Below the pieces are notes generated by a model. The model made no database searches and was not told the DNA's origin. It saw only the letters and a list, made by a program, of their open reading frames with translations. Positions 1-36,267 of a stretch of 36,267 bases of DNA are shown here, one piece after another. The first letter of the stretch is position 1, and each line of letters opens with the position of its first letter. The position numbers and the translations under genes were made by a program. This DNA is from a virus: the IMG/VR virus record IMGVR_UViG_3300036985_000672, positions 1 to 36,267 of that record. The stretch is one strand, 5' to 3'.

Positions 1-17
1 CCTTGAGTATCGCTCAT
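1..17 (-). CDS. Scaffold gene, first codons only (duplicate end)
   Basis: The ATG complement at 15-17 is the start codon of the scaffold protein, complete at 35061-36038. Only the first five codons and part of the sixth lie here because the window ends. It is a duplicate produced by the terminal overlap and not a separate gene. Confidence 0.85.
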
Positions 18-31
18 CTTTTCTTTCCTAA

Positions 32-37
32 ATTATA
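32..37 (-). promoter_or_regulatory. Possible -10 box upstream of scaffold/capsid genes
   Basis: The minus strand reads TATAAT here, 14 bases before the start codon of the scaffold gene and inside the only gap between the 76-residue gene and scaffold. No good -35 hexamer sits 16-18 bases upstream, so an activator or extended contacts would be needed. The same box is at 36053-36058. An AGGAAAG ribosome-binding site follows. A short CCCG-AAA-CGGG hairpin at 48-58 lies just upstream. Weak evidence. Confidence 0.25.
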
Positions 38-58
38 TCGGGAACCGCCCGAAACGGG

Positions 59-289
59 TTACAAAATCTTTAACCGCTTCTCCTCAATTAGCTTGTCTGA
101 CGCTAACCCTTCGAGATACGTTTCAATTGACTCTATTGCCCTCAACTGACGATAAGCAGACTCCCTAACCTCTACCTGACCATAATCGCTAGTTGCGAAC
201 TTGGCAATCTCTTGCGACCGGAGTTCTTCCATCATTTGCTGAAAGTTCTCGTCTTTCAGGAGTATCTCAGCCCAATATGCTTTACTCAT
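59..289 (-). CDS. Small hypothetical virion-module protein (76 aa)
   Basis: Unrecognised 76-residue, charged, mostly helical protein with no membrane segment. It lies between the ParB-like protein gene (291-968, ATGA-type junction at 287-293) and the scaffold gene, so it is cotranslated with head genes. A truncated second copy occupies 36080-36267 because of the terminal overlap. The two copies differ only at synonymous positions, which is evidence that the reading frame is translated and conserved. It may be a head-assembly accessory, but I cannot assign a function. Confidence 0.75.
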   Translation of the reverse strand: MSKAYWAEILLKDENFQQMMEELRSQEIAKFATSDYGQVEVRESAYRQLRAIESIETYLEGLASDKLIEEKRLKIL

Positions 290-290
290 C

Positions 291-968
291 TCAGTCCAAA
301 TCCCTCACAACAACAGCCGGGATATTCTTTACCCCTAACATATTCAAAGCACCAAGCCTATGACCACCCTCTAAAACGTATGCGCCTTCTTTATCAACAG
401 CGACAATCAAGGGATCAATATACTTGTTTTCTTTAATTTGTTTTGCAAGTTCACTAACTCTTTTTAAGTCATCTGCCGATCTAAATAAATCTTTTGGCTT
501 GCTTGCAGGAAATGCGCTCATTGGAACTGATCTAATGCCCTTGTCTATTTCATACTTATCAAACGTAGATGCTATAGACCCCATGTTTTTGATTTTCTCT
601 CCAACTCTCAGTCCATCAACAACTTCAGTTGCTTTAGGGTAATTCAAAAACCAAGGAGTCATTTTTTCTAATGTATTTGCTGGATTATTTAATGGTTTTG
701 TTGATCCCGCAAAGCCCATCGCTAGGTCTTGATTCACCCTATCCACATACGCCTTAGCAGAAGCCTGTTCAGGAGTCACCAGAAGCCCTCTCATCTCGTT
801 TAACTTAGCCTGAGTAGCCAAGTCACCAGCCTGATTAAACGCCCTAGCCTGATCGTTTAGAGAAGCCATGTACTCTCTAGGATCACTTACCAATAGACCA
901 ACATTAGCCTTAGCACTCTGCTTGGCTCGGTCAATCATTCCAACGATGTCAGATAGTAAACCAGCCAT
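291..968 (-). CDS. Virion-associated protein with C-terminal ParB/sulfiredoxin-like domain
   Basis: 225 residues. The C-terminal third (about 165-225) resembles the ParB N-terminal/sulfiredoxin fold: a stretch placing a site in the cell (IDPLIVAVD), then the signature LEGGHRLGALNMLG, then a hydrophobic strand. The N-terminal part is helical with no ParB HTH, so a segregation role is unlikely. The start overlaps the stop of the 968-1327 gene by one base (TAATG). Lying between portal and scaffold, it could be an injected protein of the polyvalent type, where nuclease- or ATPase-like ParB domains ride on virion proteins. The ParB-like call is good; ejection is inference. Confidence 0.7.
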   Translation of the reverse strand: MAGLLSDIVGMIDRAKQSAKANVGLLVSDPREYMASLNDQARAFNQAGDLATQAKLNEMRGLLVTPEQASAKAYVDRVNQDLAMGFAGSTKPLNNPANTLEKMTPWFLNYPKATEVVDGLRVGEKIKNMGSIASTFDKYEIDKGIRSVPMSAFPASKPKDLFRSADDLKRVSELAKQIKENKYIDPLIVAVDKEGAYVLEGGHRLGALNMLGVKNIPAVVVRDLD

Positions 969-1327
969 TATCTGCTCTCCAGTAATCCAACAGGCATACG
1001 CAGTTCAGTCGGTTCCGCAAATGGACTCTGACCGCTAGCCTGACGAGACTGAGCAAACATCATCGCCTTGTTGTAAATGTCCTCAGTAGGCTGACCACCT
1101 TGTAGCAAGTAATTAACTTCCTGCTGCGTTAAGGTAGGAACTAGCAACGGGAAACTCATACCCTGATCGTTAGTAGCCGAGATTTCAGTTGAGACACCTT
1201 CTGAGCTAGGCAACATACCGAAATAGCCCTTACCCTTCATCGATAACGGCTCACTAGGACTCTCAGCGTATCTAGCCCCATACGAGGCTATACCCTGCTG
1301 AATCATGTCGTGTAGAAGCCCGTTCAC
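968..1327 (-). CDS. Conserved phage head-region protein (119 aa)
   Basis: 119 residues beginning with GTG at 1327, chosen because GTGA overlaps the portal stop codon. The middle reads KGKGYFGMLPS followed by a Ser/Thr segment and PLLVPTLTQQEVNYLL, then an IYNKAMMFAQSR helix. This pattern is familiar from short-tailed phage proteins located beside the portal, but I know of no assigned function. It is translationally coupled to portal upstream and to the ParB-like protein downstream. Confidence 0.75.
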   Translation of the reverse strand: MNGLLHDMIQQGIASYGARYAESPSEPLSMKGKGYFGMLPSSEGVSTEISATNDQGMSFPLLVPTLTQQEVNYLLQGGQPTEDIYNKAMMFAQSRQASGQSPFAEPTELRMPVGLLESR

Positions 1328-3423
1328 GCTGTCAGATTCCCTAGCTCTTTGATCGCCTTCAGGACAATATCAGCCTGTTTAGCTCTCGTATCCTCATCAG
1401 CCAAGTCCATCGCTAAGATAGCCTGTAGCTGTTTAACCGCTAACTCAGCCTCACGAATCTTCATGTCAGCCTCTTGCTGTTGGGCTTTCATACTCATTTC
1501 TATGCCCTTACGGGCAAACTCAGCCTCTAACGACTGACGCTCTAGGTCTAGCTTCGCAGCCTCGATCTGAGTCTTAGCTTCGGTCTTTTCACGCTCTACC
1601 TGAGCCAACATCTGCGCTACTTCAGCCTGTTGATCTGGTGCTGGTGGCTGTGGCTGAGATAACTGCTCGTTCAACTCTGGAGAAATCTCGTTAAGGAAAA
1701 CGTTAGCATCCTTGAAACCAGCCGCTTCAATCATTCGAGCCAACGTATCTCGGTACTGAGCAACGCTAACCAACGGATTACTAGGGCCAAACTGCTGGAG
1801 AATCTGCTCCTGCTTGCCCATAATCATCTGGAGCATAGCCAGTTTCTGTTCACGATCCCCTGAACCCAACCCAACGTTAATGGCTACGTCGTACTGGTTA
1901 GTCCACGATCTAGGGTCAAACGTCACAAACTTGCCACGCATACGGACAATCTTTGCCTGATCCTGATACTTGCCCAACAAGTGCAGAATCCCCTTAAACA
2001 GACTCTTAACGCCTGTCTCCGCAAAGATACGAGCAATCAACTCCAGCTTGCCAGAGTTTGACTTCATCATCGCAGCAATAGCCGTAGCGGAAACATTGTT
2101 CAGCACATCTGGATCAAGACCCTGTTGCTGGTCATTAACACCTGTACGTTTAGCCTGAACCGAATCCATGTACTCAAGCAATGGGAAAGCCTGAGCAGTC
2201 ACCGCAGGAACCTCGATAGGCGCAATAGCACCACCCGACTTCATGCGGATTACGCCACCCGGAGTAGCGTTCAAAACGTCATCAATATTGACCTGACCCT
2301 CAACTATTCCGATTCTTGCATTGTTCGTTAGATACAGGTTATCAAGCATCTGTCTCGTAACAGTAGACTTGATAAGCTGGATGTCCATAGTCCGGTCTGC
2401 CAACGACTGACCAAAGAACTTATGCGGAATCGGGATAGGACAGAGACTGTGGAACGGAACCAGGTCACATTCCTCATCGTCTAGGATTTCGTTACCAGAA
2501 TAGGTAATCTTCCGTAGCTCGGCTATACCATCGCCATTAACGTCGATCTGGATGTAGCACTCGTAGACCTCAACGACCTGCATCGTGTAGTCAAGGCTGA
2601 TGTTCTCATCCGGCTGCTCACCTTGAGAAAACCTAGCTACTCGTTCAGGAGTGTACTGAAGGTCATCATAGCTAGGCAAACCTTCCACAATGTCCTTATC
2701 GAAACCCATAGCCGTTAGCTCTGATCTCGTCATCAAACGACGGTGAGCTACGAACGGACTATCTTCAATGGTTCGTGCAGACTTGCTAATCAGGAATTCT
2801 TCCGGCGGCACGTTCTCAATCTTCACACAGCCGTACTTCTTAACCGTCTTGACCTTGACCGTGTACATAGGAATCTGAATAGGCATCCCCATCATATCCA
2901 CGCCACCATCAAGCATCTCAACCTTCTGGCTAGTTACCTCAATGCTCGGATCACTTAAGAGCAGAGCTAACTCATCTTCAGTCAGGTTCTTGTAAGTTTC
3001 CTTGTTGACATCTTCCTTAGCTTCCCAGTACGCCTTGACTACGCCGACCTTCTGCATCAGCGCATCTTTGAACCAGTTGTGCAGGATGATTAGACCGTCG
3101 TTCTCACGGTAAAAGACCCAGTTACAGTAGTCTGTAGCCTGTCGTGATGACTCCTCATCGTCTGGAGTCTGAGGCTCAAAGGAGACAATATCCTCAGTAG
3201 TCGTAAAGACTCGGATAAGTTGTGGCAATGCTCCGTCAATAGCTTCTGCTACCTCGCCAGTAACAATCTGGCTACGACCTTCTACCTCGTTGCCATAGGG
3301 ATAACGCAGGTAATACTCTAGTGCCTTAGCACGTTGGTCGGTAGTCTCGGTATCGACATAGCCAATCGCATTGTCGATTTCATTCTCAAGAATACTCTTG
3401 ATCTGCCCTTCGTCCATCTTCAT
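1324..3423 (-). CDS. Portal protein (P22-like)
   Basis: 699 residues, the size expected for P22-type portals. The portal dodecamer forms the vertex through which DNA is packaged and ejected and to which the tail is attached. Family features visible are the N-terminal helical segment with YYLRYPYGNEVEGRSQIVT, the central HSLCPIPIPHKFFGQSLAD stretch, the NNARIGIVEGQVNIDD and VNDQQQGLDPDVLN segments typical of the stem region, and a long Gln/Glu/Ala-rich coiled coil near 595-690. AGGGG precedes the ATG. It lies 23 bases downstream of terL, the usual TerL-portal order. Confidence 0.93.
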   Translation of the reverse strand: MKMDEGQIKSILENEIDNAIGYVDTETTDQRAKALEYYLRYPYGNEVEGRSQIVTGEVAEAIDGALPQLIRVFTTTEDIVSFEPQTPDDEESSRQATDYCNWVFYRENDGLIILHNWFKDALMQKVGVVKAYWEAKEDVNKETYKNLTEDELALLLSDPSIEVTSQKVEMLDGGVDMMGMPIQIPMYTVKVKTVKKYGCVKIENVPPEEFLISKSARTIEDSPFVAHRRLMTRSELTAMGFDKDIVEGLPSYDDLQYTPERVARFSQGEQPDENISLDYTMQVVEVYECYIQIDVNGDGIAELRKITYSGNEILDDEECDLVPFHSLCPIPIPHKFFGQSLADRTMDIQLIKSTVTRQMLDNLYLTNNARIGIVEGQVNIDDVLNATPGGVIRMKSGGAIAPIEVPAVTAQAFPLLEYMDSVQAKRTGVNDQQQGLDPDVLNNVSATAIAAMMKSNSGKLELIARIFAETGVKSLFKGILHLLGKYQDQAKIVRMRGKFVTFDPRSWTNQYDVAINVGLGSGDREQKLAMLQMIMGKQEQILQQFGPSNPLVSVAQYRDTLARMIEAAGFKDANVFLNEISPELNEQLSQPQPPAPDQQAEVAQMLAQVEREKTEAKTQIEAAKLDLERQSLEAEFARKGIEMSMKAQQQEADMKIREAELAVKQLQAILAMDLADEDTRAKQADIVLKAIKELGNLTA

Positions 3424-3446
3424 AGCAAACCCCTAAGTTTTGCTCA

Positions 3447-4703
3447 TTATACAATCCATTTAGTCGAAATTGGCAATGTTGTCTGCCATGAAGTATCTGT
3501 CTCGTCAAGACCAATCGCTAGGTATCTGAAAGCGTCTGAGTAATGGCTAGACCAGTCATGCAAAGGCTTCTCGTAGAATATCTGTCTACGCTCATCATGC
3601 TCTCGACGGTAGTTCCGTAGCGCATCTAGTCCGTTCTTTGTTCTCGGGTTGAACCAGCATCTAGGCAACATACGTCGCACAGCCTGTATCCCGTCGGCAA
3701 CGCTAAGTCTCGGAGCGACTGTGATGCTAAGTCCAGCTTCCTCCAGCACTTCCTTACGGCTCTTTCCGGTTCCGAGTTCTCTAACCTGTACGTCATGGGG
3801 CAGGATTTGGTCAAACTTCCCATAGTCGTTATCCTTCAACCATCCGACATACCAGTCCAGTCCAACCCCGTGATTCTCTACGCAGTCGATAAGTCGGACT
3901 TCCTTCCCTGCCAACTGAGCAACCCATATTGCAGTCGAATCGCCCATTCCCAAATCCCAAGCAGCGAAGCTACGGCACAGACCGTCAGTAGGAAAGTCGC
4001 TAACACGACCATTGCTCTCAAGATCGTTAATGAGCTTGCCATAGTAAGACCCCTCAACCGCTGCGTTAAAGGAACACTCGAACTCCTGGTTATACCTGTC
4101 CTCACCCATCTCTCGATAGGCAGCCTTTAGCTCTGAGTCAGGTAGAACTCCAGTCTGGCTAGCCTTGAACTCCAGGAACTTCCAGCCTTCCTCAGACTTG
4201 GCTCTGTCCGCTAGTTCAGCGAAATGGTTATTGCCTTTAGGAGTACCAATGAAGCAAGCCCACCCAAGCCTATCGGCAAGAGCAGGTCTGACGATCTCGT
4301 TCCATATTCTCGGATTCTGATCGCCAACTTCGTCGATAACCACGCCATCGAAATACTGACCACGCAAGCTGTCAGGATTGTCAGACCCGTAAAGACTAAC
4401 CCTACGCCCAAAGAAATCAGCACGAAGCTCAGAAACATTGTAGGTAGCTCCTAGTGGTCTGGTGTACTTCTGAAGGTAATCCCACGCTACTCGTTTGGCT
4501 TGTCCGTAGGTAGGCGCAATGTAGGCAAATCGTGGGTCTGGCTTGTCGCACTCGATAGCGGACTTGATAAGGTGATTGATTGCGGAGACTGTTTTACCAA
4601 ATCTCCGGTGAGCCACTACGACTGTGAATCTATGCGCCTCAATAGCCTCATGGATTTCTAGCTGAAGCGTTCTCGGCTCGTAGTCAATGACGATCTCTGT
4701 CAT
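3447..4703 (-). CDS. terL: Terminase large subunit (TerL)
   Basis: 418-residue packaging motor. The N-terminal ATPase shows an adenine-binding Gln region near 15, Walker A AHRRFGKT (31-38), Walker B VVIDEVGD (121-128, catalytic Glu) and coupling motif GTPKG (153-157). The C-terminal RNase H-like nuclease shows motif I FAAWDLGMGDST (Asp250), LPHD (301-304) and SHYSDAFRY (Asp390). I start at ATG 4703, where ATGA overlaps the stop of the 29-residue upstream gene; a GTG at 4733 in the same frame lies inside that gene. It pulls DNA into the prohead through the portal and cuts the concatemer. Confidence 0.95.
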   Translation of the reverse strand: MTEIVIDYEPRTLQLEIHEAIEAHRFTVVVAHRRFGKTVSAINHLIKSAIECDKPDPRFAYIAPTYGQAKRVAWDYLQKYTRPLGATYNVSELRADFFGRRVSLYGSDNPDSLRGQYFDGVVIDEVGDQNPRIWNEIVRPALADRLGWACFIGTPKGNNHFAELADRAKSEEGWKFLEFKASQTGVLPDSELKAAYREMGEDRYNQEFECSFNAAVEGSYYGKLINDLESNGRVSDFPTDGLCRSFAAWDLGMGDSTAIWVAQLAGKEVRLIDCVENHGVGLDWYVGWLKDNDYGKFDQILPHDVQVRELGTGKSRKEVLEEAGLSITVAPRLSVADGIQAVRRMLPRCWFNPRTKNGLDALRNYRREHDERRQIFYEKPLHDWSSHYSDAFRYLAIGLDETDTSWQTTLPISTKWIV

Positions 4704-4789
4704 GCAGTCTTTTGATACCCGCAGTTCAGACACTTGCTATTGACCAGAAATGCGCTGCACATAGGGCAGTTAGTCGGCTTGTAACTCAT
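4700..4789 (-). CDS. 29-residue zinc-ribbon microprotein between terS and terL
   Basis: A short reading frame beginning at ATG 4789, with AGGGAAG just upstream and ATGA-type overlaps with both terS (stop at 4786-4788) and terL (start at 4703). The product has C8-x2-C11 and C20-x2-C23 (CPMC and CLNC), a minimal zinc ribbon, and little else. Overlap at both ends and intact knuckles argue for real translation. Function unknown; it could steady a terminase contact or simply act as a translational coupler. Too short for most gene finders. Confidence 0.65.
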   Translation of the reverse strand: MSYKPTNCPMCSAFLVNSKCLNCGYQKTA

Positions 4790-5112
4790 TTCTTCCCTCC
4801 CCACTTAATAACCATCTCTTGAGCTTCCCCATCCTTGCCCGTTACTTCTGTCCTAGCCAGCTTAGGTATATGGTACTCACTCATCTTCAGCATAATGTCC
4901 AATGCCTTGTAAGGATCAGGCTTCATGCCTAAGACTTCATCGCCCTCTGCGACCCTCTGTAGCCATCTGTCCATGTACTGACTATTACGGCTCAATAGCT
5001 CTGCAATAGCCTCTCTTACGACCTTAGTAGACTTGTTTACTGCTCCTTTAGGTCTACCCTTACCGAATCCATTTTCTTTTTCTTCGGCTATTTTATTTTC
5101 TTCTGTTTCCAT
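4786..5112 (-). CDS. terS: Probable terminase small subunit
   Basis: 108 residues immediately upstream of terL. It starts with a Lys/Glu-rich stretch, then GKGRPKGAVNKSTKVVREAIAEL, a basic hinge followed by a helix reminiscent of DNA-binding small terminases, and ends with a VTGKDG...VIKWGGKK beta tail that could contact the large subunit or portal. TerS proteins recognise phage DNA and start packaging. Assignment rests on position, size and this basic motif, not on a sure family match. Confidence 0.75.
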   Translation of the reverse strand: METEENKIAEEKENGFGKGRPKGAVNKSTKVVREAIAELLSRNSQYMDRWLQRVAEGDEVLGMKPDPYKALDIMLKMSEYHIPKLARTEVTGKDGEAQEMVIKWGGKK

Positions 5113-5138
5113 AATTGCAATACCTTCCGGTGTCTTGC

Positions 5139-6275
5139 TTACTTTTTTGGTAATTTCTGTAGATTAATTTTTGATAACTGCTGTGGAGAAAGCATAAACT
5201 GGCTGTCTACCTGTTGGAAAGGTATTCCCATATTTGTCAGTCTCTCATACATCTTTTTCGTTGCATCGCTTGTAATTGTGTCTGATTTCCAACCCATCTT
5301 ATTTTTCTTAGCTACGTCCAATGCCTCTAGATATAACCTTGTTGCTGTTCCCTTACCACCAACTTTTTCAGGCTTATCCATAACCTCCAGATAAGCACTC
5401 ATGTACTTAGGATCAAACTCATTAGGAGATGTTGTCAATATAATATCTGGATTCTTATTTTCTCTAAAAACAAATCTATTTGCCCGATCAACCTGCATAT
5501 CTATTTTTGGCTTTACGCTTTTGCCAGAGCCAAAATAATCATCCATGTTCTTCATGGTTTGACGCTCATACTGCTTTCTAGTTATCTCTTTATTAATAAA
5601 CTTATCCTCTAGCTCCTGACTGAACCAAGGAGCCTTGGAGCTTAGTGTCTCTTTGTTAGCAGCCTCTGGTAGTTTACCCATCAACTTATCTTCACCATGT
5701 ACCCGTTGATAAGCCATCCCTGCGTTCTCAGCCTTGCCAAACAAGTTTCTTAGAGTTTCTTTTGCTGTATCTGGCAAATTCGCTACGGCTGTTGATTGAC
5801 CTAAATACTGATTCAAATCTGATAACGCTGCACCCACCGGAACATTAGAGTAGTTGCTAGGTGACTCAATCCCGTAGGCTTTTGCCTGAGTAACAAGATT
5901 ATCTATAGCTTTTCTAGCCTTCATCTCGGCAGGATTAGCACTCGCCAAGACTTCAGGAGTTACACCTTTACCCAAACTCAAAGCCATAGGAGCAGCAAGT
6001 AAGCCAGTTTTAGCTAACGCAGCCTTAGTCGCTGTAGCTGGATTCATGGCACTCGATACCAGTTCCGTAGTCTCGCTAAGTAGACCTTCCTGTGGTGGAG
6101 GCAATAAACCCTTAGACGTTAGGTAAGCCGTTGAGCCTACTGCTTGTTCAGGCTTCATTACCCCGGTCATCGTAAACGGCAACGCAAATAGATCAACTAC
6201 CCCAGTAGCAACCTGAGGAACGCCCCTAGCAGCAGATAAGCCTAGCTTTCTTAATGTTTCCTCAATCGTTGCCAT
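5139..6275 (-). CDS. Candidate ejected virion protein with GNAT-like C-terminus
   Basis: 378 residues from ATG 6275; upstream in-frame codons lie inside the glycosyltransferase gene. Residues 1-110 are Ala/Gly/Leu-rich (RGVPQVATGVVDLFALPFTM style), as in phage internal virion proteins. The middle is helical and charged. The last about 110 residues read GGKGTATRLYLEALDVAKK and later SDATKKMYERLTNMG, which resembles GNAT acetyltransferase motif A and the following strand-helix. It fits a polyvalent protein carried in with the DNA and modifying a host target. The GNAT call is moderate; ejection is inference. Confidence 0.65.
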   Translation of the reverse strand: MATIEETLRKLGLSAARGVPQVATGVVDLFALPFTMTGVMKPEQAVGSTAYLTSKGLLPPPQEGLLSETTELVSSAMNPATATKAALAKTGLLAAPMALSLGKGVTPEVLASANPAEMKARKAIDNLVTQAKAYGIESPSNYSNVPVGAALSDLNQYLGQSTAVANLPDTAKETLRNLFGKAENAGMAYQRVHGEDKLMGKLPEAANKETLSSKAPWFSQELEDKFINKEITRKQYERQTMKNMDDYFGSGKSVKPKIDMQVDRANRFVFRENKNPDIILTTSPNEFDPKYMSAYLEVMDKPEKVGGKGTATRLYLEALDVAKKNKMGWKSDTITSDATKKMYERLTNMGIPFQQVDSQFMLSPQQLSKINLQKLPKK

Positions 6276-6975
6276 AGATAGCCTCGTACATATCCGGTCT
6301 GTGAGCCTTGATCCACTCTCTCGGCTCCTCATGGCATTTCTTGTAGTCCATCCCTACTGTCTGGCTTCCTGCGTGATGCACATAAGCCCTAGAGACGAAA
6401 TGCCTAAATCCCGCTTCTTGCAGGTCATGGCAGATTATATTATCTGAATACCAATTCGTGCTAGGAAACTTGGCTACCTTCCAAGCCTCTCTCGTTATCG
6501 TGGCAAATATCGGTGCTATGACAGCCGTTTCCTTAATCTGCCCCTCACTAGCCCAATACAATCCCTGCTGCTTATCGTCATGTACCGGGAACCTAATGTT
6601 CTGGTCTGGCAATACATAGTCGCTTCTTGCGCCCAAAAATCCCACTTTATGAGCGTTTTCCCGCAAAATCAGCCTGTCCTCGCCCAATAACTCGATTGTT
6701 TGAGGATTCAGCACTACGTCATCGTTAGCCACAATCAATGAATCGACTGCGATCCTTCCAAAAACGTCGCTGATGGCTTCATTATATGAGTCTCCAAAAT
6801 TTCGACCAGTATTGGGTCTGACGATAACATTGGGAAGGATTCGCTTGAATCTCTCTCCTCTGGCAACGTCAACACTATAAATGTAAACCGGGATGGTAGG
6901 TGCATATACCTTGATGCTCTCTAGCAATACCGAGATACCCGGATTGCTTACATGACAAATGACTATGGCTTGCAT
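6262..6975 (-). CDS. Glycosyltransferase, GT-A (family 2-like)
   Basis: 237 residues. The N-terminus IVICHVSNPGISVLLESIK plus the NTGRNFGDSYNEAI region and the LIVANDDVVLN strand (DD as the metal/nucleotide-sugar DxD-type site) mark a GT-A fold. Later SDNIICHDLQEAGFRHF and the HHAGSQT His cluster fit the acceptor side of family 2 enzymes. It transfers a sugar from a nucleotide-sugar donor; acceptor unknown. It overlaps the methyltransferase gene upstream by 13 bases and forms a cassette with it and the acetyltransferase. Confidence 0.8.
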   Translation of the reverse strand: MQAIVICHVSNPGISVLLESIKVYAPTIPVYIYSVDVARGERFKRILPNVIVRPNTGRNFGDSYNEAISDVFGRIAVDSLIVANDDVVLNPQTIELLGEDRLILRENAHKVGFLGARSDYVLPDQNIRFPVHDDKQQGLYWASEGQIKETAVIAPIFATITREAWKVAKFPSTNWYSDNIICHDLQEAGFRHFVSRAYVHHAGSQTVGMDYKKCHEEPREWIKAHRPDMYEAIYGND

Positions 6976-7490
6976 AAAACGACTTTCATACTGTCCACAG
7001 CCCTCGGAGTCCTAATTACTTCATCATCTGGTTGTCTAGTTATTAACTTCTGACCTAGTTCTGACAGGTCAAACGCTAATTCCTTGAGCTTAAATCCTTT
7101 TTCCCAACCTAGATACCAAGCCCATTCTGTGTAGTACAACCAGCTATTTTCGTTAAACGCTCGTACATGGGTCGGGTCTTGCCATGCCCCTAAACTCAAG
7201 TCATAAGGTACGCTGATATGGAACTCACCACCAGACTTCAGTAAGTCATAGCAGTTTTTCATAGCGGAAACTAAATCAGGGATATGCTCCAGGACATCGT
7301 TGGCTATGATCTTCTCGAACATCTCAGGCTGTATCGTCATCGATCCCCATCGGGTATCAATCGTAGCTCCGAAATGCACCTTAGAAATATCTCCCCACCA
7401 ATCCGGGTTAGTCCTCTGCTGAATATCGGCATTGACGCAATCCTCTCGCCAATCCTTACCAGAGCCTAAATTAAGCGTTACAGGCTGCAA
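6963..7490 (-). CDS. SAM-dependent methyltransferase (class I)
   Basis: 175 residues. LNLGSGKDW (6-14) is the SAM-binding glycine loop, VNADIQQR supplies the acidic residue after strand 2, IIANDVLEHIPD is motif post-I of the Methyltransf_11 type, and LLKSGGEFHISVPY is the following strand. The start is TTG at 7490, because GGAGGAG precedes it at proper spacing inside the acetyltransferase end and no ATG exists before the SAM loop. Lying between a glycosyltransferase and an acetyltransferase, it probably O- or N-methylates a sugar or sugar-linked group. Confidence 0.82.
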   Translation of the reverse strand: MQPVTLNLGSGKDWREDCVNADIQQRTNPDWWGDISKVHFGATIDTRWGSMTIQPEMFEKIIANDVLEHIPDLVSAMKNCYDLLKSGGEFHISVPYDLSLGAWQDPTHVRAFNENSWLYYTEWAWYLGWEKGFKLKELAFDLSELGQKLITRQPDDEVIRTPRAVDSMKVVLCKP

Positions 7491-7980
7491 TTAGCTCCTC
7501 CACCTTGTCTGAACACAGCAACGGAATTAAATCGCGTATACGCTCGTCTGGTAGCTCCCACCAAGGTTTCTTTAGGAGTCTTTCTATCTGGCTCAACGTA
7601 AACCGGAGCCTGATAACCTTAGCCGGATTCCCACCTACTATTGCGTAAGGAGGAACGTCTTTCGTTACGACGGATTTCGCAGCAACAACAGCACCATCGC
7701 CTATCGTTACCCCTGACATAATCGTGCAGCCCGATCCTAGCCAGACATCATTCCCGATGACAACATCGCCCTTAGTAGCTGGATGCCCTTCGCCATGATG
7801 CGGGAATTCTTCTTCATGGATATGCCCGAAAGGGTAAGTCGTTATCCAGTCTACCCTGTGGTTTCCACCGATAAATATCTCGACGTTATCGCCAATCGAG
7901 CAAAATGACCCGATCCTTACGTCTGCGCCCTCTCCCCAATCTCGGAGACGGATATGCTCTAAACCGTAGGTGTATCTCAC
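7471..7980 (-). CDS. Hexapeptide-repeat O-acetyltransferase (CatB/XAT type)
   Basis: About 169 residues. Left-handed beta-helix hexads are clear: VRIGSFCSIGDNVEIFIGG, then GDVVIGNDVWLGSGCTIMSGVTIGDGAVVAAKSVVTKDVPPYAIVGGNPAK. The HRVDWITTYPFG insert with its His-containing loop is typical of xenobiotic/streptogramin acetyltransferase relatives, which also include sugar O-acetyltransferases. The GTG at 7980 gives a GTGA overlap with the upstream stop; GTG 7983 is the alternative. It likely acetylates a glycan using acetyl-CoA, together with the following methyltransferase and glycosyltransferase. Confidence 0.88.
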   Translation of the reverse strand: MRYTYGLEHIRLRDWGEGADVRIGSFCSIGDNVEIFIGGNHRVDWITTYPFGHIHEEEFPHHGEGHPATKGDVVIGNDVWLGSGCTIMSGVTIGDGAVVAAKSVVTKDVPPYAIVGGNPAKVIRLRFTLSQIERLLKKPWWELPDERIRDLIPLLCSDKVEELIAACNA

Positions 7981-8252
7981 CACTTAACTTTATTAGCCCA
8001 ATACGCAGCAGACATCTTGCCCTTCTGGATATTCTCGGCGTGACGAGCCTTAAACGACTTTCGACGGGCTTCCTCTGACTTAGATTCACCTTCCCTAGCC
8101 GGAGAACCTGACACACCCTGCTGCCCGAATCGGATTAACTTGACCTGCTCCCCCTGCTTGGCGAGAACAGCATGGCTTTTCGTAGGATGACCCGGAGTCT
8201 TCTTAGGCTTGTTATAGCCAGCAAATTCCTCCGAACCACGCTTAATCGCCAT
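7977..8252 (-). CDS. Basic conserved phage protein (91 aa)
   Basis: Starts at ATG 8252 (MAIKRGSEEFAGYNKPK). It is Lys/Arg/Gly-rich with the pattern HPTKSHAVLAKQGEQVKLIRFGQQGVSGSP, then EARRKSFKARHAENIQKGKMSAAYWANKVKW. I have seen this pattern next to terminase genes in other podoviruses, always of unknown function. The basic Trp-ending tail suggests nucleic-acid contact. It overlaps the 50-residue gene upstream by 11 bases. Confidence 0.75.
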   Translation of the reverse strand: MAIKRGSEEFAGYNKPKKTPGHPTKSHAVLAKQGEQVKLIRFGQQGVSGSPAREGESKSEEARRKSFKARHAENIQKGKMSAAYWANKVKW

Positions 8253-8394
8253 TCTTCTTACCCTTCTTTTTGCCCATAGGGATTTTGATTTCAATCTCTA
8301 TCTCATTAACACCATTCTTTTTCTTCTCTTTCTCGTCCTCAAGATACTGCTTTAGCAATTCCTTGTCGGACATCTTTTTACCATTCTTCATCAT
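8242..8394 (-). CDS. Lys-rich microprotein (50 aa)
   Basis: 50 residues beginning MMKNGKKMSDKELLKQYLED, with a central KKKNGVNEIEIEIKI strand and a GKKKGKKNGD tail. It starts at ATG 8394, where ATGA overlaps the stop of the next upstream gene, and overlaps the 91-residue gene downstream. Strongly basic ends around an amphipathic strand suggest DNA or RNA contact. No family recognised. Confidence 0.6.
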   Translation of the reverse strand: MMKNGKKMSDKELLKQYLEDEKEKKKNGVNEIEIEIKIPMGKKKGKKNGD

Positions 8395-8543
8395 TTCTTC
8401 TTCCCCTTAGCAGTCTTAGCCGCTAGTTTGAAAGCCTTAGCAGTAGGCGAACCTTCTGATCCCGGCTTACGCATCTTCTCGCCAGAACCCTCAGCTATAC
8501 GCTCACGCTTTTTTTGGATATTACTGTAGAGTCCGGGCTTCAT
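8391..8543 (-). CDS. Conserved basic microprotein (MKPGLYxNI type, 50 aa)
   Basis: 50 residues starting MKPGLYSNIQKKRERIAEGSG and continuing EKMRKPGSEGSPTAKAFK. This pattern recurs in podovirus and other phage genomes near structural or terminase genes, without a known function. Both ends have ATGA overlaps (8391-8394 and 8540-8543), so it belongs to a coupled chain of four basic proteins. Confidence 0.72.
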   Translation of the reverse strand: MKPGLYSNIQKKRERIAEGSGEKMRKPGSEGSPTAKAFKLAAKTAKGKKK

Positions 8544-8704
8544 TTCTTACCCTTCTTAGCCATACCAGCCTCGCTAAGAGCAATGGCAATCGCTTGTTTA
8601 GGGTTCTTAACAACCTTGCCACCCTTGCCAGAATGGAGAGTGCCTTCTTTGTACTCACCCATAACCTTACCGACCTTCTTTTGCGCCTTAGACATCTTTT
8701 TCAT
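8540..8704 (-). CDS. DUF6496-like basic protein (54 aa)
   Basis: 54 residues. The sequence KVGKVMGEYKEGTLHSGKGG followed by KVVKNPKQAIAIALSEAGMAKKGKK matches what I recall of the DUF6496 family, a small protein found in phages and bacteria. It begins at ATG 8704, overlapping the end of the HNH gene, and its stop overlaps the next start by ATGA. No biochemical role is known to me; the basic composition fits nucleic-acid binding. Confidence 0.75.
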   Translation of the reverse strand: MKKMSKAQKKVGKVMGEYKEGTLHSGKGGKVVKNPKQAIAIALSEAGMAKKGKK

Positions 8705-8981
8705 TTAGCAACTCCGCTAGCTCATCCTGAAGCTCTGCCTCAGTCACACCATATCGACGCTCAAAAGCCTTACGACCAAGACCGTGATACCCCGTATTGC
8801 CACGATGATGCTCCGGACATAGCGGTATTACGTTGTCGTGAGAGTTCCGAACTCCCATTCCTAGCCCCATTCCTCGAACATGGTGAATCTCTGCTGGAGT
8901 GCCGGGATACCCATTTTTATAACAGATAATGCACCCAAAGTCAGCCACTTTAGCTAGGTATTTTGACTCCTTTTTCCGCAT
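8688..8981 (-). CDS. HNH nuclease, Ref/RecA-dependent nuclease-like
   Basis: 97 residues. It shows FGCIICYKNG, EIHHVRGMGLGMGVRNSHDNVIPLCPEHHRGNTGYHGLGRKAFERRYG. The Cys pair, the HH of the first strand and the CPEHH with Asn before it form the His-Cys zinc/HNH site. The LGRKAFERRYGV tail is characteristic of the phage P1 Ref family, a RecA-dependent nuclease. It could aid recombination or branch cutting, or cooperate with packaging as HNH proteins next to terminase do in other phages. Family call good, role inferred. Confidence 0.82.
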   Translation of the reverse strand: MRKKESKYLAKVADFGCIICYKNGYPGTPAEIHHVRGMGLGMGVRNSHDNVIPLCPEHHRGNTGYHGLGRKAFERRYGVTEAELQDELAELLNEKDV

Positions 8982-8995
8982 TTTTTGCTCTTAAT

Positions 8996-9286
8996 TCACT
9001 CGCCAATCATGCGTTTGGTATTGAACAATTCTTTATGTTTAGGAAATGTCGTTTGCCATAGTCTTGCATAGAAAGCAATGTAGTTATTACTTATCTTGAA
9101 TTCTTCACCTGTAGTTACGATGTAAACTTCCCACCGAATCCGGTTAATTATTAACCAATGGCTAATTTTTTTCCGTTTTTTTGCTACCGCTTCAAAAGCA
9201 AACTTTTGGAAATATTCCCAAACCATAGGGTTTTCACGGTGGTAATCTTCCCACTCACGTTTACGCTCCGCAAATGTTAATTTCAT
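8996..9286 (-). CDS. Conserved phage protein of unknown function (96 aa)
   Basis: 96 residues with the pattern ERKREWEDYHRENPMVWEYFQKFAFEA, then SHWLIINRIRWEVYIVTTGEEFKISNNYIAFYARLWQTTFP. I recognise it as a recurring small phage protein, Trp/Tyr/Arg-rich, often in replication-recombination regions, but no function is known to me. It starts 4 bases inside the end of the upstream zinc-ribbon gene (9283-9286). Confidence 0.78.
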   Translation of the reverse strand: MKLTFAERKREWEDYHRENPMVWEYFQKFAFEAVAKKRKKISHWLIINRIRWEVYIVTTGEEFKISNNYIAFYARLWQTTFPKHKELFNTKRMIGE

Positions 9287-9486
9287 GTGTTTTTCTCCTT
9301 TAGCTTTGCAAGCCTAGCAGCCCTCTCTATGGTGTAGTCAGCCATATTATCCACTTCACCACACTCAGGACACTCCGTTAGGTAATCCTCAGACCACGGA
9401 CATCTGCCCTTTGGAATCTCATCCCAATAGTCTACAAACCCACAGTTGCAGCATTGTGCCAAGTTGGAATCATCTATCTCGTTCAT
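9283..9486 (-). CDS. Small zinc-ribbon protein (67 aa)
   Basis: 67 residues with knuckles C12-(C13)-x-C15 and C39-x2-C42, separated by an acidic and aromatic loop, then a helical tail. A zinc ribbon fits, binding one zinc ion, perhaps for nucleic-acid or protein contact. It ends 4 bases into the 96-residue gene and starts one base after the PP-loop enzyme gene, so it is cotranslated with both. Confidence 0.72.
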   Translation of the reverse strand: MNEIDDSNLAQCCNCGFVDYWDEIPKGRCPWSEDYLTECPECGEVDNMADYTIERAARLAKLKEKNT

Positions 9487-9487
9487 A

Positions 9488-10270
9488 TTAATCTCCGCAA
9501 AAACAGTCTATTGAGTCATCTAGCATATCTATTTGTTGCCCTACATACTTGTGCATCTCGGAATAACTAGGACGGTCTTTCCTCCATGTTGCACCTACTA
9601 CTTCTTCCATCTTTGCCCACCATATAGCCCGATCTGGCTTATCAGATACTAGGCTCATAATCTGACCCTGACCCTTCAAAAAGCATAAATCGCAGTTACC
9701 TAGTGGCGTAATTCCATTACCAAACCGCAACTTTAGGTCAAAGTTATTATTTCTCCAAAAGGTCTGGACATCAGTCTGAGTAATGCCAGCACGAACCAAT
9801 GGAATAAACTTATCCGTCATCTTTGCAGCCCTACGCTGCTCATCAGCCCTAATACCTATTGCTGTGGCGTAACTTTTAATGCCTTTAGACTTCAAAAACC
9901 GATCAATCGCCAAAACCTTTAACTCGCTCGTACAGAACCTAGCTACAGGATTAGGTAGATATTTCTTTTTAACAATCAACTGCTCAAATGGCTCACCGTT
10001 CCTGCTGGCTGTCTCAAACGTAACCTCAGCAAACTTAGGATCGTCAGCCCGATATTCAAGCCAATGAATCGGAACATTCCAATTTACTGAGCAGTCTCGG
10101 ACAAACTCTAAGGTAGCTTCTTCCTCTTTTCCGGTATTAGCAAAGCAAACGATAGCCTCATCAGGTAGCCCATTGTTGGCTTGTAGAACCCGCCAGAGCA
10201 GGTAAGCACTTGTCCTGCCACCGGAGAAGCTGATAACGGTAGGCTCATCTATTAGAAATGGGTTTCTCAT
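9488..10270 (-). CDS. PAPS-reductase-like PP-loop enzyme with four-Cys cluster
   Basis: 260 residues. The ATP-pyrophosphatase P-loop is SFSGGRTSAY (14-23, SGGRTS). GIRADEQRR (139-147) is the conserved second motif. Cys113 (ARFCTSELK), C193/C196 (NCDLC) and C256/C258 (CFCG) could hold an Fe-S cluster, as in DndC and related thiolation enzymes. The domain activates a substrate by adenylation or transfers sulfur. In phages it might thiolate DNA or tRNA, or interfere with host phosphorothioation defence. No other dnd-like genes lie nearby, so the substrate is open. Confidence 0.82.
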   Translation of the reverse strand: MRNPFLIDEPTVISFSGGRTSAYLLWRVLQANNGLPDEAIVCFANTGKEEEATLEFVRDCSVNWNVPIHWLEYRADDPKFAEVTFETASRNGEPFEQLIVKKKYLPNPVARFCTSELKVLAIDRFLKSKGIKSYATAIGIRADEQRRAAKMTDKFIPLVRAGITQTDVQTFWRNNNFDLKLRFGNGITPLGNCDLCFLKGQGQIMSLVSDKPDRAIWWAKMEEVVGATWRKDRPSYSEMHKYVGQQIDMLDDSIDCFCGD

Positions 10271-10596
10271 TGAGAATTCCGGTCTAATGACCTATTGCTG
10301 GCTTCCTGAGTACGGTACACATCGATCCTAGCCTGTGCTGCTACCAGCATCCAACGCAGCCTCTCAGCCTCCTCTACAGCCGCTTTAAGCCCTTCTAGTA
10401 GCTCTAAGTATTCTGGATGGCTATAGGCGTAGGATTCTTTGTCAGCAATCGTATTCCCCATCGCACTAGCAAAAAGAATAGCCTTCTTAGACTTTCGATA
10501 TTGCTCTAGGTAAGTCACCTCAGCCTTAGCTTGTGCATAGGCTTTGGCATTCTTAATCATGTAATTGATTGCTTCGTGAGGATCGATTGAGTTCAT
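10267..10596 (-). CDS. Hypothetical protein (109 aa)
   Basis: 109 mostly helical residues with no cysteines or membrane segments. It starts at ATG 10596, directly after a GC-rich hairpin at 10604-10621, and its TGA overlaps the ATG of the PP-loop enzyme gene. No family recognised. Confidence 0.65.
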   Translation of the reverse strand: MNSIDPHEAINYMIKNAKAYAQAKAEVTYLEQYRKSKKAILFASAMGNTIADKESYAYSHPEYLELLEGLKAAVEEAERLRWMLVAAQARIDVYRTQEASNRSLDRNSQ

Positions 10597-10603
10597 AGTA
10601 GAA

Positions 10604-10621
10604 ACCGGGGTTCCCCCTGGT
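10604..10621 (-). promoter_or_regulatory. GC hairpin just upstream of the 109-aa gene
   Basis: ACC-GGGG, loop TTC, CCCC-(T)-GGT forms seven base pairs with one bulged base. It lies 8 bases before the start codon at 10596, in the only gap between two genes, with no U-run. It could hide the ribosome site, mark an RNA-processing point or reduce read-through. Confidence 0.4.
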
Positions 10622-10623
10622 AT

Positions 10624-10827
10624 TTAGTTATTTTCTGCTAAGGAATATTTGCCATTAACATCAGTTAGTTTTAATTTTTTTATAGCGGCTTGGAAAGAAA
10701 TGTTTGAACGACGCAATTTTCTCCAGCCTTTTTTGAAACTTGGGTGGTAAAACTTATCGCCGTTTTGGTAATCAACTTGCAGATAAGCACCATCTATCAT
10801 CAGTTCTACGATCTTTTGGCTATTCAT
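10624..10827 (-). CDS. Hypothetical protein (67 aa)
   Basis: 67 residues, basic in the centre (FKKGWRKLRRSNISFQAAIKKLKL), with a beta-like ending KLTDVNGKYSLAENN. It has an AGGAG site before ATG 10827 and a possible promoter about 40-70 bases upstream. It might bind nucleic acid. No family recognised. Confidence 0.6.
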   Translation of the reverse strand: MNSQKIVELMIDGAYLQVDYQNGDKFYHPSFKKGWRKLRRSNISFQAAIKKLKLTDVNGKYSLAENN

Positions 10828-10867
10828 CTCAGCTCCTAGTTAATTAATATTGTGCTGCTGTGAAGTA

Positions 10868-10896
10868 ACTATAGCTAAACTGATTCCAGACCGCAA
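10868..10896 (-). promoter_or_regulatory. Possible sigma-70 promoter, minus strand
   Basis: On the minus strand TTGCGG (10896-10891) and TATAGT (10873-10868) are separated by 17 bases. The -10 matches five of six consensus positions and the -35 matches three. It sits in a 90-bp non-coding gap, ahead of the 10624-10827 gene and the whole run to terminase. Proposed from sequence only. Confidence 0.4.
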
Positions 10897-10917
10897 CATA
10901 AATATTTCTATCAAGAA

Positions 10918-11208
10918 TCATTCTTCAATAGTTTCCGAACAGGCAATCCTTACCGCTTTAATCGCAGCCTGTGGATTCGACACTACCGCTACCTGACCCT
11001 TCCAGACTGAGTGCCAGATAACCTGATCCGCTGTCAGCTTGGCTTTCTCATCTTTCTTTATTTCTAACAAAATGTTCTTGCCACGATAGCCCACCAGAAT
11101 ATCCGGGCAGCCTTGACCGACTCCATGTAGGTGCTGGACATCCATGCCTACTCGCCGGAGTTCCTTGACGATCTGCGTCTGCGTAGAATCTACTCGCTTA
11201 AAGACCAT
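10918..11208 (-). CDS. VRR-NUC-type PD-(D/E)XK nuclease
   Basis: 96 residues. The core is GVGQGCPDILVGYRGKNILLEIKKD: Gly-x-Pro-Asp (PD at 35-36), then a strand with Glu49-x-Lys51. That is the single-domain VRR-NUC/Holliday-resolvase-like arrangement. These small phage nucleases cut branched DNA in recombination and replication. The neighbours (helicase and small proteins) fit a DNA metabolism role. Resolution of packaging concatemers is an alternative job. Confidence 0.82.
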   Translation of the reverse strand: MVFKRVDSTQTQIVKELRRVGMDVQHLHGVGQGCPDILVGYRGKNILLEIKKDEKAKLTADQVIWHSVWKGQVAVVSNPQAAIKAVRIACSETIEE

Positions 11209-11210
11209 TC

Positions 11211-11411
11211 TTACCCCTTTCTCGCAATCTTTTCCTCAATCTGCCAGCCAAGTTCTTCTAGTAGCTCCTCAGTCGTTTCACCGTGACCAGTTGCGTAGGC
11301 ACGAGCCATCATCCACTCAGCTACCTTCTCACGCTCCGCTGCCACAGCCTCACGAACTGCCACGCAAATAGGACGCTGACATTCGTTATGGCAAGTATGA
11401 ATATCATCCAC
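11211..11411 (-). CDS. Small conserved phage protein, HNECQRPxC type (66 aa)
   Basis: 66 residues starting MDDIHTCHNECQRPICVAVREAV, then a long helix AAEREKVAEWMMARAY. The His/Cys N-terminus could bind a metal ion. I have met this motif in small proteins of phage replication regions, without a function. Its start overlaps the end of the following upstream gene by 8 bases. Confidence 0.65.
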   Translation of the reverse strand: MDDIHTCHNECQRPICVAVREAVAAEREKVAEWMMARAYATGHGETTEELLEELGWQIEEKIARKG

Positions 11412-11607
11412 GCCAATCTCCTTTCTTTCCTCGGTTCCCTAACCCCCATTGAGATTTACAGTCAGCCTCTAGCTGGTCAGCAGCTTCATGACCACGTTTC
11501 TTCCTAACAACGCTCAGGTACTTTAACGCTGAATCCCTGTCTGCTGTCCTCCAGGCTAAGACCTGCCTAACCTCGCATCGATGTCTTTCAGTCTCTAAAA
11601 CGTCCAT
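11404..11607 (-). CDS. Small conserved phage protein (67 aa)
   Basis: From ATG 11607: ERHRCEVRQVLAWR, DSALKYLSVVRKKRGHEAADQLEADCKSQW and a Gly-rich tail ending GDWRG. The RHRCEVR...RRG...ADQL pattern seems to be a recurring small phage family, possibly DUF7696, but I would not rely on that number. It overlaps the helicase end by 20 bases and the next gene by 8. Confidence 0.6.
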   Translation of the reverse strand: MDVLETERHRCEVRQVLAWRTADRDSALKYLSVVRKKRGHEAADQLEADCKSQWGLGNRGKKGDWRG

Positions 11608-12589
11608 TGTTGTCAAAGTCCTGTGGTCTTGATCCTGCCGATTCAACAAACTGCTGGCTAGCTTGGTGATACCAAAGCTGATACCACTCCTGAGCCTCTC
11701 CGTTACGCTGCTTCTCGTTCATTAGGAACGTATCTCCCTGCGATTCATCAACAGTCTCGCCGCGATTTCGCTGGTTTTCCTTCTTTTTGTTGCGCCACAC
11801 AAGAAAGACGTTATCAACCTGATCGCTAATGGAACCAGAGCCTTTTAGGTCGTTCTTATTCGGCGTAACCTCGTCTGAAGCCTGTTTTCGGATATGGTGA
11901 ACTAGGTGAATATGGACGTTATGATCTCTAGCCAAAGCCGTTAGCTCATCGATAAAGCCCTTCTGACCGTTGAAATCGTCCTCGTTCTTGACGCACTTCA
12001 TCAGGGAATCGATAAATATATGCTGGACTCCTAGTTCCATAGCGCAATACCTCGCCATAGCGATAACCTTGTCCGGGCTAGTCGTTCCCTGCTGATCGTA
12101 AAGATAAAGATGGTCAACTGTAAACTTATCCATCCGAGTCAGAATCTTCGTGATGTAAGCCTCTCGGTCTGATACCAGAGGATCATCAATAAATTCTCCT
12201 GAGAACTGTCGCAACATCCTCTCAATCGTCTTGACAGGCTTCATCTCAAACGACGCGATACAGACCTTCTGGTGCTGCTTCACTAGGTGCAGAGCTATTT
12301 GTCCGGTCAACAGCGACTTACCACCACCGTTAGAACCTGCGTAAACCGTTACCTCTCCCGGTCTGAACGCAAAACTGCTGTGCGTATTAGTCCAAGGCAA
12401 TACAATTTTTGTATCTCTAGCGGTGCTTAGATAGCTTTCCTTAATATCATCGAGGAAGTCTCTAGCCTGTTTGACCTTAATCGTTACATCGTTTGAATGT
12501 AGATACTTCTCTACATCAATAGAATCAGACTTGATAATTCGCAGTCTCCTAGCCTCGTCTAATTCTGCTGCTCTTTGCTCAAGACTCAT
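11588..12589 (-). CDS. Replicative helicase, DnaB-type RecA domain
   Basis: 333 residues from ATG 12589 (MSLEQRAAELDEAR). Walker A is GSNGGGKS (85-92), the SFEMK segment (113-117) corresponds to the DnaB/gp4 catalytic Glu strand, Walker B is IFIDSLMKC (191-199), the sensor strand is HLVHHIRK (228-235) and KGSGSISDQVDNV (249-261) is the H4-like DNA loop. It lacks the DnaB N-terminal domain and a primase domain, so it is a minimal ring helicase. It unwinds phage DNA, probably loaded by the O-like protein upstream and aided by the separate zinc-finger protein. Confidence 0.9.
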   Translation of the reverse strand: MSLEQRAAELDEARRLRIIKSDSIDVEKYLHSNDVTIKVKQARDFLDDIKESYLSTARDTKIVLPWTNTHSSFAFRPGEVTVYAGSNGGGKSLLTGQIALHLVKQHQKVCIASFEMKPVKTIERMLRQFSGEFIDDPLVSDREAYITKILTRMDKFTVDHLYLYDQQGTTSPDKVIAMARYCAMELGVQHIFIDSLMKCVKNEDDFNGQKGFIDELTALARDHNVHIHLVHHIRKQASDEVTPNKNDLKGSGSISDQVDNVFLVWRNKKKENQRNRGETVDESQGDTFLMNEKQRNGEAQEWYQLWYHQASQQFVESAGSRPQDFDNNGRFRD

Positions 12590-12770
12590 TCTTAGCCTCC
12601 CGTCGTAGTTTCCTGATCTCTGCAATCAGGTTCTTGTGATAAATGTGCATCTTGTGAAGATGTCTAGCGTACTCCGTTAGCCCTAGTCCTTGTAACTTTT
12701 CGACCATATCAGGCGTATCCTCAAACCACACCATCCGGTTCAGCACATCGATTTCTTTTGGCTTCTTCAT
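12579..12770 (-). CDS. Small hypothetical protein (63 aa), replication operon
   Basis: From ATG 12770 (MKKPKEIDVLNRMV), chosen for the AAGGAGGAG site 6-14 bases upstream. The C-terminal half is a basic helix (HKMHIYHKNLIAEIRKLRREAKNES). It overlaps the helicase start by 11 bases, so it is coupled to it. A helicase accessory is possible; no family recognised. Confidence 0.62.
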   Translation of the reverse strand: MKKPKEIDVLNRMVWFEDTPDMVEKLQGLGLTEYARHLHKMHIYHKNLIAEIRKLRREAKNES

Positions 12771-12885
12771 TTCTTGTCTCCTCCTTAACGACCTCAACTA
12801 ACCGCTGGATTCCAAAGACACTAGCTACCCAAAACCCCGGTGTTACCTCGCTAAAGCCTAACTCAATCAATCTGGCTTCAGTCAT
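12721..12885 (-). CDS. Possible small protein overlapping two neighbours (54 aa)
   Basis: Begins at ATG 12885, where ATG overlaps the last codons of the 67-residue gene, and runs 54 residues (MTEARLIELGFSEVTPGFWVASVFG...). The N-terminal half looks like a small protein with an IELGF and TPGFW pattern. The last 50 bases overlap the following gene in another frame. It fills an otherwise empty 107-bp gap, so it is probably translated. Confidence 0.5.
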   Translation of the reverse strand: MTEARLIELGFSEVTPGFWVASVFGIQRLVEVVKEETRNEEAKRNRCAEPDGVV

Positions 12886-13081
12886 CTTTCCTCGCTTCCA
12901 TCATGGCATCGGCAATCGCATAAGCCATATCTGCTTGCTCAAAGACGTTCCACTCAGGGTCGAAAATATTATTCGTTAAAGACTGAAGCGCCATACCTGC
13001 AAACCAGTCGCGCAAATCCATGCCATCCTGAGTCGTTATGTGACCGTTATCCGCTAGTGTCGGAAATGCTTTCATCCTCAT
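12878..13081 (-). CDS. Conserved small phage protein (67 aa)
   Basis: 67 residues with the recurring pattern TTQDGMDLRDWFAGMALQSL and ADMAYAIADAMMEARKDD. That arrangement (GMxLRDWFAGxAL ... AYxxADAMLxAR) is widespread in phage and prophage replication regions, always of unknown function. AGGAGG precedes the ATG at 13081. It is followed by an overlapping small frame. Confidence 0.75.
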   Translation of the reverse strand: MRMKAFPTLADNGHITTQDGMDLRDWFAGMALQSLTNNIFDPEWNVFEQADMAYAIADAMMEARKDD

Positions 13082-13089
13082 GTTTCCTC

Positions 13090-13506
13090 CTATAAATAAC
13101 TTACTGCTTCGTTAATTCGCGTAAAAGCCGTTTTAAGCCGTTTTTTATCCCCGTCTGATACCTGCCTACCCTCAGCCATATCAAACGCCGCTATGGACGT
13201 AATAAGCGCCTCAAATTGGATTATTTTCATCAGGTCTGTGGCATAGAAGGGTCTACGGACTGGTTTACTAGTATCGCTAGGCATAAAAGATTGATCTTTA
13301 GGAAACAGATCAGTCAAGTCCATGCCTACTGCTGAAACCACTTCGTAAGCCGAACAACCAGCAAAGCACTTCAGCAGAATCCGTCCATCGTCAGTCTCGG
13401 TAATCGCTAGGCTAGGACGCTTATCCTCATGCGCTGGACAACAGGCTACCCAATGACCACGCTTGCCTTGGACTTTTTCGAGCTTGTTTAAGAAATCGCC
13501 AATCAT
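13090..13506 (-). CDS. Primase-type zinc-finger protein without catalytic domain
   Basis: 138 residues. The N-terminus has C23-x2-H26 in ACCPAHEDKRPSLAI and C47-x3-C51 in LLKCFAGCSAYEVVSAVGMDLTDLFP, the CHC2 zinc-binding domain of DNA primases. The rest is short and helical, with no TOPRIM or RepB-like catalytic residues. It may recognise priming sites for, or recruit, the host primase, or help load the helicase encoded three genes downstream. AAGGAGAAT precedes the ATG, which overlaps the O-like gene by 4 bases. Confidence 0.82.
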   Translation of the reverse strand: MIGDFLNKLEKVQGKRGHWVACCPAHEDKRPSLAITETDDGRILLKCFAGCSAYEVVSAVGMDLTDLFPKDQSFMPSDTSKPVRRPFYATDLMKIIQFEALITSIAAFDMAEGRQVSDGDKKRLKTAFTRINEAVSYL

Positions 13507-14120
13507 AGGATTCTCCTTCCGAAAGGAAAGGTTGACTCACTAGGTTTTTTATCTTTAGGCTCGTAAACGTCAGACCAATTATTGGCAATGCTTTTTTGCA
13601 ACACCTCAGAAATATCAAATCCCTTGGTTTTCATTTGTTGCAATTTATTAAACATTATTTTTATAGCTCGTTCTGTCATTGGTCTTTTGGTATGTTTCCG
13701 CATATCAACAAAATCATTCCAATCCTGTTCTGGAATAAAGTCAGGAATTTCAACCTTTGGCTTCTTCTCTTTCTCTTTCTCTCTCTCTGTCTCTTTATCT
13801 GGGCTAGCAAGTTGCAAGCAAGCTGCTAGCATGGTGCTAGCATCAAGGAAGAATCCTTTATCAATCAAAGGTTTAAGACCTTCTTCGACTTCTTTGCTAG
13901 CAAGGCGCAAGCGAAACGCTAGCTCATCGATAGCAGCGTCAAAACTAGCATCTTCGGATTCAGAAGCAAGCAACCAGAGTAGGGGAGCCATAGCTTTGCT
14001 AGCCATAGGCAGACTCATGAATTCCCTATCGTCTAGGAGTTCACGATGTAGTTTGATCCAAGGTGGTCGGCGGTTGCCGTAATGCTGGAAAGCTCTCCAG
14101 TTTTTGGGTACGAGTCGCAT
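13503..14120 (-). CDS. Replication initiation protein, O-like (205 aa)
   Basis: The N-terminus (RLVPKNWRAFQHYGNRRPPWIKLHRELLDDREF) and the helical region LPMASKAMAPLLWLLASES match a common phage replication-protein pattern with a winged-helix fold. A Glu/Lys-rich linker near 110-125 leads to a second domain (PDFIPEQDWNDFVDMRKHTKRPMTERAIKIMFNKL) that often ends phage O- or DnaD-like proteins. It would bind the origin and load the helicase. TGAGG precedes the ATG. An origin could lie inside this gene, as in lambda, but I see no clear iterons. Confidence 0.75.
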   Translation of the reverse strand: MRLVPKNWRAFQHYGNRRPPWIKLHRELLDDREFMSLPMASKAMAPLLWLLASESEDASFDAAIDELAFRLRLASKEVEEGLKPLIDKGFFLDASTMLAACLQLASPDKETEREKEKEKKPKVEIPDFIPEQDWNDFVDMRKHTKRPMTERAIKIMFNKLQQMKTKGFDISEVLQKSIANNWSDVYEPKDKKPSESTFPFGRRIL

Positions 14121-14218
14121 ATAAGCCTCACGTTGTTGGCTGTCGTTACTAAAAAGGGTGGGTCAGGCAGGACGGTAACGAATCGTCTTTTCGGGTTGCA
14201 CTCCCTAGCCATTCCCAT
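14033..14218 (-). CDS. Possible small protein overlapping the O-like start (61 aa)
   Basis: Starts at ATG 14218 (MGMARECNPKRRFVTVLPDPP), 3 bases after the preceding stop, and runs 88 bases into the O-like gene in another frame. It fills an otherwise unexplained 100-bp gap, and the sequence looks protein-like (FVTVLPDPPFLVTTANNVRL). No strong ribosome site. Uncertain. Confidence 0.35.
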   Translation of the reverse strand: MGMARECNPKRRFVTVLPDPPFLVTTANNVRLICDSYPKTGELSSITATADHLGSNYIVNS

Positions 14219-14221
14219 TGA

Positions 14222-14483
14222 CTATACCTTCGGCTTTCTTAATTCGCAAGTCTTACAAACATCGCTATTGTTGTACTGCGCTAACGATCTTGTTCTTTTG
14301 CAAACAGAGCAAAGCCGAGTACTAAAGTTATAAATCGTTTCCGTTCCATGTGAATCGGATTTTCGACGCAAGGGTTTTAATGGGTCTGTTGCCAATCGGT
14401 TGCCCTCTAGGTGAAACTTTAGGTAAAAATCTCTGTACTTCTTGTTTCGGTTGTTCTTTTGGTAAGTTCTTTTTCTTGTCCAT
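14222..14483 (-). pseudogene. Frame-interrupted small zinc-ribbon gene
   Basis: From ATG 14483 one frame reads MDKKKNLPKEQPKQEVQRFL and stops at 14328-14330 after 51 residues (14328-14483). A second frame, offset by one base and lacking any ATG, carries ETIYNFSTRLCSVCKRTRSL and VCKTCELRKPKV (two C-x2-C knuckles) and stops at 14222-14224. Removing one base in the AAA of GGAAACG near 14337-14343 would join them into one protein of about 86 residues. This is either a base overcall, a natural mutation or a +1 frameshift. It is the first leftward gene at the divergent control region. Confidence 0.55.
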
Positions 14484-14616
14484 AATTGTGCCAGAAGTGG
14501 TACTGTATTTCCTAATAGAATGTTTCTATGCAGACTCAAATATCAATAGAAATGTTTTTGTTTAGCAATATCCTGTATTCCTTTACTATTACTGAACCTT
14601 AACTAGGAGATTAGAT
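14484..14616. promoter_or_regulatory. Divergent control region with direct repeats
   Basis: 133 bp between the leftward replication run and the rightward early block. It contains AATAGAATGTTT (14514-14525) and AATAGAAATGTTT (14545-14557), separated by about three helical turns and flanked by similar A/T-rich bases, so likely binding sites for a regulator such as the Cro-like protein. An AGGAG site precedes the rightward start at 14617. I find no convincing promoter pair; a weak candidate is TTTAGC with TACTAT at 14562-14590. Confidence 0.5.
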
Positions 14617-14943
14617 ATGGATAAGCAAGGTTACGAGCAGTTCTTAATCGGTACGCTACAAGACGGGTTTCCCGGTGAGTTGACTGCTTGCTTCAAAGAT
14701 ACATTAAAACAGTCGCGTGAGGAACGGTTAGAGGAAGAACTTTGCATCCTCCTAGAGACTTGCGCTGTATTCCAGTCAGACCCTATCAAGCTGCAAGCGG
14801 CTATTCGTCGCAACATGGTCGGTATCGTCAACAGACTGGTTAAAGAATCCACACTCCCTGAGTACGTCGAGACTCAGGAAGATCGTGATAGAGATCGTGC
14901 TGACTGGCTCTATCAAGAAATGAAAGATCGGGAGGAAAGATGA
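14617..14943 (+). CDS. Early hypothetical protein (108 aa)
   Basis: 108 residues, acidic and helical, with LEEELCILLETCAVFQSDPIKLQAAIRRNMVG and an Asp/Arg-rich end (QEDRDRDRADWLYQEMKDREER). TAGGAGATTAG precedes the ATG. As first gene of the rightward block it is probably expressed early. No family recognised. Confidence 0.68.
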   Translation: MDKQGYEQFLIGTLQDGFPGELTACFKDTLKQSREERLEEELCILLETCAVFQSDPIKLQAAIRRNMVGIVNRLVKESTLPEYVETQEDRDRDRADWLYQEMKDREER

Positions 14944-15140
14944 ATCCGAGTCGAGCAGAAATATCTAACTGGCAACTCGCTGAAATTGTCTATGCTTTGC
15001 GTCTATTGATTGATAGAGTAGAACGCAGAACAGCATCAGATGAAGATAAACAAATTGTCTACATGGCTTATCGTGCGTTAGAGAATACTCCGCACGTTAT
15101 TCAGAAAATTGTGGACGAACTTGAAAGAGGCAACCAATGA
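14940..15140 (+). CDS. Early hypothetical protein (66 aa)
   Basis: 66 residues, one helical domain (SNWQLAEIVYALRLLIDRVERRTASDED). It starts at ATG 14940, overlapping the previous stop (ATGA), and ends with TGA at 15138-15140, overlapping the next ATG. No family recognised. Confidence 0.68.
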   Translation: MNPSRAEISNWQLAEIVYALRLLIDRVERRTASDEDKQIVYMAYRALENTPHVIQKIVDELERGNQ

Positions 15141-15250
15141 GAAAACTTTTTAATCCAGACGATAAGCTGGCAGACTTTATCGACCGTCATGCAGGTGTTG
15201 TAATTTCATGTATGTTTGTCCTAGCGTTACTTATGGACAGCTTTGCATGA
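15137..15250 (+). CDS. Small membrane-type protein (37 aa)
   Basis: 37 residues: a charged start (MRKLFNPDDKLADFIDRH) followed by one hydrophobic helix (AGVVISCMFVLALLMDSFA). ATGA overlaps with both neighbours at 15137-15140 and 15247-15250. A single-pass inner-membrane microprotein, function unknown. Confidence 0.6.
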   Translation: MRKLFNPDDKLADFIDRHAGVVISCMFVLALLMDSFA

Positions 15251-15429
15251 AGAAGGTTTTTCCATCAATCTTAGACCAGAATTTCAAATATGTTCCTTCC
15301 GGCAAGACGAACATTCGCAAGACTTTTGACAGGATTCGCAAAGAGCAAAAGGAGGTTACAAAAGTACAAACTACTACGGAAGCACAATCTCACAATATCA
15401 TTTTCAATAAGAAATTCGCTCAGGGATAA
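15247..15429 (+). CDS. Early hypothetical protein (60 aa)
   Basis: From ATG 15247 (MKKVFPSILDQNFKYVPSG): basic, ending HNIIFNKKFAQG. The start overlaps the previous stop as ATGA. The ending KKFAQG is repeated at the end of the following ERF gene (IKKFAQG), with the same DNA pattern AAATTCGCTCA-GGATAA, a small local duplication. No family recognised. Confidence 0.58.
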   Translation: MKKVFPSILDQNFKYVPSGKTNIRKTFDRIRKEQKEVTKVQTTTEAQSHNIIFNKKFAQG

Positions 15430-15434
15430 CTAAT

Positions 15435-16094
15435 ATGAACTCAGATAATCGGCAACAAGAGCAAGACGAACATCAACAATGGATCGTTTACCAGAAGCTA
15501 CAGACAGCTAGGGTCAAGCTACAGAACGTAGAACTCAAGAAGTCTGGACATAACAAGTTTGCTGGCTACAAGTATTTCGAGCTATCAGACTTCCTGCCTA
15601 CCGTTAATAGCATCTTCTTTGAGCTAGGGTTAGCACATACGCTAGAGTTCTCAGACACTATGGCTACTATGTACGTCATCGATACAGAGAATGGTGGTCA
15701 TGCAAAGTTCACCTGTCCTATGGCTAGTGCTGAACTCAAAGGCTGTCATCCAGTCCAGAATCTAGGTGCGTCAATCACCTACATTACTCGTTACCTGCTG
15801 GTCATGGCTTTGGCTATCTGTGAGCATGATGCCCTGGACGCTACAACAGGTGCTGATGAGCCTCGTTCTGCCAAGCCTATTACCAAGTCAGTATTCGATA
15901 CGCTAGACGAGGAATCTCAGAAAGAGATTAAGAGCTATGCAGCCGATGTCATTCTCCTGATCCATAAAGAGAAGGTCGGAGAAGCAGTCGAGTACATCAA
16001 TTCTCTGGAGCTAGATGCGGACTGGAAAACAGCCCTCTGGAGCCAGCTGGATAGTAAGCAACGATCAGCAATTAAAAAATTCGCTCAAGGATAA
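15435..16094 (+). CDS. erf: ERF-family single-strand annealing protein
   Basis: 219 residues. ERF hallmarks are VELKKSGHNKFAGYKYFELSDFLPTVNSIFFELGL, then TMYVIDTENGGHAKFTCPMASAELKGCHPVQNLGASITYITRYLLVMALAI. The NLGASITYxxRY block is the core of the ERF/P22 fold. It anneals complementary single strands and so promotes phage recombination and circularisation. The next gene ends with an SSB-like acidic tip, and annealing proteins usually work with an SSB. The C-terminal region is acidic and helical. Confidence 0.9.
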   Translation: MNSDNRQQEQDEHQQWIVYQKLQTARVKLQNVELKKSGHNKFAGYKYFELSDFLPTVNSIFFELGLAHTLEFSDTMATMYVIDTENGGHAKFTCPMASAELKGCHPVQNLGASITYITRYLLVMALAICEHDALDATTGADEPRSAKPITKSVFDTLDEESQKEIKSYAADVILLIHKEKVGEAVEYINSLELDADWKTALWSQLDSKQRSAIKKFAQG

Positions 16095-16096
16095 TC

Positions 16097-16348
16097 ATGG
16101 AATACGACAATACTAATCGCGGTACGTTAGGTAAGAACGCTAACAAGAAGTCTGATAGTCATCCTGACTACTCTGGTCAGTTGAACATTGACGGAGTGGA
16201 TTACTGGCTATCAGGCTGGCTTAAAGAGTCTAAGAAGGACGGTACTAAGTTCTTTAGCCTAGCGGTTAAACCTAAAGACTCTAAGCCTAGCAAAGCTAGA
16301 CAGAAGCCTGAGTTTCAAGATGATGATCTTTCAGACGCACCCTTCTAG
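16097..16348 (+). CDS. Small SSB-like protein with acidic C-terminal tip
   Basis: 83 residues. Residues 10-60 read like a short beta-barrel (DYSGQLNIDGVDYWLSGWLKESKKDGTKFFSLAVKPK), with aromatic residues spaced as in small OB-fold or DUF736-like proteins. A Lys/Ser linker follows and the protein ends DDDLSDAPF. That acidic tip ending Pro-Phe is the same type as the SSB tail (DDDIPF), which recruits repair proteins. Directly after ERF it is probably the ssDNA-binding partner. Fold is inference; the tip is seen. Confidence 0.65.
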   Translation: MEYDNTNRGTLGKNANKKSDSHPDYSGQLNIDGVDYWLSGWLKESKKDGTKFFSLAVKPKDSKPSKARQKPEFQDDDLSDAPF

Positions 16349-16357
16349 GAGGAAACT

Positions 16358-16504
16358 ATGAAATACCTATTTGCCCTATGGCTAGCAGTTGCAGCACCTA
16401 TGGTTTATGCCGCTTGCACCTACCATACCTATTGTGATGCTGGTCGTTGCGTAACGTGTACAACTTGCTGTTACGGAGCCTCATGTAATACCAACTGCTA
16501 TTGA
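16358..16504 (+). CDS. Secreted 8-cysteine peptide (48 aa)
   Basis: AGGAGG precedes the ATG at 16358. Residues 1-18 form a signal peptide (MKYLFALWLAVAAPMVYA), probably cut before Ala19. The remaining 30 residues carry eight Cys (20, 26, 31, 34, 37, 38, 43, 47), enough for four disulfides, plus Tyr/Thr and few charges. It should be folded in the periplasm or secreted. Tyr at -3 from Cys20 makes lipoprotein processing less likely. It resembles no phage enzyme I know; superinfection exclusion or envelope interference are guesses. Confidence 0.7.
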   Translation: MKYLFALWLAVAAPMVYAACTYHTYCDAGRCVTCTTCCYGASCNTNCY

Positions 16505-16706
16505 TCTACGGGGGAAAGCGGATGCCAGCTTTTCGATTATCAAATCGTCAAGGATAGAACTGGTGTAGCGAGTACCCCACCCTTATCGCCTAGCTAGTGG
16601 TGGCGGGTAACCCTAGCAGCATACGCAATGCTCCTTTACATGGCTTTCCATTCATTGTGAGTATGCAGACAGCCCGGAAAGACGGGCATAACCAACCGAG
16701 GAACCA
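16505..16706 (+). ncRNA. Structured non-coding RNA / leader of the Cro-like gene
   Basis: No gene here, but five successive helices: P1 16513-16519/16528-16534 (GGAAAGC with GCTTTTC, one G-U); P2 16535-16538/16543-16546; P3 16573-16581/16599-16609 (TACC-CCACC with GGTGG-CG-GGTA); P4 16619-16630/16653-16666 (GCATAC-g-CAATG with CATTG-tga-GTATGC) enclosing ATGG-CTTT-CCAT at 16640-16651; P5 16672-16676/16683-16687 (GCCCG-GAAAGA-CGGGC). GAGGAACC and the ATG of the HTH gene follow. No tRNA shape and no U-run. It may be a riboregulator, a processed RNA or a leader. Confidence 0.5.
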
Positions 16707-16898
16707 ATGAAACTACTAGACTTTCTGAAATTACAATTCGACATTAAGAATGATCGTCAACTAGCCCTAGCTTTAGGTGTTCAAGCACCAGCTATCAGCA
16801 AGATTCGTAACGGTCATTCATCCATCACGGCTGACTTTATCCTGAAGGTACATGAGACCTTTGAGATTCCAGTTAAGGACATTAAGGCACTCATATGA
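16707..16898 (+). CDS. Cro-like HTH (XRE) regulator (63 aa)
   Basis: 63 residues. NDRQLALALGVQAPAISKIRNGHSSITADFILKVHETFEIP fits the five-helix lambda-Cro/XRE fold, with QAPAISKIRNG as recognition helix. It likely binds operators in this genome, with the direct repeats at 14514-14557 as a first candidate. It could be the sole regulator, since no CI-like or integrase gene is present. It follows the structured RNA and overlaps the MazG-like gene by ATGA. Confidence 0.85.
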   Translation: MKLLDFLKLQFDIKNDRQLALALGVQAPAISKIRNGHSSITADFILKVHETFEIPVKDIKALI

Positions 16899-17200
16899 GC
16901 TACGAACAGACAGAGCTACTGGTAGTCCGTTGGGGTGAAGCTAGAGGAATCATCCAGAACTCAGATAGCAAGACGCAGCTTCTCAAGGCTTTTAGCGAGA
17001 TGGGGGAACTAGCAGATGCGATTACCAAACGAGACCGTGATGCAGTTATCGATGGACTTGGCGACGTTCTTGTATGTCTTGTTATGGTTGCTGCTATTGA
17101 AGATGTCGATCTGAAACAATGCTTCCTGTCAGCCTATGAAGAAATCAAGGATAGAAAGGGTTATTTGAATCGTGAGGGAGTTTTCGTCAAAGATGCCTGA
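16895..17200 (+). CDS. MazG-like nucleotide pyrophosphohydrolase
   Basis: 101 residues. EMGELADAITKRDRDAVIDGLGDVLVCLVMVA is the MazG/all-alpha NTP-PPase core: E-x2-E in helix 2 and E/D-x3-D (IDGLGDV) in helix 3, for Mg-dependent hydrolysis of an NTP to NMP and PPi. Phages use them to clear dUTP or damaged nucleotides, or to lower alarmone effects. It overlaps the HTH gene by ATGA and its end overlaps the next start. Confidence 0.86.
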   Translation: MSYEQTELLVVRWGEARGIIQNSDSKTQLLKAFSEMGELADAITKRDRDAVIDGLGDVLVCLVMVAAIEDVDLKQCFLSAYEEIKDRKGYLNREGVFVKDA

Positions 17201-17387
17201 AGAACTCAAGAAGGTCTTAGAGATGATTAATAGCTGGTGGGCTAAGTCTATGGTTGCCATCATCCTATGCGTATTTGGTTACAACATAGGAGCCATTCAG
17301 ACTGAGATACGGATAGCGTCAGATTGTAAGTTTGCTAACGCTTTTAGAGTAGATATTCAGGCATTTAGTTGCCAGAGGAAACTGTAA
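17193..17387 (+). CDS. Small membrane protein (64 aa)
   Basis: From ATG 17193 (MPEELKKVLEMINSWW). One membrane helix is visible (KSMVAIILCVFGYNIGAIQ), followed by a short charged tail with two Cys. It overlaps the MazG-like end by 8 bases and the next start by one base (TAATG). Unknown function. Confidence 0.62.
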   Translation: MPEELKKVLEMINSWWAKSMVAIILCVFGYNIGAIQTEIRIASDCKFANAFRVDIQAFSCQRKL

Positions 17388-17578
17388 TGGGCAGACCTAG
17401 AAAGAACCCGGATGATCCTAAGTGGCAGGAACCTAGCTTTGCTCCTAAAGATTACGACTGGAGATTGTTCTTCGCAGCGGCTCTAGGAGGCTTAATTGCT
17501 AAAGGTGGACTTCAGTACGACCAAATGATTAAAATAGCCTCACAGATCGCTACAGAGGCTCAGGACTCACTTTCTTAG
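17387..17578 (+). CDS. Small hypothetical protein (63 aa), end of early block
   Basis: From ATG 17387 (MGRPRKNPDDPKWQEPSF). A basic start, an aromatic stretch, then a hydrophobic segment (LFFAAALGGLIAKG) and a helix. It overlaps the convergent i-spanin gene end by 12 bases, so no terminator fits between the two transcription units. No family recognised. Confidence 0.6.
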   Translation: MGRPRKNPDDPKWQEPSFAPKDYDWRLFFAAALGGLIAKGGLQYDQMIKIASQIATEAQDSLS

Positions 17579-18025
17579 GGCTTCGTATTGCCTGATGCAT
17601 TGGTTGAGGTCTGCTTGGATTCTTGCGGCTTCGGTAGCGTACCAGACAAGAAATTCTGCATCTCCCCTAGCCAGTTCTTTTCCTGAGGCTCCAGAGCAAG
17701 ATTTGGAGGAATTGGGCAAGGAACCTGCTTCGGAGGTGCGGGTCGGACGGTGCTGCAAGCTGTTGTTAAGAGCAGTAGCCCTAGCATTAAGGTCACGGAT
17801 TTCACGGTCTTTCTCCTGTCTTAGCTTATCTGCATTAGCCTGTAGCTCTTGTTCCTTCTTCCTGGCTTCTTCCTGAGCCTTAGCGTACTCCGCATATTGA
17901 GCCGCTTTCTCCTTATCCCACAAGTTCTGAACCTTCGCCTGACCATGCTCTGAACCCTGAAAATATCCTGCACCTGCTGCCGCGATAACAGCAACCAAGG
18001 AACCGAGTAAAAAATAGGGATTCAT
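17567..18025 (-). CDS. Inner-membrane spanin (Rz-like)
   Basis: 152 residues. One N-terminal membrane segment (FLLGSLVAVIAAAGAGYFQG) is followed by a periplasmic coiled coil (KEKAAQYAEYAKAQEEARKKEQEL, continuing to ALNNSLQHRP), then a short Cys-containing region. The partner o-spanin is encoded inside this gene in another frame, the classical Rz/Rz1 layout. The pair bridges inner and outer membranes and fuses them in the last lysis step of Gram-negative hosts. Confidence 0.87.
   Translation of the reverse strand: MNPYFLLGSLVAVIAAAGAGYFQGSEHGQAKVQNLWDKEKAAQYAEYAKAQEEARKKEQELQANADKLRQEKDREIRDLNARATALNNSLQHRPTRTSEAGSLPNSSKSCSGASGKELARGDAEFLVWYATEAARIQADLNQCIRQYEALRK
17575..17805 (-). CDS. Outer-membrane spanin lipoprotein (Rz1-like), embedded
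   Basis: 76 residues fully inside the i-spanin gene in a different frame. MKSVTLMLGLLLLTTAC is a lipoprotein signal with lipobox ending at Cys17. The mature part is Pro-rich (RPAPPKQVPCPIPPNLALEPQ), as expected for an o-spanin. It is anchored in the outer membrane and binds the coiled coil of the host gene product. The embedded position and the lipobox make this firm. Confidence 0.85.
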   Translation of the reverse strand: MKSVTLMLGLLLLTTACSTVRPAPPKQVPCPIPPNLALEPQEKNWLGEMQNFLSGTLPKPQESKQTSTNASGNTKP

Positions 18026-18207
18026 TTAGGAGGAATCTTATTCGCATCCAGTTTCTTATGGACTTTGACCTCACGGCAGACCTGAACCTCTTTACCCTTA
18101 CGATCCTTCTCTGCGTGACAGACCTTCTTAGTCTCGGCTGCATGAATCTGGAACACTAAGACAGCACTTAGTAGAACAGTAACAGCCATGCGTAGGTAGA
18201 TAAACAT
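18022..18207 (-). CDS. Small exported protein in the lysis cassette (61 aa)
   Basis: Signal peptide about 1-23 (YLRMAVTVLLSAVLVFQIHA), then a basic mature part with two Cys (KKVCHAEKDRKGKEVQVCREVKVHKK) and an end KIPPK. It overlaps the i-spanin start by 4 bases and the holin-like stop by 1 base. I recall this small protein from other podovirus lysis cassettes, function unknown. It may be a periplasmic lysis accessory. Confidence 0.68.
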   Translation of the reverse strand: MFIYLRMAVTVLLSAVLVFQIHAAETKKVCHAEKDRKGKEVQVCREVKVHKKLDANKIPPK

Positions 18208-18638
18208 TAGCTAATCTCCGGGTGAGGTGGTTGAGCAGGTTTGTCTTTAAGGCTCACAACAGGGTCGATAGTCGGCTCCATGCGTACAGGTGAGTGTACA
18301 GGGCTAGGTGACTTAGGTGTAGGCGGTGGGTCTGCTTCAGGCTTACTCAAATTCGGTGGAACAAACTGAGGCAGAGCGTCCTTACCCTTGACCGCTAGGA
18401 GTGTTGCCAATGAGCCAAGAATATACTTGCTCATGTCAGACAGGATCAGGAAGAACTGTTTATCTGCTGGAGCCATGCCATTCATAGGTTGAGTCACAAA
18501 CACAACGCTATAGAGTGACACTCCGACCATGATAATGACCGTACAGCAGAAGGTTACAGCGATACAGAACTTAATTACGGCATCGTGCTGCTCCTGCGTC
18601 ATTGCAAGGAACTGGCTTATTAGTTTTAGCGGGTTCAT
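18207..18638 (-). CDS. Putative holin
   Basis: 143 residues. A soluble N-terminus precedes one membrane helix (FCIAVTFCCTVIIMVGVSLYSVVFV, about 24-48) and a second hydrophobic stretch (SKYILGSLATLLAVKG, about 70-85), then a long Pro-rich tail. The layout recalls holins of phages with GH19 endolysins, which are encoded beside it. It would form inner-membrane holes at lysis. The alternative is the 20890-21168 protein. Confidence 0.62.
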   Translation of the reverse strand: MNPLKLISQFLAMTQEQHDAVIKFCIAVTFCCTVIIMVGVSLYSVVFVTQPMNGMAPADKQFFLILSDMSKYILGSLATLLAVKGKDALPQFVPPNLSKPEADPPPTPKSPSPVHSPVRMEPTIDPVVSLKDKPAQPPHPEIS

Positions 18639-18813
18639 CTTGTAATTCCTCTGGCTTCATTAACTGATCTGGACAGGTTCCGGTAACAGCGCAATAAGGT
18701 CTTTTGCATTGTTTAGTCTCCCAATTCTCAGGGTTGCTACAAGGATACCTAAACCTATCGCAGCCACTAAGCCAAACGAGAGCCAGAATCAAACATATTG
18801 AGCGCAATCTCAT
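18571..18813 (-). CDS. Cys-rich lipoprotein of the lysis region (80 aa)
   Basis: From ATG 18813 (MRLRSICLILALVWLSGCDRF): signal with lipobox LSGC, so an acylated outer- or inner-membrane protein. The mature part has five or more Cys (RYPCSNPENWETKQCKRPYC, TGTCPDQL). This type is common near endolysins of podoviruses. It overlaps the endolysin end by 47 bases and the holin-like start by 68 bases. Function unknown; possibly superinfection exclusion or lysis control. Confidence 0.72.
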   Translation of the reverse strand: MRLRSICLILALVWLSGCDRFRYPCSNPENWETKQCKRPYCAVTGTCPDQLMKPEELQDEPAKTNKPVPCNDAGAARCRN

Positions 18814-19420
18814 AATGGTGTTTCCTATCCTCAAGTCCAATGTAGCCACCGTTAATAGCCCTAGTCAAACCCTTAAAGTCATCCGCATCTACGAATCGAT
18901 TTAGCTTGTTCTCAGACCAGAACCAGCAAGCACTCTGAGCAGCACCTTCGAATGTTTCCAAATAGTCAACTGCTTGTTCAGGTGTAATCTCTAGGCTAGC
19001 TGCAAACCAAAAGTAGTTATTTTTGCCAGTTAGCTGCAAAATTCCTCGACCACGGAACTTAAAGCCATCACCAGAAGCCTCATCACCATTACCCATACGA
19101 TCCGCATAGACCTTAGATGCTATCTTCTTAGCATTACGTTCGTATTGCTTGGCAATCTCATGGGTAGGAAAGTATTTAGGAAATACCCGCTGTAGACCTG
19201 ATGCAGAATAGTTCAGGTTCTCTGTGACAAAGACAAAGCCACCTGATTCATGACCACATTGGGCTAGGAAAGCAGCTACCCGTTTAGGCGTATTGATCTC
19301 GTATTCTTCTAGCAGAGACTTACCACCTAGCTCAGTCTGCTTGCTAAAGAGAGCGTCATACCATTGCTGAGGATACTTGGTGTTAGGAGCGAACTTCTTG
19401 AACTGTGCCAACGTTATCAT
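18767..19420 (-). CDS. Endolysin, glycoside hydrolase 19 family
   Basis: 217 residues. FLAQCGHESGGFVFVTENLNYSASGL carries the catalytic acid (Glu58 in HES) and second Glu67; FKFRGRGILQLTGKNNY is the conserved GRGxxQLTGxxNY block and later TRAINGGYIGLEDR the NGG motif. No signal peptide, so it needs a holin. It cleaves the sugar backbone of peptidoglycan. It lies in the lysis cassette with holin-like, lipoprotein and spanin genes. Confidence 0.93.
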   Translation of the reverse strand: MITLAQFKKFAPNTKYPQQWYDALFSKQTELGGKSLLEEYEINTPKRVAAFLAQCGHESGGFVFVTENLNYSASGLQRVFPKYFPTHEIAKQYERNAKKIASKVYADRMGNGDEASGDGFKFRGRGILQLTGKNNYFWFAASLEITPEQAVDYLETFEGAAQSACWFWSENKLNRFVDADDFKGLTRAINGGYIGLEDRKHHYEIALNMFDSGSRLA

Positions 19421-19429
19421 ATCGATTTC

Positions 19430-20011
19430 TCATGAACAAAACTGCACCCACCCAGTAATAATGTACTTGGTGTTCGATATAGGTGGGTTTCCTCTATGGG
19501 TATGAGTAAAACCGCCGGGGAACAAGAGGAAAGTTCCTTGTGTCGCTTTGACACGTTTTGGGTAATACAAAAATTCTGTTTCACCACCTTCTTCAACATC
19601 GTTTAAGTAACAAGTAAAACTTAGTAAACGGTCAGAGGTTAGTTTATCCCCTTGCTCCGCATGCCAAATATGGTATCCACCACCAACAGAAGTTCGCTGT
19701 ATCTTATAAGAAAAAATTTGATGGTTACCAATAGTCGGCAAAATTGCATACTGGTTAGCGTACTGCGTATACGCTACGTTCCAGAACACGTTATGAACTA
19801 CATCAACTATATTGTAGTTAAGTAACTCTAATACTTTTGTGTGAATAAGAAATAAGCTGTCATCTTCTTTATGTAGTTTGCTAACTTTATCTGACTGTTG
19901 TCGATTATATGTAAGCCCTAACTTATCGCATTTCTCAAAAAAGTCTATTAACTCTTGGCAATTCGGAGCAGGTAAAACATTTTCGTAAATGCCAATAAAG
20001 TTGTCAGCCAT
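19430..20011 (-). CDS. 2-oxoglutarate/Fe(II) oxygenase (prolyl 4-hydroxylase-like)
   Basis: 193 residues from ATG 20011 (MADNFIGIYENVL). Iron ligands are HAE (117-119; Glu replacing the usual Asp) and His172 in FTHTHRG, with Lys182 of the TKYIITGW strand for oxoglutarate. CYLNDVEEGGETEF is the typical P4Hc core. Phages carry such enzymes frequently, perhaps to hydroxylate a virion or host protein. It stands between the endolysin and the membrane protein pair. Confidence 0.88.
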   Translation of the reverse strand: MADNFIGIYENVLPAPNCQELIDFFEKCDKLGLTYNRQQSDKVSKLHKEDDSLFLIHTKVLELLNYNIVDVVHNVFWNVAYTQYANQYAILPTIGNHQIFSYKIQRTSVGGGYHIWHAEQGDKLTSDRLLSFTCYLNDVEEGGETEFLYYPKRVKATQGTFLLFPGGFTHTHRGNPPISNTKYIITGWVQFCS

Positions 20012-20025
20012 AAATCTCACTTTAG

Positions 20026-20331
20026 TTATCTACCGTATAACCGTTCTTCTTGTATTTCTTTGCGTAATTCTTTCATCTTCTTTATTTCATGCACCGCCGC
20101 ATTTGTTGCTATTACCATATCATAGTACATGAACGCCAATATAGGCATTACGATAAAGAACATTAGAATCACAGCTAGGACTACTGTAATCAAAGACCAA
20201 GGTACATCTTCTGCATCGCGCTTTTCGTTATTAGCCACATTAGACCCACTGCCCACGCTATTACGAACACGACTGCTCCAATCCATACCAGCCGACTTTT
20301 GAGACGATTTATCGCCCTTCTTCGTTGCCAT
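20026..20331 (-). CDS. Small membrane protein (101 aa) overlapping its neighbour
   Basis: 101 residues with a hydrophilic start, one long membrane helix (PWSLITVVLAVILMFFIVMPILAFMYY) and a basic helical tail (HEIKKMKELRKEIQEERLYGR). Its first 47 codons overlap the end of the 232-residue gene in another frame. ATG 20286 is an alternative start. Possibly a holin partner or structural membrane protein. Confidence 0.6.
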   Translation of the reverse strand: MATKKGDKSSQKSAGMDWSSRVRNSVGSGSNVANNEKRDAEDVPWSLITVVLAVILMFFIVMPILAFMYYDMVIATNAAVHEIKKMKELRKEIQEERLYGR

Positions 20332-20888
20332 CTAGCCGCCTGTAACTTTCTCGTCTCTATCGCTAGAGCATCAGACTGCTCGTTCTGTATGTCAGTCCAT
20401 GCCTTCTCAAACCTAGACCAGACTGATCCTAACTCCGGTGGAGTGTTATAGACCATCTGCTCTCTAACCTGAGCCAGCATATCGTTTAGCTTAGACTCAA
20501 GCCTGATTCGCTCTAATGCCCTGCGACCTAGCGATAATTCACCCCTGTAAACCTCTTTAGACTCAGCTTCACTCTGGATGTATATCTTCATCAGAGCTTC
20601 ATACTGGTCAATAAAGGTTCCTAAGTTGTTCCAAATGTCACTTAGAACATCATCAGGTACAGCTTTGGCAACTTCCTGAACCTTCTTAACTTCTTCGTTG
20701 TACTGTTTCTTCTGCTCAGGACTAGGATCAACTATCTTGTGATACTGTTCTTTTAAGTCCTTTAATACGCCACTTACGTCACCGCTAGTATTTTTTATCT
20801 GCTTATAAAGGTCTACGCCTTTCTTTGCTAGGTCAATCGCTGTGGTACAAGCCTTATAAGCAAGAGCTATACTCGCAGGATCGATCAC
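20190..20888 (-). CDS. Conserved phage protein with C-terminal membrane helix (232 aa)
   Basis: 232 residues: N-terminal MIDPASIALAYKACTTAIDLAKKGV, a coiled coil, SKLNDMLAQVREQMVYNTPPELGSVW, a basic cluster (QRRRAINRLKSR) and a membrane helix (WIGAVVFVIAWAVGLMWLI). Similar proteins occur in marine and freshwater podoviruses paired with a small membrane protein, as here. Role unknown, perhaps in ejection or lysis. Confidence 0.68.
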   Translation of the reverse strand: MIDPASIALAYKACTTAIDLAKKGVDLYKQIKNTSGDVSGVLKDLKEQYHKIVDPSPEQKKQYNEEVKKVQEVAKAVPDDVLSDIWNNLGTFIDQYEALMKIYIQSEAESKEVYRGELSLGRRALERIRLESKLNDMLAQVREQMVYNTPPELGSVWSRFEKAWTDIQNEQSDALAIETRKLQAARWQRRRAINRLKSRLVWIGAVVFVIAWAVGLMWLITKSAMQKMYLGL

Positions 20889-20889
20889 A

Positions 20890-21168
20890 TCAGAACAGGT
20901 GTAGCTGTTTCTTCATGCTAATGATCTCTTCGCGCAAGGCATCGTTCGCTTCCTCGCACTTACGGTTCTGTTCTTCTACAGTAGCTAGACGGTCTGACAA
21001 ACGAGCAACTTCTTCACGCAAGGCAGTAATTAACTGTTCCCATGCAGCACCAGTAACGTCAGCAGCATGATTGTTACGGTTATCAGCTTTGATCTTCTGG
21101 TACATAGCCCAAGCTCCAGCACCAATGCCACCAATACCTACGACGAATTGTGAGATTAGGTTATCCAT
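20890..21168 (-). CDS. Small coiled-coil protein with N-terminal membrane segment
   Basis: 92 residues: weak membrane segment (FVVGIGGIGAGAWAMYQKI), then a coiled coil (LREEVARLSDRLATVEEQNRKCEEANDALREEI). One base before the 232-residue gene. It could be a second holin-type or lysis regulator, or a small virion protein; undecided. Confidence 0.6.
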   Translation of the reverse strand: MDNLISQFVVGIGGIGAGAWAMYQKIKADNRNNHAADVTGAAWEQLITALREEVARLSDRLATVEEQNRKCEEANDALREEIISMKKQLHLF

Positions 21169-21170
21169 TA

Positions 21171-21881
21171 TTAGCTTTTCATAATGAACGCAAGAGCGAA
21201 ATACGGAACTAGGTTAGCGTTAGTGCCGGACGAACCTTCTGTACTGTTAGATACGGTAATACCTGTAGTCGCGGAATTAATCGTAGCATTTGCGTCTCTA
21301 AAACCCGGAGAATATCCATCTGGTGCGCCAGTTACCGGAGAATTCCAACGATCAGCGTTATGAGTGTGCGTGTGACCGGGGTCAGTTACTGTAGCCGTGT
21401 GAGTATGGCTAACAACAATCGCATCTTTAGAACCACCAGTCTGCGTTAGCGAACCAGTAACATTAGTCTTAGCAGTACCAGAGTCATCCTGACGCGCACC
21501 AATAACAAACTTGTCTCTAAGGTCAGGAGTGCTATTAGTTCCATCACACAGTACCCAACCGCTAGGGATAGTGGCAATAGAGCCAGACCACATCATAATC
21601 ATGCCGGTAACAAATGAATTTCCCCATTGTGGAGACAATCCAGCACCACGAGATAACAATGCTTGACCAGCAGTACCAACAGACGAATTAGCTGTTAGCG
21701 TTCCACCTAACGTAAAGTTGTCAGCATCAGTACCGGCTTGCATATCCTTAACCTGAGCCATTAGCTCTCGGATAGCGTTATTGATACCACTAGGCGCACA
21801 TCCTTCAGCGATATTGATACCACCGATGTCTGTATTGTTGGATGGTGTAGAACTCCACTCGCTAACTTTGTCTTTTGACAT
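21171..21881 (-). CDS. Tail fibre / tail collar-domain protein (236 aa)
   Basis: The collar domain is clear: MIMMWSGSIATIPSGWVLCDGTNSTPDLRDKFVIGA. After it comes a His-rich HTHTATVTDPGHTHTHN needle segment, like the metal-binding tips of T4 short tail fibres, and a C-terminal NANLVPYFALAFIMKS motif. It recognises the host surface. The start AEGCAPSGINNAIRELMAQVKDMQ is the common base-attachment segment. It is one of two fibre-type proteins here (the other at 29964-30821). Confidence 0.85.
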   Translation of the reverse strand: MSKDKVSEWSSTPSNNTDIGGINIAEGCAPSGINNAIRELMAQVKDMQAGTDADNFTLGGTLTANSSVGTAGQALLSRGAGLSPQWGNSFVTGMIMMWSGSIATIPSGWVLCDGTNSTPDLRDKFVIGARQDDSGTAKTNVTGSLTQTGGSKDAIVVSHTHTATVTDPGHTHTHNADRWNSPVTGAPDGYSPGFRDANATINSATTGITVSNSTEGSSGTNANLVPYFALAFIMKS

Positions 21882-21890
21882 GATTCACCT

Positions 21891-23744
21891 TTATAGCAAT
21901 CCTGTTAATGTTCCAATAGCACCAGCACCGGGAACAGCACCGACAGGACGCTGCTGAGTCCTAAGACGGAGTTCCTGCAAAATAGCTCGTTGCTCAATAG
22001 GATCAGACGAAAATAGACGCTTCTGGAGTTCAGCAGAAGTCTCTCCGCTAATGCCCTTAGTCCTAGCAGCACCCTGACGTAATAACTCCATAGCCGTACC
22101 AGTAAGTCCACCTGTAGCGTAACTCTGAGCCAATCCAGCAGCCTTACCAGTACCCTCGCTAGTAGCCAAACGCTCACCAGTCTGAGAGCCTCCAATAATG
22201 CCCTTAGCAGTCTTAGATTGACGCTCTAAAGCATCTACATACTGAACAAATTGGTTGTACTGGTCTTTATCGGTAAAGGCATAGCGCATCAGGGATTTCT
22301 GCTTGTCGCTCTTGAAGATTTGACGAGCAAAGTCACCACCTTTGAAGTTCTCTAAACGGCTATTTACGTCAGCCATCATGCCAAGACGGAAAGCCTCTTT
22401 CTCAGAGTCATTCATGCCCTTTAGCTTGTTGAGAGCCTCTTTATACTCAAGTTTCTGATAACCCTGACCAGACTCAAAAGAACTTCTTAGACGCTCGTTA
22501 TCAGCAAACTCCTTGTTTGCTTTAGCGTAAACAGGGTTCTTTTCTTTTATCAGATCGTTAAACTCTCTACGCACATTAGAGACATCACGACCATAGCTCG
22601 TAACTTTGCCAGTAATCGTATCTGTTTCTTTTTCAACAATACGGTCTAGACCAATCTTGATCTGATGCAAAACATCCGTAGGAACGAACTGAGCATTTCT
22701 TACCTGCTCTAGGTCAGGCAATGTCTCACCACGCACACCAGCACGTTTTACAGCCTCATCATAGGCTTGCTGGAACACAGGACGGTCAACATACTTACGG
22801 AAGTCTCTAGCGTCTACAGCCTTGCTATAAGCCTGTGGATACTTGGCATTAGCAGCAGCTTTTTGGTTCTGAGCCAAGAAATCAAGGTATTCATAGCCAT
22901 TTACGTTCTTACCCAATCCAGCACGAGTTACCAAACCCTTAACAATATCGTTAGGTTGGTCAATCATTCTGGATTCTAGGAAACGTAGAGTCGAATCCTT
23001 CTTTGTTGAAGGTACGACATAAGCCGAGTACGCTAGGTCTTGTAGGCTCTTGCTAACATCAGCCAATACAGGACGAGGAACATTCAGACGCTCTAGCTCA
23101 CTTAAGACATTCTGAGCCTCATCAATGGTCAGATTGTCTTTCTTTAGGGCATCAGCAATCAGTTTAGAAGCTGCTGTAGGCTGATCTCCAATACCAGAAG
23201 CAACTAGGATATTCTTAATCACCCCACCAGCACCACGCAATGCTAGAGGAACTGAAGCACCTAGACCACTGCCGATAATCCCTGAAGTCGTAGCACCACC
23301 AGTAACATCCTTTTCAGCAGTACCAGCACCAGTTAGCGCACCCGTAGTCAATCCAGTAGCACCACCTCTAACGACTTGCTGAGGAATAGTTACACCACTA
23401 ATAGCCTCCTGAACTGCTGGAGCAGCCTTACCTAGATACTTAAACGCAGCAAAAGGAGCCGCTAAAGCCCCTGTAATCTCAGCACCACCACCTAGAATCG
23501 GGTAATCCTGACGGAATTGAGTCTGCTGTTGACGCAATCTGTCACGCAATGCCTGATACTGCTCACCGCTGATCTGACCAGTTCTAAACGCAGCCTCTAG
23601 TTCGTCAGCAAAGCCAAACGTAGCACCCTGAGCTACAGAACGTACAGCCTCAGCAGAGCCGGTATAAGGAGTCCTCGGCATCATTACTGATGATTGCATT
23701 GAAGAATCATCAGCTATGGCATCTTTTTCCCATTCGTTAGCCAT
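21891..23744 (-). CDS. Internal virion / ejection protein (617 aa)
   Basis: 617 residues. SVAQGATFGFADELEAAFRTGQISGEQYQALRDRLRQQQ is a start seen in many phage internal virion and polyvalent proteins; an Ala/Gly-rich segment (about 85-170) may insert in membranes, and the remainder is helical and charged. It would be stored in the head or tail and injected with DNA. It overlaps the 487-residue gene by one base. Confidence 0.68.
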   Translation of the reverse strand: MANEWEKDAIADDSSMQSSVMMPRTPYTGSAEAVRSVAQGATFGFADELEAAFRTGQISGEQYQALRDRLRQQQTQFRQDYPILGGGAEITGALAAPFAAFKYLGKAAPAVQEAISGVTIPQQVVRGGATGLTTGALTGAGTAEKDVTGGATTSGIIGSGLGASVPLALRGAGGVIKNILVASGIGDQPTAASKLIADALKKDNLTIDEAQNVLSELERLNVPRPVLADVSKSLQDLAYSAYVVPSTKKDSTLRFLESRMIDQPNDIVKGLVTRAGLGKNVNGYEYLDFLAQNQKAAANAKYPQAYSKAVDARDFRKYVDRPVFQQAYDEAVKRAGVRGETLPDLEQVRNAQFVPTDVLHQIKIGLDRIVEKETDTITGKVTSYGRDVSNVRREFNDLIKEKNPVYAKANKEFADNERLRSSFESGQGYQKLEYKEALNKLKGMNDSEKEAFRLGMMADVNSRLENFKGGDFARQIFKSDKQKSLMRYAFTDKDQYNQFVQYVDALERQSKTAKGIIGGSQTGERLATSEGTGKAAGLAQSYATGGLTGTAMELLRQGAARTKGISGETSAELQKRLFSSDPIEQRAILQELRLRTQQRPVGAVPGAGAIGTLTGLL

Positions 23745-25207
23745 TATCGTTTTCCTTTGGTTCGACGAACACCTTTAGCATCGATATAGGTTGTTCCATT
23801 AGGAATGGCTCTGTAGTCAGCATCAGTAAACACATACGGTTCAAACTTAGGAACCTCAAGTTTTACCTCTGCCTCTCCAAGTTTCGCGTTAGTTCTGCGA
23901 CGATTAATTGATGTTTGATAGTCTGATACTCGTCTAGCGTTCAAATCACGCAAACGAATGACTGCTTTAGCCGCATCTGCTGGAGATTCTGCGCTTTGCA
24001 ACTCTTTGCCAGCGCGAATTGCATCACCTTCTGTCTGAGTACCTTTGTTTTGACGCAAAGATTCATTAACGTATTCAGTTTTCCATCGATCAAAGTCATT
24101 CCTAGCAACCACATCAGGATCACTAGAGCCTAATGCGCTACGGACAGCAATACTTGCTTTTTCTTTCAGACCAAATGGAATCGTTCCGTTAATGATGCTA
24201 GTTACATATTTATTTGCATCTCTAGCAAGATTAGCTGCTGATGTGCCTAAGTCATAATCTTCTTCTTCAGCTTTTTGTAATGCTGGAGGAAGTGGTTTAG
24301 CCTCAGTTTTAGGCATAAAGCCATCAACAGGTTTGCCAGTCTGAGCATCAACTACAGGCAATCCCGGACGAGTAGGCAAGAACACTAATCGACCTTGAGC
24401 ATCTACAGTCGGCTTATTGTCATACATCGTCTTGCCTTCACCTGTTGGCTTACGAGCTACAACTTTCCATGATTGAGTAGCTGCATCGTATTGACGAGTA
24501 GTTCCATCAGCAAAATCTTTGATCTCTGGAGCCTTAGCACCAGTACCTTCAACAGGCTTAATTTCACCTGTAGCACTTTGCTGATAAACAATATTTGGAG
24601 GCAATCCAAGAGCAGAAGCCTCTTGGTTCGTTAATATTTTCCCTTGCGGCTTTTCCGGAGCAGTATAAATAGGCTGACCTGTTTCAAGATCAACAACAGT
24701 ATTACCAACAACTGCTGTACTTTTCTTCTTAGCACCCGGAGCAGAGAACAAAACCTGACCTTGTGGGCTAATAACCGTCTGACCTTCGCCAACGGTAATA
24801 GGCTTAGTTTTAGCTTGTTCACGCTCTGCAACCAGACGGAACGCACCAGCAGGATTCGTATCAAACTCGTCAGCCAAGTCTGGATACTTCTGCTTCATTG
24901 CATTAACACCAGCGATTTGACGTTGCTGCAAAGATAACTGTTGTTGATTAATAACATTCTTTAGACCAGACTCATAAGCCTGACCAGCACCTCCAAAGCC
25001 AGCACCTAATGCAGTCAGAATATTTTGAGCAGCACTACGACGGTATCTTTGCGGACTCATACTTTCAGCCAATGCACCAGTAAAGCCTAACAATCCAGCT
25101 AAGTTAGCTCGTTTACTTAAAGCATTAGACTGATCCTCACCTAATAGACCTCTATAGCCTGTAGGAACGCCGCCAAAGACATTAGGAATGTAATCTTCAA
25201 TAGCCAT
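23744..25207 (-). CDS. Virion structural / ejection protein (487 aa)
   Basis: 487 residues. N-terminus has a repetitive Gly/Ala helical region (SAAQNILTALGAGFGGAGQAYES), Gln-rich coil, then GEGQTVISPQGQVLFSAPG beta-like repeats and a Lys/Glu-rich end. Codon spacing and place between two ejection-type genes suggest an internal virion protein. No enzyme motif seen, family unrecognised. Confidence 0.62.
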   Translation of the reverse strand: MAIEDYIPNVFGGVPTGYRGLLGEDQSNALSKRANLAGLLGFTGALAESMSPQRYRRSAAQNILTALGAGFGGAGQAYESGLKNVINQQQLSLQQRQIAGVNAMKQKYPDLADEFDTNPAGAFRLVAEREQAKTKPITVGEGQTVISPQGQVLFSAPGAKKKSTAVVGNTVVDLETGQPIYTAPEKPQGKILTNQEASALGLPPNIVYQQSATGEIKPVEGTGAKAPEIKDFADGTTRQYDAATQSWKVVARKPTGEGKTMYDNKPTVDAQGRLVFLPTRPGLPVVDAQTGKPVDGFMPKTEAKPLPPALQKAEEEDYDLGTSAANLARDANKYVTSIINGTIPFGLKEKASIAVRSALGSSDPDVVARNDFDRWKTEYVNESLRQNKGTQTEGDAIRAGKELQSAESPADAAKAVIRLRDLNARRVSDYQTSINRRRTNAKLGEAEVKLEVPKFEPYVFTDADYRAIPNGTTYIDAKGVRRTKGKR

Positions 25208-25215
25208 ACGTCACC

Positions 25216-25764
25216 TTAGATCAGAGTAATCGGCTGCATAGGACTCATAGCCGCATACGATGGAGGCTGCTCTGGAATAGGATTACCTCTCAATAATCCC
25301 GGTGCTTGAGGAAATTCCATAGGTTGCTCACCGTATAACTGTTGTGCTGCATTAAGTCCTGATGACATTGCAAAAGGATTATCTTTAGCAAACTGAGTAA
25401 CCCCTTGCAAGCTACCAGACAACTGAGAGCCTAAGGATGGACTAGTGCCTATTGCAGTCTGACCCACATTCATTACGGCATTTCCACCTGCTTGTAGCGA
25501 TCCTGCTGCTGCGGGGGTTCCTGCTGCGAAATAAGTACCAGAGGCAGCGGGGTTAGCTAACTGAGTTCCAGCCGTAAACATTCCTGAGCCACCACCACCA
25601 GCTAGACCAGCAGTTCCAGCACTACCAGCAGCCTTAAACCCACCCATCGCAGCACCACCAACGCCACCTAGTACGCCACCCAACAACGCACCCTGCAAAG
25701 GATTTTTAGAATTAGTCATCGCGCCAAGTGCTGACCCGATCAAAATAGGTTCAAATCCAGACAT
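25216..25764 (-). CDS. Gly/Ala-rich ejection-type protein (182 aa)
   Basis: 182 residues, mostly Gly/Ala/Ser, with GALLGGVLGGVGGAAMGGFKAAG as a possible membrane-active stretch and a Pro-rich end (PQAPGLLRGNPIPEQPPS). Such small glycine-zipper proteins recur in podovirus ejection modules. The start follows AAGGAGT. Role inferred from neighbours. Confidence 0.6.
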   Translation of the reverse strand: MSGFEPILIGSALGAMTNSKNPLQGALLGGVLGGVGGAAMGGFKAAGSAGTAGLAGGGGSGMFTAGTQLANPAASGTYFAAGTPAAAGSLQAGGNAVMNVGQTAIGTSPSLGSQLSGSLQGVTQFAKDNPFAMSSGLNAAQQLYGEQPMEFPQAPGLLRGNPIPEQPPSYAAMSPMQPITLI

Positions 25765-25774
25765 TTTTTACTCC

Positions 25775-26470
25775 TTAACCTTGAGTGCTTGTAGTCGTGG
25801 TTTCCAAAGGAGCCTGATAGAAAACATTGGTTGTTTTTCTTAGTCGCTCTAATGGAATATCAGCAGCAGCCAACCTACCTTGAATATCTCTTTCAATATA
25901 GCCTTCTCTGCCTTGTCCAACCTGCAACAATCTCTGAATATCAGCATAGTCAGCAGCAGACATAGCTGGTGCGCCTTCAATCGCTTTCATCTGTCGATTT
26001 CTCTCAGCTTCAGCACTCGAATACGCTAGTTGACCACCTTGTTCCGCTAAAGCACGAGCAAAGATGTCCTGAGCAGTACCAGCCTGTTGACCCATCGCTG
26101 CCGATCCATAACGACCAGCAGAAGCAGCCTTAGACATTAAATCTTGAATGTTCCGGGTATATTGCTCACCCGCTAGACGGTTAGTCTGCTCTAAAGCACC
26201 CGCTAGAAATGGATTGGTTCCTCGACCCTGAATCGTAGCGAGTTGTTCAGCCTGGGCAGATCGAAGCAATGGAGAACCAGCTAAAGCCCGTTCCTCAGCC
26301 ATTCTCAAGGCTTGAAGGCTAGCCTCTGACTGTGGAGCAGCCAAGTTAGTAGGAGCTTCAGGCATATTTTCGTAAAGACGTTTAGCCTCAGAAAGCCCGA
26401 ATTTTACATAAGGCTTAAATTCTGGACTAATCTCAGTCTTGCTCGTTTGACTCGAAGCTGGAGTACCCAT
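25775..26470 (-). CDS. Helical virion protein (231 aa)
   Basis: From ATG 26470 (MGTPASSQTSK), with GAGGTG upstream. Helical and Gln/Ala-rich; the QATQIQGRGTNPFLAGALEQTNRLAGEQY-like part (LATIQGRGTNPFLAGALEQ) and AAMGQQAGTAQDIFARALAEQGG are typical of short-tailed phage structural proteins. It follows the GNAT-like gene closely. No function known. Confidence 0.65.
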   Translation of the reverse strand: MGTPASSQTSKTEISPEFKPYVKFGLSEAKRLYENMPEAPTNLAAPQSEASLQALRMAEERALAGSPLLRSAQAEQLATIQGRGTNPFLAGALEQTNRLAGEQYTRNIQDLMSKAASAGRYGSAAMGQQAGTAQDIFARALAEQGGQLAYSSAEAERNRQMKAIEGAPAMSAADYADIQRLLQVGQGREGYIERDIQGRLAAADIPLERLRKTTNVFYQAPLETTTTSTQG

Positions 26471-26471
26471 A

Positions 26472-26909
26472 TCACACCTCACAAATCCATTTTCTAGGGT
26501 AAAAGCCCAATGCTTTAGCCCTACGATTCCATCCTTGCCGATGACTCGAAAACGTCATGTATTTCGCACCTGCTTGACGAGCCATCTCTTTTATGTATTT
26601 TATGCCACTTTCAACCACTTGATAATCATTTTCTAACGTCCAAGCAGCCCAAACATGGAGTTCTTCACCCATAGGCTGCAAGATAAAGAACCCCGCAAAA
26701 TGCTGATCCTTTAACGCTATCCACAGCATAGCCTTCTGGTTAAAACAGTCCGTATAAGCATCCTCAACAATCCATCCCTCAGGACTTCGAGCCTTAACCT
26801 TCTCTAGTCCTGGTCGGATAGTTCCCCACCAGTTTCTTAGTTGATCGACTGGTATAAATCGGAACTCAACCGACAACGATATATCCGTAAGTTTTGTCTG
26901 CTGTAGCAT
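26472..26909 (-). CDS. GNAT-like internal virion protein
   Basis: About 145 residues from ATG 26909; a TTG at 26876 in frame is an alternative giving 134. It is Trp/Phe/Arg-rich, with AMLWIALKDQHFAGFFILQPM, GEELHVWAAW and a C-terminal SSHRQGWNRRAKALGFYPRKW. The fold layout (strand, helix, ...GF.PRKW) resembles GNAT proteins and the T7 gp13 internal protein type. It might be in the virion. It overlaps the jelly-roll gene end by 44 bases. Confidence 0.55.
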   Translation of the reverse strand: MLQQTKLTDISLSVEFRFIPVDQLRNWWGTIRPGLEKVKARSPEGWIVEDAYTDCFNQKAMLWIALKDQHFAGFFILQPMGEELHVWAAWTLENDYQVVESGIKYIKEMARQAGAKYMTFSSHRQGWNRRAKALGFYPRKWICEV

Positions 26910-27663
26910 TTGCCCAATGTGTAATAGTTGCCTCACCCTGTTGTTGTGTAGAAACATACAGGTTCGTCGTTGCTGATGGTGCTACATAATTCATCGTCGC
27001 AATAGCACTAGGTACAGAAGGTCTGGTAGGACTTGTGCTTGTATCAAAATGCTCAATAGAAACACCCGTGTTAGTTACTCGCCACATTATCTCTACATAG
27101 TCACCAGCAGTCATTTCCAGAAAGTAATTTAACGCAGCAATCAAGTGGCTAGGATCACCCCCGCTTTTCCTCGCTGGCAAATGAAATCGGCTATTTGAAG
27201 CAGCTACATTCGTTCCATTCTTCCTAAACCAAATATCTACATCCTGACCATCATTAGTAGTGTTTTTGAACTGAATAGAAAACTGAATGTTATAAACTCC
27301 ATAATTCCTGACATTAAGACGAGAACTATTAGAAAGATAAACTCCATTGCTATAGTCTGTCGTATCAAACGTAACAGCATAGGCAGTAGTCGTATTAGCA
27401 GCAGTCTGGTCTGTGGTGTCCTGAAACGCTCCGTAAGGTGCTGAATCAGCTTCAGCAGCCGCAGATAAGGGTACGAAGAAAATAAGGCTGTCAAAGCCTA
27501 TACGGTCATCGTAAAGGGTAGTGCTAGTAGCGTTCCCTGTAGCTAATGTAATCTCTCCTGTGTTATTCGTTTTGCCATTCATAGCGCCACGAACAACCTC
27601 AGCAACCTGCCTCTGGTCTCCACCAAATACCGGTAACGTCTGGAACTGAATACGCCTAGTCAT
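26866..27663 (-). CDS. Virion beta-sandwich protein (265 aa)
   Basis: 265 residues, rich in Thr/Ser/Asn/Ala. Strands such as GVYNIQFSIQFKNTTNDGQDVDIWFRKNGTNVAASNSRF and FLEMTAGDYVEIMWRVTNTGVSIEHF look like a C1q/jelly-roll fold found in phage tail or capsid decoration proteins. It probably contributes to the tail or a surface decoration. Overlaps the stopper gene by 4 bases. Confidence 0.68.
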   Translation of the reverse strand: MTRRIQFQTLPVFGGDQRQVAEVVRGAMNGKTNNTGEITLATGNATSTTLYDDRIGFDSLIFFVPLSAAAEADSAPYGAFQDTTDQTAANTTTAYAVTFDTTDYSNGVYLSNSSRLNVRNYGVYNIQFSIQFKNTTNDGQDVDIWFRKNGTNVAASNSRFHLPARKSGGDPSHLIAALNYFLEMTAGDYVEIMWRVTNTGVSIEHFDTSTSPTRPSVPSAIATMNYVAPSATTNLYVSTQQQGEATITHWANATADKTYGYIVVG

Positions 27664-29078
27664 CGATTACCCTGCTTAACAACGTCAACCTCTAGTCCTA
27701 CAGCGGTTTTCCAGTTAGCCCCTGTCGGAGTTAGCCTCAGTCTGTGATATTCACCGTTAGACCGGATAGCAACACGGTTCTCAGCGTCAGCAGCAGTCTC
27801 TTGATAGAACTCCACCACCTCGTTAAGTAAATCCCTGCTAGAAATCGCTACAGACGCACTACCGTTGTCTACAGTCGGTCTAACCAAAGTCACCGTAGAA
27901 CGACCTATCGCTATGTCACCAGTCGTAATATTGGCTGTTTTAGGCTGTCCTGAGAAAGTTATGATCTTGCTACCGGCTACACCTGCAAACAATAGCTGAC
28001 CACCAGCAAATACCCGTGAATCCAGAGGAATATCTAAGGCATCAATCGAGGAATTATAGTTATCTACCTGCTCTAACGTCGCTGAAGGAGTTAGCACAAA
28101 TGAAACAGACGTAGTTGTAGTCGAAGCATAAGACCAACGGTCTAAGGCTATGGAGTAAATAAGCAATAACTTTCTAGCAAACGTACCAGCAAACCGCCAA
28201 ATTACCAGTTTACGGATAGGATCAACCGTAGCACTCATTCCAGTCAAGATTTCACTAGGAATAGCGTTCTCAAAGAACCAACGGTTTACCTTTTCAGCAC
28301 CAATATTCTTAGTAGTTTGCCCATCGCAGACATAAAACCCGTCATCCGCTAGAAAGTAGGTTACTCCACCATACTGAGTAATGGAGCCGTTAGAAATACA
28401 GCCTAAAGACCGTGAAATAGCGTCAAACTGAAAGAAAAACGGGCTACCAGAGTATGTCATCCGGTAAATCGCTCTCTCTAAGAACACTAAACCGAATTCA
28501 CCACCAGCTAGACCAGTAATATCACCCCCGTCAGGGATGATTTGAGTATCAGATTGACTAGCAGCACTTGGAGTCCAGTCTGTTTCGTCGTTAATATCAG
28601 ACCAGTAGACCTTGTTCTCGTCACCACCCGGATCATTAGCCGCTACAACGAAGTCTTTAACAACTGTGACGAACCTAGCTCTAGGTGCAGCAGCATCTAA
28701 ATTAGCAAAATTCGTAGACGAGTTCAGCGTCCAAGCCTGTAACCTGTCTGAACCGTTAGCCAGAATGATTTTTGCGCCAAACTGAGTAACATCCCACGAC
28801 TCTACAGACGAATAGCCCGTAGTCGTAGCAGCATCCAAACTTCCGTCAGAGCTATCAAACTTGTAAATCTGAGTAGCTCCAGCAGCAAACAATGTCGTAG
28901 CACCGCCAAACTTACCAGCAAAAGTAATCAGCAAGGGTTGAGCAGCATCATCCGAATAGTTAGCTTCACTAGGAAATGAAGCATATCCGTTAGCAACCGG
29001 ATAACAGTTTAGAGCATCCGTCATAGACCCAACAACTCCGGGTTGATCTGGCAACCACTCACCAAATTTAATTTCCAT
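27660..29078 (-). CDS. Tail stopper / packaged-DNA stabilisation protein (P22 gp10-like)
   Basis: 472 residues from ATG 29078, with AGGAAG upstream. It shows the propeller-like repeats of gp10-type proteins: FGEWLPDQPGVVGSMTDALN, ATTLFAAGATQIYKF, VVAANDPGGDENKVYWSDINDETDW, GGEFGLVFLERAIYRM, TYFLADDGFYVCDGQ. Such proteins close the portal channel and connect it to the tail needle. Placed between fibre and ejection genes, as in P22-like phages. Confidence 0.72.
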   Translation of the reverse strand: MEIKFGEWLPDQPGVVGSMTDALNCYPVANGYASFPSEANYSDDAAQPLLITFAGKFGGATTLFAAGATQIYKFDSSDGSLDAATTTGYSSVESWDVTQFGAKIILANGSDRLQAWTLNSSTNFANLDAAAPRARFVTVVKDFVVAANDPGGDENKVYWSDINDETDWTPSAASQSDTQIIPDGGDITGLAGGEFGLVFLERAIYRMTYSGSPFFFQFDAISRSLGCISNGSITQYGGVTYFLADDGFYVCDGQTTKNIGAEKVNRWFFENAIPSEILTGMSATVDPIRKLVIWRFAGTFARKLLLIYSIALDRWSYASTTTTSVSFVLTPSATLEQVDNYNSSIDALDIPLDSRVFAGGQLLFAGVAGSKIITFSGQPKTANITTGDIAIGRSTVTLVRPTVDNGSASVAISSRDLLNEVVEFYQETAADAENRVAIRSNGEYHRLRLTPTGANWKTAVGLEVDVVKQGNR

Positions 29079-29179
29079 TTGCTTCCTCAGCAAAATTCTA
29101 TTGCTAGTTATACATTAAATGCCTAATGCGGCTTTGATTTCTTCTGGTATTGCAGCAGCTAGTAGGGTAAAGGGTTAAT
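29079..29179. other. 101-bp gap with a coding-like remnant
   Basis: Between the chaperone-like gene and the stopper gene. In one frame the minus strand reads LLAAAIPEEIKAALGI and stops at 29115-29117, with no start codon. That looks like the C-terminus of a tail gene, so it may be the leftover of a deleted or rearranged gene. No terminator or promoter is obvious. Confidence 0.3.
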
Positions 29180-29668
29180 TTAGACCTCCGGCGCAACAGA
29201 ATCTTCTATGTTCTGCCATGTTTCAAGCGGCTTATCTGGCCACTCCATATATCCGTTCCTAGGGCTTATTGCATTTTTTCGTATTGCGTTCCTGTAAACA
29301 TTAAACTCATCTACATTCAGCAGATATGGGTCGCTCTTAGTAGGGTCGGACACCTCTGGTAGTGCAGCCCAATCAGTCTCTGAAAGTAATTTCAGAGCTT
29401 TCTTTTTGTTATCTTCCGCAGATGGTGTTGTAGGGTCAGGGTGCTTGCGTCTGTAATCTGCCGCTTCCCATTCTTCTACGCAAGTGATTGCCCACGAAGG
29501 TAGTTCGGTAATTTGCTCGGTAGGAGCATTAGTAAATTCAATCCATCCACTTGTGTCGAACCATTGAAGCGCATGTACATTTTCTGGAACTGAAGATGTG
29601 TTTAGCGGGGCGTATGGAACCCTATCAACATACACCGCATAATCACTAGGAATTATGGTCAACCGCAT
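29180..29668 (-). CDS. Tail-assembly chaperone-like protein (Phage_tail_APC type)
   Basis: 162 residues. The C-terminal part (KKKALKLLSETDWAALPEV, YRNAIRKNAISPRNGYMEWPDKP) has the helix-loop pattern of tail assembly chaperones: LLxxTDWxxLPD ... YRxxLR ... WP. The first 90 residues are beta-rich with a Trp-rich YAVYVDRVPYAP start. It likely helps fibre folding; the two fibre genes are next door. Confidence 0.78.
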   Translation of the reverse strand: MRLTIIPSDYAVYVDRVPYAPLNTSSVPENVHALQWFDTSGWIEFTNAPTEQITELPSWAITCVEEWEAADYRRKHPDPTTPSAEDNKKKALKLLSETDWAALPEVSDPTKSDPYLLNVDEFNVYRNAIRKNAISPRNGYMEWPDKPLETWQNIEDSVAPEV

Positions 29669-29964
29669 TACACACCTCCAAGAATATGTTTTTGTTGGGC
29701 TGTAGCAAGCAATACTTGCTGTCCTACTTCATTAGCCCGTACCATTTCATTACGGAATGACTCAACTGCCGCACCAGTTGATCGTTGTTGCTGACTGTTC
29801 TCAATCATAAGGATAGGAAGCCACGCCATAGAACAAGCCCATTCATCGACCTCAGCTCCTGTGTTTGGATTTGTACCTCGCACTTGAATAAACCATGCAC
29901 AGTCTAACTGTCTACATGGTCTAAACGAATCTAAAGGGCATCCGTTTTTAGGTTCGATTTTCAT
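29668..29964 (-). CDS. Conserved Cys-containing podovirus protein (98 aa)
   Basis: 98 residues: [30 protein letters not shown], later WACSMAWLPILMIENSQQQRSTGAAVESFRNEMV. I recognise this pattern from many podovirus tail regions; it has no known function. The four Cys and Trp-rich loops could bind metal. It overlaps both neighbours by one base. Confidence 0.75.
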   Translation of the reverse strand: MKIEPKNGCPLDSFRPCRQLDCAWFIQVRGTNPNTGAEVDEWACSMAWLPILMIENSQQQRSTGAAVESFRNEMVRANEVGQQVLLATAQQKHILGGV

Positions 29965-30821
29965 CAGTTTTTGGTCGCAATAATTACATCGACATATTGA
30001 ACCGCGAGATCGATAGCTGTACCAGTAAAAGTATGGTCGTGAGAGCCGCCACCACCAGTAGAGCCCGTAGACCCACTTAGAGAGTGAGCATGGTTCGCGT
30101 CCATTGATGTCCTAGATGTATTGTAAGACGCGCCATTAACAAAATATAGGCCTACGTTTACTCGCGTAAACGGCCCAGATGGGCCAGTTGTGTTAGGGGC
30201 TCTTAAACCTATATCGCCTGACAATGTACTAGTTGTACTCACCCCTATGCTACTACCGTCGTGTGTGTGACCAGGTATCTGAGCCGACGTTAGTGTTGTA
30301 GCTCCTACAGTACCGGCTGGTGTCTGACTTGCAAACGCTGTGGTAAACGCAACAGTACCGCCTGTACCGCCACCAGTACCAGACACCACTCGTAGAGCTT
30401 TATTGTTTTGCGTAGTTACCTGAGTCCACCCAGTAGGTGCAGCGGCTTGGTAGAACAGCATAGTGGTTCCCGCCGGTATAGGAGTCGGCGTTATGTTCCC
30501 GTTATCTACATAAACTGAACGACTTGCAGGATACGTTACAAATACGTCTTTTATACCAGACGTAAAAGTAGTTTTAGTAGGCGCACCAGCACTAGACGCT
30601 AAAACAGTATCACGCGATAAAGTCGTGCCAGAAGCTGTATAGGTTCCTATGCCTATTTCCCACTCGCTATTACCTTGTCCAGCAATGGTGTAATAGGTTG
30701 TGTTCCCATCACCAACAGCAGCGAATGATTGGAATCCAGTAACAGCACCAGCCAGCGTAACTGTGCCTGTGCCTGTAGTGGTAGTCGTTTCTCTTACACG
30801 ATCAGCTAAAACAAGTGGCAT
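29964..30821 (-). CDS. Tail fibre protein with His-rich tip (285 aa)
   Basis: The N-terminal region is a beta-rich attachment domain ([42 protein letters not shown]). The centre is [29 protein letters not shown], a collar-like sequence, followed by [15 protein letters not shown] and GSHDHTFTG, His pairs typical of metal-binding fibre tips, and [12 protein letters not shown] at the end. It probably binds the receptor. Ser/Thr/Gly repeats are abundant. Confidence 0.82.
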
Positions 30822-31534
30822 TACACCCTCGACCAGTTATCAGAACTTCCACTCACCTGAGTCCAAGTGTTGTTATTTGCAGAAACAACACTCCAATTAT
30901 TTGAACTGGCAGTTACTTCAGTCCATTCGTTATCTACGGCACTCTGTTCAGTCCATGTATTAGATTCAGGAACAACATCAGACCATTCCTCACCAATAAT
31001 TGCACCATTGGCACTAATTATTGCTAACGCATTGACCTTACCAACACCAGAAAAGATACCAAATCCATTACATACTACAGTTGCCAATCCATTAACTGAA
31101 GCGTGACCGTCATAAACAACACCACCAATGGCAGTAACGGTCGCTTCTGCCGTAATAGCAGCAGTTGCCATTCTGAACCTAATGCCATCAGCCGTAACCG
31201 TTGCATTAGACGTAATAGCAGCATCGCCAAACTGTATTCTAGTTGCTACAGCACTTACGTCAGCAGAGCAGTTAATGACTCCTGCTCCAGCATAGATAGC
31301 AACAGCATTAGCATATACAGTTGCTAGAGCATTAACAGAGGCATGACCATCGTAAATTACGCCACCAAGAGCAGTAACCGTTGCTGTACAGCTTATTGCA
31401 CCAGCAGCAAATGTTATTTTTGTAGGATTAGCAGTAACTGTGGCAGACGCATCAACACTCGCAGAACCAAATAAAGTAACTCCTCCACTTAGTGCGGAGA
31501 ACGGATTCTGCGAAAATGCGCTTAAGCCAAACAT
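30821..31534 (-). CDS. Repeat protein: 8 x 20-residue and 6 x 10-residue repeats
   Basis: 237 residues. ATVTA-type pentads begin at 31, 51, 71, 91, 111, 131, 151 and 171, a strict 20-residue period (AxVxAxATVTAxxxxI), fitting a beta-solenoid. Two units are nearly the same ([13 protein letters not shown] at 61 and [13 protein letters not shown] at 141). From 184 Trp recurs every 10 residues (184, 194, 204, 214, 224, 234) in an NxW(S/T)xV pattern. It is placed after the adaptor-fibre region, so a virion fibre or decoration protein is likely. The function is unknown. Confidence 0.72.
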
Positions 31535-31537
31535 ACT

Positions 31538-31924
31538 TTAGGCAAGCGTTACAGACAGCGAACCAATAGCAATCTTGAAAATATCACCAGTTGCAATCGC
31601 CTTTGAAGCATCTAATGGTGAGTGGTAAAGAAGATTCCCACCTGTTAGCGCATCCTCAATACCAATCCAGCCAACTGTTCCCCATGAAGCTGTAGCCTGG
31701 GGGAATTCAATAGCCGCTGTATTTGTAGTCACACCGTTACTAGGCGCACCAAATGTAATCGCTTGACGAGCGTAGGAGCCACCTGAAACCTCAGTTCCAG
31801 TATCCGCATCTGTCGGATCGCTAGTGTACAGACCCAAATAAACGACTGACGGGCTTGTGTAACTTGTATTCCGTAGAGTCGCGTTAATCAGCGCATTTTC
31901 TAAAAAATTACTCATTTCTGCCAT
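31538..31924 (-). CDS. Conserved phage structural protein (128 aa)
   Basis: 128 residues starting MAEMSNFLENALINATLRNTS; AAGGAG six bases upstream supports ATG 31924. The pattern SPSVVYLGLYTSDPTDADTGTEVSGGSYARQAITF is widely shared by small phage proteins encoded in tail or decoration regions. It probably makes a virion decoration or tail-related protein; the exact place is not known. Confidence 0.75.
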   Translation of the reverse strand: MAEMSNFLENALINATLRNTSYTSPSVVYLGLYTSDPTDADTGTEVSGGSYARQAITFGAPSNGVTTNTAAIEFPQATASWGTVGWIGIEDALTGGNLLYHSPLDASKAIATGDIFKIAIGSLSVTLA

Positions 31925-31927
31925 GAT

Positions 31928-32476
31928 TTACTCCTTAAATCTGTTGGCTTTACTTCTATTTTCGTAACGAGTTATTACTCTTAAATTCCACGGCACATGA
32001 AGCCCACAAACATTTTCGCCCATTAACGGAACTATGTGATCTACCTCGTAGTGCGTTCCCGTCTCTTTTGTCTTAGACCTAGCTTCAACGTAAAACTTCT
32101 GTATTTCCTGCTTTAACTGGTCATCTATCCACTTTGGTACAGCATTTCTTTTTGCTGCCCTTGCTAATGCTTGCCATGCAAACTTAGTATGCTTTGTTCT
32201 TTCGTAACATCTTTTGCTTTTTGCAGCGTATTTCTCTTTGTTGTTTTGTTGCCATTTTATTACTCTTTTTGCTATTTTTTCTTTATTCTTTTCATAATTT
32301 GCATAGTGGTATTGCATTGCCTTGGATTTCTCTGACTCGGCATTTTCAACATACCATTTATCTTTATATTCTTTTTTACAACTTTTGCACCACCGACTAA
32401 ATCCATCGTTTACAGATTTTTGTTTTGTAAACATTTCGTAAGGCTTCTCAACATTGCATTTAGAGCAACGCTTCAC
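31928..32476 (-). CDS. HNH homing endonuclease (free-standing)
   Basis: 182 residues, Lys-rich. Two Cys knuckles at the start (CSKCNVEKP, CKSC) form an NUMOD-like zinc motif, then a basic helical region, then the HNH core HYEVDHIVPLMGENVCGLHVPWNLRVITRYENRSKANR with DH and N/H residues. The DNA is more A/T-rich than its neighbours. It lies between the structural genes adaptor and decoration, typical for free-standing homing endonucleases that spread by cutting the same locus in relatives. Confidence 0.88.
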   Translation of the reverse strand: MKRCSKCNVEKPYEMFTKQKSVNDGFSRWCKSCKKEYKDKWYVENAESEKSKAMQYHYANYEKNKEKIAKRVIKWQQNNKEKYAAKSKRCYERTKHTKFAWQALARAAKRNAVPKWIDDQLKQEIQKFYVEARSKTKETGTHYEVDHIVPLMGENVCGLHVPWNLRVITRYENRSKANRFKE

Positions 32477-32480
32477 AGAT

Positions 32481-33101
32481 TTACCTCACGTTATAAGACA
32501 TTGACATAGGTTGACCGCTGTACTCACTCGACTGGTCAGACGTATTGATAGCCGCTATAGCACGATCATATAAAGCAGACCATGTTTGTAAACGAGCATC
32601 ATTCATCAGATACGGCTCTGCCTCACCTAAAGCGGCATACAGCAACGCATCAGGATAGTTAGCCAAGAACGTATTGCTAGCGTTCGTATCACTCAAGAGC
32701 GTAGGCTTAGAGTAATACAACATTTGCAACGTATAAGTGGTATCTGGAATAGGGGCTAATTGAATCTCTGAGCCGAGAATCGTATAGTCCACAGGTCTGC
32801 CACTCTCAGTCGTTCTGGCAGTCTCGTAGAAGCTATTAGGAGCCTTGTAGCGCAACGTAAACACAGGAGTAGTGTTCAGATGTATGTCGCGCATCTCAAG
32901 GAAATCAGTCGGTAATCCAACCGTAGAGTCACCGCCAGTCGTTGTCGCTGTTGCAACTACTAGCATCTGACGAGTCCGAATGTCTCGTCTCAGCCGTTCT
33001 TCAGCTAGTCGGATAAAGTCAGGAATGACGGTGGTCAAATCACTACGGGCTAAATAGCTTGCTACCGTAGTCTTTAAATCCGAATAGGAGCTGAACGGCA
33101 T
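32481..33101 (-). CDS. Head-tail adaptor (SU10-type, gp6-like)
   Basis: 206 residues. FSSYSDLKTTVASYLARSDLTTVIPDFIRLAEERLRRDIRTRQM is the helix hairpin of adaptor proteins; PTDFLEMRDIHL and ILGSEIQLAPIPDTTYTLQMLYYSKPTLL are the beta region and NTFLANYPDALLYAALGEAEPYLMNDAR the C-terminal helix. They ring the portal and connect it to the tail. The gene sits in the head module. Confidence 0.85.
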   Translation of the reverse strand: MPFSSYSDLKTTVASYLARSDLTTVIPDFIRLAEERLRRDIRTRQMLVVATATTTGGDSTVGLPTDFLEMRDIHLNTTPVFTLRYKAPNSFYETARTTESGRPVDYTILGSEIQLAPIPDTTYTLQMLYYSKPTLLSDTNASNTFLANYPDALLYAALGEAEPYLMNDARLQTWSALYDRAIAAINTSDQSSEYSGQPMSMSYNVR

Positions 33102-33102
33102 A

Positions 33103-33756
33103 TCATTCCTCTAATTGCTCAAAATCTTTCCATCCGTACTCATAGGTTCCTATGTGTCGAATGTGCATAGACAACTCATGGTCAACGTAGGTCGGGAATC
33201 CTTCACCACCAGCCTTGACGCAGAAATAAACATCCTCGCCACAGACTCCATTCTTACCCCATCCAGCATCAAACCAAGGTCTGCCAGTCTTTTCAAATAC
33301 CTCTTTGCGGATCAGTACAGCACCAAAGCCAATCGCTGTAACTTCCTCAATACCCTCTTTACCTCGACTATCGATGTTCTCCCATTTATGGACTAACGTA
33401 TCACCGTCCATATACTTCGTCATCATCTTAGCCGTAGGTGTTACAGGCTTCCTTCTCGTAGTCGCATTAACGCCAACAATAGGCACTTCACGACTCAGCA
33501 GAATAGTAATGATGTCAGGAGGGAACCGCATATCGCTGTCCACAAAGAACAACGCATCACAGCCCTCTTTCAACGCTACCTCTGCCAACTTCTCACGCTG
33601 GTCAAATATCAGCGTTCCCGGCATCGTATAAAGGCTTAAACCACCCTTACCATCCTTGCACCTGACAGACGCATCATGTGCAGCCATCTTCGCAAAGTCG
33701 AACGCAAATGCCGTGTGAACCTCATCCCTTGCAGGAACGCAAACACCAACTCTCAT
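33103..33756 (-). CDS. Glycosyltransferase (GT-A) of the head module
   Basis: 217 residues. VGVCVPARDEVHTAFAFDFAKM opens like a GT-A enzyme; DALFFVDSDMRFPPDIITILL has the D-x-D metal and donor motif; GVCGEDVYFCVKAGGEGFPTYVDHELSMHIRHIG has ED (catalytic) and the His end motif. It transfers a sugar to an unknown acceptor, possibly a virion protein. It stands beside capsid and adaptor genes and is unlike the other glycosyltransferase at 6262-6975. Confidence 0.82.
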   Translation of the reverse strand: MRVGVCVPARDEVHTAFAFDFAKMAAHDASVRCKDGKGGLSLYTMPGTLIFDQREKLAEVALKEGCDALFFVDSDMRFPPDIITILLSREVPIVGVNATTRRKPVTPTAKMMTKYMDGDTLVHKWENIDSRGKEGIEEVTAIGFGAVLIRKEVFEKTGRPWFDAGWGKNGVCGEDVYFCVKAGGEGFPTYVDHELSMHIRHIGTYEYGWKDFEQLEE

Positions 33757-34055
33757 ACTGTACCTCGATACGTTTTCCAGACAGCATTATCAGGATCATT
33801 CAGCCACTTGGCAAATCCAACGTCATCAATCACCCTGAAGCCCTTCATAATCCCCATCTGGTTAAGTACATCAATAACCGTGAAGGGTATTCTGGCTACA
33901 TGGTGCAGATCGTTTAGATGCCCTTTGCGCTCTTTATCGAAATCTAACTGAGCCTTGTTAGCCTCAATGATCTCGGTAACATCCTGCTTCGTCTCGATGA
34001 CAATCCCACCGTCACCGTCCTCATATACTGTTTGAGTCCGTATCTGGTTACTCAT
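33753..34055 (-). CDS. Conserved head-region protein (100 aa)
   Basis: 100 residues, starting with an acidic beta region (TVYEDGDGGIVIETKQDVTEI) and then a helix with LHHVARIPFTVIDVLNQMGIMKGFRVID and FAKWLNDPDNAVWKTYRG. I know the pattern from phages with SU10-like capsids, function unknown. It overlaps the glycosyltransferase by 4 bases. Confidence 0.7.
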   Translation of the reverse strand: MSNQIRTQTVYEDGDGGIVIETKQDVTEIIEANKAQLDFDKERKGHLNDLHHVARIPFTVIDVLNQMGIMKGFRVIDDVGFAKWLNDPDNAVWKTYRGTV

Positions 34056-34071
34056 AAATCCTTTCGTAGTT

Positions 34072-34095
34072 CCCCCTAGCCCGTAGGCTAGGAGG
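34072..34095 (-). terminator. Strong hairpin after the capsid gene (UNCG-type loop)
   Basis: On the minus strand CCTCCTAGCC-TACG-GGCTAGGGGG forms ten base pairs, one of them G-U, with a C(UACG)G tetraloop. It lies 13 bases after the stop of the capsid gene at 34108. No U-run follows, so partial terminator, RNA-processing or mRNA 3'-end protection are all possible. It may give the capsid gene higher transcript levels than the genes behind it. Confidence 0.6.
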
Positions 34096-34107
34096 ATTTG
34101 CTACTAA

Positions 34108-35052
34108 TTACAGCGACATATCCAAGTCAGCGATAATGCCATGTGCTGCTTCGTTCTTAACTTCCAGAGTGACTTCAGCCAGCAACTGAGTATTCTCAGA
34201 GTCACCAGTCTTAGCCAGATCGTTAGTCTGGAACGGACGCAGATACGCCAATGCTGCGTATTCTGGATCGAGTACCAGAGCATCACGGGTACGCATGAAA
34301 CGGTTAGGAACAACCGACATCGTGCCAAAATCGCTCATATAAACGTCAGCAGCACCGATAATGGTGGTCGGAGTGTTACCCGGAGCCATGTAACGCTGTG
34401 CAGCGATACCAGCAAACGAGCTAACCTTCTGCTTACCAGAAGCGCCAACCATCAGAATCTTAGGTGAGCCACCAGATACGAACACCTCTGCAACAACAGT
34501 TTTCAGCAGAGTCTCGGTGAAAGTACGCTGAGTACCGTCAGTACGAGTCGATACACCGATGGTCGCTGGATCAGCACCGTCAGAGGCTTTGTCAGAGTTA
34601 GTCTTGATCCATGACAGCAGCGAACCGAGTTTACGAGCAATAGTCGATGTACCAGCCGAACGACCTTGGTTAGCGCACAGGATAGTCTCCAGATCACGCT
34701 TGATTTCAGCCGATGCTTTAGCCAGTTGATAAGCCTTTTCTGACTTACGACCTGCCTTGTTTACTGTGTCCAGAGTACCCGAAACCTGAACGGTCTTTTG
34801 GATGATCTGAGTGTAGTTACCAAGACGAACGGTAGGAGCCAGAGTAGCCGATGTAGCGTCTGCACCTTCAATCGCTGCGTTAGCAGTAGTAGCAGCAGAC
34901 AACGAGTCAGTCTGCCACTCGTGATAAACGGCAGTTGCTTTAGTCTTGCCAACCGAACTCATGAAAGGAGTCTCAGTAGGCGAGATGTCATAGATGATGT
35001 CGGTCAAATCTTCGCGCTGACCAATCGCGCTATGTGCTGTAAATGTAGGCAT
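34108..35052 (-). CDS. Major capsid protein (SU10/DUF5309-type HK97 fold)
   Basis: 314 residues. MPTFTAHSAIGQREDLTDIIYDISPTETPFMSSVGKTKA and WQTDSLSAATTANAAIEGADA are the DUF5309 start; LGNYTQIIQKTVQVSGTLDTVNKAGRKSEKAYQLAKASAEIKRDLE and FGTMSVVPNRFMRTRDALVLDPEYAALAYLRPFQTNDLAKTGDSENTQLLAEVTLEVKNEAAHG are typical. It builds the capsid. It lies behind the scaffold gene and before a strong hairpin, as highly expressed genes often do. Confidence 0.93.
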   Translation of the reverse strand: MPTFTAHSAIGQREDLTDIIYDISPTETPFMSSVGKTKATAVYHEWQTDSLSAATTANAAIEGADATSATLAPTVRLGNYTQIIQKTVQVSGTLDTVNKAGRKSEKAYQLAKASAEIKRDLETILCANQGRSAGTSTIARKLGSLLSWIKTNSDKASDGADPATIGVSTRTDGTQRTFTETLLKTVVAEVFVSGGSPKILMVGASGKQKVSSFAGIAAQRYMAPGNTPTTIIGAADVYMSDFGTMSVVPNRFMRTRDALVLDPEYAALAYLRPFQTNDLAKTGDSENTQLLAEVTLEVKNEAAHGIIADLDMSL

Positions 35053-35060
35053 GATAGTTC

Positions 35061-36038
35061 CTATAAGAATCGTTCAAATGCTTTTGCGGCATCACTAACC
35101 CTTCCGGTCTGTTTTGCACGCGCCTTTAACTTATTCAGTTCCTCGTTACTGTCTCTGCTCTTTCCTACACCCGACTTCATAACTTTCGGGGCTTCGTTCA
35201 CCTTCTTCGTGATGGCAGGTTTCGAGCTTTGCAACTTATCGTATTGCATCGCCTTGTATAACGCTAGAACTGCACGAGAGTCATAAACTCCCGCTAACTC
35301 TTGTTCAGAGAACCCTAGTTTGAGTCCAAACTCCCTAAGTTCCCGCTTCATCGCATCACCACGCTTCGGGTCAGCATACTCAGGAATAACATCTGCCAGC
35401 TTGCGAGCCTCAGCCTGTATCACAGACCCTAGCTGCTCCTGACGTTCATGATCCTGCTGCATCGCAATTCGCTGTCGTTCAGCCTGAACTTGAGCTAACT
35501 GCTTCTCCCGTTGAGAGAGTTCTGCGACCTTAACGGCATAACCGATAGGATCGTTTTCCTTCAAATAGTCCAGATTCTCTGTCTCTGGCTGCTGGTTGAG
35601 CATCTGCTCGATAACCTGCAACCTTTCCGCATACTGGTCTCGTAGGTACTTGGCTTCCTCGATACGCTGTCGTTCAGCCTCGACTACCTTACGTTCTTCA
35701 GCTACGGCTTGCGATTTCTTTGTATAGTCTGTGCCAAGTTGATAAGACTTGATAAGCTCATCAAGGGTTACCTCACGTTCTTCTCCGGCTGCTTTCACCC
35801 GGAACGTCTGAGGCTCCTCTTGCTCATCATCGCTATCTTCTTGTTCTACCTCATCAGAATCGTCTTCGACGTATTCCTCAGATTCGGCTTCGCTATCGTT
35901 GGCTTCGGTTTGAGATTCAGGTTGTTCCTGTTCGGAGCCTTCTTCCCCACCCATAAGACCCAAAATAGCGTCAGCTGCACTACCTACATTCAACTCTGGA
36001 CTACCGGATTCCGGTGTCGTTCCTTGAGTATCGCTCAT
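35061..36038 (-). CDS. Scaffold protein (325 aa)
   Basis: 325 residues. N-terminal 30-90 is strongly acidic (Glu/Asp runs), then a long coiled coil (SQAVAEERKVVEAERQRIEE, AELSQREKQLAQVQAERQ), and a helical basic C-terminus ending RVSDAAKAFERFL. This is the classical layout of phage scaffolds. It directs capsid assembly and leaves before DNA packaging. It precedes the capsid gene. Its leader contains TATAAT. Confidence 0.85.
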   Translation of the reverse strand: MSDTQGTTPESGSPELNVGSAADAILGLMGGEEGSEQEQPESQTEANDSEAESEEYVEDDSDEVEQEDSDDEQEEPQTFRVKAAGEEREVTLDELIKSYQLGTDYTKKSQAVAEERKVVEAERQRIEEAKYLRDQYAERLQVIEQMLNQQPETENLDYLKENDPIGYAVKVAELSQREKQLAQVQAERQRIAMQQDHERQEQLGSVIQAEARKLADVIPEYADPKRGDAMKRELREFGLKLGFSEQELAGVYDSRAVLALYKAMQYDKLQSSKPAITKKVNEAPKVMKSGVGKSRDSNEELNKLKARAKQTGRVSDAAKAFERFL

Positions 36039-36267
36039 CTTTTCTTTCCTAAATTATATCGGGAACCGCCCGAAACGGGTTACAAAATCTTTAACCGCTT
36101 CTCCTCAATTAGCTTGTCTGACGCTAACCCTTCGAGATACGTTTCAATCGACTCTATTGCCCTCAACTGACGATAAGCAGACTCTCTAACCTCTACCTGA
36201 CCATAATCGCTAGTTGCGAACTTGGCAATCTCTTGCGACCGGAGTTCTTCCATCATTTGCTGAAAGT
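36022..36267. repeat. Terminal overlap, right copy (circular genome junction)
   Basis: This is the second copy of bases 1-246, with the two synonymous transitions described for the left copy. It contains the first 17 bases of the scaffold gene, the short scaffold leader and a truncated copy (from 36080 to the window end) of the 76-residue gene that is complete at 59-289. Confidence 0.93.
36080..36267 (-). CDS. Small hypothetical protein, 3' part of gene (duplicate of 59-289)
   Basis: Partial copy of the 76-residue gene: codons from about 15 to the stop are present and the start is beyond the window. It belongs to the terminal overlap and carries the two synonymous variants C36149 and T36185. 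On the circular genome there is only one gene. Confidence 0.8.
   Translation of the reverse strand, partial: FQQMMEELRSQEIAKFATSDYGQVEVRESAYRQLRAIESIETYLEGLASDKLIEEKRLKIL

Follow-up and report, generated by a model that had tools for sequence, protein, structure and literature searches.

Nucleotides 16505-16706 of the virus sequence analysed here (the window, a 36.3-kb stretch from IMG/VR record IMGVR_UViG_3300036985_000672) form a real folded RNA built as a chain of three modules: module A, a short H-type pseudoknot followed by hairpin P3, and a GACA/GAAAGA hairpin (Table 1). The structured phage RNA proposed in an initial annotation of this DNA was borne out by covariation in homologues and by pattern searches in which stems were left free. 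That annotation had described 200 gene-free bases carrying one RNA of five consecutive helices. Open reading frames of 40 aa or more are absent from the region on both strands, and the helices exist, but they belong to a chain of separable modules rather than to a single five-helix RNA. A CTAG/CTAG helix in the middle is likewise present, not as a plain helix but as stem 2 of an H-type pseudoknot whose other stem is CGCC/GGCG, and the nested helix formerly called P4 stands pair for pair and is named P3 here. The RNA lies between a gene for a Cys-rich peptide and a Cro-like gene; the operon around it runs rightward and includes Erf, SSB, and MazG genes, and the late region of the virus is podovirus-like (portal of PHROG 1216, terminase, scaffold). 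The 2.2-kb region showed no DNA similarity to named phages, a tRNA search of the window found none, and within the window no promoter-like site was found from 16325 up to the modules, nor any terminator-like site in their surroundings.

Table 1. Features of the RNA locus, in positions of the window, with sequences written as DNA.
Feature	Position	Strand	Sequence or basis
Single-stranded DNA-binding protein gene (SSB)	16097-16348	+	PHROG 7364, E 1.9e-20; usual kind of gene upstream of modules
48-aa Cys-rich peptide gene	16358-16504	+	N-terminal signal-like stretch; recurrent neighbour of modules; stop codon 16502-16504, 5 nt before the module A outer stem
Module A	16508-16581	+	68-sequence alignment
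Module A outer stem	16510-16513 / 16575-16578	+	GGGG / CCCC
Module A internal loop	16514-16516 / 16571-16574	+	GAA opposite AGTA
Module A GC/GC pairs	16518-16519 / 16568-16569	+	GC / GC
Module A inner stem	16525-16528 / 16560-16563	+	CCAG / CTGG
Module A apical hairpin	16534-16538 / 16543-16547	+	CGATT / AATCG
Module A tail	16579-16581	+	ACC
H-type pseudoknot	16587-16617	+	S2 complementarity in pattern matches; counted pairs
Pseudoknot S1	16587-16590 / 16602-16605	+	CGCC / GGCG
Pseudoknot L1	16591-16592	+	TA
Pseudoknot S2	16593-16597 / 16613-16617	+	GCTAG / CTAGC
Pseudoknot L3	16606-16611	+	GGTAAC
Hairpin P3	16619-16666	+	
P3 outer stem	16619-16624 / 16661-16666	+	GCATAC / GTATGC
P3 internal loop	16625 / 16658-16660	+	G / TGA
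P3 inner stem	16626-16630 / 16653-16657	+	CAATG / CATTG
P3 apical loop word	16631-16637	+	CTCCTTT
GACA hairpin	16668-16687	+	GACA, stem GCCCG 16672-16676 / CGGGC 16683-16687, loop GAAAGA 16677-16682
Cro-like HTH gene	16707-16898	+	PHROG 4441/638; Shine-Dalgarno GAGGA 16698-16702

Folding energy of the single sequence was dropped as proof of an RNA, as it was no better than chance: the + strand has a minimum free energy of -59.4 kcal/mol (z -0.56), 57 of 200 shuffled sequences fold as low, and the - strand gives z +1.07. The initial annotation had counted such a result against an RNA, and by energy alone the RNA would be lost; covariation rescues it. We retrieved 38 viral contigs through the Cro-like protein and not through the RNA, and their gaps upstream of the Cro-like gene hold the same RNA with changed stems. 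Pseudoknot and P3 were then aligned in the window and 22 relatives, the loci coming from the protein search and the element being placed by a loose pattern, and pairs were counted directly against a structure written by hand (S1 CGCC/GGCG; S2 GCTAG/CTAGC crossing S1; P3 with its G/UGA internal loop). In this alignment 98.0% of cells pair, compared with 83.0% after shuffling, 71 cells carry changes on both sides (27 shuffled), and double compensatory changes occur at 10 of the 20 pairs. The covariation score is 0.418; shuffled alignments give 0.158, and shifting the structure by 1-3 columns gives no more than 0.068. Non-Watson-Crick stem cells are G-U or U-G far more often than A-C (12 versus 2 in P3, 12 versus 0 in module A), indicating that it is the + strand transcript that folds and not the DNA.

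The modules recur in hundreds of other phages. A scan for module A with the outer stem left free matched at least 119 stretches, in more than 100 contigs and with near-perfect complementarity; in 119 of 139 distinct copies, each of the four outer pairs, unconstrained in the search, is Watson-Crick. Its invariant strands, GAAAGC-GAU-C and G-AGCGAGUA, were partly imposed by the search pattern. GAA opposite AGUA would correspond in sequence to a G-bulged motif of the loop E (sarcin-ricin) type. Apically the module varies, down to a bare GAAA loop in one locus (L405). No Rfam family matched module A above its cut-off, only unrelated families at chance level, and the 12 matches in 398 Pseudomonadota genomes, most of them without the full motif, are probably chance. 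Module A could already be listed in a large survey of structured viral and phage RNAs.

Two pseudoknot patterns, in which the loops and the ends of S2 were fixed and two S2 pairs left free, matched at least 119 and 114 stretches, again in more than 100 contigs with near-perfect complementarity. Both free pairs are perfectly complementary in 97 of 97 and 83 of 84 distinct matches, in at least eight combinations. Named carriers are Pseudomonas phage F116 and its relatives, Cronobacter phage JK004, Klebsiella plasmids of about 110 kb, which we take for phage-plasmids, and prophage CBW1004C-Prop1, where a YqaJ gene ends 8 nt before the pseudoknot. The match in Synechococcus phage S-SRP01 is weak (E 0.1). 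Matches in Arthrobacter and Erwinia phages, also weak (E 0.1-0.5) and overlapping annotated genes, were treated as chance; a search for variants of the S1 stem gave two unconvincing candidates only, and E. coli genomes held no pseudoknot match.

P3 begins one base after the pseudoknot. Its six-pair outer stem is found in 62 of 96 distinct loci, compared with 9 in shuffles, with 32 different 5' strands; 42 of the 62 carry a GA bulge on the 3' strand. The apical loop is enriched in CU-rich words resembling an anti-Shine-Dalgarno sequence: among the 96 distinct segments downstream of a pseudoknot, UCCUU occurs in 27 (7.4 shuffled, 0 on the reverse complement) and CUCC counts 57 (32 shuffled). The CU word is missing in some close relatives (L027, L030). 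A run of T follows P3, just past the pseudoknot, at two loci (L251, L062), and in these few phages hairpin and run may double as an intrinsic terminator. The GACA hairpin lies within 170 nt downstream of 24 of 173 distinct pseudoknots, with six different stems, and of none on the reverse complement; conversely, 37 of the 52 occurrences of GACA-stem-GAAAGA-stem in the collected loci lie within 220 nt 3' of a module A or a pseudoknot. Module A and then the pseudoknot stand in series in 42 cases, and module A is often solitary, with no CU-rich loop. The modules recombine and are swapped between phages.

The modules often begin 5-9 nt past a stop codon, with a preference for SSB and recombination genes. 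Of 139 module A copies, 99 have the stop codon of a long open reading frame 1-12 nt upstream (mode 5-6 nt), as do 85 of 194 pseudoknots, compared with 6% of random positions. This signal is partly trivial, since in a compact phage genome whatever lies between genes is close to a stop codon. No close stop codon was detected for 30 of the 139 module A copies or for 86 of the 194 pseudoknots, many of the latter because module A intervenes. The next start codon is typically 5-25 nt past module A, and the gene nearest upstream of the pseudoknot, as placed by a crude gene caller, is co-directional at 156 of 181 loci. Genes preceding module A fall into 75 clusters and genes following it into 74, some of them crude calls; the commonest recognisable ones before it encode SSB, Gp2.5-like and Enc34-type ssDNA-binding proteins, RecE, and YqaJ. 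The pseudoknot is also found after SSB or exonuclease genes; in one group, at the 3' end of an early operon that faces a convergent operon with a lysozyme-like gene (named by eye); in F116, between divergent genes at the head of the early operon; and within long non-coding regions with tRNA-like pieces. The common denominator of these contexts is an untranslated stretch of phage transcript and no particular gene. Among the non-coding regions, JK004 has a tRNA-like gene (L161, 3859-3982) with a large insertion before the T arm that ends just upstream of the pseudoknot and scores 27.7 bits with the Rfam tRNA model, under the cut-off of 29. In two Klebsiella plasmids of about 110 kb (L164, 3912-5686; L165, 3906-5551), some 1.7 kb without listed genes carries tRNA-like pieces around the pseudoknot, one of which ARAGORN calls as tRNA-Gln in L165.

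An Rfam scan, proposed in the initial annotation, returned only tRNAs at the gathering threshold across the window and 12 loci, and nothing in the window itself. Below threshold, the pseudoknot resembles Proteo-phage-1 (RF03044), which is likewise, by its name, set in phages and prophages. The Proteo-phage-1 consensus has the same core (S1, A-GCCGG, AGUG, S1', AAC, ACCGGC, AGC) and lines up with S1, S2, AAC, and AGC of the pseudoknot copies, and the best RF03044 match falls on the pseudoknot in the records whose coordinates were compared (E 0.003-0.02 per record in the best cases). Scores reach 9-26 bits (best 26.1) against a cut-off of 42, with 0 of 39 records above it. Moreover, the 82-position model has a 5' hairpin where the window and many loci have a stop codon or module A instead, and in our copies S1 is GCC/GGC, L1 has two bases, and the bulged P3 is often next. 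Given the scores under the cut-off and the missing 5' hairpin, we regard the pseudoknot as a short relative of Proteo-phage-1 and not a member. None of the papers searched names the family, which reportedly stems from a 2017 study. A bacterial genome (G104, contig C12, 285359-285566; L421/L424) holds a tandem pair of Proteo-phage-1 matches.

It is conceivable, if somewhat doubtful, that the GACA hairpin, module A, and the short pseudoknot together with P3 make up one undescribed phage RNA system of interchangeable modules, placed in the untranslated gaps of ssDNA-handling operons in many distantly related phages and recognised by a common host factor. Phage genomes spare little non-coding sequence, yet compensatory change keeps these modules in carriers that are at most distantly related (the podovirus of the window, F116, Klebsiella phage-plasmids, CBW1004C-Prop1). 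They tie Proteo-phage-1, an orphan class in Rfam, to SSB and recombination operons and to phages in culture such as F116, provide it with a defined pseudoknot, and contribute module A, which Rfam does not contain; their function is now testable in a laboratory phage.

As to that function, we tentatively propose that the modules may be cis-acting elements of untranslated gaps in phage transcripts, with a role in stability or processing. Lying in an untranslated gap of an ssDNA-handling operon, where RNA is not covered by ribosomes, the compact folds would offer their invariant unpaired bases to a host factor that is widely conserved or, alternatively, would act as nuclease roadblocks, so that the mRNA might be protected, processed, or insulated between or after genes. 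A guard or processing element fits all of the contexts; invariant loop bases and CU-rich apical loops, which exceed the needs of a roadblock, count against it, as do the partly trivial stop-codon signal and the copies with no stop codon detected close by. A rival reading is a phage sRNA released from the early transcript and acting in trans, with the pseudoknot giving stability or binding protein and the CU loop of P3 pairing with Shine-Dalgarno sequences of host or phage mRNAs. This reading, which fits most of the contexts, is plausible but rather doubtful: the enrichment of UCCUU and CUCC, the presence of CU-rich loops also where no co-directional gene follows, and the typing of the related Proteo-phage-1 as sRNA by Rfam speak for it, while the window yielded neither a promoter nor a terminator for such an RNA, module A often stands alone, and L027 and L030 lack the CU word. 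A leader controlling the HTH/MazG genes, as suggested in the initial annotation, is unlikely and found no support as a general role, since modules of unchanged form recur next to unrelated genes and ahead of convergent operons, as well as at the F116 operon head and in tRNA-like regions. Control of translation of the adjacent Cro-like/MazG gene is quite improbable, although UCCUU (16632-16636) could form five pairs with the GAGGA of the window; L030 and L027 lose the loop word yet keep the Shine-Dalgarno sequence, the genes downstream fall into many clusters, and some copies have no co-directional gene downstream. The same low probability applies to a leader bound by SSB as in T4, where a pseudoknot between cistrons is recognised by gp32 (PMC535899). 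Among the recognisable upstream neighbours SSB genes are the most frequent, and both pseudoknots are tied to a phage SSB gene, but the T4 operator is 5' of the gene that it represses, whereas the modules lie 3' and also beside many other genes.

A role in modifying RNA polymerase, which would let it transcribe on across terminators and untranslated gaps, is unlikely. It has a precedent in HK022 put, another phage RNA of untranslated early transcript, which acts by RNA alone through two stem-loops downstream of early promoters (PMC9378689), and the F116 early operon head, post-stop gaps, and tRNA-like non-coding regions are places where it would be of use; however, put as published has two stem-loops and no pseudoknot and does not resemble the modules, and operon-end copies before convergent genes have nothing downstream to express. 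Folded single-stranded DNA serving recombination, replication, or packaging has been discussed for STAXI (RF01728), whose pseudoknots, reported from Enterobacteriales, stand in series near SSB and other DNA-handling genes (PMC2864571). Neighbouring SSB, Erf, YqaJ, and RecE genes and the shuffling of modules between phages agree with such a role, which is nevertheless very unlikely because G-U is tolerated and A-C almost not, and the strand is locked to transcription. STAXI is similar to the modules in setting only: SSB proximity is common to both, but STAXI repeats one pseudoknot two or three times whereas three different modules stand in series here, and its model was unmatched at E up to 5-10 in the window, L362, and L161. 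The RNA of type III toxin-antitoxin systems (ToxI) also forms pseudoknots that can occur in series; in contrast, no such toxin is annotated beside the modules in the window or its named relatives, and the modules differ among themselves. Stimulation of stop-codon readthrough or frameshifting, for which a pseudoknot 4-9 nt after a stop codon is suitably spaced, is extremely improbable and was rejected, as each of the three reading frames past the stop codon remains open for a median of only 11-20 codons, with no clear preference among them.

Two further elements occur near the modules. The Cys-rich, signal-bearing peptide gene (signature CTTCCYG..C) is a cassette: the window copy precedes module A, in L032 it separates module A from the pseudoknot, and it adjoins module A in other phages (loci L026, L304, L344, L357, L372, L381, and L401). 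In L023-L039 a fourth long helix module, CCAAGACGCATGACC ... GGTCAGCCGTGTTGG, lies no more than about 250 nt ahead of the cro-like gene, with compensatory-looking variants (CATGAGGATT/AGTCCTCA and GATGAATGAGTAGG/CCTACTCATCCATG).
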